Assembly: GCA_021841005.1 (NCBI GenBank)
Contig: JAKBVZ010000036.1
Location: 1-64,000, forward strand
Direction: 5' to 3'
Source of the DNA: Actinomycetes bacterium
GTDB lineage: Bacteria; Actinomycetota; Acidimicrobiia; Acidimicrobiales; JAMCPL01
Length of the DNA stretch: 64,000 nt
The translations under genes and the position numbers were made by a program. Under the pieces are notes generated by a model, which worked only from the letters and a program-made list of their open reading frames with translations, was not told the origin of the DNA and made no database searches. Shown here one piece after another: positions 1 to 64,000 of the stretch (within the stretch, counting starts at the first letter, position 1; each line of letters opens with the position of its first letter).

Positions 1-162
1 GGTGTAGGGAGCTGCAACCGAAGAGGGTAGGGTTGCCGGAGAGAAGACCGATACTGCACTTGCAGTCGAAGTTACACCAAGAGCGATGACAGGCACCATG
101 GCCAGAGACAATGCGAGCATGGAACCGGCGGTCGCAGGAAATTTCAGCCTGTGGAGCAACAA
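1..162 (-). CDS. N-terminus of a secreted protein (partial, runs off the window start)
   Basis: Minus-strand frame from a TTG at 160-162 reads LLHRLKFPATAGSMLALSLAMVPVIALGVTSTASAVSV..., a typical signal peptide; open to position 1. Confidence 0.45.
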   Translation of the reverse strand, partial: MLLHRLKFPATAGSMLALSLAMVPVIALGVTSTASAVSVFSPATLPSSVAAPYT

Positions 163-336
163 GCCATCATGACGCCCAGACTTATTGACCACCCGAAAGA
201 CTGTAACCACTACGCTTCTCTCTATGCACTCTCTTGCTAATCGCAAGCCGCCGCCACCGACATTATACCGACAACAAATAACTTAGCCCCGTCACAAGCG
301 CCGACCCCTGTGGCACAACCTTGATATACCGGTGAA

Positions 337-370
337 ACATGTGCCGGCTACCAAAATAGCCGGCACATGT
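337..370 (-). terminator. Perfect 14-bp stem hairpin downstream of the TIG protein gene
   Basis: ACATGTGCCGGCTA-CCAAAA-TAGCCGGCACATGT; lies just 3' of the CDS ending at 403; no strong U-tract. Confidence 0.55.
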
Positions 371-402
371 GAAAGGTACTACCTAATCACTGAACGGTCA
401 GC

Positions 403-3144
403 TCAGGAATACCACCCGACAACATCTACGATGACATTCGCCCCGCTGGAAGCATAGACATCCATCTGGCCGGAAGAACTCAGCTTCGATATGACCATAT
501 TGGGCACCACTTGCCCCTTCGACCAGTTGATATTGGAAGTGGTAGGTTGGCTGCTCCCTGCTGCCCACACTGTAAGATAGCCCGCCCCCGTAGTGTTCAC
601 TACAGTGACATTAGCCACGACAGCAGTTGCGCTGGATGGGACACCACCTATCCCGACAACCTGCACCTTTACAGGACCCACCGATGGCCCAAGCGCAGTG
701 CCGGAGTTGGCACACTGCCCCGTCACGCCACCGACAACATCCTTGATGCCGCCCAATACTGATGCCGCCCGGGTATCACATATACGTACTGGCGAGCTGG
801 GAGTCATAGTGAGACCCGACGAGGAAAAGTAACCATTTATGTCAACGACCACATTGGTCGGAGTACCAGCCGAGTTGTAAATGTATATCTCACCTCCCGA
901 CCCTACTTCCACCGCCACGCTGTTGGCAGATGCTCCCCCTGCATGGAAGTTCACATTAGAGGTCATCGGCGGACTGGTGCTGGACCCAGCGGGCCACGCA
1001 GTCAGATATCCACCTGACGTCGGACCGGCAGCGGTGAGTACCATGCTGACGGCGCTTACCCCAGACGATGGGATACTCCCTATTCCGGTGACCTTCACTT
1101 TGATGTATCCAGTGGCTGCCGGCGCAGTCTCCGTATTTGCGGTGATATAAGGCTCATTAGCGCAGAACCCCGGCTCCGGACTTGCGGAGCATCTCGTGTC
1201 CAAGACCCTTATCGGAACAGGTAACGGAGTAAACTTGTTGGTCGCAGTGGTCGAAGGCGGCTCGTAGTAGCCCTCGACATCCACTATTATATTCACTCCG
1301 GCGGACGATGACAGTATACTGACATAGCCTGGACTGCCGCTACTATTGTTGCCAAGCGCCACGGTGACCAGGTTTGGAACTGCCTCACCCGGCGCATAAT
1401 TCAAACTTGACGCCGTAGGTGGATTTGTGCCAGACGGGTAAGCAGTAAGGTATCCGGAATGTGCACTGGCGGATGCCACTGCAGTAATCGTAAGCACCAC
1501 CGCCTGAGCGCCTGAGGGCACAGCATTGGACCCACTGCCGGTACCAGCCACCAAGGCCGTGATATGCCCGCCAGCACCCGGCGGCGCGAGCCCAGCATTA
1601 GCACTGGGAAGATGTTCCGAGGAGCAAAAGCTCGGTGGAGGACTTGCGGAGCATCTCGTGTCCACTATGCGGTACGGAGTAACCGGCACGTAAGGCTGGC
1701 TCGGGGTGACATAGACGAATCCGCTGCCCACACTGGTGCCGTTCGCGGTGGTAACCGTAACTTGCACAGTTCCCGGTGAACTTACCGGAGGCACGGTAGC
1801 CGTAAGTTCGGTGGAGCTGACCACGGTCACCTTGCTGGATGCATTAGATCCGAATTTGACAGCGGTGGCACCGTTCAGATTTATGCCTGTAATAGTTACC
1901 GTTCCGCCGCCGGTGACCGGTGAGGAGTCCGGAGTGATGGAGGACACCATCGGCGTGACATTCTTCTCGACAGTAAGAGGAGCGCTGGCCTCGAGGCAGG
2001 AACTGCCGACCGAACTGGGACAGTTGCTCCCACCATTGCCACTGTATATCTTGAACGGATTAGCCTCGAACACATGCACCGTGTAGCTGCCTGCTGCCGT
2101 AGCGGGGATGGGAATCGACCCACTCAGTGTGGGGTAGCTTGTCCAGCTGCAGGATACACCATTGCCGGAGGCTGGATTGCAGTTGTACACCGCCTTGGCG
2201 ACCTTGACGATGGGGTTGCTCGCTGGATTGTTGTAAGTCATACATGCGCCCCCTGAGGTCGGGCAGAGCTGTACCACCAACGGTGCAGGCGGGATATTCA
2301 GCCCGCCGATCGCTGCGATGGTTCCTCCTGCGAACGGTACCTGCATCTCTGGAAGTCCCCACCAGTAAGGACAGGCGGTACTGGAAGTAGGTGATGAAGG
2401 GTTGGTGCAACCGGTACTCGATAGACTCACGCTGGAGCCTGCTGTCACTGTAGTGGAACCGAGGCTGAGCGTGGGTGCAGCTGGAGTGGGCTGGCCCTGA
2501 TACTTGAGGAGCACCAGTCCCCAGGCATCTCCGGCGCCATCGGCAACCGAGAATGCGCAACCCGGCAGGCCCACGTTTGCCTGCAACTGGCTGAGCGGGC
2601 ACTGAGCGTTGGGGTCTCCAGCAGCGGTCACTATGGACTTACTCCCACCAGCTTTGAACGGCTTGGGCACCGTGTAGCTGAAATCCCAGGTTGGGGTGCA
2701 GCTATTGAATGCTGGGCAGGAGTTGATCGTAGCAGCGTTCACATCCGCCTCGTTCTCCAGCAGTTCCACCTGCGTAGGACTGGTGGTACCAGTGCACTGC
2801 TGCCCGCCGCACTGCCCTACCATCAGTAAGGGACTCCCCTCTGCGGCTACCAATGCAATTGCATTGCTCGGCACCTTCAGGTTGCTGCATTGCACGTTCA
2901 ACGACGCTCCCGCGCTTACGGCCACCACGCCTAGCTTCATCGGGGTGATGGTGGATGTGACTCCATTGACACTGCAGTCCTGTGGCGCATACGTGGCCGC
3001 GCTTGCGACCGATGCTGTGGCCGCCAAAGTACCCGCAGTCACGGTCGCCAGTAAGCCCAGGCCAGCCAGCCAGGCGACAAGCACATGCAATGCCCTTCTC
3101 ACCCGACTGCCTACTGACCTGCTATCCGCAAAGCTGTTTTCCAT
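403..3144 (-). CDS. Secreted IPT/TIG-domain surface protein with three C-terminal 'RxxDTR...GYLT.(Y/W)' repeats
   Basis: Long ORF; preferred start MENSFADS... preceded by AAGGGG (ORF track extends to 3243); signal peptide; TIG-like segment SSITPDSSPVTGGGTVTITGINLNGATAVKFG; three DTR repeats. Confidence 0.8.
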   Translation of the reverse strand: MENSFADSRSVGSRVRRALHVLVAWLAGLGLLATVTAGTLAATASVASAATYAPQDCSVNGVTSTITPMKLGVVAVSAGASLNVQCSNLKVPSNAIALVAAEGSPLLMVGQCGGQQCTGTTSPTQVELLENEADVNAATINSCPAFNSCTPTWDFSYTVPKPFKAGGSKSIVTAAGDPNAQCPLSQLQANVGLPGCAFSVADGAGDAWGLVLLKYQGQPTPAAPTLSLGSTTVTAGSSVSLSSTGCTNPSSPTSSTACPYWWGLPEMQVPFAGGTIAAIGGLNIPPAPLVVQLCPTSGGACMTYNNPASNPIVKVAKAVYNCNPASGNGVSCSWTSYPTLSGSIPIPATAAGSYTVHVFEANPFKIYSGNGGSNCPSSVGSSCLEASAPLTVEKNVTPMVSSITPDSSPVTGGGTVTITGINLNGATAVKFGSNASSKVTVVSSTELTATVPPVSSPGTVQVTVTTANGTSVGSGFVYVTPSQPYVPVTPYRIVDTRCSASPPPSFCSSEHLPSANAGLAPPGAGGHITALVAGTGSGSNAVPSGAQAVVLTITAVASASAHSGYLTAYPSGTNPPTASSLNYAPGEAVPNLVTVALGNNSSGSPGYVSILSSSAGVNIIVDVEGYYEPPSTTATNKFTPLPVPIRVLDTRCSASPEPGFCANEPYITANTETAPAATGYIKVKVTGIGSIPSSGVSAVSMVLTAAGPTSGGYLTAWPAGSSTSPPMTSNVNFHAGGASANSVAVEVGSGGEIYIYNSAGTPTNVVVDINGYFSSSGLTMTPSSPVRICDTRAASVLGGIKDVVGGVTGQCANSGTALGPSVGPVKVQVVGIGGVPSSATAVVANVTVVNTTGAGYLTVWAAGSSQPTTSNINWSKGQVVPNMVISKLSSSGQMDVYASSGANVIVDVVGWYS

Positions 3145-3550
3145 TGTAATCCCCTTCACTCGCTTTCCTGCTCTATGCACTTCATATACTTCAGTATTTT
3201 CATGCTTGATATTCAATACGCTCCCACGATACCCCATGATCACCTACCGGACGCTCTACCTCCAGCAAGTTGCGAACAATCATGATTGTATACGAAACGG
3301 TAGTATAGCATGCCACCGTCTTGTTGTCAAGTGAATTCCCGTAAATCCGTGATATAATGCGGGAATGTCACTCCAGCTATCATGTCAGGGCACCATATTC
3401 CTGGTGCCTGGATACCTGAATGATGTCCGTACAGAGGTGTGGACATGTAGACGTGTGGGGTGTAGACACGTACTTGCATGCATGTCTCCGTTTTCAGGCG
3501 CATGCCGACCGGGAGTCTTGCCGCGGCATCCGTCGTGTCGCCCTCTGGCA

Positions 3551-4462
3551 TCATAGTGTAGCATACTGCGATGCAGGCGGGACGGCTACGGGAGGCACTG
3601 TCGTGCCGAAGTTGCTGAGCGACACTCTAAGGGTAATGGTCCTTGCCGGTATGCTGCCTCTCGCCTCGGTGTCTATGACCGACGACAGCCTGACTGCATA
3701 TCCTGAACCATCCACCCAGACATGCACTACGACCGCTGCTATGCCCCAGGACTCCAGCGCGGCAAACAATGCCCGCGGAACCGACGGTGTTGTACCCGCC
3801 TGGTACAGGTTGACCGTAGCCCTGTACTCGGTAGAACCTCCTCCCACCGAAGAGTGCCCCTCGCTGGAAACCGTCATGTCAGGAGTTGAAAGCACATGCA
3901 GAAAGTCGACTGGGTTGCTGACCAAACTTGCCGCCTGCTGCGGCTGCAAGCCAGTGAGGCCAGCTACAGCACTTGGGGTAAGGAGACCGTACTTCCTGCC
4001 TCCAAGCATGCCAGCAAGCACCGAACCGCTGTTCGGGAGCACATACAGACTGCCTGCAGCAAATAGCGCCTTGGCGGGGCCATTGAGCAGTGACGGCGAC
4101 CCGGCGCCGCTCCCCGTACCGCTGATTGCCAGTTCGAGAGCGCCGTACTGCTTGGCAAGGTCGAACGGACCTGCAGCGTGAATAGTAAGCAAGGGAAACG
4201 GTATGGTGGTGGACCCGGCCACAGCCGTTACATTGGTGATCGACATCGAGAATGATATATTCGCAGTGCGCGTCATTGCCTCGGAGACGCTCCGCTCCAC
4301 CCTGTCACGGGAAGGGAAGCTCTCATACGATACCGAGCTGGGCTTCACAGAAGTAGTGCCGGAATTGCCGGAGCCAGTCGATTGCGAGCAGGCGGCCAGC
4401 CCCATGGGCAATAGGGTCAGTGCAATCGGCAGGACGTACCTGCGCAAAACCTCACGCATCAC
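3551..4462 (-). CDS. Putative lipoprotein
   Basis: N-terminus MMREVLRRYVLPIALTLLPMGLAACSQ with lipobox LAAC. Confidence 0.7.
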   Translation of the reverse strand: MMREVLRRYVLPIALTLLPMGLAACSQSTGSGNSGTTSVKPSSVSYESFPSRDRVERSVSEAMTRTANISFSMSITNVTAVAGSTTIPFPLLTIHAAGPFDLAKQYGALELAISGTGSGAGSPSLLNGPAKALFAAGSLYVLPNSGSVLAGMLGGRKYGLLTPSAVAGLTGLQPQQAASLVSNPVDFLHVLSTPDMTVSSEGHSSVGGGSTEYRATVNLYQAGTTPSVPRALFAALESWGIAAVVVHVWVDGSGYAVRLSSVIDTEARGSIPARTITLRVSLSNFGTTVPPVAVPPASQYATL

Positions 4463-5640
4463 GGACGCTTCACCCGTCCATGTGCAGTAGCGCTGCCATG
4501 AGAACCTGCATGCGCTCCGCTGGCATCTTTTGCTCCGGCATGCGCTCCGCTGGCATGTGCCCGGGCGGCTACCTGCGCAAGCGCCCCACTCTCCACCTTC
4601 ACCAGATGCACCATCAGAGATGCAGGGAATGCCTGGCCGGAGCCAGCAAGAAAGAGACTCACCGTAAAACGCCCGTCAAACAGCGCGACCATCGTATCGT
4701 AATACTGCGTTGTAAACAATACCCCTTCTGAGAATGACATGACGTACTGGTAGGATGCGCCGGACACTCCCGGGACCAGGCGTGGCAGGGGGACCTGCTG
4801 GACGCTCTTCACACTCACGACGACGGGAAGCGTGATATTGCGTACACCTGTGCTCGTGCTCGTGCTCGTGCCCGGCGCGCCGGGCTGGGAACCCGCCGTC
4901 CCGGAGGAAGTTGCAGACCTCGATGAGGCTGCTGGGGCTGCCGACATGACAGCTGCCAGCAAACCTGCGGAGCAGCCACCATAGCGGGCGGAACGGAGAA
5001 GTTCCGCCTCCCGCACGACCGTACGCGAACTGGCCTGCACGGCGGCCACCGAACTAGCCTGCGCATCTTGACCCGGCGGCGCCACGAAGTTGGGCGACGT
5101 ATGGTAGCCGACCACCCCACCAAGCCCGCCGATCATGCCGGTGGTGCCTACCGTGGCAGCCAGTGACGGTGGCATGTGCATGCAGGAGACAAACGCTTTG
5201 ACCGGCCCTGACCTGCTGCCTCCGGCTAGTAGCTTCCCTACCGGTATCTCCGGGTTTGCGGTTACGGTCTTCCAGGAAGGTGGGAAATCTGAACTGCGCA
5301 ACGATAGGACCTCCTCATCCGCGACGAAACGCGCCGCCCCCATGGTCAGATGGTAACCAGCCTTTTCCCCCTGCCCTTTCCCCTGTACGAGTGTTACGGC
5401 CTTGCCATTGCCCGAAGGTCCCGCCACTACGCCAGCAGCAACAGCCGCTGCGATCAGGACAACCGCGCCGACAGCTACCGCCTCCGGCTTGTGTTGCTTC
5501 AAAACCCTGGCGAGCCTCCGCCGAAAGGTCTCCCGGTGAAGCGGCCCTACCGACAGGAGTTCCGGCTGCTCCTCCTGCTCTCGTTCATCCACCGCTCGAT
5601 GATCCGGTCGGCGGTAGTCCTGCAGCGCTCGGCGGAGCAA
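4459..5640 (-). CDS. Membrane-anchored protein of unknown function
   Basis: ORF with one TM segment (AVAVGAVVLIAAAVAAGVVAG); 4-nt overlap with the lipoprotein gene; start uncertain (GTG near 5592 is an alternative). Confidence 0.6.
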   Translation of the reverse strand: MLRRALQDYRRPDHRAVDEREQEEQPELLSVGPLHRETFRRRLARVLKQHKPEAVAVGAVVLIAAAVAAGVVAGPSGNGKAVTLVQGKGQGEKAGYHLTMGAARFVADEEVLSLRSSDFPPSWKTVTANPEIPVGKLLAGGSRSGPVKAFVSCMHMPPSLAATVGTTGMIGGLGGVVGYHTSPNFVAPPGQDAQASSVAAVQASSRTVVREAELLRSARYGGCSAGLLAAVMSAAPAASSRSATSSGTAGSQPGAPGTSTSTSTGVRNITLPVVVSVKSVQQVPLPRLVPGVSGASYQYVMSFSEGVLFTTQYYDTMVALFDGRFTVSLFLAGSGQAFPASLMVHLVKVESGALAQVAARAHASGAHAGAKDASGAHAGSHGSATAHGRVKRP

Positions 5641-6568
5641 GCGAACTCTGAGAAACCGGAGTACTCGGCAGGGTAAACGTTCCGGGCGGAACCGACGTGC
5701 TGTAGCTGGTCAGCTGGAGCGTGCCTCCCCCGGTCGATCCCGAAATATAGCCTATGATACCCTGGGCGTTGAAGCAGTAGGTTATAACTCCCGCTGCTAT
5801 ATTCAGGCAGGTCATCTGCATGCCAAGTACAGTCTTAGTGCTCTCGGTAAACATGCCGGCGGCGGCTGCACCCTTGTGCTTGGCAAGCTGGCTGCTGATA
5901 TGGCTGACCGCTTGCTGCACGCCATTCACTAGCGCGGTAGCTGGCGAAAGGGCGCTGGAAGATATCGCCTGGGTAGACTTGATGCAGAGTGACTTGCCGG
6001 CCGGGATGGAGGAAATCCCACTGGAGCCAGCGCTGGCGGAATGCTCGAAGCACTCGTAGCTCCCGCTGCTGAGATTATATCCCGTTATACTGATACCCTG
6101 CGAAGACACGCTCAGCTTGCTGTCAGGAGGATCCTGCGCAACGCTGAAGCTGGTCACCTGGCTACCCTTGGTCACCTGGTATGTCGCGGTATATATCGCT
6201 TTACCACTTGCCGCGTTGCTGTTGTTGAGCAGCGCCTGGGCGGTAGCCGCTGACACTGCCTTCTGCCCCGCAGGAACGGTAAGGTGACCGACATTGATAT
6301 GGATCGATTGTTGACTGCCTCCAGTGGCCGACTTGGACGTCGAGGTTGTGGTGCTGGAGGTCCCTTTCCCTGGTGATCTGGAGTTGGCCTGCAACGCAAC
6401 CTTTTTCACCGGCACTCCCGACCTGCCGGGCAGCACCAAGAAGAGCACCCCTGCAACCAGCACTGCGGCCATGACCGCACTTGCCAATGCCCATACCCAC
6501 CGTGAACCACCATTCCTGCGATCAGCCCCTCCATCCTGCACAGGATTTACATTCTCCGTACCTGTCAT
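5585..6568 (-). CDS. Membrane-anchored protein of unknown function
   Basis: ORF with N-terminal TM (WALASAVMAAVLVAGVLFLVLPG) and Ser/Thr-rich ectodomain. Confidence 0.65.
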   Translation of the reverse strand: MTGTENVNPVQDGGADRRNGGSRWVWALASAVMAAVLVAGVLFLVLPGRSGVPVKKVALQANSRSPGKGTSSTTTSTSKSATGGSQQSIHINVGHLTVPAGQKAVSAATAQALLNNSNAASGKAIYTATYQVTKGSQVTSFSVAQDPPDSKLSVSSQGISITGYNLSSGSYECFEHSASAGSSGISSIPAGKSLCIKSTQAISSSALSPATALVNGVQQAVSHISSQLAKHKGAAAAGMFTESTKTVLGMQMTCLNIAAGVITYCFNAQGIIGYISGSTGGGTLQLTSYSTSVPPGTFTLPSTPVSQSSLAPPSAAGLPPTGSSSGG

Positions 6569-6767
6569 GTGTTCACTCTCCTTACCTTAATCCGTACCCA
6601 TAATCTTACCTGCCGACCATGTCTCACATCGGTCACTGCCAGCATCAGTCACTGTCACATCGGTCGCCGCTATGGAGCCTGCCAACTGCCGTCTACCGAG
6701 ATGTAATAGGCATCGGTGCCCGACCATCTACTGCCGACCATCCAGAGCGTGTCGCCCGCTCCCCCGA

Positions 6768-9700
6768 TCATCCGCCCGCTCCGGTCAATGCCTGCTCAGC
6801 GGAGCTGTTCACCACTCCCGTACTGACTGGCTGCCAGGTAAGGGCGCTCGCCGCCGCCGGTGAAGCCGCTCCGTAGAAGTGAGGCGGGCTCTCCAGTATC
6901 TGCCTTGGATCAAAGGACAGATCCCAGTAGTATCCCGAATTGGACAGGCAATTCATGAACGGCAGGGTGCTCCCAGTGGTGTTGAACAGGTTACCGAGCG
7001 ACTGGCACTCGCCCGTCCATCTCCCACCGAAGTACTCGGTAACGGATCCATTCACATAGAGCCGACCCATTGAATACCCTGCCTGCGAGTTGTTGACCTT
7101 GAACATGCCGCAATTCAGGTTCCAGGAGGGACATACCGACGACGTACCTGACAGGAACGAGTTCTGCACCGCGTTGTATGCAGGGTAACCACCGTTGGGC
7201 AGTTGCTGCCCGACCGCCAGTATGACCGCATTCACCACAGCGCGCTGGGCGGCCGACGTTGCAACATACCCCTCACCGTAGAATGCAGGGAAGTTGGTAT
7301 CGGGGCTGAAGTAGTCGATGAACTGATCCACCGGCCAGGTCGAACTGGACTGGCCCCCGCACCAGTCCCCGTTCATCACCCAATCAATGACACCATCCAC
7401 CACTCCACCTAGCCCCATGCCATTAGGAATACAGATCTCGTCGCCATCACCGGTACCATTGGGCCCATCAGGTTTCAACAGTGCTCCAACATTGACGGTA
7501 CCACCATTGAACTGGTTGTTGTCCGATTCGCCGAAGTCAGGTTGCCATGGAGGATCGGTCCAGTTTTCATTCCAGACGATTTGTTGGTAGGAACACCAGT
7601 TCATACTAAAGCTGCCCCAGCTATTCCAATTAAAGCTGCATGGGTACCAGATGGTAATATAGACTTGGCACTCGCCGCAAAAAACCAAATCAGCCAGTCC
7701 ATCAACAATATCGCCAAGCAATGCGGCCGGCTCATCAAAAGACATCCATGAAGCCTCAGATGGGTCCGGGAAGAGCACATTCGGATTGGTCGTATCGTCA
7801 TTGAACGTACCTCCACCGTACTGGTAGCAGTTGTTGAATCCTGAATTGGGACAGTCCGTCTCGTTCCTCCCGACCAGGTAGAGAAGCATCAGATCAGCCG
7901 CAAAGGTCACGTAGTAACAGATGGTGGCAACCGACGCCAGAATTGGTATACCGATCCCAACAAGCGACAGGGCCGCTGCAATTGCTCCTAATACCGTACA
8001 AATATCGCTGATATACCCGACCACGGTCGTAAAGGTGTTGACGTTTGAATCCTGCGGGTGATTGATCTCTACGTTGCCCTGAGCAGTCAGCCCGAGAAGG
8101 CTGTTGCAGAGCGACCCCGCCACAGCGCTGCTCCCCGTACCAGGGCAGTTCGGGCCACCGTAGTAGATGCTGTTGGTGATGATCACATCGTTCTGCGCCG
8201 CAACCGTCAACCGCCCGTTCAATGTACCCTGAATAATAGCGTTGCCGTTGGAGCAGTTCTGGTTCTGGATAGGATTGGCCTGGCTCGTTCCATAGCCGTA
8301 GTTGAGAGCGGTGAACGGATAACTGGGAAAGTTCTTGCAGGTATGGTGCGTGTACTCGTTGGCCACGTAGATCACCCCGTTCGCAGGAAGCGCGGCTGTA
8401 CCCCCGTTCGACGGGCACCCATTATTGTAGGTGCTGTTGATACCGATGGTGTCCGGATTCCATACGGTCATCGTGCCGTTGGCATTCAACAGGATAATTG
8501 CCTGCCCTTGATAGAGGCACCCACCCGGTGACTCGGGCACCGTGATTCCACCAGGCTCGATATAATGCCCACCCTGGGACGCTATGGACTCGAGGTTTGG
8601 ATTTGGTTGCGGCAACTGCTCCAGCTTGGAACCGAGTGTGACCGATGACCCAGGGGTCAATGTCGGCCCTGCCGATGGACAGGAGGGATATCCGGTCAGC
8701 AGAGCCAGAGTACTGCCAAGCCCTCCCGGGATTCCAGGTATCGGGCCCTGGCTGACCCCGCCGCCGCCCTGGGAAACCGGGGCGCCCGCGACGATATTAC
8801 CATTGATCACGGGTGACACCGGTGAGAGGTTCCCGGTTGCAAAATAGAATACCGCGCCCAGTACGGCGTCTATCACAAGACCTGTCCAACTGGCGCCAAA
8901 GGCGCTCAGACCGAGTTGCACCCAGTTCACGAGGTGACTGGGCGGGAATCCGCAGTAGTACAGGCCGTCATTGGACCTGACGTTACCGTTGATCGTGTCC
9001 TGGTACTTACGGAAATAATTGCCTAACGACCAACTCGAACCAACCAGTGGAGACGGCAGCCCACCATTCCACGACCATCCGGCCTGGAGCGTATTCACTG
9101 GGCAACCGGGGAACGGACCGGAGAAGGTGATGCTCGTACCCGGCAATGAAAACTGCTGGCCAGCATAACGGACACATACCATGTCGACCACTTCCTGGAT
9201 GAATTGCGGCGTCAGCTGCAACCCGCCCGGCAAGGCGTTCTGGATATTTGGATCGAAGAACTCGACCAGATGTATCAGCACCGGTACATCGGTCTGCAGT
9301 GTGGAACGCGTCGGATTGGTTGCATTGAAATTGGTGTTGAGTGCGTAGTCCAGCGCGGGTCTCGAGAATACTGAACTCACCGCCTTGTAGGAACGTACCT
9401 GCCCCTTCGCGCCGGCCTCACCCGTAACCGTAACCTTGATACTGGCGCTGTTGAGGGTAAGGGTACCGATGGCAACCGACACGGTATAGTGCTCGCATGC
9501 CGGAGCGGAGGTACCTTTCACCGGCTGCCAGTTGATAATCCTCACATTCGGGATCACCTGCGTGTAGGGTCCAGTACAGCTGAATGGCGTGGCGCTCTCG
9601 CTCGGGCCGGAATACTGGCCACTCACCGCGTAGTTGAATTCACTGGCCGCTCCCGTCGGCTCCGTACCACCGGCCCCATAGTGGCTATCCTCGTTGTACT

Positions 9701-10070
9701 CCGCAAAGCTGATGTTCTGATCGAGCTGGTTGCGGTAGTTCGACATCCCGGCATTGGCGGCATCCCAGGCAAGCCTGCTGTTCACATTGGTGGCCACCAC
9801 CGGCAACGAGCCCGAGTTGGCCGAGTACAGTATAAGCGGCAGCAGCATCAGCAGCATCAGTACGACGATGATCATGATCATCGCCTGCCCGGCAACGCTC
9901 TGCGGGCGCAGGCCGAGCAGTTTCACTGCACCACCCTTATGCCCACCATGCCTGGTGCCGAGGCGCTTTTTCCAGTTTGCCCATCTTGCACTGCGTAATT
10001 TCCCGTCCGGACCCATTGAATCGAATGCGCCCCGACGATCACCTGAACCCATACTTTTCCCGAACATCAT
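6768..10070 (-). CDS. Very large PilX-like / pilus-assembly-associated protein
   Basis: ~1100 aa; N-terminal hydrophobic helix AGQAMIMIIVVLMLLMLLPLILYSANSG; AAGGAG 7 nt upstream of ATG at 10070; same-strand neighbours are prepilins. Confidence 0.65.
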   Translation of the reverse strand: MMFGKSMGSGDRRGAFDSMGPDGKLRSARWANWKKRLGTRHGGHKGGAVKLLGLRPQSVAGQAMIMIIVVLMLLMLLPLILYSANSGSLPVVATNVNSRLAWDAANAGMSNYRNQLDQNISFAEYNEDSHYGAGGTEPTGAASEFNYAVSGQYSGPSESATPFSCTGPYTQVIPNVRIINWQPVKGTSAPACEHYTVSVAIGTLTLNSASIKVTVTGEAGAKGQVRSYKAVSSVFSRPALDYALNTNFNATNPTRSTLQTDVPVLIHLVEFFDPNIQNALPGGLQLTPQFIQEVVDMVCVRYAGQQFSLPGTSITFSGPFPGCPVNTLQAGWSWNGGLPSPLVGSSWSLGNYFRKYQDTINGNVRSNDGLYYCGFPPSHLVNWVQLGLSAFGASWTGLVIDAVLGAVFYFATGNLSPVSPVINGNIVAGAPVSQGGGGVSQGPIPGIPGGLGSTLALLTGYPSCPSAGPTLTPGSSVTLGSKLEQLPQPNPNLESIASQGGHYIEPGGITVPESPGGCLYQGQAIILLNANGTMTVWNPDTIGINSTYNNGCPSNGGTAALPANGVIYVANEYTHHTCKNFPSYPFTALNYGYGTSQANPIQNQNCSNGNAIIQGTLNGRLTVAAQNDVIITNSIYYGGPNCPGTGSSAVAGSLCNSLLGLTAQGNVEINHPQDSNVNTFTTVVGYISDICTVLGAIAAALSLVGIGIPILASVATICYYVTFAADLMLLYLVGRNETDCPNSGFNNCYQYGGGTFNDDTTNPNVLFPDPSEASWMSFDEPAALLGDIVDGLADLVFCGECQVYITIWYPCSFNWNSWGSFSMNWCSYQQIVWNENWTDPPWQPDFGESDNNQFNGGTVNVGALLKPDGPNGTGDGDEICIPNGMGLGGVVDGVIDWVMNGDWCGGQSSSTWPVDQFIDYFSPDTNFPAFYGEGYVATSAAQRAVVNAVILAVGQQLPNGGYPAYNAVQNSFLSGTSSVCPSWNLNCGMFKVNNSQAGYSMGRLYVNGSVTEYFGGRWTGECQSLGNLFNTTGSTLPFMNCLSNSGYYWDLSFDPRQILESPPHFYGAASPAAASALTWQPVSTGVVNSSAEQALTGAGG

Positions 10071-10246
10071 GATCCACTCCTTGTTCCCCTTATTCCCCAC
10101 ACGCTGCCGTGCAGACACCACTCGCAACCTACCCTGACTACGCCATCCTCTCTCATCTCAGGATACCTCCCACCCTGATGTAATCTCTCGATCCAATCAT
10201 AATGACTCCATCCATATCCACATATCCACCAAGTAAGAGCCATCAA

Positions 10247-11254
10247 TCACTGGTAACACGCAGGTTTGAAGGATCTCGAAAACGTGTAGCACGTATTGGG
10301 GTTGTTCACCACGCTCGAGAGTTGCGCCTGGTAGGTGGTGACAGTGGTACCCCCCGCAGTTACCGGCTTCGATTCCACAAAAAGCCGTACCGCTACGATA
10401 TCCGACAGCTGGAAGCTTGACGTGCTACCCGACGACCCCGGCACATCCGTCCAGATGTTCCCGTAATTGCCATTGACATACCCGAACACGGCGGGCGGAT
10501 TGGGAATCTTATCGTTGCCTGCGGGCGTACCCGACGAAGGTTCGTATGGTGCATTGTAAGGCTGGCCATCCAGCGGCAGGTACAGCGAGTACGACAGCAC
10601 TGGTACATGAGAACCGCTCGGCATATTGGCAAGCGATATGGCCGGTGGAGAAGATGGGCATGTACTTGTGGCACCATAGATTGTCTGGGCCAGCCCGCTA
10701 CCAGCGGCAAAGGTAACCACCTTCAATCTGTAGATATTCTTATACGCCGACGGTGAGCCGGCAGGATAGGGCCTTACGTAGGCATACACCCATACCGGCG
10801 GGGAAACAGAGCTGGTCGCCGAGGGCGGGGACGCGTAGAACAACACCTCTTCGGGGCACGCCACCACGACGGGCGAAGCCAGCCCATCAGTAGTAGCCCA
10901 ACTGCCCGCACCACTACTCGGTGGGTACTGCGATCCCTCCAGCAACGACAGCAGCGTATTGGTAACCACGGTGGATGAATCCGTCCCGTGTACGGTCGCA
11001 AGCGCCGAATTGGTCAGCACTTCCGTATTCGTGAGAGTGATGGCCACCGTGATGGAAATTATGGAAAAAATAATCATTACGACCAGCAACTCTATGAGAG
11101 TAAAGCCATCCTGCTCGGGCACCTTCCCAACTCTCCGTAACGCAGAACTCCTGAGGAGCCGACCCCGTATATTCACGATATGACCACCACCAGCATCACC
11201 GCCAAGACGCCTAAAGGCAGTAAGCGCACCATGTAGCCTACCACGGATGCTCAC
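10247..11254 (-). CDS. Prepilin-like protein with type IV N-methylation motif
   Basis: QDG|FTLIELLVVMIIFSIISITVAITL, canonical prepilin cleavage/methylation motif. Confidence 0.8.
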   Translation of the reverse strand: MSIRGRLHGALTAFRRLGGDAGGGHIVNIRGRLLRSSALRRVGKVPEQDGFTLIELLVVMIIFSIISITVAITLTNTEVLTNSALATVHGTDSSTVVTNTLLSLLEGSQYPPSSGAGSWATTDGLASPVVVACPEEVLFYASPPSATSSVSPPVWVYAYVRPYPAGSPSAYKNIYRLKVVTFAAGSGLAQTIYGATSTCPSSPPAISLANMPSGSHVPVLSYSLYLPLDGQPYNAPYEPSSGTPAGNDKIPNPPAVFGYVNGNYGNIWTDVPGSSGSTSSFQLSDIVAVRLFVESKPVTAGGTTVTTYQAQLSSVVNNPNTCYTFSRSFKPACYQ

Positions 11255-13275
11255 GATGTACCTACCTGGTAAAGGTGCATGATCTGCGCGCCACTGAGCG
11301 GTGGGAAAATGGCCACTTGAGCGATATTCCCATCAAACGGCGTCTGCGCATTACCCGCACCAAATGTATACGGCCAGCCGCCGCCGCCCGCAAGCTGCCC
11401 TATTCGCCAGTTGCCCCAGTACTGGCCGCTGGAAGTCCCATTACCGGTGTTGGTCGCCACCAGATTGCCATTGATATATAGCTGCATACCGGCCGGACCC
11501 ATCGTAGCGGCAACGAATTCCCACTGGCCGGAAGGAAGCGGCTGCGGACTCTCAACTGTCGCCGGGCCACCACAATATACGGCACACGTACCAAAGAACA
11601 GATGGTTGTTCCACCCGATATACATCATGTGGTCATACCATGTACACTGCCCGGTCGGGCAAGGAGATTGATTCTGCATGGATCCGAACCCTATTATGCC
11701 GCCATCATACCACTGGTAATTTACCCATGCCGTCATGGTGAACTGCCCAGGAGACAGAACCCAACCTGCATCCGAATTTGAGTTAGGACCAGGGGCGCTG
11801 ATGTACCCGAACTGATTGTATGACTGACTCCACCACGCGGATGTGGGCTGGGAAGTGTAGTTGAACTGCACGGATCGATTCTGGGTCGTGCTCTGCCCGG
11901 AACAGTTCAACGGCCCCGGAAGCCCTGCACGAGATGGCAGCGTATTGGAACCCCAATTGCCCAGGAAGCTACCATTTACGTCCCGCGGCCACAGCTCCTG
12001 TGCCACATAAGCGTTGCCTCCGGTAAGAGCCCAATAGTCAATTGGATTGTACCCGAATACTGCTTCACGATAGTTGAGGCAGCTGTTTGGATTCACGCTT
12101 GCCCCCGATGCGGTATACATAGCGGCAATCTGCTGGCCAGAGAGCGCATTGTACTCCAACGACACCTGCCCTATCTGGCCACCAAACGGAGACATACAGC
12201 CCGGGCCTGCACACCACGGCCACCCAGGACCCGCATTCTCCCCGATCCTCCAGTAGCCGGCATACGCCTGCGCCGCAGTGTACTGCATATGCGCCACCAG
12301 CCTACCGTCGAGATACAGGCTCTCTCCCGCACTTGATAGAGTTGCTGCAGCGAAGTACCACTGACCCGCCTGAATCGTACCTGGGGGAGTGGCCGCTATC
12401 GCCGGGAATCCCTCCCAGACACCGAAGATCAGCTGCCCGTTCCATCCGACGTACAGCATGCGATCATAGCCACCTGCATTGCCCGTTGGCTGCACTCCGA
12501 AGGAGATGATCCCCCCGCCGTAAGAACCTGGGGCCACCCTGAACCAAGCGGACTCCGTGAACACCTGCGGATTGTTCACTTGGGTGCTGGTGGAGATTCC
12601 CCACGGCGTAGTCCATGACCTCGGCGGATTGTAGTGGTACCCAATACAATTGCTGGTACCCGCGCTAGTGTTCACCTGGACACATACAGTTTGGTAGGGC
12701 GGACCGGCCGGAGCGGTCACCTGAATGGTACTACCGCAATTCTGCTGCCACTGGATGGGCGCGTTGGCACCGTTGAACTGCACCCAGTTCACACCGCACG
12801 CACCATTCATATTTATGCCGAGTTGCACCGGGTTGCCGCCGTTGTAAGGCCCGTTGTTCGGATTAATCCAATTGATATTAGGGGGGGTCGGATTGTAATG
12901 ATACCAGTTACACCCGCTCGTACCGCCAGCAGTATTGACCACTACACATACCCACTGGTTCACCGGCCCTGACGGTACCTGCACACCGATATTGTTGCCG
13001 CAATTATTCTGCCACTCGATGGGCGCGTTGGCACCGTTGAACTGTACCCAGTTCACACCGCATGCGCCATTCGTATTGACGTTGATTTGGACCGAGTTTC
13101 CACCAGTATAAGGCCCGTTGTTCGGACTTATCCAATTGATGCCAGGCTGACCTGGCCCACCACCACACTGGGGAAGGAATGCAATACCACTGAGCACAGC
13201 CACCGTCACCACCTTGCCTATCGTGGTATGTCCCACAAAAGGTATTCCCTTGATGGCAGCCATCAAGCCTCTCAT
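11251..13275 (-). CDS. Secreted protein with two TIG-like repeats and two LamG/concanavalin-like domains
   Basis: Repeated NWI(S/N)PNNGPY(T/N)GGN...GACGVNWVQFNGANAPI; two LamG-like blocks (AWFRVAPGSYGGGIISFG..., AWVNYQWYDGGIIGFG...). Confidence 0.7.
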   Translation of the reverse strand: MRGLMAAIKGIPFVGHTTIGKVVTVAVLSGIAFLPQCGGGPGQPGINWISPNNGPYTGGNSVQINVNTNGACGVNWVQFNGANAPIEWQNNCGNNIGVQVPSGPVNQWVCVVVNTAGGTSGCNWYHYNPTPPNINWINPNNGPYNGGNPVQLGINMNGACGVNWVQFNGANAPIQWQQNCGSTIQVTAPAGPPYQTVCVQVNTSAGTSNCIGYHYNPPRSWTTPWGISTSTQVNNPQVFTESAWFRVAPGSYGGGIISFGVQPTGNAGGYDRMLYVGWNGQLIFGVWEGFPAIAATPPGTIQAGQWYFAAATLSSAGESLYLDGRLVAHMQYTAAQAYAGYWRIGENAGPGWPWCAGPGCMSPFGGQIGQVSLEYNALSGQQIAAMYTASGASVNPNSCLNYREAVFGYNPIDYWALTGGNAYVAQELWPRDVNGSFLGNWGSNTLPSRAGLPGPLNCSGQSTTQNRSVQFNYTSQPTSAWWSQSYNQFGYISAPGPNSNSDAGWVLSPGQFTMTAWVNYQWYDGGIIGFGSMQNQSPCPTGQCTWYDHMMYIGWNNHLFFGTCAVYCGGPATVESPQPLPSGQWEFVAATMGPAGMQLYINGNLVATNTGNGTSSGQYWGNWRIGQLAGGGGWPYTFGAGNAQTPFDGNIAQVAIFPPLSGAQIMHLYQVGTS

Positions 13276-13312
13276 ATCTTCATATCTCCCTTCGTAGCCA
13301 TTTCCCGAGCGC

Positions 13313-15586
13313 TCATGGTAAGTTCTGGCTAAATGTCATTGAATTGTCCGTCGGATCACAAGCGAGAGCACCTGGCGGCGAGATATTGCTGTAGCTGACT
13401 CCGCCCTGGATCGTACCGTTGTAATTTCCCGTACCATATCCCGGCTGTGCCCCACCAACCTGTCCTGACGAGTTGTAAGCGACACTACCCTGCTGCTCGT
13501 CCAATCTCCAGAATGCATCTGGACCGAAGTAGGTTGAGCTGGTAGGTGGTCCATATCCCCCCTGCCAGTTGACCGAATTGGCATAGCACGCAGCGGACCA
13601 CGCCGCCATCACCCCTGACTCCGAAGTGTTGCCATTCTGCGCCGTAGAGTACTCATTCATGATCTGAGCCGGAGTGAGAGCCGTGGTGTAGACGGCCACC
13701 TGCCCGATATCACCCTCAAAATTGTCAGCGTGGTAAGCTGGGTTCATCCCGATCGTGATGGGATACGGGGCCGCTGCCACTGCACCACCCGAGAACGGAA
13801 ATGACCCGACCGCAGCACCATCAAGATAAGCCGTCACGCTGCTTCCATTATAGACGCCTACGTAAAAATACCACTGGTTGAGCGGCAACGGCCTTGACAT
13901 GCTCCAGACCGCCTTGCCTTGGACGTTCCCATTCCCTACATCGAAGAAACCGCTCCATCCGCCATTATTGACCTCGAGCTGGAATCCCGTGGAACTGACA
14001 TCGGTATGGGCATTGGCGACTATCCTAGGGTTGCCTGTATATCCAGTTGGCTTTATCCACGCCTCCACCGTCAGCTGGTTCGGTGAAAAATTCGTTATAG
14101 GCGTAGTTATGTAGGCACTGGTACTACCGTTCATCGAAACCGACGGTGCGGCAGGATCGCACAGCAACGGACCCGGCTGGTTGGTGGTCACGCCACTACC
14201 CATCGTTCCATTGTCATTGGTATTCACCACATCTATTGCAGTAGGAGGCGTAGTGCCGGTCAGGGTCCAGTACGCCATCGGACCGTAGCCATAGACCACC
14301 TGCTCATAGCAGTCGAGTGCAATACCTTTCAGGCTCACCTGTACATCCTGGTTGTTGGTGGCATCACTGCTAATATCAAGGGTACCGTAGTAGGTGTAGA
14401 CGCTTGTATTGTTTGGCTGGAAATCCACCGAGACCGTACAGGTCTGGCCGGGATTGATAGTCACCGGCCCTCCCGAACCCACGCAGGAGCTGCCGCTCGT
14501 AACCGCAAATGTCGACCCGTTGGGACCGCTGGTAGTGGCGCTGGATATGGTGAGCGGCCAGGTGCCTATATTTGTCACCGTTACACTCTTCGACGCGCCA
14601 GGCGACGTAAACGAGCTGTCGGTGAGGGTAAGGGAAGTGGGAGTGACCGAGATCTCCGGATGCACGTTGCGTGCAGCGCTGAGGGCACCACATCCTCCGA
14701 AGCCACCCGCCTCGGCGCCTGTACCCACACCCGAGGTGTAAAGGGGGACTACGCTTGTCTGGTTGGTGCAGACGACCACGTTCCTTGCAGCACCGGTCGG
14801 GCTGACCGCCTCATAGGTGGCAGGATTGGAGCTGTTCGGCGAGGTGGCATTCACATTTATGAAGAAGGCACATCCGTTGCTGTCATACTGTGACACGAAG
14901 GTCTCGTACCCGGCTACGCTATTGCCGGTCAGGTACACGGGCTTTCCGGAGGATCCCGGTCCCCCGTAGACAGCCACATAACCGTAGCTGGGACTGTAGT
15001 AACTGGACGGCGTGTCTATGAGAGCACTTGCGCTTACCGAGTAGTGATGATTGTGCAGCATGTAGCCGACATCCACCACCACATTGACCATTGCCGCCGG
15101 ATAGGGACTGATCGACGGGCTCGCACACGACGACGATGGCGAGGTGGAGGCGTAGGAGGGAGAAGACGCCCAGTCCAAATGATAGGAGACAGTGTAAGTG
15201 GCAGCGCCTACCCGCTCCGAGGCAGGAAGCACACCCTGCGCCTGCTGGAACACTCCGCAGGAAGTGAGAGCACCGCCGAAGGGATTGTTGCTGGGACCAG
15301 TATAGGGATTGCAGATTGCAGGCATAGGAGGGTAAAACGCGCTCAGGGCGGTACGCAGCTTGGATACCTGCCCGGACGCTATCGAGATTGCCGTGGTCCT
15401 GATGCTCGAACTCTGTGCGAGATTGATACCCGACACCAGGAAAAGCGCTGCCGGCACGAGCACCAGCATCAGAAGCACCAGCGATATGAGCACCTCTACG
15501 AGCGTCATGCCGTTCTCAGCACCCCTGGTCCTCCTGTAGGTATGCTTTCCGTACCTGCCGGTATGCCGCATACTGTGTGCCGACAT
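13313..15586 (-). CDS. Prepilin with N-methylation motif fused to an ASH/choice-of-anchor-like and a LamG-like domain
   Basis: ENG|MTLVEVLISLVLLMLVLVPAALFLVSG; ISVTPTSLTLTDSSFTSPGASKSVTVTNIGTWPLTISS; LTVEAWIKPTGYTGNPRIVANAHT. Confidence 0.75.
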   Translation of the reverse strand: MSAHSMRHTGRYGKHTYRRTRGAENGMTLVEVLISLVLLMLVLVPAALFLVSGINLAQSSSIRTTAISIASGQVSKLRTALSAFYPPMPAICNPYTGPSNNPFGGALTSCGVFQQAQGVLPASERVGAATYTVSYHLDWASSPSYASTSPSSSCASPSISPYPAAMVNVVVDVGYMLHNHHYSVSASALIDTPSSYYSPSYGYVAVYGGPGSSGKPVYLTGNSVAGYETFVSQYDSNGCAFFINVNATSPNSSNPATYEAVSPTGAARNVVVCTNQTSVVPLYTSGVGTGAEAGGFGGCGALSAARNVHPEISVTPTSLTLTDSSFTSPGASKSVTVTNIGTWPLTISSATTSGPNGSTFAVTSGSSCVGSGGPVTINPGQTCTVSVDFQPNNTSVYTYYGTLDISSDATNNQDVQVSLKGIALDCYEQVVYGYGPMAYWTLTGTTPPTAIDVVNTNDNGTMGSGVTTNQPGPLLCDPAAPSVSMNGSTSAYITTPITNFSPNQLTVEAWIKPTGYTGNPRIVANAHTDVSSTGFQLEVNNGGWSGFFDVGNGNVQGKAVWSMSRPLPLNQWYFYVGVYNGSSVTAYLDGAAVGSFPFSGGAVAAAPYPITIGMNPAYHADNFEGDIGQVAVYTTALTPAQIMNEYSTAQNGNTSESGVMAAWSAACYANSVNWQGGYGPPTSSTYFGPDAFWRLDEQQGSVAYNSSGQVGGAQPGYGTGNYNGTIQGGVSYSNISPPGALACDPTDNSMTFSQNLP

Positions 15587-15719
15587 GCTACTGGCACCTA
15601 CAATGCGACTGGCACCTACAATGCAACTGGCAGACCTGCTCCCACTCCATGATAATCATAGCCCTCTCTTCCACGAGTTACAGTATAAGCCATGCCGGAC
15701 CCGAATTGTTAGCGTAATT

Positions 15720-15767
15720 TCACCTGTTGTCGACAGGTGATTCCACCTGTGAGCATGTCCCATGCTC
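15720..15767 (-). terminator. Two consecutive hairpins downstream of the phosphoribosyltransferase gene
   Basis: TCACCTGT-TGTCG-ACAGGTGA (15720-15740) and GAGCATG-TCC-CATGCTC (15751-15767). Confidence 0.45.
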
Positions 15768-15811
15768 CGTACGTATCCAATGCGCATTTCTCCTCACATA
15801 CCCGGGAGCGC

Positions 15812-16681
15812 TCAGCGTTCTTTGAACCGGGCTAGGAGGTCCGTGACATCAGCATCGGTTACCTGGGAAAAGTCTTCATACCGTTGCCCTACGGCAAATA
15901 CACCTCGAGGTGTGTCAAGGCAGATTACTTCATCGGCAACAGAGGAAAGTGCGCCCGATTTACCCTGGACAGAAAGGACCTGCGCTGGAGCGGGTGTCGA
16001 TGCAGAACTACTAGAAGATATGAGTCGTGGTAGCAAGGTGGAAGTGTCGGAGGGTGCTGATGCTGGTGTAGGTGTGCCGGATGGTGTGGGCTGTATCGGG
16101 GGTCGTTCCACCACGCACAATTCCTTGGGGGCTACGGGAACAGCCAGCACGACGCGTACAGCCCCATGAGCTCTCGCCACTTCGCAGGCAGCCCAGACAG
16201 TCGACCCCGTGGCAACTCCATCATCTATCACAACAGCAATCCGTCCACGCATATCGATCCGGGGAAACCGTTCCCTGTAGAGCGCAGCACGCCTCTCCAG
16301 TTCCACCTGTGCCTGTGCCTTCACCTGTGCCATCCCGGTTTCATCTATGCCTGCTTGCGCAACCACATCGCTGTTCACAACACAGACACCACCCTCACTT
16401 ATAGCGCCCATGGCAAGTTCCGGCTGGAAAGGAACCCCGAGCTTCCTCACCACTATCACGTCCAGGGGAGCATCGAGCATGCATGCGACTTCGTAAGCAA
16501 CCACAACCCCACCACGAGGCAGGCCAAGTATCACCACGTCCCGTCCACGGAGGTATGTCAATCTCTCCGCCAATCGCTTCCCGGCGTCTGTACGGTTACG
16601 AAAGATTGTCACAATAGGCCATCCTTCCTGATGCCATCCTTCCTGTGGACCTCGCACCTGGGAGTGTAACGCCCACATCAT
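15812..16681 (-). CDS. Phosphoribosyltransferase-family protein
   Basis: VVVAYEVACMLDAPLDVIVVRKLGVPFQPELAMGAISEGG and PRPP motif AVVIDDGVATGST. Confidence 0.85.
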   Translation of the reverse strand: MMWALHSQVRGPQEGWHQEGWPIVTIFRNRTDAGKRLAERLTYLRGRDVVILGLPRGGVVVAYEVACMLDAPLDVIVVRKLGVPFQPELAMGAISEGGVCVVNSDVVAQAGIDETGMAQVKAQAQVELERRAALYRERFPRIDMRGRIAVVIDDGVATGSTVWAACEVARAHGAVRVVLAVPVAPKELCVVERPPIQPTPSGTPTPASAPSDTSTLLPRLISSSSSASTPAPAQVLSVQGKSGALSSVADEVICLDTPRGVFAVGQRYEDFSQVTDADVTDLLARFKER

Positions 16682-16711
16682 AGCCGCCTAATATGTCGAA
16701 GCCCATCATCA

Positions 16712-17197
16712 TCAGATCCTGATGCCGGTGAAGAACCTCGACAGCAGGCGAGCCGCCTCATCAGCCAGCAACCCTTGATGGACGTCTATCGAATGGTTCA
16801 TACGAGGATCGTCACATAAGTTGTACAGCGATCCGCAGGCACCCGTCTTGGGGTCGGCAACAGCATATACCAGCCGTCTCACCCGGCCGAGAAGTATTGC
16901 TCCTGCACACATAGGACAAGGCTCCAAGGTGACGAACAGATCCACTCCCTCGAGATGCCAAGTCCCCAACGTAGCCGCAGCGTCACGCACCGCCAGCACT
17001 TCGGCATGAGCAGTCGGATCAGAGGAGTGCTCTCTTTCATTATGGCGCGAAGATAAGACCGTTCCGGCGAAGACCGCAACAGCCCCTACCGGGACTTCCC
17101 CCTCGAGTGCAGCCAGACGGGCTTCTGCCAGTGCAAGTTCCATCGCATCCCTATCGGAAACCACCTCCTTACCGGAAGTCGACTTTTGATGACCCAT
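16712..17197 (-). CDS. tadA: tRNA-specific adenosine deaminase
   Basis: DPTAHAEVLAVRDAA and TLEPCPMCAGAILLGRVRRLVYAV zinc deaminase motifs. Confidence 0.9.
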   Translation of the reverse strand: MGHQKSTSGKEVVSDRDAMELALAEARLAALEGEVPVGAVAVFAGTVLSSRHNEREHSSDPTAHAEVLAVRDAAATLGTWHLEGVDLFVTLEPCPMCAGAILLGRVRRLVYAVADPKTGACGSLYNLCDDPRMNHSIDVHQGLLADEAARLLSRFFTGIRI

Positions 17198-17364
17198 TCA
17201 GTTCCTCCATTAGCCGCCGGCGGCAACGCGCTTGGTCGGAGCAAAACTCCAAACTACACTTCACACCAAGACGCAGCACAACACAGTGCTTCAACACAGT
17301 GCTTCAATCTCTCCTCTATGATATATCATCAAGCAGTTCAGCAATCCGCTCGTGCGGATCACCA

Positions 17365-17406
17365 GCCATATACCAGCCATATACCAGCCATATACCAGCC
17401 ATATAC
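17365..17406. repeat. 11-bp tandem repeat (GCCATATACCA), ~3.8 copies
   Basis: Read directly; intergenic between tadA and the MFS gene. Confidence 0.9.
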
Positions 17407-17508
17407 GGGCATCCGATGAAAGCTGAAAGTCCATTCATGGCATATTTGGCGAAAATAGTCCCTGGCTCCACCACGGCGTTCTGACCAAAACTATAGACTT
17501 GTCCACCT

Positions 17509-18792
17509 ATGCAGCCAATCGATACGGCACATGCGGAAATGAGCGACGGTAGCTGGCGCAGCCGTGACGTATGGGCGATCTCGCTGTCCGCCTTCTTCGC
17601 TGACCTCGGCTACCAGAGCGTTCTGGCCGGGCTTCCGCTTTTCATGGTACTCGCCCTGCACGCCTCAATAGCCCTGTACGGCCTGGCAATGGCGCTCGGC
17701 TTCGGCGGAGGATCCCTGATAGCCTATCTGGGCAGTAGGTTGGGAGACAGGATTGGGCACCGGAAAGTGGCCATAATCGGTAACTCTGCAATCCCCCTGC
17801 TCTCTCTCTCGGCACTGATTGCAAGTCCGGTAGCGGCCATAGTGTTCTTCTGCGCAGGCTGGTGGGCTCGCAACCTGCGCAGCCCATCAAGGCGGGTAAT
17901 GCTGTCGAGAAGCACCACCGAGCGGCACCGCACCCAAGCGTTCGGTTTCCTCCACGCTCTGGATGTTGGAGGTGGGATACTGGCAGGTATATACATGCTC
18001 GTATCTCTTGCCGCCAACCTGCCTTACAGATACGTGTTTCTCGGAACCGCCATTCCGCTGGCAATCTCCACCTTGTGCCTTACCGTTACCAGCACCCAAC
18101 TCGCGGGCAGGCAAGATACCGCCAGGAAGGACTCCGGCAGTACGGCCAGTAGCACTGCCGGCAGTACGGCCAGTAGCAAGAACCGTAGGGAACCGCAGGT
18201 CTCCTTACCGCACAGTGCGGCCGTGGCAATCCTCGCTGCCACAGCACTCTTTGGATTCAGCTCATACAGCATAGGGTTCCCGGTACTCACTGCTGCAATA
18301 GATTCTCACTCCCATGACGCCACCTTGGGCCTACTCGCCTTTGTCGTATTCAATGTAGTCTCCTCAGCCACGGGCATGGCTCTGGCAAGGTATCTCGGGC
18401 CCACCTGGCATAGCCGCTTTCGCAACCTGGGGCTGTTCGGCTATCTCCCCGCTGCCGCGGGAGCCGCTCTACTAGGCACGTCGGCGGCTTTGCGGCTACC
18501 GTACCTTGTCACACTGCTTGCGGTCGCCATCTTGGGAGCATCCCTCGGAATAGTGGAGACGTTGGAACCTGCCATAATGTCGGTCATCCGCCCTGACGGG
18601 GGAAGCGGGTTCGGGTTGCTGTCCGCGTACCGGAGCGCTGGCCTGTTTGTAGGGAACCTGGTCATGGGTCTTCTCTATACACTGGGAGCCGCTTGGTCAT
18701 ACGGCTACGCGGCCGTAGTCGCTCTCGCGGGAGCCCTGATACTACTCATAGCAACAGCAACCGTAAGACAATCAGCTGAACGAGTAGGTTGA
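17509..18792 (+). CDS. MFS transporter
   Basis: ~12 hydrophobic segments; LGSRLGDRIGHRKVAIIG MFS loop motif. Confidence 0.85.
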   Translation: MQPIDTAHAEMSDGSWRSRDVWAISLSAFFADLGYQSVLAGLPLFMVLALHASIALYGLAMALGFGGGSLIAYLGSRLGDRIGHRKVAIIGNSAIPLLSLSALIASPVAAIVFFCAGWWARNLRSPSRRVMLSRSTTERHRTQAFGFLHALDVGGGILAGIYMLVSLAANLPYRYVFLGTAIPLAISTLCLTVTSTQLAGRQDTARKDSGSTASSTAGSTASSKNRREPQVSLPHSAAVAILAATALFGFSSYSIGFPVLTAAIDSHSHDATLGLLAFVVFNVVSSATGMALARYLGPTWHSRFRNLGLFGYLPAAAGAALLGTSAALRLPYLVTLLAVAILGASLGIVETLEPAIMSVIRPDGGSGFGLLSAYRSAGLFVGNLVMGLLYTLGAAWSYGYAAVVALAGALILLIATATVRQSAERVG

Positions 18793-18885
18793 ATGCTGGA
18801 ATGCTGGATAGGGCGGCCAACTGTCCGGGTACACAACCTGCGTAGCCGTGGACCCGAAACGTACACATGAAAATGCCATCAAGGG

Positions 18886-19884
18886 TCAGATAGAGGTGAG
18901 CGCCTCACCGGCCAGGGCAACGTCAGCAGTATCCAGCGGGTCGGGGAAATTGAATATGAGACCATCCAGCCCAGCATCAAGATAGGAACGAGCTGTTTCT
19001 GCCACCGTATCAGGGTCGCCCCATATCACCGTAGAGGATTGAGCTTCACTGTAGCCGCGCGCCTCCGCCAGCTTTGACAGCTTGCCGGCTGCTTCAGCCG
19101 TGGTCTCACCAATCACCAGGGTACCCAGCCTGGTTCTGGTGATCGTACCAGGATCCCTTCCGCAACTCTCGCAGTGCCGGGCGAGTACGTCCATCTTGTG
19201 CTGTATAGTGGAGACGTCTCCGAACACGTTGCAAGCATCTGCATGCATCGCCACAATTTGCAATGTACGCCGCTCACCACCTCCACCGACCAGTATTGGC
19301 GGCCCTCCGGCCTGTAGCGGCCTTGGGAAATTGAAGGCATCCTTGATGGTATAGTACCGTCCCTGAAAACTTGGGGCCTCTTCGTCGAACATCATCCGGC
19401 AGATCTGCACTGCCTCTTCCAGCCTGTCCATTCTTTCTGACACAGGGGGAAACTCGATACCGTAGCTGTCATGCTCGGTATCGAGCCACGCTGCACCTAT
19501 ACCGAGAATCGCCCGCCCGGAAGAAACGACATCCAGAGTAGTAACCATCTTGGCCAAGACGGCTGGATTCCTGTAGGTCACCCCGCTCACCAGGGTACCC
19601 AGCATTATCGTAGAAGTACGACCTGCGATACCGCCCAGCACGGTATATGCTTCCGGCATCGGATCTACCGGTGCACCTACCATTGGGATCTGCCGGTAAT
19701 GGTCCATCAAAAAGAAGGAATCGAAACCGGCTGCTTCTGCCACAGTTGCCACGTCGACGAGGTTCTCGAAGATGCCTGCGTCCGCTGACAGCGCCTTACC
19801 AGAAGCGTTTGCTCCGGATCTGCCCGCCCCAAATGAAAAACTCGGAACCTGGATGCCCAGGCGAATGATTCCCATGGTTTTCAT
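18886..19884 (-). CDS. LLM-class F420-dependent oxidoreductase
   Basis: FFLMDHYRQIP, AILGIGAAWLDTEHDSYGIEFP, PPILVGGGGERRTLQIVAMHADACN. Confidence 0.85.
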   Translation of the reverse strand: MKTMGIIRLGIQVPSFSFGAGRSGANASGKALSADAGIFENLVDVATVAEAAGFDSFFLMDHYRQIPMVGAPVDPMPEAYTVLGGIAGRTSTIMLGTLVSGVTYRNPAVLAKMVTTLDVVSSGRAILGIGAAWLDTEHDSYGIEFPPVSERMDRLEEAVQICRMMFDEEAPSFQGRYYTIKDAFNFPRPLQAGGPPILVGGGGERRTLQIVAMHADACNVFGDVSTIQHKMDVLARHCESCGRDPGTITRTRLGTLVIGETTAEAAGKLSKLAEARGYSEAQSSTVIWGDPDTVAETARSYLDAGLDGLIFNFPDPLDTADVALAGEALTSI

Positions 19885-19996
19885 AGTAGCGTAGATCTCC
19901 TTATAGACCAGCCGGCTCGTTGGACTGCAATAGGTCGGCTTGGTGATTCTCTTGTGTAATGCGCATATCTTGCGTGCGTGCTATTTTATGAAAAGA

Positions 19997-20070
19997 GGGG
20001 CTATAGCTCAGCTGGTTAGAGCGCGGCACTGATAATGCCGAGGTCTCAGGTTCAAGTCCTGATAGCCCCA
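19997..20070 (+). tRNA. tRNA-Ile (anticodon GAU)
   Basis: GGGGCTATAGCTCAGCTGGTTAGAGCGCGGCACTGATAATGCCGAGGTCTCAGGTTCAAGTCCTGATAGCCCCA folds as a cloverleaf. Confidence 0.95.
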
Positions 20071-20126
20071 CTACATAAGTGCAGGTCACCAGTAGTTTCG
20101 GGGTGACCATAACGTCCAGCCCCGGA

Positions 20127-20690
20127 TTACACGAGATTCCGAGGCATCACTATGTGATCGAGTACGGCGGTACCCGGCTGGATATCGCTCCAAGATGGTA
20201 TCATAAAACGCAGATCAGCAAGTCCCGCAGTCGGCAGAGAGGAAGCATGCTTTGACTCGGCATCAGGTAGAGGAGCCGTATACCTTCCATCCAGTCCGAC
20301 AGCAGAGATGGGGCCAACACGCTCCGGCTCGGTGGTGAGCATGCCTACCAGGTCCGATATACCTGGATTGTGGCCGATCAGCAATACTGAGAGCGCCCCA
20401 TCCCCGGTACGGCCCAAGTACTTCATCATATCGTTTGCCGATGCTCGGTATAGTGCATCATCGAATACCGTCTCGATCCCACTGTCGAGGTGCAAGTGCA
20501 CCAATGTCTGGCGGGTGCGCACAGAAGAGGAGCACAGTACAAGATCCGGCTGGGTGCCTTGTTCCCGGAGGTAGTCACCGATCCGGGTTGCCGCCTTCCG
20601 GCCCCGTGAGGTCAAAGGGCGATCATGATCCAGAAGGCTAGGATCGTCCCAGGTCGATTTGGCATGACGCAATAGTATCAGTCGCAGCAT
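20127..20690 (-). CDS. SixA-like histidine phosphatase
   Basis: LILLRHAKSTWDDPSLLDHDRPLTSRGRKAATRIG; LIGHNPGISDLVG. Confidence 0.9.
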   Translation of the reverse strand: MLRLILLRHAKSTWDDPSLLDHDRPLTSRGRKAATRIGDYLREQGTQPDLVLCSSSVRTRQTLVHLHLDSGIETVFDDALYRASANDMMKYLGRTGDGALSVLLIGHNPGISDLVGMLTTEPERVGPISAVGLDGRYTAPLPDAESKHASSLPTAGLADLRFMIPSWSDIQPGTAVLDHIVMPRNLV

Positions 20691-20780
20691 ATCCTCTATA
20701 TCCTCTATATCCTCTATATCCTCTATATCCTCTATATCCTCTATATCCTCTATATCCTCTATATCCTCTATATCCTCTAT
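20689..20780. repeat. 9-bp tandem array (ATATCCTCT; minus strand AGAGGATAT), ~10 copies
   Basis: Near-perfect array; starts at the sixA ATG and ends in the upstream gene's TAG. Confidence 0.97.
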
Positions 20781-21466
20781 GGCCCTCTGCCGACATCAGC
20801 CAGACCATCTGTCAAGCTAATGACCTGAGCGACCACTTCATCCCAGTTGGATGCACGGCTGACCTTGCCCTCCGCGCCGGAGAAACGGGCCCGGGTGGAG
20901 TCGAAGCCTGTGTTGGGGTTGGGGTCGGTGTTGGGGTTGGGGTCGGTGGAGTCGAAGCTGGTGTTGGTGAAATTGGTGTACACGATGACGCGCTTTCCCG
21001 CCTGCGCCAGCCTCTCCACCTGCTCGGGAGTATCGTCCACAAAACAGTCTGCATCCACTGCACTCTTTTCCCCAAGGAAGCACAGATCCCAATAGGGTAT
21101 ATCGTGGTGATCAAGCCACTTCACTGTCTGCATGACGCTCTGGCGATGAAGCCGTTTGAATACAAGCCTATGGGTGACGATGCGGATACGCACACCCTTC
21201 CTGCTCAGGCCGCGCAACGCTTGAGGTGCCCCGGGAATAGGGTCCATCGTCGAAAACAGGTTGCGCTCGGTAAGAGCAAATCGATGCAGGCGCTCGTAAT
21301 CGTCCTGGCCTTCCCCGATACCCCACTGCGAGATACCCGAACCATCCATTGACAGCTCCTCTACGGGCCTGCCGAGCCATTCAGCTGCGATGACCCGCAA
21401 CCGGCCATAGAAATCCGCTACGACCCCGTCCAGATCAACACCGAGCACGAAGCCCTCTCCTGCCAT
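20777..21466 (-). CDS. 5'(3')-deoxyribonucleotidase-like HAD phosphatase (NT5C type)
   Basis: LGVDLDGVVADFYGRLR, RIRIVTHRL, CFVDDTPEQVERL. Confidence 0.8.
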   Translation of the reverse strand: MAGEGFVLGVDLDGVVADFYGRLRVIAAEWLGRPVEELSMDGSGISQWGIGEGQDDYERLHRFALTERNLFSTMDPIPGAPQALRGLSRKGVRIRIVTHRLVFKRLHRQSVMQTVKWLDHHDIPYWDLCFLGEKSAVDADCFVDDTPEQVERLAQAGKRVIVYTNFTNTSFDSTDPNPNTDPNPNTGFDSTRARFSGAEGKVSRASNWDEVVAQVISLTDGLADVGRGP

Positions 21467-21498
21467 GTCACCATCCTAGCAGTGACAATATCGGGCGT

Positions 21499-22446
21499 TC
21501 AGAAGTACACCATCGTGCGCGCCCGCTCCACCACGACATCAATATCCTCCGTCCACACGCCCGTAGAGAGATACTTCCAGCCGGCATCGGCGCTTACAAC
21601 CACTACGACCCCGCTCTCGATCGACTCCGCACAACGCACGGCCCCCGCCAAGGCGCTACCGGACGAGATGCCCGCGAAGATCCCTGACTCGGCCAGGCGC
21701 TTGGTCCATTCGATCGACTCTCTCGGACCTATGACCGTCTTTCGATCCAGAATCTGCATGCCGCCGAAGTCGTTGAAGATGGGTGGTATATAGCCATCGT
21801 CCAGACTGCGCAACCCATCGACCATCTCGCCTGCAGGCGGCTCGACCGCCCATACCTGTACAGCAGGATTATGCTCCTTCAGAAACTTACCTACACCGAC
21901 AAGAGTCCCTGAAGTTCCCAGCCCAGCCACAAAATGAGTTACGTCCGGGCAGTCCCTCCAGATCTCCGGTCCAGTCCCCTCGTAGTGAGCCATGGGATTG
22001 GCATGGTTGGCATATTGGTACAGGAAGATCCACTCTTCGTGCTCAGCATGGATCTTCTCCGCCATCCGCACAGCACCATTGGATCCTTCCGATCCGGGCG
22101 ATTCTATTATCTCCGCCCCGAACGCAAACAGCATCTGCCGGCGCTCCTCGGACACATTCTGCGGCATTACGACCTTCAAGCGATACCCCTTGACTTTCGA
22201 CACCATTGCCAAGGCTATGCCGGTGTTCCCGGAAGAAGGCTCCAGCAAGGTGGCCCCCTTTTCCAGCAAGCCCGACTTCTCGGCGTCCTCCACCATGGCC
22301 AGCGCAACCCTATCCTTGACAGATCCACCTGGATTCTGGCCTTCCAGCTTCATGAGTATCCGCACATCCGGATTCGGGCTGAACTCGCTCACCTCCACAA
22401 GGGGGGTATTACCCACTAGGTCAAGAATGTTACGGCAGTATGCCAC
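21499..22446 (-). CDS. cysM: PLP-dependent cysteine synthase, CysM type
   Basis: LVGNTPLVEV, LEGQNPGGSVKDRVAL, EPSSGNTGIALAMV; adjacent to cysO and mec as in mycobacteria. Confidence 0.9.
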   Translation of the reverse strand: MAYCRNILDLVGNTPLVEVSEFSPNPDVRILMKLEGQNPGGSVKDRVALAMVEDAEKSGLLEKGATLLEPSSGNTGIALAMVSKVKGYRLKVVMPQNVSEERRQMLFAFGAEIIESPGSEGSNGAVRMAEKIHAEHEEWIFLYQYANHANPMAHYEGTGPEIWRDCPDVTHFVAGLGTSGTLVGVGKFLKEHNPAVQVWAVEPPAGEMVDGLRSLDDGYIPPIFNDFGGMQILDRKTVIGPRESIEWTKRLAESGIFAGISSGSALAGAVRCAESIESGVVVVVSADAGWKYLSTGVWTEDIDVVVERARTMVYF

Positions 22447-22448
22447 GA

Positions 22449-22724
22449 TTACCCACCCGCCACAGCCGGTAGGATGGATATGGTATCACCATCCGATACC
22501 GATGTATCGAGGTTGCTGAGATACCGGATGTCATCATCGTTGAGATAGACATTCACAAACTTGTGCAGGGAGCCGTCAGCGGTGACAATCTGGCCGTCCA
22601 TGCCTGGGTATGCGTTCACCATGTCTTCAAGTATCTCTCCCACCGTAGAACCGTTACCCTCCACGGTGGACTTGCCATCAGCATGTACTCTCAATATGCT
22701 CGGTAAACGTATTTCAACAGGCAA
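22449..22724 (-). CDS. cysO: CysO/MoaD-like sulfur-carrier protein
   Basis: 91 aa ubiquitin-like protein ending in GG (ISILPAVAGG). Confidence 0.88.
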   Translation of the reverse strand: MPVEIRLPSILRVHADGKSTVEGNGSTVGEILEDMVNAYPGMDGQIVTADGSLHKFVNVYLNDDDIRYLSNLDTSVSDGDTISILPAVAGG

Positions 22725-22772
22725 CTCTATCTCCTAGCCGTTCTTCCCCTGATACCGTCTGGCCTGCGCTGC

Positions 22773-22810
22773 CAGCACAGGTACAAGCTCCTACACTTGC
22801 ACCTGTGCTG
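22773..22810. other. Long hairpin between mec and cysO
   Basis: CAGCACAGGT-A-CAAG-CTCCTACA-CTTG-C-ACCTGTGCTG; 10+4 bp stem with one internal mismatch; no U-tract. Confidence 0.6.
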
Positions 22811-22875
22811 CCGTCATCACCATCGGAATACAGGTTGCGGACATTACAACAGTGAATTATTACTATTCTAATCTA

Positions 22876-23376
22876 TTATATTATCAATTGCGCCTGTCGG
22901 TGCCCCAGACCACCGATCAGCAGTTCCTCCTCGATCACCTGGCCGGCGCGTATCGAATACGTACGCATCGAGGGCAACGGACGACCGAGTCCCACGATGA
23001 CATAATGCCACTTAGGATCGGGAGCCTGGTCAATGTCAACCGGGGAAGGGTAAGGCTCCGTATGGGTATGCGAATGCACCACCCCCAAGATGACGAGCCC
23101 ACGTATCTCCACATCACGATCGGCCCGCAGGTAGTCGAGCGGATCGACGGTATAGAGGCGGGCTGAACCAGCGGCGTTGCGTGCCGGATAGAATGTGCAT
23201 GCCTCATTGCCGTAGTGGGCCGTACCCTGCTCGACTGCAGGTCCCGCCAGCATGCCGCAGGCCTCCTCAGGCAGCCGCTCCAGGCAGTACGCCACGATCT
23301 GCGCGTATACGTCACTGGTCATCACAAGCATCACCATACAGGCTACATGATCCGCTCCACCCGCGCTGCTGGGCAA
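22876..23376 (-). CDS. mec: JAMM/MPN+ metalloprotease, Mec-like
   Basis: LPEEACGMLAG, HSHTHTEPYPSPVDIDQA (JAMM motif); real start probably an internal Met (MLVMTSD...). Confidence 0.88.
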   Translation of the reverse strand: MPSSAGGADHVACMVMLVMTSDVYAQIVAYCLERLPEEACGMLAGPAVEQGTAHYGNEACTFYPARNAAGSARLYTVDPLDYLRADRDVEIRGLVILGVVHSHTHTEPYPSPVDIDQAPDPKWHYVIVGLGRPLPSMRTYSIRAGQVIEEELLIGGLGHRQAQLII

Positions 23377-23509
23377 GAGACTATCGTGACATCATACTAT
23401 CTGGGATCGATAAACTGGAGCCGCACAGACAATATCCAATACCGCTCCAACTGCAAGCTGCAACCGTATCTCAGGCCATCCACCTTTCCTCGTCACCAGC
23501 CTGCCCTGC

Positions 23510-24079
23510 CTAGGAATCATTCACCGTCCTCTGAGCCCTACGGGTCGCCTGTGCCACCTCCCTGGATGCATCTCTCATTGCGTCGCGTTCTTGAATGGCT
23601 TTCCGCTTGTCCCACATGCGTTTCCCTCTGGCCAGACCCAATGACGCTTTTGCCTTGCCATCCTTGAAGTATATGGAGAGCGGGATCAGCGTAAGAGATT
23701 TCTCGAGAGTCTTCCCAGCAAGATAATTTATCTGTTTCCGATGTAGGAGTAGCTTGCGGCTGCGCTCTGGATCATGCATGCCATATGCTCCCGCCTGGGT
23801 ATACGGTGCTATGTGCATACCCACCAACCATATCTCGCCAGAGTGTATCCTTGCATAAGCATCCGTGAGGGACACTTGATTCATCCTCAGTGATTTCACT
23901 TCCGACCCGTGCAGCACCAGCCCGCATTCGACGGTCTCCAGTATCTCGTAGTCATATCTCGCACGTCGGTTGCGCGCGACGACCTGATTGTTCGATGTCC
24001 GTGCCTGCCTGTTTCTCGACTTGGCGCTCTTAGCCTTCACGGACTGAGATTTGCCACTTCGGTCATTGCCACCGCTCAT
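23510..24079 (-). CDS. smpB: SsrA-binding protein SmpB
   Basis: ARYDYEILETVECGLVLHGSEVKSLRMNQVSLTDAYARI; KLLLHRKQI; SLGLARGKRMWDKRKAI. Confidence 0.95.
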   Translation of the reverse strand: MSGGNDRSGKSQSVKAKSAKSRNRQARTSNNQVVARNRRARYDYEILETVECGLVLHGSEVKSLRMNQVSLTDAYARIHSGEIWLVGMHIAPYTQAGAYGMHDPERSRKLLLHRKQINYLAGKTLEKSLTLIPLSIYFKDGKAKASLGLARGKRMWDKRKAIQERDAMRDASREVAQATRRAQRTVNDS

Positions 24080-24334
24080 CTGCCACTCCTACTCTTAGGA
24101 TGGTAATGTTTACCGGATAGAATTGGATTTGACCCACACTCCTACTGGCTTCGTACCTTTCTGCTGATATGGTTGATATGTCGGCCCAAGTTCTATCCGG
24201 AACAGCAAACACATTGAAACACGTTGAGAACCTGCAGCATAACAGAAATTCCCCGGTTCCAGCTACTAGGTAGGCGAATACAAGCAGCCACCAGCCACTA
24301 TGCCAACCGAACAACAGCCACCGGCCATCGGTCA

Positions 24335-25012
24335 CTATGCCAGCCAGCAAAGGTGTTCTCTGTTGCCCAACAGTTCTAGGCGACGCCACAACACGGGATT
24401 ATCACCCGATTGGCTGGCATGGCATGCAATTGCTCTCATCTGGCGTGTCCGATCCACCGTAATGAAAAAATCAATCATACCGGGAGGGCGACCGATGAAG
24501 CACGTGCCAAACTCGGCATTCAGCCGTCCGGCGACACTCTCGGGCAATGTCCAGGCCAGAACCCTGAGCCCGAATTCGCTTGCCACCACCAGCGAAGCTT
24601 CGGTGGCACGGCAGTGATCGCCATGTCCGGTAATGCCATCTCTGTCAAAGACTATGAAAGCCTCGGCATCCTTTCCGGCAAGTCTTACGGCACCTGCCAG
24701 CTCATCAAGGGGTACCTCGTTCAAATGACCATCCGGATAATCCAGAAGTCTTGGGTGGTCAATGCCAAGCACTCCAGCAGCAGATGCCAGCTCCGTTGCC
24801 CGGATCTCTCCCAGCGTTGCTCCGGTCGGGTCCCCAAGGCTGGATGCTTCTCCGTGGGTGAAACACAGTGCACCGATATGGGCCCCGCGGTCCACCAAAG
24901 CGGACACCACCGCGCCAAAACCGAAAGATTCGTCGTCAGGATGAGCAAAGACGGCCAGCAAACGTTGAAATGACGGTAATTCGCTGCTTGCCATATTACG
25001 CCCGGTTGACAC
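24335..25012 (-). CDS. PIG-L family deacetylase
   Basis: LLAVFAHPDDESFGFG; GDHCRATEA. Confidence 0.85.
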   Translation of the reverse strand: MSTGRNMASSELPSFQRLLAVFAHPDDESFGFGAVVSALVDRGAHIGALCFTHGEASSLGDPTGATLGEIRATELASAAGVLGIDHPRLLDYPDGHLNEVPLDELAGAVRLAGKDAEAFIVFDRDGITGHGDHCRATEASLVVASEFGLRVLAWTLPESVAGRLNAEFGTCFIGRPPGMIDFFITVDRTRQMRAIACHASQSGDNPVLWRRLELLGNREHLCWLA

Positions 25013-25116
25013 AAGATGATTTTACCGCTATTGGAGACGCGAAAACCCATCCGCAAATACCGCAAGATCGTCAACAAAAATACCGCAAGATCGTCAACAA
25101 GTAGATATTTCTATCG

Positions 25117-26046
25117 ATGGCAGCTATTATATGTTGGATGACTCCTGACAAGACCTCTGACTCTTCCGACGACACTCCTGATGTCATCGCCGGCAATGAG
25201 GCCCGCATATCCTCCGGCAGGGCGTCCCTCGAGACACGCCTAGGTTACGCCCCCGGCACAAAGTTGCTCCTGATCAATTGCGATGATCTCGGCTCGTGCC
25301 ATTCGAGCAATCTGGCCATATACGAATGCTTGCGTGAAGGAATCGCCACCAGCGCTACTCTGATGGTGCCGTGCCCATGGTCCCGGGAGGCTGCGGCGAT
25401 GTACAAGGGTGAAGATGTCGGAGTGCATCTCACTTTGAATTCGGAATTCGACCTCTGCCGCTGGGGACCCATCACTTACGCTCCATCACTGCTAGATGGT
25501 GACGGCGGATTCCCCCGTACCGTTGTCGATGTATGGGATCATGCCGATCTCGATGAAGTCCGTAAAGAATGTCACGCTCAGATCGAGCGGGCAATCCTGT
25601 GGGGATTCGATGTCAGCCATCTGGATGCCCACATGGGCACCATGCAGATAAAAGCCGAATTCTTCGACGTGTATCTGGATCTGGCTGTGGAGTTCCACTT
25701 GCCACTACGCCTTTCAGGCTCCGAGACAGAGCAGCTCATTGGTTTTCCCTTCCGCACCCTTGCAGACGAAGCAGGAGTGATCTATCCAGATAATTTCCTT
25801 TTCATCCCCGGTGTCGGAACCAGGCAGTACCTCATGGATGCCATCCCGCAACTCCAACCAGGCGTAACCGAGGCATACCTGCACCCCGCCATTGACAGCT
25901 CGGAACTGCGGGCCTTTGCGCCTGACTGGAAAGCACGCGTAGACGACTACGAGCTACTGACTCACGACCCACAGATCAGGGAGGAACTCGATAGGCACAC
26001 TGTCCAGCTCATAGGCTATAGAGCATTGAAGGAGCTTATGCACTGA
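25117..26046 (+). CDS. ChbG/YdjC-family carbohydrate deacetylase
   Basis: LLINCDDLGSCHSSNLAIYECLREGIATSATLMVPCPW; VGVHLTLNSE; SHLDAHMGT. Confidence 0.85.
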   Translation: MAAIICWMTPDKTSDSSDDTPDVIAGNEARISSGRASLETRLGYAPGTKLLLINCDDLGSCHSSNLAIYECLREGIATSATLMVPCPWSREAAAMYKGEDVGVHLTLNSEFDLCRWGPITYAPSLLDGDGGFPRTVVDVWDHADLDEVRKECHAQIERAILWGFDVSHLDAHMGTMQIKAEFFDVYLDLAVEFHLPLRLSGSETEQLIGFPFRTLADEAGVIYPDNFLFIPGVGTRQYLMDAIPQLQPGVTEAYLHPAIDSSELRAFAPDWKARVDDYELLTHDPQIREELDRHTVQLIGYRALKELMH

Positions 26047-26118
26047 CACCGTTCACGACAACCGTAACCAGCGGCTTCGATCCGGACTCATCGTATCCGT
26101 GAGAGCGAAAAAGGTCGA

Positions 26119-26505
26119 TCAGAACTCGGTAATTCCCAGGATATCCTTTTGAAGCTGCTTGTACTCTGCCGAGTTGGTAATGGGCAGTAACGACATCATC
26201 TTGCCCATGTTCCCGTCTATCTTTACCTTGCCCTGCATGAATGCTGCGTTGGCATCCAGCTCACCTTTTTGTACCTTGATGGCATCAGCATATCCCATCG
26301 TAAGCGTGATCTCGGCACCGTCCAGTTTCCCGAGCTTGCTCTCCACGATCTTGCCGTCCTTCAGCACCCAGTAATATTCGATGGTGCCATTCTCCCCACC
26401 CGTCACGACGTACTGGAGAGTGGCATCGACGCCAAGCCGCTCCGGCTGGCTCTCCGCCATGCGTAGCGTCTCGTCCAGCCACTCTTGTGTAAGCCACTTT
26501 GACAT
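26119..26505 (-). CDS. SCP2 sterol-binding domain protein
   Basis: YYWVLKDGKIVESKLGKLDGAEITLTMGYADAIKVQKGELDANAAFMQGKVKIDGNMGKMMSL. Confidence 0.8.
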   Translation of the reverse strand: MSKWLTQEWLDETLRMAESQPERLGVDATLQYVVTGGENGTIEYYWVLKDGKIVESKLGKLDGAEITLTMGYADAIKVQKGELDANAAFMQGKVKIDGNMGKMMSLLPITNSAEYKQLQKDILGITEF

Positions 26506-26754
26506 AGTGCGTTATACCTCCTTGTGTTGCTTCATGCTACCAAATGCATTGGCGAGGAAACCCTCACCATAATATGTTAGCCATAATCACGGTAATTATC
26601 CAATTGCACGAGTTGTATCAGGAGACACACAGTACAATCACGCCGGGTGCATCTTCCTTTCCGTTGCACACCATCGGCACGGCACCATCGCTCCGCCATT
26701 GTTGCCGGTGCGTATCTACCGACACTGGTGTAGTACGGCTATAATCGTCACAGT

Positions 26755-27726
26755 ATGACTGATGGCCCCCTACTATTCAGGCGCGAAGGTGGCGTGGCAA
26801 CCATTACCTTCAACAGGCCGGCACGCAAGAATGCTTTCGATTTCTCCATGCTGGTGGATCTCGTGGACATGCTGAATGAGGAGAGAAAGCACTTCGAGGA
26901 TCGGGTGCTGGTCCTCACCGGCACAGGTGGGTCATTCTGTTCGGGAGCGGACGTAAGCGATCCAGCAGGAATTCTCGGTGCTATAGGTAGCGCAGACCGT
27001 CCGTCAGCGGCAGGCACCGGTAAAGCACAGCAGATGGGTGATGGCGGTGCGACGGGTGCGAGTGGCGGTCCCACTGCCGGAACTTCTGGTACGCCAGGAG
27101 ATGCCGATACCCGGAAAGCCTCCGACAGCCCGACGGCCGAGGGGATTGCCGTCACCACCGAAGCTGTGGAGCCGCACGATCTATATGGGCTGCGTTACCT
27201 CGCAGAAGCTGCACTGGCCCTGCATCGCTTGCCCATACCCACCATTGCGAAGGTGGAAGGGATTGCTGCCGGAGCAGGGCTGTCGCTGGCTCTCGCCTGC
27301 GATCTAGTCGTCGCATCAGAGAGTGCACGCTTCTCGGAGATATTCCCGCGCCGGGGCTTGTCGCTGGATGGAGGGTCCTCCTGGCTACTCCCTAGGCTTG
27401 TAGGTTTGCACAAGGCAAAGGAACTCGCATTTTTCGGCGACATCTTGAGCGCTCGCGACGCTCTCGACATAGGACTTGTAAACAGGGTAGTTCCCTCCGA
27501 CGACCTAGATGAATTCGTAGACAACTGGGCACGACGGCTCGCAAGCGGCCCTACCCTCGCAATATCCATGACCAAGGCCATGCTCAATGCAGCCTTCAAC
27601 GCGTCCTTTGACGAGACGGTCGAGAACGAGATACGTGCCCAAGCCCTGAACTTCAAAGGGTATGACACCTTGGAAGCAATGGGAGCATTTCTCCAGCGCC
27701 GGGAGCCACACTTCAGGGGACGCTGA
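26755..27726 (+). CDS. Enoyl-CoA hydratase/isomerase family protein with a Gly/Ser/Thr-rich insertion
   Basis: VLVLTGTGGSFCSGADVSD; IAKVEGIAAGAGLSLALACDLVVASE; low-complexity insert in between. Confidence 0.88.
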   Translation: MTDGPLLFRREGGVATITFNRPARKNAFDFSMLVDLVDMLNEERKHFEDRVLVLTGTGGSFCSGADVSDPAGILGAIGSADRPSAAGTGKAQQMGDGGATGASGGPTAGTSGTPGDADTRKASDSPTAEGIAVTTEAVEPHDLYGLRYLAEAALALHRLPIPTIAKVEGIAAGAGLSLALACDLVVASESARFSEIFPRRGLSLDGGSSWLLPRLVGLHKAKELAFFGDILSARDALDIGLVNRVVPSDDLDEFVDNWARRLASGPTLAISMTKAMLNAAFNASFDETVENEIRAQALNFKGYDTLEAMGAFLQRREPHFRGR

Positions 27727-27891
27727 CTAAAGAACTAATCGAACTAAGGAACTAATGGACCATCCCACGAGTACCGGGTCCGGCAAAGCCATATCGACTT
27801 GAAGTATCAGCGAGGTGATGGAAAGTTCTCCCTGTACACGGCATTATACCGACCGGGGAAGATGCACTTCGAATAGTGAGAGATTTGTCTC

Positions 27892-28821
27892 CTACGTAAG
27901 CCCGACATCCGTAAGCCTCAATCCGGCCAAAGCCTCGCCCTGTGCATCGTCAGGATTGCCTGGTTCCGGCTCACCTTGCCCCCGTCCAACCCGACCACCC
28001 GAAGTGACCACCTGTGCATCTTCAGGATTGCCTGGCTCCGGCTCGTAAGCGGTGACAGGCACCTCTTTGACGCCCTTGAGGCCAGCAAGCAGTTCGACTG
28101 GAATAGGCACTATTATTGTAGACCGATTTTCGTTGGCAATCTCGGTAAGGGCATGCAGGGTACGCAGGTGGAGCGCTCCGGGTGATTCGGCCAACTTGGC
28201 TGCCGCTCTTGCCAGGCCGGCACTGGATTCCTGCTCACCACTGGCAGATATCACCTTTGCACGCCTCACCCGTTCCGCCTCCGCTTGGCGCGCCATCGCC
28301 GATATCAGCTCCGGCGGCAGCACTATATCCTTGATCTCCACCTGACGCACCTCGACTCCCCAGTTATGAGTCGAGAAAGCGATCTGGGCTCGCAACTCGT
28401 TGTTTACGTTGTCGCGATGAGCAAGCAGCTGATCAAGCTCGTACCTGCCTATAATAGATCTCAATGAGGTCATAGCTATCCTCTGGCAGGCAAACCGGAA
28501 ATTGTCAACCGCCACAACTGCCTTGATGGGATCCATCACCTGGAAATACACTACTGCGTCCACTTGGATGGTGACGTTGTCTGCCGTAATGACCGACTGG
28601 GGAGGGATGTCTACCACCTCTACGCGTAAGGTAACCCTCTGAAGCTTATGTACAACCGGCAACTTGACTATAATGCCCGGGCCTCTTGGATGTGAGACCA
28701 CATGACCAAACCGGAAGAACACCGCCCTCTCATACTCAGGTATGACCCTGATCGAGTTTGCCGCTACAATTCCAGCCACCACCAGCAGCATGATTACCAG
28801 TAGTAAGGCAAGTGCAACCAC
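27892..28821 (-). CDS. SPFH/Band 7 (slipin/stomatin-like) protein
   Basis: IRVIPEYERAVFFRFGHVVSHPRGPGIIVKLPVVHKLQRVTLR; STHNWGVEVRQVEIKDIVLP. Confidence 0.9.
   Translation of the reverse strand: MVALALLLVIMLLVVAGIVAANSIRVIPEYERAVFFRFGHVVSHPRGPGIIVKLPVVHKLQRVTLRVEVVDIPPQSVITADNVTIQVDAVVYFQVMDPIKAVVAVDNFRFACQRIAMTSLRSIIGRYELDQLLAHRDNVNNELRAQIAFSTHNWGVEVRQVEIKDIVLPPELISAMARQAEAERVRRAKVISASGEQESSAGLARAAAKLAESPGALHLRTLHALTEIANENRSTIIVPIPVELLAGLKGVKEVPVTAYEPEPGNPEDAQVVTSGGRVGRGQGEPEPGNPDDAQGEALAGLRLTDVGLT
27939..28044. repeat. Paired 34-bp direct repeat, period 72 bp (27939-27972 / 28011-28044; 38-bp spacer)
   Basis: CCTGTGCATC[G/T]TCAGGATTGCCTGG[T/C]TCCGGCTC; 32/34 identical. Confidence 0.95.
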
Positions 28822-29033
28822 GATGCATACCTCCCCTCTGTTCTCCTCAGCAGAATATTACCAACATGATCACCTTACCACCGGCGACAAGTCAAGTGTG
28901 CCCATGCTCGTAAAAGTGGGCGGCGCCCGGGACATTCCCTGACATTCTCCACCTAGGTTCCCCGGGACTTGCTGGTCACGTACCAGCCAAGTCGTACAGA
29001 GGTCATAAGAGGGTCATAAGAGATGCACAGAGG

Positions 29034-31658
29034 CTACGAGGAGCGAGCAGGGATTGCAAGGTGCCTGCCAGTAGGTCTTACGGCCGGATTCCCTGCACTG
29101 CTACGCCTCGCCCTCCTCCAGCGGGCAATTCTTCGCCGGTGCCATGAGATCACGGCCATCGAAGTCAATCCTACAATGGCAGCAACCGCTGCTACAATGC
29201 CGGCAGTCAGCGTGTTGGGCCAGTAGGTCAGATCTACAGTACTTTTCCCTTTCGGTACTCTCAGCGAAAGCATGACTCCTGCCGCCTTGCCCACCGCCAC
29301 TCCCTTCCCGTTCACGGTGGCATGCCAGCCTGGTACGTATGTGATGCGGGCAAGGAGCGTCGCGGGCTTGAGGGCATGCACATGGATCTGCAGCTGGTCG
29401 TTGGATATCCATCGGTGGCTGGTAACCTTGCCGTAGCTGTTCGATGGATTCTCCGCACTCTTCACGACCGACTTCCCCGGAAGCAAGCTGAACCGGTGTG
29501 AATCCGGCACTTCGTATATCGAAAATGCCTTGTCCTGCAATACCAGGCTGGTACCCGATGGTGCACTCAAGCTGCCATTGGCCCCCGGAAGCGCCAGCAG
29601 GTACTTCACGCCGTAAAGACGTGCGAGCGAGGCATTCGAAAACCAGGGATTGAAGACTCCAGGTGAGGCCACCAGCGGGGACTTGTGCGGCCTCTCCGCT
29701 TCCTGCCAGGAAGACAGGTACTCCTGCTGCAGCATGGGATCGTGTGCCCCGAATACTGCCACTTTGTAAGCAATATTAGTCTCCGGTTCGAATCCGGTTC
29801 CAGGTATTGGTTGCGTAGGATTCCAGCCGGTGGATGCCCCAGGAGGTGGAGGTGCAGCACCCATGATATGGTCCCCTACCATCTCCTGTACTTTCTTTAC
29901 CGCAGCATCGGATGGGTAGAAGCGATGTGAATAGCTAGCAGCTTGCATAGCGGTAGGCATAAGAAGGACTCCTTGAGCCAGAAGCACTGCAGAGAACACG
30001 GTTACCTGCCACAAGGGACCCTGCCTCGAACGAGCCGGCCCCGTAGCGGTAAGCGGGTAACGCACCGTTGCGGCACTTCGCCATACCTTTCCGGTATGAA
30101 ACCTACCATCGTGTCGAGATATCCCAAGCCATACGAGGATCAGCGTCGCGCCTATAGCCAGAGACCCTAAAGACCACCCCAGTGCGGTAAGCCTGATATG
30201 CCGTTCCGCCAGCGTCAGCCCCGTAGCCGTTTCCGTCAATATTATGAGAACACCGAGGATGGTCGCCATTATCCCAGATCCCAAGGTAAACGCATGGACA
30301 TCACCGTTGGTGATACGCGATGAAGTCAAGCGACTGAACCCGATCGCTGCAAGTAGCGCTAGAAGGAAGTCCAGCGGCATCAGCAGTCTTGTAAACACTA
30401 TCGCTCCCGAAACGTGCAGGAGGCTCACAAGTGCCTGCACGGGACCATTTCTAAAGATGATAAGCCATAGCACCAGAGCGGTGGTTGCAAGACCGGCCAC
30501 AACGGGTCTCTTGCCCAACCTAAAAACAGCCACCAGCGCCAGTACAATCGCCAGCGGCCCCACAACGGCACTCACTTCATAGAAGTTCGCAGGCCCGAAC
30601 CAATGGCTCGATGCCGTAGGCAGCCCGTAATAGCTGGCAGCCAGCAAGTTCACCGAGGAATACATGGGGATACCCCTGTAGGCCGATACCGTGACGGTCG
30701 ATCGGATGGAACCGGGTATGAGCTGGGCGGCAGGCAGCAACATGGGCATGGCGAGCATGCCGCCAAACAGCCCCGAAACCATGATCTTAACGATTGTTGA
30801 CTTCAGCCGGGCCGTGTCCGCATCACGGGTGAAAAACGCAAACAGCGTAATGAGCCCGCCCAACACGAGCACCGTGAACCCGTCCAAGACATAAGATTCA
30901 GGATGACCCGCGTACATGGCAAACGCCACCACCACGGACATCGCTGTACACGCAGCAACCGGCCTCTTCGATCTGTGTATGAGAATGGCGAAGAAAACAA
31001 CCCATCCTAGCCAGATATTTACTCCCCCCTGCGGCCAGCCTATCCAATTCGCAAGCGATCCGGAAAACTCGTACGTGATGGCGCCTACAAGCGAACCTGC
31101 CGCACTGGCGCCGAGCACTCTGGCGGCACTGTACGCTCCGGTACCTGCAACCAGCAACGAGATGAAAGTCGATACGGTGTAACCGGAGGAAGCCGGAAAG
31201 AGGTAGGAAACAAGGTGCGGCAGGGACATCGCGGCAGACTGGAAATTGAACATCTGGGGCATGCCGAGCAGGGAGTAAGGATTCCACAGAGGGATCTGCC
31301 CCGAATGTATGACTCGCCAGTTGAGCAACAACCATGGACTGATCTGCTGTATATTGTCGGAACTGACCACATTATGCATCGTCTTGAATAGCCCGCTCGT
31401 CAGCGGGAACAGGGAGAGATCGGCCATGGATCCGAACACGGTTCCGCTGCTGATGACCGGATAAAAAAAGACCAGCGTAAACAGGGCTATCAGCACTACG
31501 GCAATTGCATCGCCACCAATACCTGCCGGCGCACCGTCCGAACTGCTTCGCGAGTGCACGCCTCGCGTCCTGCCCTTGCCTGACGACTCAGTGTTCCGGA
31601 TGGAACCGTTGGAAGCGTATCCAAGGCCCTGCTCTGCCGATAGATTGCTGCCCAGCAC
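29034..31658 (-). CDS. YfhO-like polytopic membrane protein
   Basis: 874 aa, many TM helices; LLNWRVIHSGQIPLWNPYSLLGMPQMFNFQSA; C-terminal YVPGWHATVNGKGVAV. Confidence 0.75.
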   Translation of the reverse strand: MLGSNLSAEQGLGYASNGSIRNTESSGKGRTRGVHSRSSSDGAPAGIGGDAIAVVLIALFTLVFFYPVISSGTVFGSMADLSLFPLTSGLFKTMHNVVSSDNIQQISPWLLLNWRVIHSGQIPLWNPYSLLGMPQMFNFQSAAMSLPHLVSYLFPASSGYTVSTFISLLVAGTGAYSAARVLGASAAGSLVGAITYEFSGSLANWIGWPQGGVNIWLGWVVFFAILIHRSKRPVAACTAMSVVVAFAMYAGHPESYVLDGFTVLVLGGLITLFAFFTRDADTARLKSTIVKIMVSGLFGGMLAMPMLLPAAQLIPGSIRSTVTVSAYRGIPMYSSVNLLAASYYGLPTASSHWFGPANFYEVSAVVGPLAIVLALVAVFRLGKRPVVAGLATTALVLWLIIFRNGPVQALVSLLHVSGAIVFTRLLMPLDFLLALLAAIGFSRLTSSRITNGDVHAFTLGSGIMATILGVLIILTETATGLTLAERHIRLTALGWSLGSLAIGATLILVWLGISRHDGRFHTGKVWRSAATVRYPLTATGPARSRQGPLWQVTVFSAVLLAQGVLLMPTAMQAASYSHRFYPSDAAVKKVQEMVGDHIMGAAPPPPGASTGWNPTQPIPGTGFEPETNIAYKVAVFGAHDPMLQQEYLSSWQEAERPHKSPLVASPGVFNPWFSNASLARLYGVKYLLALPGANGSLSAPSGTSLVLQDKAFSIYEVPDSHRFSLLPGKSVVKSAENPSNSYGKVTSHRWISNDQLQIHVHALKPATLLARITYVPGWHATVNGKGVAVGKAAGVMLSLRVPKGKSTVDLTYWPNTLTAGIVAAVAAIVGLTSMAVISWHRRRIARWRRARRSSAGNPAVRPTGRHLAIPARSS

Positions 31659-31724
31659 AGGGTAATCCTACTATCCATTTCCTGGATATTTGTGCACAGT
31701 CCTGGGAACTGCACGCGCTGGTAA

Positions 31725-33272
31725 TCAGTGGGCGGCCATCTGCAAAACGCCCTCACGAGCATGATAGCTCGATCTCGCCAATGGTGAAGCCTGCACATGG
31801 ACAAACCCCATCTCCCTGGCCGCCTCCGCCAAACCGGCAAAGTCGTCAGGGGTCCACCACCGTTCGACCGCAAGATGATTTGCTGATGGCCTCAGGTACT
31901 GGCCCACGGTCAGCAGGTCAGTACCCACCGCTCTCAGGTCGGATAGGGTCTCCAGCACCTCGTCTTCGGTCTCCCCCAGTCCCACCATAATTCCAGACTT
32001 TGTGAGCAACCCCGACTGCTTGGCCCTAGACAGGACAGCCAGGCTACGAGCATAATTCGCATGGGAGCGCACTTGCTTCTGCAGCCTGGGAACGGTCTCT
32101 ATATTATGATTGAGCACATCGGGACGCGCTTCGAAAATGCTGTCAAGCGATCGTGCGTCACCCTTGCAGTCGGAGATAAGGAGTTCCACCGCCGTTCCTG
32201 GTGACAGCCGGCGGATCTCCCGCACGGATGCCGCAAGAGCAAGGCTTCCACCATCAGCGAGATCGTCCCTTGCAACGGTGGTGATGACTGCGTGTGCCAG
32301 ACCCATGCGCTTGACAGCCTGTGCCACACGCAGTGGCTCACTAGGATCAAGTGGCAATGGCTTCCTGGTGTCAACAAGACAAAACCTGCATTTCCTCGTG
32401 CAACGATCCCCATTGATCATGAAAGTTGCAGTCGAATTCGAATAGCACTCGAATATGTTAGGACACCCCGCCTCTTCGCAAACCGTCACTAGGCCCAGAT
32501 TCCTGACGGTGCGGCGTGTCGCAAGGAAATCATTTCCGATTCGAACCTTTGGCCTCAACCATACGGGTTTTCGCTGGACTGATCGATACATGCCGTGGTC
32601 GTGGGTGGTGGCATGCACGCCTGGATCGCGCCATGCAACCCCAGCGTATTCCACTTCAGCATCGCCAGCCAGGTCGCCGGCATGGGCAACCATCATCTCG
32701 ACAACCTGCCTCACCGTCATGTCGAACCCCTCTTCCACCAACGATGTCATCGGCTTGTCCGAGATACCACATGGTCTGATGCGCTCGAAATACGATAGAT
32801 CAGTGCTCACATTCAGCGCTAATCCATGCATCGTCCTCCCCCTGGACACCCTGGTCCCAATGGAGCAGATCTTGCGAGGACTCCCACCGGGATCCACCCA
32901 GACTCCGGGATAGCCATCGAGCGTACCAGCATCGAGACCTATCTCTCTTAATACCCCTGCTACAAAACCCTCCATCCTTCTTACATGTTGAGGTCCTGCA
33001 CCAGGGCCTGCAACCGTTAAGACCGGATACGCCACCAGCTGCCCGGGACCGTGGTAGGTGACATCGCCTCCCCTGTCAGCTCTCACGAGTTTGGCGCCAA
33101 GCGCGTCGAGAGGCACCAGGACACTGGATTGCTGCGCTCGTACACCAGCAGTATATATATGAGGATGCTCCATCATCAGTAGATACTGCTCCTGCGAATA
33201 CCTGGCCACCGCCCTCTGTATCCACAACGCTTCAGCGAACGGCACCCTCCCGAGCCAGCGTGCTCTCAACAT
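31725..33272 (-). CDS. Fused octanoyltransferase-lipoyl synthase (LipB-LipA)
   Basis: LipB: RADRGGDVTYHGPGQLVAYPVL, PRKICSIG, RPCGI; then LipA: CEEAGCPNIFEC, CTRKCRFC, terminal RSSYHA, in one frame. Start MLRARW preferred (ORF track to 33386). Confidence 0.92.
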   Translation of the reverse strand: MLRARWLGRVPFAEALWIQRAVARYSQEQYLLMMEHPHIYTAGVRAQQSSVLVPLDALGAKLVRADRGGDVTYHGPGQLVAYPVLTVAGPGAGPQHVRRMEGFVAGVLREIGLDAGTLDGYPGVWVDPGGSPRKICSIGTRVSRGRTMHGLALNVSTDLSYFERIRPCGISDKPMTSLVEEGFDMTVRQVVEMMVAHAGDLAGDAEVEYAGVAWRDPGVHATTHDHGMYRSVQRKPVWLRPKVRIGNDFLATRRTVRNLGLVTVCEEAGCPNIFECYSNSTATFMINGDRCTRKCRFCLVDTRKPLPLDPSEPLRVAQAVKRMGLAHAVITTVARDDLADGGSLALAASVREIRRLSPGTAVELLISDCKGDARSLDSIFEARPDVLNHNIETVPRLQKQVRSHANYARSLAVLSRAKQSGLLTKSGIMVGLGETEDEVLETLSDLRAVGTDLLTVGQYLRPSANHLAVERWWTPDDFAGLAEAAREMGFVHVQASPLARSSYHAREGVLQMAAH

Positions 33273-33309
33273 ATTGAACGTTGTGAACTCTGGCGCCGCA
33301 CATACCGCA

Positions 33310-34893
33310 TCACAGCTCACTTGCGAAGTCGTGTTTGGCAAGTATCTCGGCCATCCTTGCCAGGAATGCTGCAACATATGCCCCATCTACAGCCCTGTGA
33401 TCGAACGACATGGCAAGAATCCCCGTGGAATGGATCGCTATACTCTCCGCACCAAAAGAATCAGTGACCACGACCGGCTTGCGTGACACCCCGTCTGTGG
33501 AGAGGATGGCAACCTGAGGCTGGTTGATTATTGCAACCGTCATGAATGTTCCGAAAGGCCCGGCATTGGTAATGGAAAACGTCCCTCCTGATATATCGTC
33601 AGCTGTAAGCTGGCGAGTACGCGCTCTGGTGGCAAGATCATGTATACGCCTAGCCATGCCTCTCAGGGTGAGATCGTCAGCCTGGTGAACGACTGGAACT
33701 ATGAGGCCCTCGTGGCTGATATCGACAGCTATCCCCAGCTCAATCTTATGATGGACCACCAGCGTGTCACCTACCACTGATGCATTGAGCCTGGGCCACT
33801 CCTTCAGCGCCTCGACGGCTGCACGAGCTGCAAATGGGAGGTATGAGAGCGTGTAACCTTCCTCCGCACGGAACCTGCCGCCATGACCACGTCTCACCTG
33901 CTCGACCGCTTCGTAATCCGCCTCGAGCGAGATGAGAGTATGAGGTGACGTGGCCTTGGAACGCACCATATGCTCGGCAGTCCGGCGCCTCATGTTGTCA
34001 AAAGGTATCACCTCATCGGTACCGGCAAACGTTCCAGAGGACTCCGCCAGAATGGCTCCCCCGCCGGCGCCGACTTCCATCTCCATCTGGACAGGCACCC
34101 CAGACGCTGTAACCACGCTGCCGGCACTGGGCGGGACTGTGGTACTGGTGGGTGGAGTTTCTGTACTGGGTGGAGTTGTTGTACTGGGTGGAGTTGTTGC
34201 ACTGGGTGGAGTTGTTGCACTGGGTGGAGTTGTTGCACTGGTGGGTGGGGCTCCAGTAGCCGCATGAGACTGCACATCGTTACGAGTGATCCTCCCACCT
34301 GCACCAGTCCCTCGTATCTCGGATGGATTGATACCTTTTTCCGCAATCAGTCGCCGGACGATGGGTGACGTGACTATGCCTGACAACGATGCGCCAGACC
34401 CTGCAGAGGTTGGAGTTGGAGTTGGAGTTGGAGTTGGAGTTGGAGACGGTGATGTGGCTGGGAATGACGGGGTTGGGGCCGGGGATGTGGCCGGGGATGA
34501 CAGAGGGGGAAAGGATGGCGGAGAAAGTACAGAGGATCCAGCAGGTGCTTCACCGTCCGGCGGCGGGGCGTCTTGTGAAGTGACGACCGGCGGCGCTGTG
34601 GCGAAGCCAGTCCCTACAGGAGGTGACCCCGCGGGAGGTGGCCCCGTCATCGGCTGCGATATGACAGCAAGCGGAGTGCCTACCGGCACCGTTTCTCCCT
34701 CGCGTACCAATATCTCCGCAAGCACACCTGATGCTGGGGAAGGGACCTCCGAGTCGACCTTGTCCGTGGATATCTCGAAGAGGGGCTCATCGCGCTCCAC
34801 TGTCTCTCCTACAGCCTTGAACCATCTGGTCACCATGCCCTCCGTGACCGTCTCACCCAGCTGCGGCATCTCCACATTAATAGAATCAGCCAA
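33310..34893 (-). CDS. 2-oxoacid dehydrogenase E2 (dihydrolipoamide acyltransferase), one lipoyl domain
   Basis: Lipoyl motif FEISTDKVDSEVPSPASG; E3-binding SPIVRRLIAEKGINPSEIRGTGAGGRITRNDV; catalytic SFDHRAVDGAYVAAFL. Confidence 0.92.
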   Translation of the reverse strand: MADSINVEMPQLGETVTEGMVTRWFKAVGETVERDEPLFEISTDKVDSEVPSPASGVLAEILVREGETVPVGTPLAVISQPMTGPPPAGSPPVGTGFATAPPVVTSQDAPPPDGEAPAGSSVLSPPSFPPLSSPATSPAPTPSFPATSPSPTPTPTPTPTPTSAGSGASLSGIVTSPIVRRLIAEKGINPSEIRGTGAGGRITRNDVQSHAATGAPPTSATTPPSATTPPSATTPPSTTTPPSTETPPTSTTVPPSAGSVVTASGVPVQMEMEVGAGGGAILAESSGTFAGTDEVIPFDNMRRRTAEHMVRSKATSPHTLISLEADYEAVEQVRRGHGGRFRAEEGYTLSYLPFAARAAVEALKEWPRLNASVVGDTLVVHHKIELGIAVDISHEGLIVPVVHQADDLTLRGMARRIHDLATRARTRQLTADDISGGTFSITNAGPFGTFMTVAIINQPQVAILSTDGVSRKPVVVTDSFGAESIAIHSTGILAMSFDHRAVDGAYVAAFLARMAEILAKHDFASEL

Positions 34894-36355
34894 TATGCAA
34901 ACCCCTTCCCGTCAACGATATCATTACTTCCCCGAACGCTTCGCTCAAGGTTGGATGAGGCTGGATGAGCCCAGCGAAATCATCCGGTGTAGCTTCCCAA
35001 TTCACCGCCAGGTATCCCGGCGACAGCAATTCTGTTGCCCAGGGCCCGATAATATGCACCCCGAGTATCCTGCCCGACGAGCCGCCGGCCGCAACCTCTG
35101 CGACCACCTTGACCATGCCATCGGTCTCCCCCAGCACCTTGGCCCTCGAATTGCCACCAAAGGGGTCTTTGCGAACCATGACCTCGTAGCCTGCAGCCCT
35201 TGCCTGCTCTTCGCTCATGCCCGCAAATGCAACTTCGGGATGGCTATAAATGCCCCAGGGGACTTTCCCGTAGTCGATGGGAAGCGCAGGCTCTCCTAGT
35301 ATGTGCTTGATCACCTGGATGCCCTCCAGGAAACCGACATGAGCCAGTTGGGGAGTATCGACGATGTCGCCCACAGCCCATACCCCCGTCTCTCCCGTCT
35401 GAAGCTCACCGTTCACGACTACAAACCCTCGCCCATCAAGCTTGACATCGACGCCTTCACCCAGCACACCGTCAGTGAAAGGACGCCTGCCAACGGCAAC
35501 CACGACCATCTCGACAACCACCGACTCGCCGTCCCCGAAGGACACCGTGGTAGTGGACGAAGATGGCTCATGCCCCCTTACCTGCACTCCGGTATGTACC
35601 TTTATCCCCCTGCGCTTGAACGACCGGGTAAGCGCGTTGGATATGTCCTCATCACAACCGGCAAGAAGTCTGGGCAGGGCTTCCAGAACCGTCACGTCTG
35701 CGCCCAAGTCTGAGAAATATGATGCAAACTCGCAACCAATGGCGCCTCCTCCTATCACTGCAACGGTTCTCGGCAAATAATCCAGTGAAAGCACTTCGTC
35801 GGAGGTCACGACCATCTTGCCATCTATGTCCAGCCCGGGTATTGAACGGGTAACTGAACCTGTCGCAAGCACGACATGATCAGCCGCAATCACTCTCTCC
35901 CCACCACCGTCTTCGGCCACACGAACCCTCTTACCAGGTAACAGAGTCCCTGTGCCACGTTCCACGTTTACGTGACGCCCCTTCATCAGGCCGGACAGCC
36001 CCTTATGTAGTTGGTCCACCACCGCAGTCTTGCGAAGCTGCATAGCCGCCATATCCATCCTCGGAGTACCGTCCACCACCACGCCAAATTCACCCGCATT
36101 CTTTACGGATCTCCATACTGATGCGGCTTCGAGCAATTCCTTCGCAGGAACGCATCCCTTATGCAGGCAGGTTCCACCCACCTTCGCCTGCTCGACTACG
36201 GTGATGCGCAGTCCGCACGATGCACCATAAAGAGCTGCCGCATATCCTGCGGGTCCACCCCCTATTATGATGACATCCCTCTCGTTTCCCTGCCCTTGGA
36301 TATCTTGTCCCTGCCCATCAATCTGTCGTATTGTGTCCTGCCGACCAGCCATCAT
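34886..36355 (-). CDS. lpdA: Dihydrolipoyl dehydrogenase (E3)
   Basis: IIGGGPAGYAAALYGA, GGTCLHKGCVPAKELL. Confidence 0.93.
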   Translation of the reverse strand: MMAGRQDTIRQIDGQGQDIQGQGNERDVIIIGGGPAGYAAALYGASCGLRITVVEQAKVGGTCLHKGCVPAKELLEAASVWRSVKNAGEFGVVVDGTPRMDMAAMQLRKTAVVDQLHKGLSGLMKGRHVNVERGTGTLLPGKRVRVAEDGGGERVIAADHVVLATGSVTRSIPGLDIDGKMVVTSDEVLSLDYLPRTVAVIGGGAIGCEFASYFSDLGADVTVLEALPRLLAGCDEDISNALTRSFKRRGIKVHTGVQVRGHEPSSSTTTVSFGDGESVVVEMVVVAVGRRPFTDGVLGEGVDVKLDGRGFVVVNGELQTGETGVWAVGDIVDTPQLAHVGFLEGIQVIKHILGEPALPIDYGKVPWGIYSHPEVAFAGMSEEQARAAGYEVMVRKDPFGGNSRAKVLGETDGMVKVVAEVAAGGSSGRILGVHIIGPWATELLSPGYLAVNWEATPDDFAGLIQPHPTLSEAFGEVMISLTGRGLHIG

Positions 36356-36593
36356 GTATCAGAGTCTAGCCTACAGCAGCTTATCTCGTAACCGTACCAG
36401 CTATCGCCACACCATCACATGCCACGATATATGTAGGATGGAACACGCCCGACCGGTATCATGCCCGGCATCTTCAGGAAGACTCCGCCAAGCTCCGCCA
36501 AGGAAATAGATGTGTGTCTCGGTCACTAGGACGGATTTCGCCAATAGATCAAGCAAATCAGTGAACTAGCCAGCTCGCGGCTCTGCGTACCGC

Positions 36594-37616
36594 TCACCAG
36601 GCGGACTTGGCTGGCCTCGTATACCTCTCTATTGTCCTAGAAGCCAGAAGTTGTCCAGCCTTGACGGCACGCGATACTGCCGCCGGGGGTCCTGACGATG
36701 GTCTGTACGCTTTCGATGCCTGGTCCAACTCGCTGTCCTCGTCATCACTCAGCTCCAGATCCGCCGCATCCACGTTTGCCTGTAGCTGAGAGAGCGATCC
36801 CGCTCCCGGAATCGCTACTACGTTGGGCCTGCGTATAAGCCAAGCAAGGGCAACCTGAGTAGGAGTCGCTCCGTGATCACGAGAGATGCGCCTGAGTGCC
36901 TCTACCACCGGCTCGGCTCTGGCCAGATTGCCAGGCTGGAATGCGGCAGTATACGCTCTCAGTCCATCGGGTACGTTGCCCGCCGAATAGCGACCCGACA
37001 GCAGACCCTGAGCGAGCGGGCTGTAAGCTATCACGACATGGCCGGTCTCCTGCGCCCACGGCAGGATATCTGCCTCGATCCGCCTGTCCAGAAGGTTGTA
37101 GCGTACCTGATTGCTGAGGACATTGCCTGCAAGAAACCGTTCAGCCTGCTGCCAGGCCGCCAGAGAAAAATTGGACACGCCTGCATGCTTCACGATGCCG
37201 TCCCGTTGCAACCCGGCCATTGCCCTCATGGTGAAATTGAGCGGAATCACTGGGTTGGGCCAGTGGATCTGGTAAAGATCTATCGTATCCACGCGCAACC
37301 TTGCTGCGCTACGCCTCGCCCTGTCCCTCACCACTGGGTCCACGGGCATGACGGGGAATACCTTCGTCGCGATAAACGCCTCTTCCCTGCGGGAGCCGAG
37401 CACCCTCCCCACAGCACGCTCCGACCGCCCCCATCCATAAACTTCTGCGGTATCTATAAGATTGACACCCAGGTCGAGGGCCTTATTGACTATCGCTGCA
37501 GACTCTTTTTCCTCGTAGCTCCGGCCATAGTTCCACTCCTTGGAACCAAACTGCCACGTACCGAGCCCGATGGCGGAAAGCCTCTCTCCATGGGCTTGCA
37601 CATATTGCATAACCAT
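36594..37616 (-). CDS. Aldo/keto reductase
   Basis: IGLGTWQFGSKEW, NLIDTAEVYGWGRSERAVG, DLYQIHWPN. Confidence 0.92.
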   Translation of the reverse strand: MVMQYVQAHGERLSAIGLGTWQFGSKEWNYGRSYEEKESAAIVNKALDLGVNLIDTAEVYGWGRSERAVGRVLGSRREEAFIATKVFPVMPVDPVVRDRARRSAARLRVDTIDLYQIHWPNPVIPLNFTMRAMAGLQRDGIVKHAGVSNFSLAAWQQAERFLAGNVLSNQVRYNLLDRRIEADILPWAQETGHVVIAYSPLAQGLLSGRYSAGNVPDGLRAYTAAFQPGNLARAEPVVEALRRISRDHGATPTQVALAWLIRRPNVVAIPGAGSLSQLQANVDAADLELSDDEDSELDQASKAYRPSSGPPAAVSRAVKAGQLLASRTIERYTRPAKSAW

Positions 37617-37641
37617 ATAGTATCGCCATCCAATCCCTAGT

Positions 37642-38409
37642 TTACTTTGGAGGGAGCCTTATCCCTCCGTCAAGCCTGATGACTTCACCGTTCAAATAGC
37701 TGCACGAAACGATGAATGCCACCACGTCGGCATACTCGGATGGCTTGCCCAGCCGCTTGGGGAAAAGCACCGACTGCCCGAGGGCCTCACGCTGCGGTTC
37801 TGGAAGAAGACCGAGAAGTGGTGTGTCGAACAGACCTGGAGCAATGGCACATACCCTGATGCCGGTAACGGCAAGATCCCTGGATGCCGGCACTGTCATG
37901 CCGACGATGGCACCTTTCGATGCAGAGTATGCCAGCTGGCCGATCTGGCCTTCAAAAGCCGCGACTGAAGCCGTATTGACGATAACTCCCCTGTTGCCAT
38001 CCTCCAGCGGCTCTACCTGCGCTATCGCCGAACTCGCCCTCGTCATGACGTTGAAGGTGCCGATCAGATTGACATTCTGGATGAGCTGGAATGCCTGCAG
38101 ATCATGAGGGGAATTGTCACGATTGATGACCCGGCCTACCCATCCGATACCGGCACAGTTGACAGCAATCCTGAGCCGACCACCTTCTGCGGCCTGATCT
38201 ACCGCTCTCTGGCAATCCTCCGGATTGGATACATCTCCTGTAACATAATTCGTTCCTGCACCAAGCTCATCTGCAAGCTTCTTCGCAGGCTCCTCCTTTA
38301 TGTCAAATATCGTACAACGTGCTCCCAGAGAGGTGAGCTTGCGTACGGTGGCTTCTCCGAGTCCCGAGGCACCACCGGTCACTATTGCTGAACATCCATT
38401 TATTTCCAT
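37642..38409 (-). CDS. SDR-family dehydrogenase (3-hydroxyacyl-CoA dehydrogenase type II-like)
   Basis: [44 protein letters not shown]. Confidence 0.88.
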
Positions 38410-38484
38410 GAAGACGATGCTAGACCATCCATGCGGCTACGCGCCAAATCGATTGCCCACCTGGCGCTTCAAAATGCTGAGCCG

Positions 38485-39168
38485 TCAGGCAGGCCCGCTT
38501 CCTCGCTGTGTCCTAGCGGCCTCGTTGGCCATGGCATCCACGAGTTCGTTCATCGCATCTCCTGAATGCCCGCGAGTCCAGGAAAAGTCGACTTCGATAG
38601 GACCGTCCAGCACCAGATGCAACAGAGGTTCCCATAGATCACGATTGGCAACGCCATCACCTTTGGCGTTCCTCCAGCCTTTCTTTATCCATCCTTCCCA
38701 CCAGTGATGGCTGAAGCAGTTGACCAGATAGGATGAGTCGCTGATTATAGTCAGCCTGACCGGGTCAATGCCCGAGCCGCATGACCGGGAAGGAGCGGAA
38801 GTGGTAACTCCACCGGCTAAAGTAGTAAGACCGAGCCGGTCAGTTCGATCAGTTCGATCAGCCAGGTCATTGCACTCGTCAAAAGTACCGTTTATTTGGG
38901 TCGTTACAGCGTATCCGGTCGCTCCGGCGGCTGTGCCTGATTGGCGCACGGCACCACCAGCAATAATTCTGGAATCGCATCGCTGGCCTACGAGATGGTC
39001 AATGTGATCCACTATCCACTGCATCGCCTCCAGCGCAGCAGTGAGCTCCATCCTCTGATTCGTGGTGGAGCGCTCCGCCCCGCTGGCGGTTGGGCCGCCA
39101 ACGAGTGCCCAAGCCCAGCCACCAGGCCCCGGATTCCCGAGACACGAACCGTCCGTGTAGGCAATCAC
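38485..39168 (-). CDS. rnhA: Ribonuclease H (type I) with a ~65-aa internal insertion
   Basis: YTDGSCLGNPGPGGWAWAL, TTNQRMELTAALEAM, ISDSSYLVN, WTRGHSGDAMNELVDAMANEAA. Confidence 0.85.
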   Translation of the reverse strand: MIAYTDGSCLGNPGPGGWAWALVGGPTASGAERSTTNQRMELTAALEAMQWIVDHIDHLVGQRCDSRIIAGGAVRQSGTAAGATGYAVTTQINGTFDECNDLADRTDRTDRLGLTTLAGGVTTSAPSRSCGSGIDPVRLTIISDSSYLVNCFSHHWWEGWIKKGWRNAKGDGVANRDLWEPLLHLVLDGPIEVDFSWTRGHSGDAMNELVDAMANEAARTQRGSGPA

Positions 39169-39382
39169 GGCAAGCCCTTAGCGAGAATATCTAACCCGGC
39201 GACTGAATAAAATACATCCATCAGCCGACAATTTACCCCAACGCCAACCGGTAGGTAAAATACTGTCGATCCAACCGCGCCAACCGCTCCAGTATGCCGG
39301 TATGCGAGCCACGCTATCGTTAAACGGCGTGTGGCAGCACGGCGCACTGCCCCGGCAGGCGCCGATGCGATCAAAGGCACAG

Positions 39383-39433
<51 letters not shown>

Positions 39434-39496
39434 GCTGCCAGGCAAGTGCCGGCACAGGCATCCTGCCAACGTTAACGCATCTACAAGTGAAAGAAT

Positions 39497-42343
39497 ATGA
39501 CCATGCTGTTTGATGGGCTGTCGCACCAATTGCCTGACATCGATCCGGAAGAGACCATGGAGTGGATGGACTCCTTCGACGCTGTCGTCGATACCAAGGG
39601 CCGTGGCCGTGGGCGGTTCCTTCTTATGAAAATGCTCGAACGTGCCAGGACAAAGCAAGTGGATTTCCCCGCCACTATATCCACCCCCTACGTCAATACC
39701 ATAGCGAAAGATCAGGAGCCATGGTTTCCTGGAGACGAACAAATGGAGAGACGGATAAGGGCTTATATACGCTGGAATGCCGCCGTCATGGTCATAAGGG
39801 CGAATACACGCAATCCCGGCATCGGCGGGCATCTATCCACTTACGCAAGTTCCGCAACACTGTATGAAGTAGGTTTCAACTATTTCTTCAGGGGAAAGTC
39901 GGATGGCGGGTTCGGAGACCAGGTCTTTTTCCAAGGGCACGCATCACCAGGGATATACGCTAGGGCGTTTGTAGAAGGCCGGCTGAGCGAAGAGCAGATG
40001 GACAGCTTCAGGACAGAGGTAGACAACGGAGGGCTACCAAGCTACCCTCATCCTCGCCTCGCTCCGGACTTCTGGGAGTTCCCCACAGTTTCGATGGGCC
40101 TAGGGCCGCTGTTCGCCATATACCAGGCACATATAAACCGCTACCTGCAGAGCCGCGAACTCGTCGATACCTCCAATGCCAGGGTATGGGCGTTTGCCGG
40201 TGATGGGGAGATGGACGAGCCTGAAGCAATAGCAGCGCTGGGAGTAGCGGGCCGGGAACACTTGGACAACCTCATCTTCGTGGTCAATTGCAACCTCCAG
40301 CGCCTCGATGGCCCGGTACGGGGAAACGGAAAGATCATCCAGGAACTCGAAGCGACCTTTCGTGGCGCCGGATGGAATGTAATCAAGGTCATCTGGGGTT
40401 CCAAGTGGGACGACCTGCTTGCCAGAGATGTAGACGGCGTCCTGCTCGACAAGATGAACACCACCCCCGATGGTGATTTCCAAAAATACGCCACCGAATC
40501 GGGTGCATACATTCGCGAGCACTTCTTCGGACCGGACCCAAGACTGCGCAAGATGGTGGAACATCTTACCGACGAAGAGCTCCAGAACCTTCCTAGAGGA
40601 GGCCATGACTACCGCAAACTCTATGCCGCCTACAAGCTGGCAACTGAAGAACGGGAGGCGCCTACTGCCATCCTGGCAAAGACGATCAAGGGTTGGATGC
40701 TGGGACCAGAGGTGGAGGCACGCAACGCCACCCATCAGATCAAGAAGATGGGCAGCGCTCAGCTAGTGGCGCTACGAGATCGCCTCAATCTCATAGAGGA
40801 AATACCTGACAGCGCCTTGGATGGCGATATCCCCCCTTACTACCGACCGGAAAAAGGCTCTACCGCTTACGACTATATCATGGCTAGACGTAAGCTGACG
40901 GCAGGCCCGGTGCCTCAACGAGTGGTCAGGAAGCGCACTACCGGTAAACCGGACGCCAAGGTTTTCGATGACCTGCTGGAAGGATCCAACGGGCAAGCCG
41001 TCTCCACCACCATGGTATTCGCTAGGTTGTTACGCAACATGGCCAGGGATGCCGAAATCGGCAAACTGGTGGTACCTATCGTACCTGACGAAGCACGCAC
41101 TTTCGGCCTCGAACCACTTATTTCCGAACACAAGATCTACGCTCCCGAGGGGCAGCTGTACACACCCGTCGACGCAGGTCTGCTGCTGACCTACGCAGAG
41201 GCAAAAAACGGCCAGATACTCGAAGAGGGCATAACCGAAGCGGGAGCCATGGCTGCTTTTGGTAGCCTAGCGACCGCCTATGCCACCTGGGGTCGGCCCA
41301 TGATACCTATACTGCTCTTTTACTCGATGTTTGGTTTCCAGCGCGCAGGAGATATCACGTGGCTGCTCGGCGATATCCGGGCAAGGGGGATACTCGCTGG
41401 CTGCACAGCAGGACGTACCACACTTGAAGGCGAGGGACTCCAGCATGACGATGGGCATTCCCCCCTGCTGGCATCGGTAAATCCCGCCTGCCGCATATAT
41501 GACCCTGCTTTCTCGTACGAGATAGCGGCAATCATGCAATATGCAGTGAAAGAGATCCTCGACCCCGACAGTGAGGATGCCTTTTTCTATCTCACCTTAT
41601 ACAACGAGAATTATCCCATGCAGGCACTACCGCCTGGGATTGACAGGGATCGCATCCTGGAAGGCACGGTCAAGGGTATGTACCTCTATGCAGAACGCCC
41701 AGACGGCGTTAGCCGTGCTACGGACAGGAAAGACAGCCAGGACAGCAGGGACAGCAGGGACAGCAGGGACAGCAGGGACAGCGCAACCAGTGGCAACGGC
41801 CCAGCCGGCAAGGTGCCCTCATCGCACGAATCAAACGGACTTTCCGCAACGTTGCTTTTCTCAGGTCCGCTCTTCGGGGAGGTAATGAAAGCCCGAGAAT
41901 TGCTCGCTTCGGACTGGGGGATAGGTGCCGACGTATACTCTGCAACCTCGTACACCACATTGCGCCGGGAAGCTCTATCCACGATGCGCCACAACATGCT
42001 GCATCCGACTATTGCTCCCAGGTTGCCATATGTCACCCAGATGCTCTCCGGCGGTACGGGACCGATTGTAGCCGTAAGTGATTACATCCGGTCGGTTCCA
42101 GACCAGATAGCCCGATTCGTTCCTGCCGGACGGATGTTTATGTCACTCGGCACAGACGGGTTCGGCAGATCGGACACGCGTAGTGCACTGAGACGTTTCT
42201 TCGAGACAGATGCGGCACACATAGTCGTTGCCACGCTGTACGCGCTCGCTCTCGCCGGGGAGATAGGACCCGAAACGGTTGCTGCTGCGATAAGGCGATA
42301 CAGTATCGACCCTGAGCTACCCGACCCCTGGGCACTGAAGTAG
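39497..42343 (+). CDS. aceE: Pyruvate dehydrogenase E1 component, homodimeric type
   Basis: [34 protein letters not shown]-like; [29 protein letters not shown]; ends WALK. Confidence 0.94.
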   Translation: [948 protein letters not shown]

Positions 42344-42441
42344 GCCTGGAACACAAGTGGGGCGGTCGCGATTTATATTACCTCCTATCGCGTCGTAATG
42401 GGTGGCTGAAGTAAATCTGGAACAGAGGTGGGGCGGTCGCG
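42335..42441. repeat. Paired 36-bp direct repeat, period 71 bp (42335-42370 / 42406-42441; 35-bp spacer)
   Basis: CTGAAGTAGGCCTGGAACACAAGTGGGGCGGTCGCG vs CTGAAGTAAATCTGGAACAGAGGTGGGGCGGTCGCG; 31/36 identical; copy 1 includes the aceE stop. Confidence 0.9.
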
Positions 42442-42746
42442 GTCAACGGCACCCGACCCCCATTTCCACCCAGCTCACTCCACCGGAAGCAGCCTACATA
42501 TTATCGGACTGCGATGCTAATGCTCTGGTGGTTTCTCGGGAACTAATCACTGTGGCCACCGATGCTTTGGATATCCTGAAGCATGAAGACGCTGCACTCC
42601 CTGCCAGGATACTCAAGCTGTCCACCGGTACCGGGGTTTCCGGTGGATACCCATGTCACACGTCTTGCGATCCCTGCCAGGATACTCAAGCTATCCACCG
42701 GTACCGGTTCGCATGCCAGCTGGTTATCAATACACACTACATGTAG
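42402..42746 (+). pseudogene. Remnant of an AMP-binding acyl-CoA synthetase
   Basis: RHPTPISTQLTPPEAAYILSDCDANALVVSRELITVATDAL resembles the N-terminal part of acyl-CoA ligases; the rest is missing. Confidence 0.45.
42598..42707. repeat. Paired 37-bp direct repeat, period 73 bp (42598-42634 / 42671-42707; 36-bp spacer)
   Basis: TCCCTGCCAGGATACTCAAGCT[G/A]TCCACCGGTACCGG; 36/37 identical. Confidence 0.95.
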
Positions 42747-42787
42747 ACAATATCGCCACTATTAGTATTTTTTAAGCAAAAAGGTAC

Positions 42788-42793
42788 TATAAT
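42788..42793 (+). promoter_or_regulatory. Candidate -10 box (TATAAT) upstream of the LRV gene
   Basis: Perfect TATAAT preceded by AT-rich AGTATTTTTTAAGCAAAAAGG in an otherwise GC-rich region. Confidence 0.4.
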
Positions 42794-42828
42794 TAGAGGT
42801 AGAGGCGTAGGCAGGAGAAAGCCAGACA

Positions 42829-43908
42829 GTGCCTACCAGGTACTATCTGCAACCATCCACAAGACAGTTGCGTAACCGGAGAGTGAGGATGATAGCTGCA
42901 ACTACCAGCACAGACAGGTCAAACGGATCGGACAGGGCAACGCAGTTGCGTAAAACACACCTGACCGGACCTACCGATGACCCGTTCATCAATGCCGTTA
43001 TACGACGATCCCTAGATCCAGATCCAAAGCTCAGACGACTGGCTGCATCCAGCCGGCATGCCACCCCATTTATACTGGCGTTCCTTGCCCTTGACGACGA
43101 TGGCATTACCCGTATGAAAGTGGCCGGCAACGCTATCACGCCGAGCGTAGTGCTGGAACACCTCTCTCTGGATTCGCTGGACAGCGTGAGGGCCGAAGTG
43201 GCCGGCAACCCAAATGTCACCCCTGCCTTACTGGAAGAGCTTTCTGATGATCAATCATTCCTGGTAAGGGCACGCGTGGCAAGCAACAGGGCTTCAGACG
43301 TGAGCGTGCTTGCCTACCTGGCAGACGATGCCAACTGGAGCGTACGGGAAGCGGTTGCCTCCAACCCCATGACCCTGCAAGAAACACTTGATCAGCTGGC
43401 TACGGACGACTCGTCACATGTGCGCCGCGCAGTAGGAAACAACCCTGCCACATCGCTCAAGTGGCTCATGGCGCTCGCTGACGATCCGGACCGGTCCGTG
43501 CGTACAGCCGTATATGGCAACCCGTCCAGTAACGATCAAGTGAGGAACAAGGTGGAAGGATACCTTTCAGTACGGGTAGGTATCCATCCTGCTGCAAGTC
43601 TGGCAACAGATGCACGTAGGCTCATGAATATGGCAAGCAACCGCAACTGGGTAATCCGCCAGGGCGTCGCCATGAATCCGGTAGCTCCTAGGCACGCGTT
43701 GACACAACTGGCCAAGGACCCCGACTGGAGAGTAAGACGAGGCGTGGCGGCAAACCATGCCACACCCAGAGACACCCTGATCCTGCTTGCAGACGACAAC
43801 CATCCTGAGGTATGCCAGGCGGTAGCCGACAACTCGGCCGTCCCTCCCGCCGCTCTCACGATTGCCTTGGCCAACTTGGCCAAGGTGCACCGGCGTTACG
43901 TTGTATAG
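42829..43908 (+). CDS. Leucine-rich-repeat-variant (LRV)/HEAT-like repeat protein
   Basis: Repeated ~24-aa units such as VRAEVAGNPNVTPALLEELSDDQSFLVRARVASNRA; ATG at 42889 is an alternative start. Confidence 0.75.
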   Translation: MPTRYYLQPSTRQLRNRRVRMIAATTSTDRSNGSDRATQLRKTHLTGPTDDPFINAVIRRSLDPDPKLRRLAASSRHATPFILAFLALDDDGITRMKVAGNAITPSVVLEHLSLDSLDSVRAEVAGNPNVTPALLEELSDDQSFLVRARVASNRASDVSVLAYLADDANWSVREAVASNPMTLQETLDQLATDDSSHVRRAVGNNPATSLKWLMALADDPDRSVRTAVYGNPSSNDQVRNKVEGYLSVRVGIHPAASLATDARRLMNMASNRNWVIRQGVAMNPVAPRHALTQLAKDPDWRVRRGVAANHATPRDTLILLADDNHPEVCQAVADNSAVPPAALTIALANLAKVHRRYVV

Positions 43909-44015
43909 AGCGCCATCTAGCGGGTCCGCTGATGCCAGAACCTACAGCACCGAAGGCATGACGGCGTTTACGCTGTGGGTTGCCGCGCTGCCGACTGCTG
44001 TGCTACCACACGATG

Positions 44016-44117
44016 CACACCTGCACACCTGCACACCTGCACACCTGCACACCTGCACACCTGCACACCTGCACACCTGCACACCTGCACACCTGCACAC
44101 CTGCACACCTGCACACC
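44016..44117. repeat. 8-bp tandem array (CACACCTG), ~12-13 copies
   Basis: Read directly; lies between the two LRV paralogs. ORFs predicted across it are repeat artefacts. Confidence 0.97.
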
Positions 44118-44215
44118 GCACCAGGTACCCGGGCCCAGACACGGGCTACACAGACTATATTGCCTCCATGCCCAGGCACTGGTATGCACCTGTGTGGCAG
44201 AACATCATGCTATGA

Positions 44216-45325
44216 TTGAGTGTAGAGGATACGGAGGAGACCATAGAGTTGGCCATCGGTAAATGGGTACAGGCAGGCAGGAACCATGGTTCTGGAAAGA
44301 ACATACAGCAACAAGGTAGGGGATCGGATAGCACGGGTACCGGCCCGGGTACTGGTGAAGGCGACCACTCCGAGAAGGTCGGCAGTCCAAGCAATATACC
44401 GACGCTTAACAGCCTGATCAGGCGGGCCCTCGACCCTGACTATAAGAAAAGGAAACTTGCAGCGGCGGATCGTAACGCCCACCCATTCATACTGGCATGC
44501 CTGGCCATGGACGAGGAAGAAAAGGTGCGCGCAGAGGTTGCCGCGAACCCGTCCGCCACGCTTGAAATACTTACCCACCTGCTCCATGACCCCGATGAAA
44601 ACGTCAGGGTGAAGGTGGCGACAAGCCGGACCGTCACCGCCCAGATGCTCGACGCGCTGGCAGGTGACAGCGCTTTTGCCGTCCGCGTCGAAGTGGCCAA
44701 GAGCAGAACCGCCGAGCCTGCAGTGCTCACTTACCTGGTCAACGATCCGAGCCATGATGTCAGGAGCGCAGTTGCCTCGAATGCCGGCGCCACCCCTGAT
44801 ATCCTTGCTATTCTATCGGAAGACGATTCACCAGCGGTACGTATGGCAGCAGCCAGGAACGCACGCACTCCCGAACACGCCCTCGAGACTCTGGCAAGAG
44901 ATGAAGACAGGTCAGTGAGAATGGCTGCATACGGCAACCCCTCCGCCACAGAAGAGGTTCGCAAGCTGGCCGAGGAAATTTCGATCACCACCACCAAAGT
45001 ACATCCGGCCCTAGACGCTGGCAGTGACCCGGATTCACTTGGCGCGATGGCGGTCAGCGACAATTGGGTCATACGTCAAGGCGTTGCAATGAACAAGGCA
45101 ACACCGAAAGACCTGCTGGCAAGCCTGGCGATGGATCGTAACTGGCAGGTGCGCAGGGGAGTGGCACTGAATACGGCCACACCCGAAAAGATCCTCCATG
45201 ATCTTGCCTCTGATCCCGAAAGAGATGTCCGTCAAGCAGTGGCTGACAACCCGAGTGCCACTAAAGACGTCATAGATATAGCCCTGCGCAGTCTGGAAGT
45301 CCACAAGCATCGCCAGCCGATATGA
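44216..45325 (+). CDS. LRV/HEAT-like repeat protein, paralog of the upstream gene
   Basis: LNSLIRRALDPDYKKRKLAAADRNAHPFILACLAMDEEEKVRAEVAANPSATLEIL parallels the 42829 gene; TTG start likely. Confidence 0.75.
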   Translation: MSVEDTEETIELAIGKWVQAGRNHGSGKNIQQQGRGSDSTGTGPGTGEGDHSEKVGSPSNIPTLNSLIRRALDPDYKKRKLAAADRNAHPFILACLAMDEEEKVRAEVAANPSATLEILTHLLHDPDENVRVKVATSRTVTAQMLDALAGDSAFAVRVEVAKSRTAEPAVLTYLVNDPSHDVRSAVASNAGATPDILAILSEDDSPAVRMAAARNARTPEHALETLARDEDRSVRMAAYGNPSATEEVRKLAEEISITTTKVHPALDAGSDPDSLGAMAVSDNWVIRQGVAMNKATPKDLLASLAMDRNWQVRRGVALNTATPEKILHDLASDPERDVRQAVADNPSATKDVIDIALRSLEVHKHRQPI

Positions 45326-46008
45326 GTGAGCAATCACCTTCCCTCGATCAAGCCAGGATTTACCTGTGCGTACCGGCAATGCCTGACATAGAGCACTTCT
45401 TGGAAAGCGCCATCAGGGGAGGCGTGGATGCCGTCCAACTTCGCGAGAAACACCTTGAAGCCCTGGGAATACTCGGGTATGCCAGGAAAGCTTTACGTGT
45501 CTGTCGCGCCATGGGGATACCCTTCATTGTAAACGATAGGCCTGACCTGGCCTTGGAGGTAGAAGCTGACGGAGTCCATGTAGGTCAAGATGATGCTCCC
45601 CCATCGCTTGCCCGCAAGATACTCGGTTCCCTGGCAGTAGTAGGCCGTTCCACCCACGCTAAGGCGGAACTGGATTCAAGTATCACCGAACCGGTGGATT
45701 ATGTCTCTGCGGGGCCTGTCGTTTCCACTCCCACCAAGCCGGGCCGTGAGGGCACCGGCATGGAATACGTGAAGTACGCTGTGACCAATTCGCCCAAACC
45801 AGTCTTCGTCACAGGAGGTGTCACCCCAGAGACTGTTCCCCAGCTCGCCGCCGTAGGTGTGACGCATTACGTAGTGGTCAGGTATCTAACCGAGTCCAAT
45901 GATCCATACCGCGCAGCTCGGGCGCTAAAAGAAGCTGCAGCTAGAGCATTTGACCGCTGCAAGGTTTCCGGCACGGCTAACGCTTTGCGCGGGCGGCATT
46001 GCCAATGA
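45322..46008 (+). CDS. thiE: Thiamine-phosphate synthase
   Basis: GVDAVQLREKHLE, FIVNDRPDLALEVEADGVHVGQDD, DYVSAGPVVSTPTKPGR. Confidence 0.9.
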   Translation: MSEQSPSLDQARIYLCVPAMPDIEHFLESAIRGGVDAVQLREKHLEALGILGYARKALRVCRAMGIPFIVNDRPDLALEVEADGVHVGQDDAPPSLARKILGSLAVVGRSTHAKAELDSSITEPVDYVSAGPVVSTPTKPGREGTGMEYVKYAVTNSPKPVFVTGGVTPETVPQLAAVGVTHYVVVRYLTESNDPYRAARALKEAAARAFDRCKVSGTANALRGRHCQ

Positions 46009-46011
46009 CAG

Positions 46012-46794
46012 ATGCACGGCCAAGAAGGTACCTCTCACCGTACCTCATCCTCACCTCGGGCGCGGTATGGTGGAACGGCCGTGCCTGAACGGTCGCGAAG
46101 GAACCTCCTGAGGGACGATGTGTACAGGAGACCGCTCGAAACCGCACTCGACAGGCTGGGCGTGTCAGACGGCTGGAAGTGCGTGGATGCCGGCGCCGGC
46201 GGTGGCGATGTTTCAGTTGCACTGGCGGAAATTGTCGGAGCCACAGGACGTATATACTCTGTCGACATTGATCCCGTAGCAAGGGACGAGGTGGCCTCGA
46301 GAGCAGCCGCATACAGCCAGGTAATTGCAATCACCCAGGCAGCAGAAGACCTATTGCTACCGGAACCAGTGGACCTGGCATTCTGCCGCTTTCTCCTAAT
46401 GCATGTCCATGACCCTCTGGTGGTCGTGTGCAGGATGGCGACTGCCGTCAGGCCAGGAGGGTTTGTAGTCGCCCAGGAGCCGGTGACATCGGCCGGCAGG
46501 ATAGGTGGACTGCCCTTCTCCATGGAAGGAGCGTTGCATCCCGACGCCGGTGATGTCCTGCCTTCCCTAATACGCCAAGCAGGTCTTGAACTGGTCGACT
46601 GCTGGGCGGAATCTCCCGCATGGGCCGGTGAGGGACCAGTTGCCCGCTATCTCGAGCGCTTGACTGGGGTAGATCCCTGCGACAATCCAGTCATACTCCC
46701 CCCCCTAGTGACGGCGGTAGGCCGTGTACCGGAGAATCGTCCGGTAGACAGCCAGAACAGGATACCGGTAGCTGACCGTCCGACCGATTGGTGA
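46012..46794 (+). CDS. SAM-dependent methyltransferase
   Basis: KCVDAGAGGGDVSVALAEIVGATGRIYSVDIDP. Confidence 0.82.
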   Translation: MHGQEGTSHRTSSSPRARYGGTAVPERSRRNLLRDDVYRRPLETALDRLGVSDGWKCVDAGAGGGDVSVALAEIVGATGRIYSVDIDPVARDEVASRAAAYSQVIAITQAAEDLLLPEPVDLAFCRFLLMHVHDPLVVVCRMATAVRPGGFVVAQEPVTSAGRIGGLPFSMEGALHPDAGDVLPSLIRQAGLELVDCWAESPAWAGEGPVARYLERLTGVDPCDNPVILPPLVTAVGRVPENRPVDSQNRIPVADRPTDW

Positions 46795-46867
46795 GCAACC
46801 TCTTTGCTAGAACCCTGACTCCGGTGAACCTGGATACCGGTAGCTGACCGTCCGACCGATTGGCGAG
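46760..46867. repeat. Paired 36-bp direct repeat, period 72 bp (46760-46795 / 46832-46867; 36-bp spacer)
   Basis: GGATACCGGTAGCTGACCGTCCGACCGATTGG[T/C]GAG; 35/36 identical; copy 1 contains the methyltransferase stop. Confidence 0.96.
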
Positions 46868-46975
46868 AGTGCCTCAACTACGAGAGCAAGTACGAGATGG
46901 AGGAGAGAACAGCAGGATTGATAGAATGACTCGAACGCAAGTCACAAGTCACAAGTCACAAAAGGAGGATATGCT

Positions 46976-48661
46976 TTGAGCACGGACGAGCCTACGGAGG
47001 ACCTGATGGACCACCCTGCAGACATACTGGACACATTCCGACCGGAAGAGGATCTTGACAGGGCCGGCGGGGTACTGGATACGGCTGAAAAGGTAATCGA
47101 ATCAGCAATCGCACGCATCGCGTCCAGGGGAGGCATAGATGCGAACCAGGCGGTTGCCTACGACCTCGCCCACATGGCCTCAGCCATAAAAATAGCTGAA
47201 AGTGCAGTATCATATGGACACCTTGGCAGGGAGGAGGCGGGGATTGCCTGCGCATTCGCTGCTGACACTCTTGGAGACCTGCTCTCACGGGTGGTTGGGA
47301 GGGAGGAGGAATGGGGCATCTCCACCAGCTTCCTCTTCGATGCCCACCCATTCACCACCAAATATCGTAATCCATCCTACCTGGCGGGCATCGCGGGAAT
47401 TACGGGCGAATACCATCTGGACCAGGAGTTCGACCTTGTGCGAGAGACCTTTCACAGATTTGCGGAAGATCGTATCAGGCCCCATGCCGAACACGTCCAC
47501 CGGCACAACGATGACATTCCCGAGGACATCATCAATGGGCTTGCAGAACTGGGTGGGTTTGGCCTGTCCATACCGGAGGAATACGGTGGTTACGCCACCA
47601 GCGGGAACAGTGATTACAAGGGAATGGTGATAGCAACGGAAGAGCTTTCATGGGGCGCTCTGGCCATAGGCGGATCACTCATCACCAGGCCCGAAATACT
47701 GGCCAGAGCATTGATGGCGGGAGGCACCGAAGAGCAAAAGCAACGCTGGCTACCGAGGATGGCCACAGGTGCCCTCATGACTGCAGTGGCAGTCACTGAG
47801 CCTGACTATGGATCGGACGTTGCCGGCATCACCACCACCGCCCAGCCGCTGTCTGGCGGATGGCTGGTGTCGGGCGTAAAGACCTGGTGTACCTTCGCCG
47901 CCAGGGCAGACCTACTGATGCTGCTCGCCCGCACCGACCCGGACAAGTCGAAAGGACACAAAGGGTTATCCCTATTCGTGATCGAAAAAGAAAGGGCAGA
48001 TGGAAAAGGCTTCGTGCTCACGCAGGATGCACATTCACGCTCCACCAAAGATGCTACATTGCCAGAGGGCCATCAGGGAAGGTTGGAAGGCCGCCCGATA
48101 GACACGATCGGATATAGAGGTTTGCACTCTTACGAGCTTTCTTTCGACAAGTGGTTCGTACCTGACGTTTGCCTGGTTGGCGGAGAACAAGGGCTGGGTA
48201 AAGGCTTCTACCTGCAGATGCAGGGCTTCGAAAATGGTAGGCTCCAGACAGCGGCCCGGGCCGTAGGTGTCATGCAGGCCGCGTACGAGGCGGCCTGTTC
48301 TTACGCCAGTAGCCGGGTGGTGTTTGGCACTCCGATAGATCAGTACCAGCTCACCCGCGTAAAGCTTGCCCGTATGGCTGTACTGATCCAGTCGATCCGG
48401 CAATTCACTTACAAAGTTGCCGACCTGATGGCACGAGGACAGGGGTCGCTCGAAGCATCGATGGTAAAGGCGTACGCCTGCAAGGCGGCCGAATGGGTTG
48501 CACGTGAGGCCATGCAGATTCACGGGGGCATGGGGTATGCCGAAGAGTTCCCTGCCAGTAGATACTTCGTGGATTCAAGAGTATTATCGATATTCGAGGG
48601 AGCAGACGAAACGCTTTCACTGAAGGTGATCGCCCGGAGGCTGCTCAACCAGGTCGGCTGA
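46976..48661 (+). CDS. Acyl-CoA dehydrogenase
   Basis: MTAVAVTEPDYGSDVAGITTTA; QIHGGMGYAEEFPASRYFVDSRVLSIFEGADE; AAGGAGG 8 nt before TTG start. Confidence 0.92.
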   Translation: MSTDEPTEDLMDHPADILDTFRPEEDLDRAGGVLDTAEKVIESAIARIASRGGIDANQAVAYDLAHMASAIKIAESAVSYGHLGREEAGIACAFAADTLGDLLSRVVGREEEWGISTSFLFDAHPFTTKYRNPSYLAGIAGITGEYHLDQEFDLVRETFHRFAEDRIRPHAEHVHRHNDDIPEDIINGLAELGGFGLSIPEEYGGYATSGNSDYKGMVIATEELSWGALAIGGSLITRPEILARALMAGGTEEQKQRWLPRMATGALMTAVAVTEPDYGSDVAGITTTAQPLSGGWLVSGVKTWCTFAARADLLMLLARTDPDKSKGHKGLSLFVIEKERADGKGFVLTQDAHSRSTKDATLPEGHQGRLEGRPIDTIGYRGLHSYELSFDKWFVPDVCLVGGEQGLGKGFYLQMQGFENGRLQTAARAVGVMQAAYEAACSYASSRVVFGTPIDQYQLTRVKLARMAVLIQSIRQFTYKVADLMARGQGSLEASMVKAYACKAAEWVAREAMQIHGGMGYAEEFPASRYFVDSRVLSIFEGADETLSLKVIARRLLNQVG

Positions 48662-48680
48662 AACGGCCTGCAAATTGGCA

Positions 48681-48789
48681 CGACATCTCAATCCTCAGCT
48701 AGATCCTCGGTAGTAACCTGATGCCCCGTCAAAGTATGGCGTCGATAGATATCGACATCTCAACCCTCAGCTGGATCCTCGGTAGTAAC
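48681..48789. repeat. Paired 37-bp direct repeat, period 72 bp (48681-48717 / 48753-48789; 35-bp spacer)
   Basis: CGACATCTCAA[T/C]CCTCAGCT[A/G]GATCCTCGGTAGTAAC; 35/37 identical; copy 2 contains the lgt stop. Confidence 0.95.
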
Positions 48790-49737
48790 GGGTTGACCCC
48801 CGGTACGAGCATCCGTTGAACCGTTCCTCACTCCGTTGTCCCCGTCCAGGTCGCTGCTTTCCATAACCTGACTGCTAAAGCTGTCTCCGTTGTCCCCGTC
48901 CAGGCTTGGACTGACACTGTCCACCGTTGCACCACTGGCACCAGCCATGATAAATGCCCTTTCAGCCAACGGCAATGGGTGACTCTCTCGATGAGCAAGA
49001 AGCCAAACCGACCAGCCAAGTCCAACCGCAAACAGACCCAGCCCTGCCAGCTGCACCAGAACCGCTCCCAAGTGTCCCGGATATGCAAGCCATAGGTGCT
49101 CCTCGAAAAATCTGCCCAACCCCCACATACCAACCGTAGAAGAAGCCACAAACCCGGCAGGGCGATTGGCCATCCTCTTCTCTATCATAATTACGGTAAA
49201 AAATATCCCGAACGAGATCATCGCCTGGAAAATTGGAACCGGCAGTCGCTTGCCGACTTGATCAGCGTAGTACATGCCGAACCACTGATGAGTAGGGTGA
49301 CCACCGCCTGCAACCATGAGCTGTGGTCCGAGGAGCCTTCCTACTCCCCATGCCGCTATGAGCACCGGGGCAACCAAGTCTGCAAGGTTAGCCAGGGACA
49401 GATCAGGGCAGCGCTTGCGAGCAATGATAAATCCCGTAGGTATACCTGCAATCAAGCCCCCAAACGAGGAGAGACCCCCATGCCAGACCTGAACAATCTG
49501 CGCTGGATCAGCAGTGTAGAAAGACAGATTGGCAAGAACATGCATTACGCGAGCACCAATTATTGCTGCCACGATCACCCAGACAAACATCCCGGTAACC
49601 CATGCCCACGGATACCCTCTCTGCTTGAGTCTACGCTCGAAATATCTGTACGCGAACCAGAACGTGATCGCCAGTCCTATGCCGTAGGTATGGACAACCA
49701 ATGGACCTATATGAAACTGAACCGGTATTGGCTTCAT
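48760..49737 (-). CDS. lgt: Prolipoprotein diacylglyceryl transferase
   Basis: MKPIPVQFHIGPLVVHTYGIGLAITFWFAYRY; GGLSSFGGLIAG; start at 49737 preferred to the track ORF (50103). Confidence 0.9.
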   Translation of the reverse strand: MKPIPVQFHIGPLVVHTYGIGLAITFWFAYRYFERRLKQRGYPWAWVTGMFVWVIVAAIIGARVMHVLANLSFYTADPAQIVQVWHGGLSSFGGLIAGIPTGFIIARKRCPDLSLANLADLVAPVLIAAWGVGRLLGPQLMVAGGGHPTHQWFGMYYADQVGKRLPVPIFQAMISFGIFFTVIMIEKRMANRPAGFVASSTVGMWGLGRFFEEHLWLAYPGHLGAVLVQLAGLGLFAVGLGWSVWLLAHRESHPLPLAERAFIMAGASGATVDSVSPSLDGDNGDSFSSQVMESSDLDGDNGVRNGSTDARTGGQPVTTEDPAEG

Positions 49738-49864
49738 CCACAGCCTCCCGCCATGCATGTCCGCTCGTTGTATATCACTGCTTGCACTATAGCACCGGGC
49801 TACGGATACCAGTAGGCAGATCTCCGGTCGAGTTGCCAGGCGATCGGCAACGACGCTATTATCG

Positions 49865-50812
49865 ATGACCATGTCCGAAAGAAGTAGAGATTTACCGCGT
49901 CGTTCCTGCCTGTCGGTTCCGGGATCCAACGAAAGGTTCCTCCAGAAGGGCCCTACTGTACCTGCTGATATGACCTTTTTAGATCTCGAGGATTCGGTAG
50001 CACCACTGGAGAAGGAAGCGGCCCGAGCAAAAGTGGCTGATGCCATCAAGAGTCTCCCATGGGACGACAGGGTGCTGTGCGTACGCGTCAATGCATGGGA
50101 CACCCGTTGGACTTACGGCGATGTCATAGAGGTGGTATCCAACGCCGGCCAGAGATTGGACGAGATCATGTTGCCCAAAGTGCAGAGTGCAGCAGAAGTG
50201 GTGGCGCTGGATCTCCTTCTCACCCAGATAGAAGCCAACTGCGGATTACCGTACGGACACATAGGAATAGAAGCGCAGATCGAGACCACAAGAGGCCTCA
50301 TCAATGTCGAAGAGATATGCGCTGCATCTCCAAGGCTGGAAACCATCATCTTCGGTCCCGCCGACTTCGCAGCTTCGATGGAGATGCCAGTTCTTACGGG
50401 AGGAGTCGCCATAGAAGAGTACCCTGGCGACCACTTCCACTATGTCTTCTCCAAGATACTCATGGCAGGTCGCGCCAATGGCCTTCAGGTCATCGACGGA
50501 CCTTACTTGAAAATAAGGGACTTGGACGGCCTAAGGGAGTTCTCACAACGCACCAGAGTCCTTGGATATGACGGTAAATGGGCGCTGAACCCGGATCAGG
50601 TAACCGTACTCAATGAGGTGTACTCGCCCACCCAGGAACAGTTCGATCGCGCTCACGATATTCTCGACGCATACCGCCAAGCCACAGAGAGCGAGCGCAA
50701 GGGCGCAGTGATGTTCGGCGAGGAGATGATCGACGAGGCAAGCAGGAAGATGGCACTGAAGTTTGTCAAGCGCGGGGAACGAGCCGGCTTCAAGCGGAGT
50801 GTTGCTGGCTGA
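49865..50812 (+). CDS. HpcH/HpaI aldolase / CitE-like lyase
   Basis: RRSCLSVPGSNERFLQKG, FLDLEDSVAPLEKEAAR, IIFGPADFAASM. Confidence 0.88.
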   Translation: MTMSERSRDLPRRSCLSVPGSNERFLQKGPTVPADMTFLDLEDSVAPLEKEAARAKVADAIKSLPWDDRVLCVRVNAWDTRWTYGDVIEVVSNAGQRLDEIMLPKVQSAAEVVALDLLLTQIEANCGLPYGHIGIEAQIETTRGLINVEEICAASPRLETIIFGPADFAASMEMPVLTGGVAIEEYPGDHFHYVFSKILMAGRANGLQVIDGPYLKIRDLDGLREFSQRTRVLGYDGKWALNPDQVTVLNEVYSPTQEQFDRAHDILDAYRQATESERKGAVMFGEEMIDEASRKMALKFVKRGERAGFKRSVAG

Positions 50813-50835
50813 GTGCCAACTGAACCGCCCTGGCT

Positions 50836-51714
50836 TCAGGAGCTTGGGAGCGGTGGCCTGCCGGGTCCAGGGGGGCCTGCAAATGCCTGTGCTATTTGCA
50901 TCCATTCCAAGGCTTTCTCGCCATCTATCCGCAGGGAAACATCTGCAAGGTTTCTACGTTCTGTAACTATCAGGCAGAAGTCGAGAGCTGAACCGCGAAT
51001 GGAACCACCGGACTGCGCCGGGAGGGTGGAACCTTCCCCTCCATCTCGAACCTTGCCACCACCCGCAGCAACCCACCTCCAAACGCCGCCGCCCCCACTA
51101 TCATTGCCACTGGATGGAAGCGCAGGCGCAGTCAACTCGACCAATATCTCTTCAGTCGGGGTTTCAATACCTCTGACGGCATAGGAAAATTCACGGGTTC
51201 GCACTCCAAGGTCTGCAATATGCCTGAGACGCACCGTAGGCTCCCTAGACACCCCTAGGGCATCACACACATCCTGGCCGTGTGCCCAAGTCTCCATCAG
51301 CCGAGCGGTGACAAACGACCGCATGCCCATAGAAGGCCCATACCAGGCGATCCGAGACACCGGATCAGCATGCTCGAGACATTGCAACAGGGACATCCGG
51401 GCATCTCTCCACCATTGAAGCATAAGAGCACCATTCATGGCCCTGCCCTTAGCCAGATGTTCAGCAATAGGATCGAAACGTAGGGAACGCACCCCTTCCA
51501 CTTGGGCCTTGAAGCCAGCAGGATCTTCTATGGCCATACGAGCGGCATCATCAAAATACGCAAGGTGACCGATGCTGTCCCGTACATCCCATCCCTCCGC
51601 CGGAGTCGGACGCAACCAGGCATTTTCGTCGATGCCTGATGCTATCCTGTCCAGATCAATATGTTCTGCCTGCAAATCTGACAGTAAAGTCGGCCACCAC
51701 TCAGGAGCACTCAT
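50836..51714 (-). CDS. DinB/maleylpyruvate-isomerase-type (mycothiol-dependent-like) protein
   Basis: ASGIDENAWLRPTPAEGWDVRDSIGHLAYFDDAA; TARLMETWAHGQDVCDALG. Confidence 0.8.
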   Translation of the reverse strand: MSAPEWWPTLLSDLQAEHIDLDRIASGIDENAWLRPTPAEGWDVRDSIGHLAYFDDAARMAIEDPAGFKAQVEGVRSLRFDPIAEHLAKGRAMNGALMLQWWRDARMSLLQCLEHADPVSRIAWYGPSMGMRSFVTARLMETWAHGQDVCDALGVSREPTVRLRHIADLGVRTREFSYAVRGIETPTEEILVELTAPALPSSGNDSGGGGVWRWVAAGGGKVRDGGEGSTLPAQSGGSIRGSALDFCLIVTERRNLADVSLRIDGEKALEWMQIAQAFAGPPGPGRPPLPSS

Positions 51715-51784
51715 CCATACAAGATTAACCCGAAGATATCATAGCGTGCCATCCAGTGCGTGAGAATGATGGCGTACGGCCGCG

Positions 51785-51890
51785 GGACATCACAGAGTGG
51801 GGGTGGAGGGATTCGAACAATACACGGGCTGCGGCATAGTGGCCGCAGCGGACATTGGACATCACAGAGTGGGGGTGGAGGGATTCGAAC
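51785..51890. repeat. Paired 34-bp direct repeat, period 72 bp (51785-51818 / 51857-51890; 38-bp spacer), one copy spanning the tRNA 3' end
   Basis: GGACATCACAGAGTGGGGGTGGAGGGATTCGAAC, 34/34 identical. Confidence 0.98.
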
Positions 51891-51943
51891 CCTCACTGGA
51901 GGCGGTTTAAGCGCCTTGCCTCTGCCGGTTGGGCTACACCCCC
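51870..51943 (-). tRNA. tRNA with anticodon UAA (Leu by codon) and a short variable loop
   Basis: GGGGGTGTAGCCCAACCGGCAGAGGCAAGGCGCTTAAACCGCCTCCAGTGAGGGTTCGAATCCCTCCACCCCCA; 7-bp acceptor, 5-bp anticodon and 5-bp T stems intact; variable loop CCAGT. Confidence 0.88.
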
Positions 51944-52141
51944 GATGCAATGTGGGTACACGACAAGACCTTATATATACTACCGCGAATGGTAGACCGC
52001 AGCCGCTGATACCATCTGACGCTCCGTTCTGTGCAACCCAAGGAGCTATCGTCCGTGACGAGAAACACGGCTGTCGTGAGTGGACTGACTATTCCTTTGA
52101 AAAGGCAACCCGCCCCGCAAATGACAGTGCGCTCCCACCAC

Positions 52142-53809
52142 CTATCTATGATATCCTGCAGACGGACGCAAGCCGACATCTTCCCATACCTGCAGTTCCT
52201 CTCCCCTGGGATCGTAGTCGACTCGTCGCTCCCGGCCCAGGATCATGGTTGGACGATCGGCGCCATAGGCAGGCCACTCCCCGACTTCCTCGCATGACGG
52301 ATCCCCACTATGAGCAAACGCAACCCAGGCCCGTTGCATAGCCATGGACAGGTCATCCGCTTCCGGGCCCGAGCCTGCAAATGGCTGAACGACTGGCTCT
52401 TCGATCGACCCAAACACAAACGGGATCTCCAGCGCATGGCAGGACCCGAGCGAAGTCCCCATAAAAGAGGTCTCCCAGTCAAACAAGTACACATATGCTG
52501 GTAAACCATTAAGCATGTGCGCCGATGCAACCTCGATACTGGGCAGCCTGAAGACGTAATCCGTGCTTACCGCCGTCCATATATCAACAGGAGATACACC
52601 TTCGCCTCGTGTTGCGCGTATCTTCCCGTATCGCTCCACAACTCGACCAGCCGTATCTTCTTCCAGGATCTTAGATATGCGATGGACTACCTTCTCCTCT
52701 TCCAGTCCCCCTCCAAGGATCTCTCCAGCGGAAAACAGTGCCGTCTCATCACGATTGGTTCCTATGAGCAATGGTACCCTAGCCGTTTCTCCAGATGTTA
52801 TCAAGTCCGCGAGAGACGTCCCGAAAAGGCCTCCATCGACCACCGGGAGGAATGCAAGAGGCATGGCTCCTTCGCCAGTCACCTCGAATCCAAGCTGCTG
52901 ATCCGCCTTGATAATCTCGTCTGCCCGTATCCCTCCGAGCCTCTCCCGAAAGCCGCTAGGAGTGTCCACGCCAACTATCTCCCCAATTCTTGCCGCCCGA
53001 TTGGCAGCCAGATCAAGACTGATACTGGACGGTGGGCCGCTCTCGATAATTGCCTTATGGAACAGCCCCCTTGCCTCTTCGCATACCAGCAATGCCGCAA
53101 CGCTCATTCCCCCCGCCGACTCACCGAATATGGTCACGTTAGAAGGATCCCCGCCAAAGCCCGCAACGGCATCCCTCACAAAATGCAAAGCCGCGATCTG
53201 ATCCATCAATCCCCAATTCCCGCAGTAGTACTTGCCCGCGTGACCGGCAGGCCAAGTGGCACGCAGTTCGGGGTGCGCCAGGAACCCGAATGAGCCAAGC
53301 CGGTAGTTGATCGTAACCACGACTACATCTCCACGCATGGCCAAGCGCCCGCCCCGGTACAGAACCTGCCCAGAACTCCCCGTCGAGAATCCTCCGCCAT
53401 GTATCCACACCATTACGGGCCGCTTGGCGCCGTCGAGACTCGGAGTCCAGATGTTCAGGAATAGGCAATCCTCATTCCAGTCCACTGGATCGCCGGCTAT
53501 GCTCATAGCTGGGATTGGAGCCGGCTGAGGAGCAATAGGGCCAAAGTTCACCGCATCCAGTACGCCTCCCCAGGGATCCAGGGTCATCGGCGGTAAAAAT
53601 CTGGATTCACCAGACGGAGCAACAGCAAATGGTATGCCCTTGAACGCCAGCACCTCCCCCTCCTGGCGCCCCCTAACGGCTCCCCACGGAGTCCTTACGA
53701 CCGGTTCTATGTCTTTATGCGATACATCCTTGTGGCCAGCCCCGTGATCCATGATTCCAAAGATAGCGCATGTGACCACTTCCAGCCAAGTACTGTTAGG
53801 CATAGCCAA
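52142..53809 (-). CDS. Carboxylesterase (type B)
   Basis: EDCLFLNIWTPSLDGAKRPVMVWIHGGGFSTGSSG; TIFGESAGGMSV. Confidence 0.9.
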   Translation of the reverse strand: MAMPNSTWLEVVTCAIFGIMDHGAGHKDVSHKDIEPVVRTPWGAVRGRQEGEVLAFKGIPFAVAPSGESRFLPPMTLDPWGGVLDAVNFGPIAPQPAPIPAMSIAGDPVDWNEDCLFLNIWTPSLDGAKRPVMVWIHGGGFSTGSSGQVLYRGGRLAMRGDVVVVTINYRLGSFGFLAHPELRATWPAGHAGKYYCGNWGLMDQIAALHFVRDAVAGFGGDPSNVTIFGESAGGMSVAALLVCEEARGLFHKAIIESGPPSSISLDLAANRAARIGEIVGVDTPSGFRERLGGIRADEIIKADQQLGFEVTGEGAMPLAFLPVVDGGLFGTSLADLITSGETARVPLLIGTNRDETALFSAGEILGGGLEEEKVVHRISKILEEDTAGRVVERYGKIRATRGEGVSPVDIWTAVSTDYVFRLPSIEVASAHMLNGLPAYVYLFDWETSFMGTSLGSCHALEIPFVFGSIEEPVVQPFAGSGPEADDLSMAMQRAWVAFAHSGDPSCEEVGEWPAYGADRPTMILGRERRVDYDPRGEELQVWEDVGLRPSAGYHR

Positions 53810-54071
53810 GTACCACCCTCAGCCGCACATGGCGTGACCGCTCGTCGTTAGCAGTAACGTTGAAAGTAGAGTTATAGAATAGGGATACCATGCATGACCC
53901 TTACCGATATTGGCTATTTGTATAATCTTCAGATGTTGCCCTGCATACGATGTTGGGACTGCAAAGAGCAGCTATCGCATACATGACGGCAGCAACGCAG
54001 GACATGAGAAGGCAAGGTATGAAGACAAGGTGTGAGAAAACGCATGACGCACGCAGGAAAACGGTGAGCAT

Positions 54072-55181
54072 TTGAACGAACCAGCCCCCTGCATCGAGCT
54101 TACGATTGTCATACCGGCCTACAACGAGTCGCAACGGCTCCCTGCAATGCTCACCCGCCTGCTCGAGGGGTTCGCTAGCGGTGCCTTCAGCCACCTGACA
54201 ACTCAGGTACTCGTTGTGGACGATGGGTCAAACGACGATACAGCTAACGTAGCAAGATCTTATTTGCGGGACTTGCCGTGGGCAGATGTTGTAAGGATGC
54301 CGGCAAACCGTGGCAAGGGCGCCGCAGTGCGCGCCGGAGTCGTAAGGGCCAGAGGCGAGAAACTCGTGTTCATAGATGCCGACATGTCCATAGACCCGTA
54401 CAGTATCCCCACTCTCGTGACCTCTCTCGACCATGCCGACATTGCAGTCGGTTCCCGTGCGCATCCGCAATCGTGCGATGACGGGCCGCTGGTGAGCCGT
54501 AACGTGGCGGGTAAGCTTTTCAATATTGCCGTACGCAGGGCCACCGGACTTGACATACTCGATACCCAGTGTGGATTCAAGGGTTTCAACACCCGAGTGG
54601 CAAAGCTGCTCTTCCACCTGTCTACAATAGATCGTTATTCCTTTGACGTAGAGATACTATGGATGGCCAGAGCACTGGGCATGACCATCGCCGAAGTGCC
54701 GATCACCTGGAAACACGTTCCTGGCAGCCATGTACATGCACTCTCCGATGGGTGTTCCATGCTTCTCGACATTCACCGGGCACTTTCACAACCACCATTG
54801 TCGCGTGGAGTACCGATAATCACCGTATGGCCCCCGAGGGAAGCCCACAGCAGGCTTTCAACGGCCAAACCGGCAGGATCTGGTGGAGGAGCTAGTGGAG
54901 GAGCTGTTGCCGGGAATGCCGCATGGGTGGAAACCGTCAAGCAAACCGTAAGGGCGAGTAACCTGGCCATTCCTTGGCAAGGAGGAGCGGAAATAATTAT
55001 GCCGCTCAGTTCGGCACCCGAAAGGCATGCCATGATCACCTCGTTGGTCCACCGACTGCCTGGAATCGAATGCGAAGAATCATGGGCAACAGTTGGCAGC
55101 TTGGTGCAGTCGGGAATAATATGGCCAACCCGCAAACTACCAACACCGTCCCCGCAATTCATTACCGAAACGCCCACCTGA
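54072..55181 (+). CDS. Family 2 glycosyltransferase (polyprenyl-phosphate glucosyltransferase-like)
   Basis: LTIVIPAYNESQRLPAML, VLVVDDGSNDDT, VFIDADMSIDP, DTQCGFKGFN. Confidence 0.85.
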   Translation: MNEPAPCIELTIVIPAYNESQRLPAMLTRLLEGFASGAFSHLTTQVLVVDDGSNDDTANVARSYLRDLPWADVVRMPANRGKGAAVRAGVVRARGEKLVFIDADMSIDPYSIPTLVTSLDHADIAVGSRAHPQSCDDGPLVSRNVAGKLFNIAVRRATGLDILDTQCGFKGFNTRVAKLLFHLSTIDRYSFDVEILWMARALGMTIAEVPITWKHVPGSHVHALSDGCSMLLDIHRALSQPPLSRGVPIITVWPPREAHSRLSTAKPAGSGGGASGGAVAGNAAWVETVKQTVRASNLAIPWQGGAEIIMPLSSAPERHAMITSLVHRLPGIECEESWATVGSLVQSGIIWPTRKLPTPSPQFITETPT

Positions 55182-55197
55182 ACTAAGAGGCTCAATC

Positions 55198-55218
55198 ACC
55201 AGCACCGTATCTGCTGGT
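55198..55218 (+). terminator. Small hairpin after the glycosyltransferase gene
   Basis: ACCAGCA-CCGTATC-TGCTGGT. Confidence 0.35.
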
Positions 55219-55293
55219 ACCCGCAATTACCGCCAGCGCACACCACCACATGTCCGCTGGCAAGCGCAGCTGGATAGCGATAACATTCATTAT

Positions 55294-56262
55294 GTGGCTA
55301 TCGACAAGGCTCCAGGCAAGCCAAGCAAGACACCATTGAACAAACTGGAAGCACAGGCACTGTCCCCAGACCCAGAAGGCTCCAGGGAAGAAACGGGCCT
55401 CGTGCCTGTACAGTCACTTCAGGATACAACTGCACCGGGCGATGGTTCGGCTTCCGTCGATCAGGACCGGCTCGGAGACGTGGACGAATGGGGACGGTCG
55501 GAACATATGCGCGCGATAATGCGACAACTCATGGATCCTTTTTACAATCACTGGTTCCGGGTAGAATGGGAGGGCCTCGAAAAGATACCCAGAGAAGGTG
55601 GCGCATTGCTCGTGGCCAACCACGCCGGAGCAATCCCGCCGGATGCTCCCATTATCATACATGGCATAGAGAAGGAATTGGGGCGCCCTGTCTATGGCTT
55701 AGCGGATTATTGGTTCAGGACCATTCCCTTCGTGAACGTCATGTGGTCACGCATGGGCGGCGTAACGGCTCATCCTGACAATGCCCTGAGGATTATGCGT
55801 GACAACCGGCAACTTGCGCTCGTCTTCCCCGAGGGCACCAAGGCGACATCAAAGACTTTTTCTGACCGGTACCGGCTCAGGCGCTTTGGCAGGGGCGGCT
55901 TCGTGGAGATCGCCATGCGTGCGGGAGCGCCCATAATACCCCTAGCGGTAGTCGGCGCGGAGGAAGCTATGCCTATCCTGTTTCGCGTGCCGGGCATAGC
56001 ATCGATGCTCAATCTCCCCTACTTTCCTATTACCGGCAATATGCTTGCATTTGGTCCGGTGCTGGGGCCTTTGGGTTGGTTCCTCTACTTCCCATCCAAG
56101 ATCAAGATCAAAGTGCTGGATCCAATCCATTACGATGTCGAACCAGGCCAGGAGCGCTATTCCAGGAGCTTCGTCATGGAGGAAGCCGAACAGGTACGTA
56201 CAATGATACAGGATGCTCTCTATGATATGTTGAGAGACCGCAAGAGTGCCTTCTTGGGATAG
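55294..56262 (+). CDS. PlsC-like 1-acylglycerol-phosphate acyltransferase
   Basis: GALLVANHAGAIPPDAP (variant of NHxxxxD), LVFPEGTKATSK. Confidence 0.82.
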   Translation: MAIDKAPGKPSKTPLNKLEAQALSPDPEGSREETGLVPVQSLQDTTAPGDGSASVDQDRLGDVDEWGRSEHMRAIMRQLMDPFYNHWFRVEWEGLEKIPREGGALLVANHAGAIPPDAPIIIHGIEKELGRPVYGLADYWFRTIPFVNVMWSRMGGVTAHPDNALRIMRDNRQLALVFPEGTKATSKTFSDRYRLRRFGRGGFVEIAMRAGAPIIPLAVVGAEEAMPILFRVPGIASMLNLPYFPITGNMLAFGPVLGPLGWFLYFPSKIKIKVLDPIHYDVEPGQERYSRSFVMEEAEQVRTMIQDALYDMLRDRKSAFLG

Positions 56263-56276
56263 GTAGACGTAACGCC

Positions 56277-57314
56277 ATGGGAAGAAGAGTACTAATTACA
56301 GGAGTTGACAAGTTCTGGGGAGGCAGGATGGCGCAGGCGCTGGAACAGGATCCTGACTTCGATGTCATCCTGGGAATGGGAACGAAAGAGCCACGAGTCG
56401 CGCTCGAAAGGGCAGAGTTTGTCCGCTCGGATCAAGCATACTCCATACTGTCACGGATAGTACGGGCAACTCATGTGGATACGATAATACACACCTTCGT
56501 AATCACCAACACCTCCGAAGCCAGCTATCGAACCCTTCACGAGACAAATGTGATCGGTACCATGAACCTGCTGGCTGCAGCAGGACAGCGTGGCAGCATG
56601 GTTCGGCAAGTGGTGGTAAAATCGTCCTCCACGGTATATGGAGCTACCGAAAACGACCCAGTATGGTTCAGGGAGGAGACTCCCCGCTCTAAGTCGGTTC
56701 GCTCGAGGCTGGAGCGGTCCCTGATTGACGTGGAACAGCTTGTAAAGGACTTCGCCGAGGATAACCCTGCCACCGTGGTAAGCATGGTCAGATGCGCCAA
56801 CGTCTTGGGTAGCGAAATCGTCACCCCGCTGAGTTCCAACCTGGCACGTAAATTTGCTCCTGTAATCGATGGCTTCGATCCGCTGGTGCAATTTGTGCAT
56901 GAATCTGATGTGGTCGAATGCCTGCTGCACCTCACCAGGAAGCGAATACCCGGCCTGTATAACCTGGCAGGTGACGGTAAGATCCCATGGAGCGAAGTGC
57001 TCGGAATATGTGGGACCAAAGCCATGCACCTGCCTGCCTACGGAACCATGAATATTGCATCTCTACTGGTGCACCTAGGGCTCATCCACTTCACCCCGGA
57101 GATGGAACCGTTGCTGCGCTATGGCCGGGGAATTGACACGACCAGGATCAAGCGCACGGGTTTCGAACCTCGCTACACGACAGCCGGAACGGTGCGAAAC
57201 TTTATCAAGGCGATGAGACTGGCGCGGAATATGGGAAAGGAACCGCCATCTTATACCTTCGAGCAGGACATAGAACAGTTCTTCCGCCACTCTCCGGCCG
57301 TCGTGAGGAGCTGA
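56277..57314 (+). CDS. NAD-dependent epimerase/dehydratase
   Basis: VLITGVDKFWGGRMAQALEQ Rossmann-type start; NVIGTMNLLAAAGQ; RCANVLG. Confidence 0.82.
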   Translation: MGRRVLITGVDKFWGGRMAQALEQDPDFDVILGMGTKEPRVALERAEFVRSDQAYSILSRIVRATHVDTIIHTFVITNTSEASYRTLHETNVIGTMNLLAAAGQRGSMVRQVVVKSSSTVYGATENDPVWFREETPRSKSVRSRLERSLIDVEQLVKDFAEDNPATVVSMVRCANVLGSEIVTPLSSNLARKFAPVIDGFDPLVQFVHESDVVECLLHLTRKRIPGLYNLAGDGKIPWSEVLGICGTKAMHLPAYGTMNIASLLVHLGLIHFTPEMEPLLRYGRGIDTTRIKRTGFEPRYTTAGTVRNFIKAMRLARNMGKEPPSYTFEQDIEQFFRHSPAVVRS

Positions 57315-57338
57315 GAATACCTTGATCATGGAGACGCC

Positions 57339-57815
57339 GTGGACCATATAGGGGTGGTGGATACCATGTTCGCCCGCGTCGACATGGCTGCAGAGGCAAT
57401 GGATGAGTTGCGCTCATGCGATGGATATGGCAGCAAATTCGAGGTGGTCCATAGAACTGTACCCGGCTTCAAGGATCTGGGGGTCGAATGCAAGCGCCTG
57501 ATCCACCTGCACGGGTGCAATATAGTCATTGCCATCGGCATGGCCGGGAGCGCCCCTGTGGATCAAATCTGCGCGCATGAAGCCAGCCAGGCCATCATGC
57601 TGGCACAACTGCTGACAAATACACATGTGCTCGAAGTTTTCGTATACGAAAACGAGGCTGATGATCCATCGAAGCTTGCGGAAATCTGCAGGCAACGTGC
57701 CCGCAAACATGCACGCAACGCCTACTGGCTTCTCTACGATCCAGATCAGCTCGCAAGGAGGGCAGGGCAGGGTATCCGCCAAGGGGCTGCCGATGCAGGT
57801 CCGTTGCCGGAGTAG
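57339..57815 (+). CDS. ribC: Archaeal-type riboflavin synthase (lumazine-synthase-like fold)
   Basis: IGVVDTMFARVDMAAEAM, HRTVPGFKDLGVECKRLIHLHGCNIVIAIGMAG, ICAHEASQAIMLAQLLTNTHVLEVFVYENEADDP, GQGIRQGAADAGPLPE match the archaeal RibC pattern along their whole length. Confidence 0.88.
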   Translation: MDHIGVVDTMFARVDMAAEAMDELRSCDGYGSKFEVVHRTVPGFKDLGVECKRLIHLHGCNIVIAIGMAGSAPVDQICAHEASQAIMLAQLLTNTHVLEVFVYENEADDPSKLAEICRQRARKHARNAYWLLYDPDQLARRAGQGIRQGAADAGPLPE

Positions 57816-57918
57816 GGCATTACCTGCTTAGGGCATTACCTGCTTAGGGCATTACCGGAGTAGGGCATTACCGGAGTAGGGCATTACCGGAGTAGGGCAT
57901 TACCGGAGTAGGGCATTA
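57807..57918. repeat. 16-bp tandem array (CCGGAGTAGGGCATTA / CCTGCTTAGGGCATTA), 7 units
   Basis: Unit order A B B A A A A; first unit contains the ribC stop codon. Confidence 0.95.
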
Positions 57919-58080
57919 CCTAGCTGCTTAGAAGTCCTCCGGCGTAGGACATACTAATGTACGATATTCGTGTCATAGGATATTCACGTTATGGGATATT
58001 GACACATGCTATGCTATGCTATGCTCCAAGCGCTCTTTCCAGCCGGGCTCTTGACCACCTGACTGGAGGTACCGGTCAGA

Positions 58081-60042
58081 TTAGTAGCCAAGCTCCATGC
58101 TCTTCCCTATTTCCCTGGATTGCTCCGGCCCCATATGCAGCCTTAACCTGGTCTGACGAACCATTCTCTCCAGATCATTGGTCTCAGCCAACCGCGCCAA
58201 GGAAGACCTGGCCGCGCTCGGCTCATCATTGGCATATGCATTATCATCTGCGTCGATACCATGTGCCGGACCGCTTCCTGCGTCTCTTGCAGAACCTGGC
58301 AGATAGCCACTATTGGAGCACCAATAAGGGTCGGTAGTATGAAGATCCATGTGCTTACGGCCTTCCTGCAACCATCGGTCGGCATAGGCTTGGATGCTCT
58401 CCCTCGTTCGCGTCCAGACGGCCAACTCGACGGGATGAGCAGGCCGTGGCCCTATCCTCTCCATCCAGCTATTCACGACACCTGCAGACGTGACATCTAC
58501 GGATCGCGCAGGCGATCCTGCGACCCTGCCTGCTCCATCTTCAGGACTCTGTCCGGTACCTTGCATCTCGAGATGCCTACCGTAATCCACCATGGTTTGC
58601 TCCACTAGGATAGCCTTCCAGCGAGCAAAAGCGCTCTTTACCGAATGCAGCTCATGACGCTCTTCATGCACGCCCACTCGCATTTTCTTACCCGTGTTGT
58701 CCAGCACTGAATCCACCGTTTGCTCGATCTGCCCCAAAGACGCACCCTCTGTCAACGCACCGCTCCAAGCCCGCACAAGTTCCCTGCGGCATACTGGCAC
58801 GCCTCTCTCCGCGAGGGAGTCCAAGGCACGCATCCCAGCCTCAACCATCCTATTCGCGCTCTCCCCTACATCCGGCGAGCGCTGCGGAGACCTGTCCAAC
58901 ACCCCTTCGAGTTGCCTAGGTCCAAGCCCTCTGTGGATGGCGCGTTCTCTCCATGTGGCAACCAAGTCGTCTGCCGATATGGACAGATCCTTCTCCGGTC
59001 GAGTGGCCATTCCTGCGACATATCGGGCACGAGACGACGCGCCTGCACTGAGTCCGAAAGAATTCAGGCGATCGTGAATCTGTGCCTGCCGCGTGGAGAA
59101 TTCTTCTATCACATCTCGCGAAATGCCCTTGATGTCTGCCCTTCCTCTCACCGGCGTGTTCCACTCCACTCCAAGGCTGCTCGCCAGGTCATGACGCAAC
59201 ACTGCATGATAGAGTGCGTCTGCAGCACTCCTGTGCGCATAAAGCCCTCGCCCATCCAGCGCAGACCAATCCAGCGCAGACCAATCCAGCGCACCGGCCT
59301 GGATACCGCTCGGCCTGCCATGAGCGTCCGGCAAAATGATGCCGGCACCGGCGCCAGGCCCGTTGAGAGGTTCTCCGTCGCCGTAGCCGTCCAGGCCTAT
59401 ACCCGTGGTGTCGCCAACTTCGATATCCGTATCAGCACCCATGATCTTGACGGTGCCGCTGAATCCGATATTGGCCACCACCGAATGCGTATGCAGATGC
59501 GGATCGAGAGCGCGAGATGTCCTGTGTAGGAAACTTGCTCCCAGCGCGCCACCTGTGGGAAGGACCACCCTGCCCACACTGGTTTCCACCGACTCATTGG
59601 ACGCAATGTGATCGGGAAAACCCCGAGCATGACCACGCTGGCGCCGTACGGCCAGACCGTGCTCCTCCAGGTAAGAAAACGCCTCTGAAACAGCATGGAC
59701 GTGTCCCGACACGACCCGCTCAGCAACCTCTGTATCCCCCAGGGTAGCCAGCAGGCTGACCGATTTCGGTGCGCAAAAAGTAAGGTCAAATCCTACAACC
59801 TTGACCCTTCCCTGGTTCGCCGAGAGATTCCCGCCGAAAGGGTCACGGCCTGACAGCATCAGCCGCCATTCTTCGGGTGTCACGATACCGTCCAGTCCAA
59901 AGACTGCCATGCCGCGCCCTACCCATGACCCTAATGGCTCCACCTGCCTGTTCCCCAGCACGCCGGTAGGCAACAAGTAATAATCTGCTCTGCCGTAGCC
60001 CAGTTTCGATAGTCGTAGCACCCTTGGACCTCCAAGATGCAC
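58081..60042 (-). CDS. MobF/TrwC-type relaxase-domain protein, no helicase domain
   Basis: GFDLTFCAPKSVSLLATLGD; HRTSRALDPHLHTHSVVANI three-His motif; 653 aa only. Confidence 0.82.
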   Translation of the reverse strand: MHLGGPRVLRLSKLGYGRADYYLLPTGVLGNRQVEPLGSWVGRGMAVFGLDGIVTPEEWRLMLSGRDPFGGNLSANQGRVKVVGFDLTFCAPKSVSLLATLGDTEVAERVVSGHVHAVSEAFSYLEEHGLAVRRQRGHARGFPDHIASNESVETSVGRVVLPTGGALGASFLHRTSRALDPHLHTHSVVANIGFSGTVKIMGADTDIEVGDTTGIGLDGYGDGEPLNGPGAGAGIILPDAHGRPSGIQAGALDWSALDWSALDGRGLYAHRSAADALYHAVLRHDLASSLGVEWNTPVRGRADIKGISRDVIEEFSTRQAQIHDRLNSFGLSAGASSRARYVAGMATRPEKDLSISADDLVATWRERAIHRGLGPRQLEGVLDRSPQRSPDVGESANRMVEAGMRALDSLAERGVPVCRRELVRAWSGALTEGASLGQIEQTVDSVLDNTGKKMRVGVHEERHELHSVKSAFARWKAILVEQTMVDYGRHLEMQGTGQSPEDGAGRVAGSPARSVDVTSAGVVNSWMERIGPRPAHPVELAVWTRTRESIQAYADRWLQEGRKHMDLHTTDPYWCSNSGYLPGSARDAGSGPAHGIDADDNAYANDEPSAARSSLARLAETNDLERMVRQTRLRLHMGPEQSREIGKSMELGY

Positions 60043-60153
60043 AGTAGCATATTAGTATGGTTCATGTATCCTCATGGCATTACATAGCTAACTGTACAAC
60101 TGTAGCCATACAGCACCCGCCCCTTGAGGTAGGAGGAGCGTAACGACTGCTGA

Positions 60154-61131
60154 TTATCCAGAGATATAGCGATCCAGTACCCTTTGGGCAGCTTGACGGC
60201 CCAACCCTATGAGTTCCGGTGGTTCGACCACTTCGACGTAACCCCCCAACTGCAAGAGCAATCTTTCCAGGAATACGTGGCTACCTGCATAAATCGTTAC
60301 GACGAGGCTACCGTCCTCCCTCTCTTCGGCGGATTGGAGTGGGTATGATTCAATTACCGGCCTCGCTTCAGGTCGCACCAGCAGTGTCACCACCATGGAG
60401 TCAGGGGAAATAGCTAACGGCTCTACAAAAGTACCGGCAGCATCATCGAATGGCACTCCCGCTCGCAACCCATGGAGGTCCTGGCAGGCAGGTTCTCCGG
60501 TCGGCCAGGCAGCATGTATCCTAGACACCCTGAAACGCCTGGGGCCGTTGACCAGATGGCAGAATGCGTCCAGATACCATTGACCCTCGATAGACGACAG
60601 TGCCACTGGATCAATCGTGCGACTGGACATCTCGTCTCGCGAGAACGAATAGTACTCGATAGTGACCTTCTCCATCTTCTCGAGAGCTTCCTTGAGTACA
60701 CCGGTCAGGGCAGGTGAACCCTCGACATGCGCTCGAAGGGCACTGGTCTTCTCCCCTGTCGCCTTCTCCAACTTCTGAAGGACACCGGCAAGCACATCAT
60801 GGTCCTCCATGGTCGCCCACGACAGCATGGCCCTTGCCATGAGAATGAAGCCGAGTGCATCCTGGTATGTAAGGCGGCGCGGGCGCAGCAAGCCCAAGCC
60901 AGGGCTGGCCGATACCCGGTCGCCATCCACGATGATCTCCAGCAGCTGATCAGGTGTATAAGGAGGCCGGCCGCAGCATGCGGCCATTTCCAAGTCAGAT
61001 ACCAGCTCCTCTTCGTCCACCTCGAACTTCACGGCAAGCTCGGAGAGCGACATGGAACCCTTGCTCACAAGCGCCATCATGATCGCAGAGAGCCGCGTAA
61101 AACGGGGACCTGCCGCTGGGCGAGGACTCAA
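60154..61131 (-). CDS. WYL-domain transcriptional regulator (PafC-like)
   Basis: VTIEYYSFSRDEMSSRTIDPVALSSIEGQWYLDAFCHLVNGPRRFRVSRI. Confidence 0.82.
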   Translation of the reverse strand: MSPRPAAGPRFTRLSAIMMALVSKGSMSLSELAVKFEVDEEELVSDLEMAACCGRPPYTPDQLLEIIVDGDRVSASPGLGLLRPRRLTYQDALGFILMARAMLSWATMEDHDVLAGVLQKLEKATGEKTSALRAHVEGSPALTGVLKEALEKMEKVTIEYYSFSRDEMSSRTIDPVALSSIEGQWYLDAFCHLVNGPRRFRVSRIHAAWPTGEPACQDLHGLRAGVPFDDAAGTFVEPLAISPDSMVVTLLVRPEARPVIESYPLQSAEEREDGSLVVTIYAGSHVFLERLLLQLGGYVEVVEPPELIGLGRQAAQRVLDRYISG

Positions 61132-62132
61132 TGCGAGATCGACCTCTTCCCCGCTGTGCGCCCGGACATGGAGCGGAGCCTTGCCACCAGTCCATCGGTT
61201 ACCTCAGGTGGACCAAGGATCTTTGCGTGCACACCCATGGAGAGAACCCACGAATACAGCGCCTCAATATTGACTACGTCCAGAGAAAACACGGTACCGC
61301 CTTGAAGTCGCTCAACGACTTTTTCGGTACCCAGGTCGAGTTCGACTTCCGAAGCCATAGGATGGTCCACCAGCACTTCCACTTTGACAGGGTCACCTTC
61401 CGCCATCATCCACACAAAGTCGGCAGTACCATCCACCGGCACGTTGGCCTGATCATCCACCGGCACGTTGGCCTGATCATCATGCCCCTTATCCGGCTCC
61501 ATTCCAACTGTGACCTCTCCCTTAATGCGATCCAACCGGAAGGTACGGCGAGAGTGCTTGTCTATGTCCCAGGCCACAAGATACCAGTGACCCTTCACAA
61601 AATTTAGCGTCCCCGGCATCACATGACGAATCTTCTCCTGATAGCTGAATACGGTAGGCCGCTTTGTCACGATACCCTTGTAAAGTGTGTTCAATACGGC
61701 TCCTGCAGGCAAGCTTATGAATAGGTGCGCAGATGATGGCGAGCTGTAACACAATGTGCTATTATCGGGCTGCGATCTGACAGCCGCCAGCACCATGTTC
61801 AGTACAACCTGCTCGTTTGGGGTAAGGCCCAAGTCCTCGATGAAGTAATCTTCCTGCCTGATGCGGTACCCGAGCTTTGATGCATCCTCGGTCAACGGCT
61901 CTGTGCTCACCGGTATGCCTTCAGCGCTCAACAGATTCCGGTCTCTCTCGAACGCTTGTCGCCTGGCTTCGATACCTGTAGGATATCCAGGCACCTGGTC
62001 AGCTATGTTCTGCAGGGTAAGCGGGTACTTGGTGTTACTCAGTAGCAGCGTCAGATCGATCAACCTCTCCACACGGTCTACCTTGCCGGAAGCGGTGGCC
62101 GCTACTGCCGGATTCATGACACGCTCCTCCAT
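61128..62132 (-). CDS. WYL-domain transcriptional regulator (PafB-like)
   Basis: VDRVERLIDLTLLLSNTKYPLTLQNIADQVPGYP; VFSYQEKIRHVMPGTLNFVKGHWYLVAWDIDKHSRRTFRLDRI; 4-nt overlap with the next gene. Confidence 0.82.
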   Translation of the reverse strand: MEERVMNPAVAATASGKVDRVERLIDLTLLLSNTKYPLTLQNIADQVPGYPTGIEARRQAFERDRNLLSAEGIPVSTEPLTEDASKLGYRIRQEDYFIEDLGLTPNEQVVLNMVLAAVRSQPDNSTLCYSSPSSAHLFISLPAGAVLNTLYKGIVTKRPTVFSYQEKIRHVMPGTLNFVKGHWYLVAWDIDKHSRRTFRLDRIKGEVTVGMEPDKGHDDQANVPVDDQANVPVDGTADFVWMMAEGDPVKVEVLVDHPMASEVELDLGTEKVVERLQGGTVFSLDVVNIEALYSWVLSMGVHAKILGPPEVTDGLVARLRSMSGRTAGKRSISH

Positions 62133-62318
62133 ATTACACCTCCCCCAATAACTACCCTATACCTGCTGCAGCATCTCATTCAGGTTGGCAGGCGATCTAT
62201 CCGCATACTTGCTGATAGCCCGCACGCCCGTACATGTCTCTGTAGCCCAACTTGCCCGCAACGCCTTCGGCGCCACATGGTGGAACCCAGACCACTGACC
62301 GCCCCACGGACCACCACA

Positions 62319-62891
62319 TCAATTATACATCCTCATGGCGGCCTCCACCCCCTGGGAAAGGATGACCTCCAACGCGTCGGCAGCTATATGGACTCCATCA
62401 TTAAACTCGCGTCTGTGCATGCCACGAGGCCTGGAAAGCACGTAACCGGCGCCGGCTTCCCTGCTCCTCGGCTTTCCTATGCCTATCCTCACCCTCGTAA
62501 AGTCACTCGTATGCAAGTGCGCCTGGATGGACAGTATGCCGTTGTGGCCAGCAGCACCGCCTCCCACACTGATCTTCACCCTGCCTGGCTCTATGTCCAT
62601 CTCGTCATGCACCACGACGAGCGATGAGAAATCGTCCAACGCACACCTCCTCATAATAGAACGTACAGCGATCCCAGACGCGTTCATGTACACAAGGGGA
62701 ACCGCCAGAAGCACCGACCGGTCCGCCTCTTGGCCAGATATATTTACGTGCGTGCCTGCAATCCTGCATTTCGCGGCACGATCTCTTTTCATCTCCACGC
62801 CCAGACGGGTGGCCAGTATCTCTACGGCCAAAGCACCGGCATTGTGCCTAGTGCCCTCGAACTCGACACCGGGATTATTCAGCCCCACCAC
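62319..62891 (-). CDS. pth: Peptidyl-tRNA hydrolase
   Basis: VGLNNPGVEFEGTRHNAGALAVEIL; VVHDEMDIEPGRVKISVGGGAAGHNGILSI; GTG start likely. Confidence 0.92.
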   Translation of the reverse strand: MVGLNNPGVEFEGTRHNAGALAVEILATRLGVEMKRDRAAKCRIAGTHVNISGQEADRSVLLAVPLVYMNASGIAVRSIMRRCALDDFSSLVVVHDEMDIEPGRVKISVGGGAAGHNGILSIQAHLHTSDFTRVRIGIGKPRSREAGAGYVLSRPRGMHRREFNDGVHIAADALEVILSQGVEAAMRMYN

Positions 62892-63048
62892 TATTACGGT
62901 CGGACGAGTACCGGCATCGCCACTGGACTTCTTGAAACGCTTCAGCGCACTCTATCCATGCAGGCGTGCCGACACCAGCACGTTTGAAGATCGCAGGGAA
63001 TGTCCATCAGATATCCGGAGACGATCCTTACGCGGCCACATACCTGCT

Positions 63049-63702
63049 CTACCTGTCAGAGCTGTCGCTGCCGGACGTACCACCCTCCGCCTCACCGCCG
63101 AGTTCCGTTCCACCCTCGCCTCCCTCTGCGGCGATATCGCGCACTCCTTTCGGTACCATGCCAGCAACAACCAGGGCATCAGGATCGTTCTCCACCTCGA
63201 CGCCAGGCGGTACATTTATATCAGCCACCCTTAGGGCTCCGCCGACAGGCAGGGAGGTAATATCCAACTCCAAGGAGTGCGGGATCGAACCGGGTAAGGC
63301 TGCGACAGTGACGCTAAAGAGCTGCTGGTCCACAATGCCGCCCGCCATCTGCAAATGCGATGCATGCCCCGTCAAGGTCAGCGGTACCTCCACCGTCACC
63401 GGCTTGTCTGGATCGGTCACCTGGAAATCTATATGGATAGCGGTACCTTTAACCGGATGGCGCTGTATGTCCTTTGCCATCGCTGTATAGAATATCCCAT
63501 CGACCTCTAGGCGCAGCAGCGCGTTCAAGCCGACCTCTCCCTGCAATGCGGTCCTGAGCGCTTTTGCATCCACGTGCAACGCGTACGGACCCACGTCACG
63601 CCCGTAGAGAACCCCTGGAATCTTGCCCTCCCTGCGAAGTCGACGGCTCGATCTGCTTCCTGTTGCCCTGCCTGTTTCTGCTATCAAGGTTGTTTCAGCC
63701 AT
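63049..63702 (-). CDS. rplY: 50S ribosomal protein L25/general stress protein Ctc
   Basis: TGSRSSRRLRREGKIPGVLYGRDVGPYALHVDAKALRTAL; order prs-rplY-pth is conserved. Confidence 0.92.
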   Translation of the reverse strand: MAETTLIAETGRATGSRSSRRLRREGKIPGVLYGRDVGPYALHVDAKALRTALQGEVGLNALLRLEVDGIFYTAMAKDIQRHPVKGTAIHIDFQVTDPDKPVTVEVPLTLTGHASHLQMAGGIVDQQLFSVTVAALPGSIPHSLELDITSLPVGGALRVADINVPPGVEVENDPDALVVAGMVPKGVRDIAAEGGEGGTELGGEAEGGTSGSDSSDR

Positions 63703-63831
63703 AGTGTCAGCTATATTAGCTCAAAATCGATCACGCTCGATACGCCCCCGCTCGCCACCGAAACACCTAGTGGTCCGTCCCGTAAATGGCAGTTCCAAGC
63801 AACCTCCGGAAGTGAAACGACGCCCCGACCG

Positions 63832-64000
63832 TTACAGTGCGAGGTTGTCACCACCAAAGATCTCAGAAACAGACGTATCCTGGAATACCGCCTCGATAGC
63901 ATCTGCAATTAGCTTGGCCACAGACACTACACGCACCTTGGATATCATTTTTTCGTCAGAGATCGGAAGGGTATTGGTCACCACCACCTTCGATATGACG
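63832..64000 (-). CDS. prs: Ribose-phosphate pyrophosphokinase, C-terminal part (runs off the window end)
   Basis: Minus-strand translation VISKVVVTNTLPISDEKMISKVRVVSVAKLIADAIEAVFQDTSVSEIFGGDNLAL*. Confidence 0.9.
   Translation of the reverse strand, partial: VISKVVVTNTLPISDEKMISKVRVVSVAKLIADAIEAVFQDTSVSEIFGGDNLAL

What the first reader, a model, noticed from the sequence alone, without database searches (positions are those of the whole stretch)
51785..51890. tRNA 3'-half duplicated exactly 72 bp downstream
34/34 identical bases covering the T-loop, 3' T-stem, acceptor 3' strand, discriminator and 13 bp of flank. The 38-bp spacer AATACACGGGCTGCGGCATAGTGGCCGCAGCGGACATT holds an 8-bp-stem hairpin (GCTGCGGC/GCCGCAGC). 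It looks like an att duplication, but the segment is far too short for an integrative element and it shares the 72-bp geometry of five non-tRNA loci. Perfect identity suggests the youngest of the six.
Basis: partly seen in the sequence, partly recalled or inferred. Interest (0 to 1): 0.7.

Follow-up and report, generated by a model that had tools for sequence, protein, structure and literature searches.

The report
Stray CRISPR spacer insertions across genome
The duplicated tRNA end is one of dozens (probably about two hundred) of recent 72-base insertions in this bacterium, each a ~36-base piece flanked by a ~36-base copy of the target, which is the footprint expected if CRISPR's memory-writing enzyme inserts pieces, many of them one particular hairpin, all over the chromosome instead of only into CRISPR arrays.

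Summary
In detail: 51785-51818 equals 51857-51890 (34/34, spacing 72), and five other window loci share the geometry. It is not an att scar. The sister MAG G004 has an exact empty site here, with one copy and no element. The 38-bp spacer is one of 76 dispersed copies of a 36-nt hairpin. About 45 of 54 copies examined sit between their own different ~36-bp direct repeats at spacing 70-75. About 40 further loci carry unrelated ~36-bp inserts with the same geometry, and two of these are exact ~36-bp copies of other chromosomal sites. Two loci hold three repeats with two different spacers. Both CRISPR arrays of the host have 36-bp repeats and spacings of 69-78, and the host encodes two intact-looking Cas1 modules (I-G and III-B). 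G004 lacks Cas1 but keeps a truncated III-B gene. Duplication edges are enriched for G, a known Cas1 preference. Best explanation: genome-wide non-canonical CRISPR spacer integration by Cas1-Cas2, with a hairpin as favoured cargo (about 0.75). Such integration is known in E. coli under Cas1-Cas2 overexpression. Natural occurrence at this scale, and the hairpin's spread, appear new. Which Cas1 acts was not shown.

The parts
51785..51818 (.). left copy of the duplicated target (34 bp; tRNA 3' part plus flank); in the empty site of G004 it exists once
51819..51856 (+). 38-bp insert (spacer position) carrying the dispersed hairpin, core CACGGGCTGCGGCATAGTGGCCGCAGCGGAC
51857..51890 (.). right copy of the duplicated target, continuous with the intact tRNA gene
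51869..51943 (-). intact tRNA gene (ARAGORN: Leu, anticodon TAA, 75 nt); its 3' part is in the duplication
46760..46867 (.). A-X-A locus: 36-bp repeat, 36-bp insert, spacing 72, at the 3' end of a methyltransferase-like ORF; empty site in G004
48681..48789 (.). A-X-A locus, spacing 72, at the 3' end of an lgt-like ORF; insert 94% identical to G000:C19:52588-52620; probably shared with G004 (diverged)
42598..42707 (.). A-X-A locus, spacing 73; insert 89% identical to G004:C5:22559-22596
42335..42441 (.). A-X-A locus, spacing 71, overlapping the 3' end of the ORF 39497-42343
27939..28044 (.). older A-X-A locus, spacing 72, in frame inside the C-terminal tail of the ORF 27892-28821 (minus strand); shared with G004

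Best explanation
The locus is a scar of non-canonical CRISPR spacer integration, a 'neo-CRISPR' unit. A Cas1-Cas2 complex captured a ~36-bp piece of DNA and joined its two 3' ends to the two strands of ordinary chromosomal DNA about 36 bp apart. Gap repair then duplicated that stretch, giving repeat (36) - spacer (36) - repeat (36) with spacing 72. The same happened at dozens of sampled sites (an extrapolated ~185 per genome). In about half of the sampled cases (sampling was biased towards hairpin sites) the captured piece was one particular 36-nt hairpin, a favoured substrate. Shown: the insertions, the empty sites, the 36+36 geometry, self-derived inserts, two loci with two different spacers, and the presence of two Cas1 modules with 36-bp repeats. 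Inferred: that Cas1-Cas2 is the enzyme, and that the hairpin is favoured because Cas1-Cas2 captures folded single-stranded DNA. Which of the two Cas1s acts is open.
For: (1) Geometry: spacing is 71-73 at 11 of 14 non-simple repeat pairs on contig C17, picked without regard to hairpins. Non-hairpin repeats have modal length 36-37. The host's arrays have 36-bp repeats, spaced 69-75 (I-G) and 71-78 (III-B). (2) Exact empty sites in G004 for about 20 loci, with both copies sharing G000-specific substitutions. (3) Inserts copied from elsewhere: L015 9501 is an exact 36-bp copy of G000:C10:13950-13985; L088 1930 copies C6:14899-14936. (4) Three repeats with two different spacers at G000 C34 (L096 16598) and G004 C11 (L070 673). 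(5) Two Cas1 modules, I-G Cas4-Cas1 and III-B Cas1; both match the solved Geobacter Cas4/Cas1. (6) The first base of the duplication, read inward from both ends, is G in 27 of 56 (p 0.0012 at this one of seven offsets), as reported for Cas1 off-target sites (PMC6895254). (7) Type III adaptation is reported to favour ssDNA hairpins (PMC9048733). (8) G004 has lost most of a III-B operon but keeps a truncated first gene.
Against: G004 has recent insertions but no Cas1 or known repeats in a 91%-complete MAG; the III-B remnant only partly answers this. A few related loci were also seen in samples of G001 and G003, which likewise lack Cas1 in their MAGs. No PAM is evident, with only four traced sources. 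Most inserts have no source in the genome, and those tested had none in phages or IMG/VR. By extrapolation, non-canonical events outnumber the canonical spacers (83 in the arrays read). In the hairpin class the repeat length varies (about 33-43 in recent loci) while the sum stays near 72, which fits a fixed 36-bp ruler only if microhomology or end variation is allowed. Two order-level relatives with Cas1 show no such scatter.
Confidence: 0.75

Rival explanations
1. The hairpin is a miniature mobile element with its own unknown transposase that makes ~36-bp target duplications; loci without the hairpin are decayed or captured relatives.
For: 76 copies in G000 and 13 in G004, almost all of those read flanked by private duplications. 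The stem is near-invariant, with compensatory changes in a few copies.
Against: Recent loci with perfect repeats carry unrelated inserts, including exact chromosomal ~36-mers, so the cargo is arbitrary. The only intact Y1 transposase found is IS200-type with no hairpin nearby. No known transposase with a constant 36-bp duplication comes to mind (own knowledge).
Confidence: 0.15
2. Repair-type events (staggered breaks, template switching, filler DNA) duplicated the target and added filler.
For: Arbitrary inserts, no target motif beyond an edge G, some inserts copied from the chromosome.
Against: Repair does not explain the 72 +/- 1 spacing, the 36-bp insert length or the repeated use of one hairpin; no such scatter in 84 kb of G002 or 120 kb of G005.
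Confidence: 0.07
3. Collapsed attachment-site pair of an integrative element at the tRNA 3' end.
For: A tRNA 3' part is duplicated directly, and a second tRNA (L033 9740) is hit in the same way.
Against: G004 has an empty site with no element; 79 sampled loci, nearly all at non-tRNA targets, share the geometry; the insert is a hairpin of 76 copies.
Confidence: 0.02

Closest known systems
Non-canonical ('spontaneous') CRISPR spacer integration in E. coli (Nivala, Shipman and Church 2018, Nat Microbiol 3:310; paper not held, cited through PMC11788318 and PMC9456107)
   Same: A spacer-size insert with a repeat-size duplication of ordinary chromosomal DNA, able to grow by further spacers.
   Different: Reported under Cas1-Cas2 overexpression and near IHF-like motifs; here natural, dozens of loci sampled, no motif beyond an edge G, and dominated by one hairpin.
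CRISPR adaptation by type I-G (Cas4-Cas1 fusion) and type III systems
   Same: Host carries both modules, with 36-bp repeats and similar spacing; type III adaptation is reported to favour ssDNA hairpins (PMC9048733).
   Different: Targets are not CRISPR repeats and have no leader.
REP/BIME elements with RAYT transposases
   Same: Short dispersed palindromes.
   Different: REPs are not known for long duplications (own knowledge); no RAYT found with the hairpin.
Casposons (Cas1 transposons)
   Same: Cas1-type integration with duplication.
   Different: Casposons are kilobase elements with ~14-15 bp duplications (own knowledge).

Membership tests
non-canonical CRISPR spacer integration (neo-CRISPR locus) | duplication length equals the host's CRISPR repeat length (36 bp) | tested here: met
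   non-hairpin mode 36-37; hairpin class centred near 37 but variable
non-canonical CRISPR spacer integration (neo-CRISPR locus) | spacer-length insert absent from a sister genome that has one copy of the target | tested here: met
non-canonical CRISPR spacer integration (neo-CRISPR locus) | insert derives from other DNA in the cell | tested here: inconclusive
   two exact ~36-bp chromosomal sources and two diverged ones; most untraced
non-canonical CRISPR spacer integration (neo-CRISPR locus) | can take a second, different spacer with repeat duplication | tested here: met
   L096 and L070, not the window locus
non-canonical CRISPR spacer integration (neo-CRISPR locus) | Cas1-Cas2 present with conserved sequence | tested here: met
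   G000: (the Cas2 ORFs were recognised by position and by eye, not searched); absent from the G004 MAG, which keeps a III-B remnant
non-canonical CRISPR spacer integration (neo-CRISPR locus) | Cas1-like G preference at insertion edges | tested here: met
   27/56 G, p 0.0012 before correction for 7 offsets
non-canonical CRISPR spacer integration (neo-CRISPR locus) | PAM at the insert's source | tested here: inconclusive
   four sources, no shared motif
non-canonical CRISPR spacer integration (neo-CRISPR locus) | dependence on Cas1-Cas2 | not testable with these tools
   needs an experiment
canonical CRISPR array of this host | repeats match the host's repeats R1 or R2 | tested here: not met
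   R1/R2 matches in G000 lie only on C33, C19 and the C24 end
tRNA attachment site of an integrative element | element between the repeats in a relative | tested here: not met
   empty site in G004
REP/RAYT | RAYT transposase linked to the palindrome | tested here: not met

The most novel reading that the evidence does not exclude
A 36-nt hairpin has become a transposon-like parasite of CRISPR adaptation. It folds in single-stranded DNA, is captured by Cas1-Cas2 as a prespacer, and is pasted into random chromosomal sites (76 copies), so the immune system's integrase acts as the transposase of a gene-less element and keeps founding neo-CRISPR loci.
Probability: 0.4. Interest if true: 0.88.

Novelty: new variant of a known kind. 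Interest (0 to 1): 0.78.

Why it matters
If right, this is a natural genome in which CRISPR spacer integration has spilled over the chromosome, with non-canonical scars outnumbering canonical spacers. It would make the proposed origin of new CRISPR arrays from ordinary DNA directly testable, show the mutational cost of adaptation machinery, and present a gene-less hairpin that spreads through an immune integrase. The scars also give a simple signature (repeat-length duplication plus spacer-length insert) to look for in other genomes.

Tried and rejected
Att-site or integrative-element remnant: rejected by the empty site and the many unrelated targets. REP/RAYT: no RAYT with the hairpin. Simple tandem duplication: the matched run is ~36, not 72, except in tandem arrays such as C32 and C15. 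Target motif: none beyond an edge G. Tracing the filler next to the hairpin to donor copies: no better than shuffled. Phage or virome source of the inserts: none for those tested. The hairpin itself is absent from viral contigs, and in the genome collection it matched one record, whose contig length equals one of the sister MAG. Coding repeats of 72 bp (LRR genes in G056) can mimic the spacing, but the window loci are different single sequences, two of them with empty sites. The 60-base query carried 13 arbitrary leading bases to reach the minimum length; the pattern search repeats the count without them.

Full report
Observation. The 34-bp direct repeat at 51785-51818 and 51857-51890, spacing 72, is exactly as described. 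The tRNA gene (51869-51943, minus strand) is intact and real. A scan of all offsets 30-399 in the window gives six loci with ~34-37 bp repeats at spacing 71-73; shuffled sequence gives none at offsets 40-129.

The spacer is a dispersed hairpin. The 38-bp spacer recurs across the host genome (G000, 2.45 Mb MAG): 76 copies at up to 2 mismatches, 13 in the sister MAG G004, none in the 58 other relatives searched. A contig of G004 has the same length as JAMCPL010000014 (Actinobacteria bacterium FK_Sedi_A_Bin.79). The consensus is about 36 nt, CAGTGCACGGGCTGCGGCATAGTGGCCGCAGCRGAC. About 45 of 54 copies examined lie between their own, different direct repeats at spacing 70-75.

Other cargo. Sampling 443 kb of G000 gave 40 of 52 non-simple repeat pairs at spacing 71-73. 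A larger set from G000 and G004 has 79 loci, 39 with the hairpin and 40 with unrelated inserts; a few low-scoring ones may be coding repeats. Many sampled stretches were chosen around hairpins. Contig C17, which was not, has 11 loci in 144.5 kb, or about 185 per genome by extrapolation.

Empty sites. G004 is about 91% identical and largely syntenic. For about 20 loci G004 has the target once and no insert, while both G000 copies share G000-specific substitutions, so the insertions are recent. G004 also has insertions of its own that G000 lacks. In recent loci without the hairpin the duplication is close to 36; with the hairpin it ranges from about 33 to 43, the sum staying near 72. Some of that spread reflects matches between insert ends and target; this part is not fully explained.

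Where inserts come from. Two non-hairpin inserts are exact copies of ~36-bp chromosomal stretches (L015 9501 from C10:13950-13985; L088 1930 from C6:14899-14936), and two older ones have diverged sources. No PAM could be seen. The other inserts had no source in these genomes, and those tested had none in phages or viral contigs. Two loci, L096 (G000) and L070 (G004), have three repeats with two different spacers.

Machinery. G000 has a type I-G locus (Cas4-Cas1 fusion, Cas3g, Csb1, Csb2) and a type III-B locus with its own Cas1; each Cas1 is followed by a small Cas2-like ORF. Both Cas1 proteins align over their length with the solved Geobacter Cas4/Cas1; the E-H-E motif was read by eye. Both array repeats are 36 bp. 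Array spacings average 71.2 (I-G) and 74.8 (III-B), against 72.1 and 71.8 for the dispersed loci, which differ from both arrays but lie nearer I-G. G004 lacks Cas1 and these repeats, but next to uvrD it keeps a truncated NE0113-type gene whose counterpart opens the III-B operon in G000, so a III-B locus was probably lost there.

Mechanism. A ~36-bp insert with a ~36-bp target duplication is the product expected of Cas1-Cas2 joining a prespacer to both strands at a repeat-length stagger. The edge base is G in 48% of ends, the preference reported for Cas1 at off-target sites (PMC6895254). Type III adaptation is reported to favour ssDNA hairpins and tRNA cloverleafs as protospacers (PMC9048733), which would explain why one hairpin is so common. 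Non-canonical integration after Cas1-Cas2 overexpression in E. coli is known (Nivala et al. 2018, via PMC11788318). What looks new is natural occurrence at this scale and the spread of one hairpin. Two Cas1-positive order relatives show no such scatter in 200 kb each, so this is not a general property.

Limits. Cas1 dependence is inferred. The I-G or III-B origin is undecided: spacing favours I-G, the G004 remnant and the hairpin favour III-B. G001 and G003 samples also contain a few such loci without Cas1 in their MAGs. The literature search covered open-licence papers only.

Noticed in passing
window 51869-51943 (-): The tRNA is called Leu (anticodon TAA) but is 75 nt with a short variable loop, whereas tRNA-Leu normally has a long variable arm; it is conserved in relatives (100% in G002).
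   Followed up: partly
window 58081-60042 (-): Chromosomal ORF whose N-terminal part resembles a MobF/TrwC-type conjugative relaxase; read by eye, not searched.
   Followed up: no
L033 9740-9848 (G000 C30): A second tRNA gene (proline-like by eye) has its 3' end duplicated by the same hairpin insertion.
   Followed up: partly
L021 7668-7995 (G000 C32), L022 10824-11074 (G000 C15): Hairpin loci amplified into tandem arrays of 72-73 bp units.
   Followed up: partly
window 44014-44121 and 57807-57920: Perfect or near-perfect short tandem arrays (8-bp unit x 13.6; 16-bp unit x 7.1).
   Followed up: no
window 42829-43908 and 44216-45325 (+): Two neighbouring ORFs with internally repeated motifs that look like variant leucine-rich or HEAT-like repeats; not searched.
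   Followed up: no
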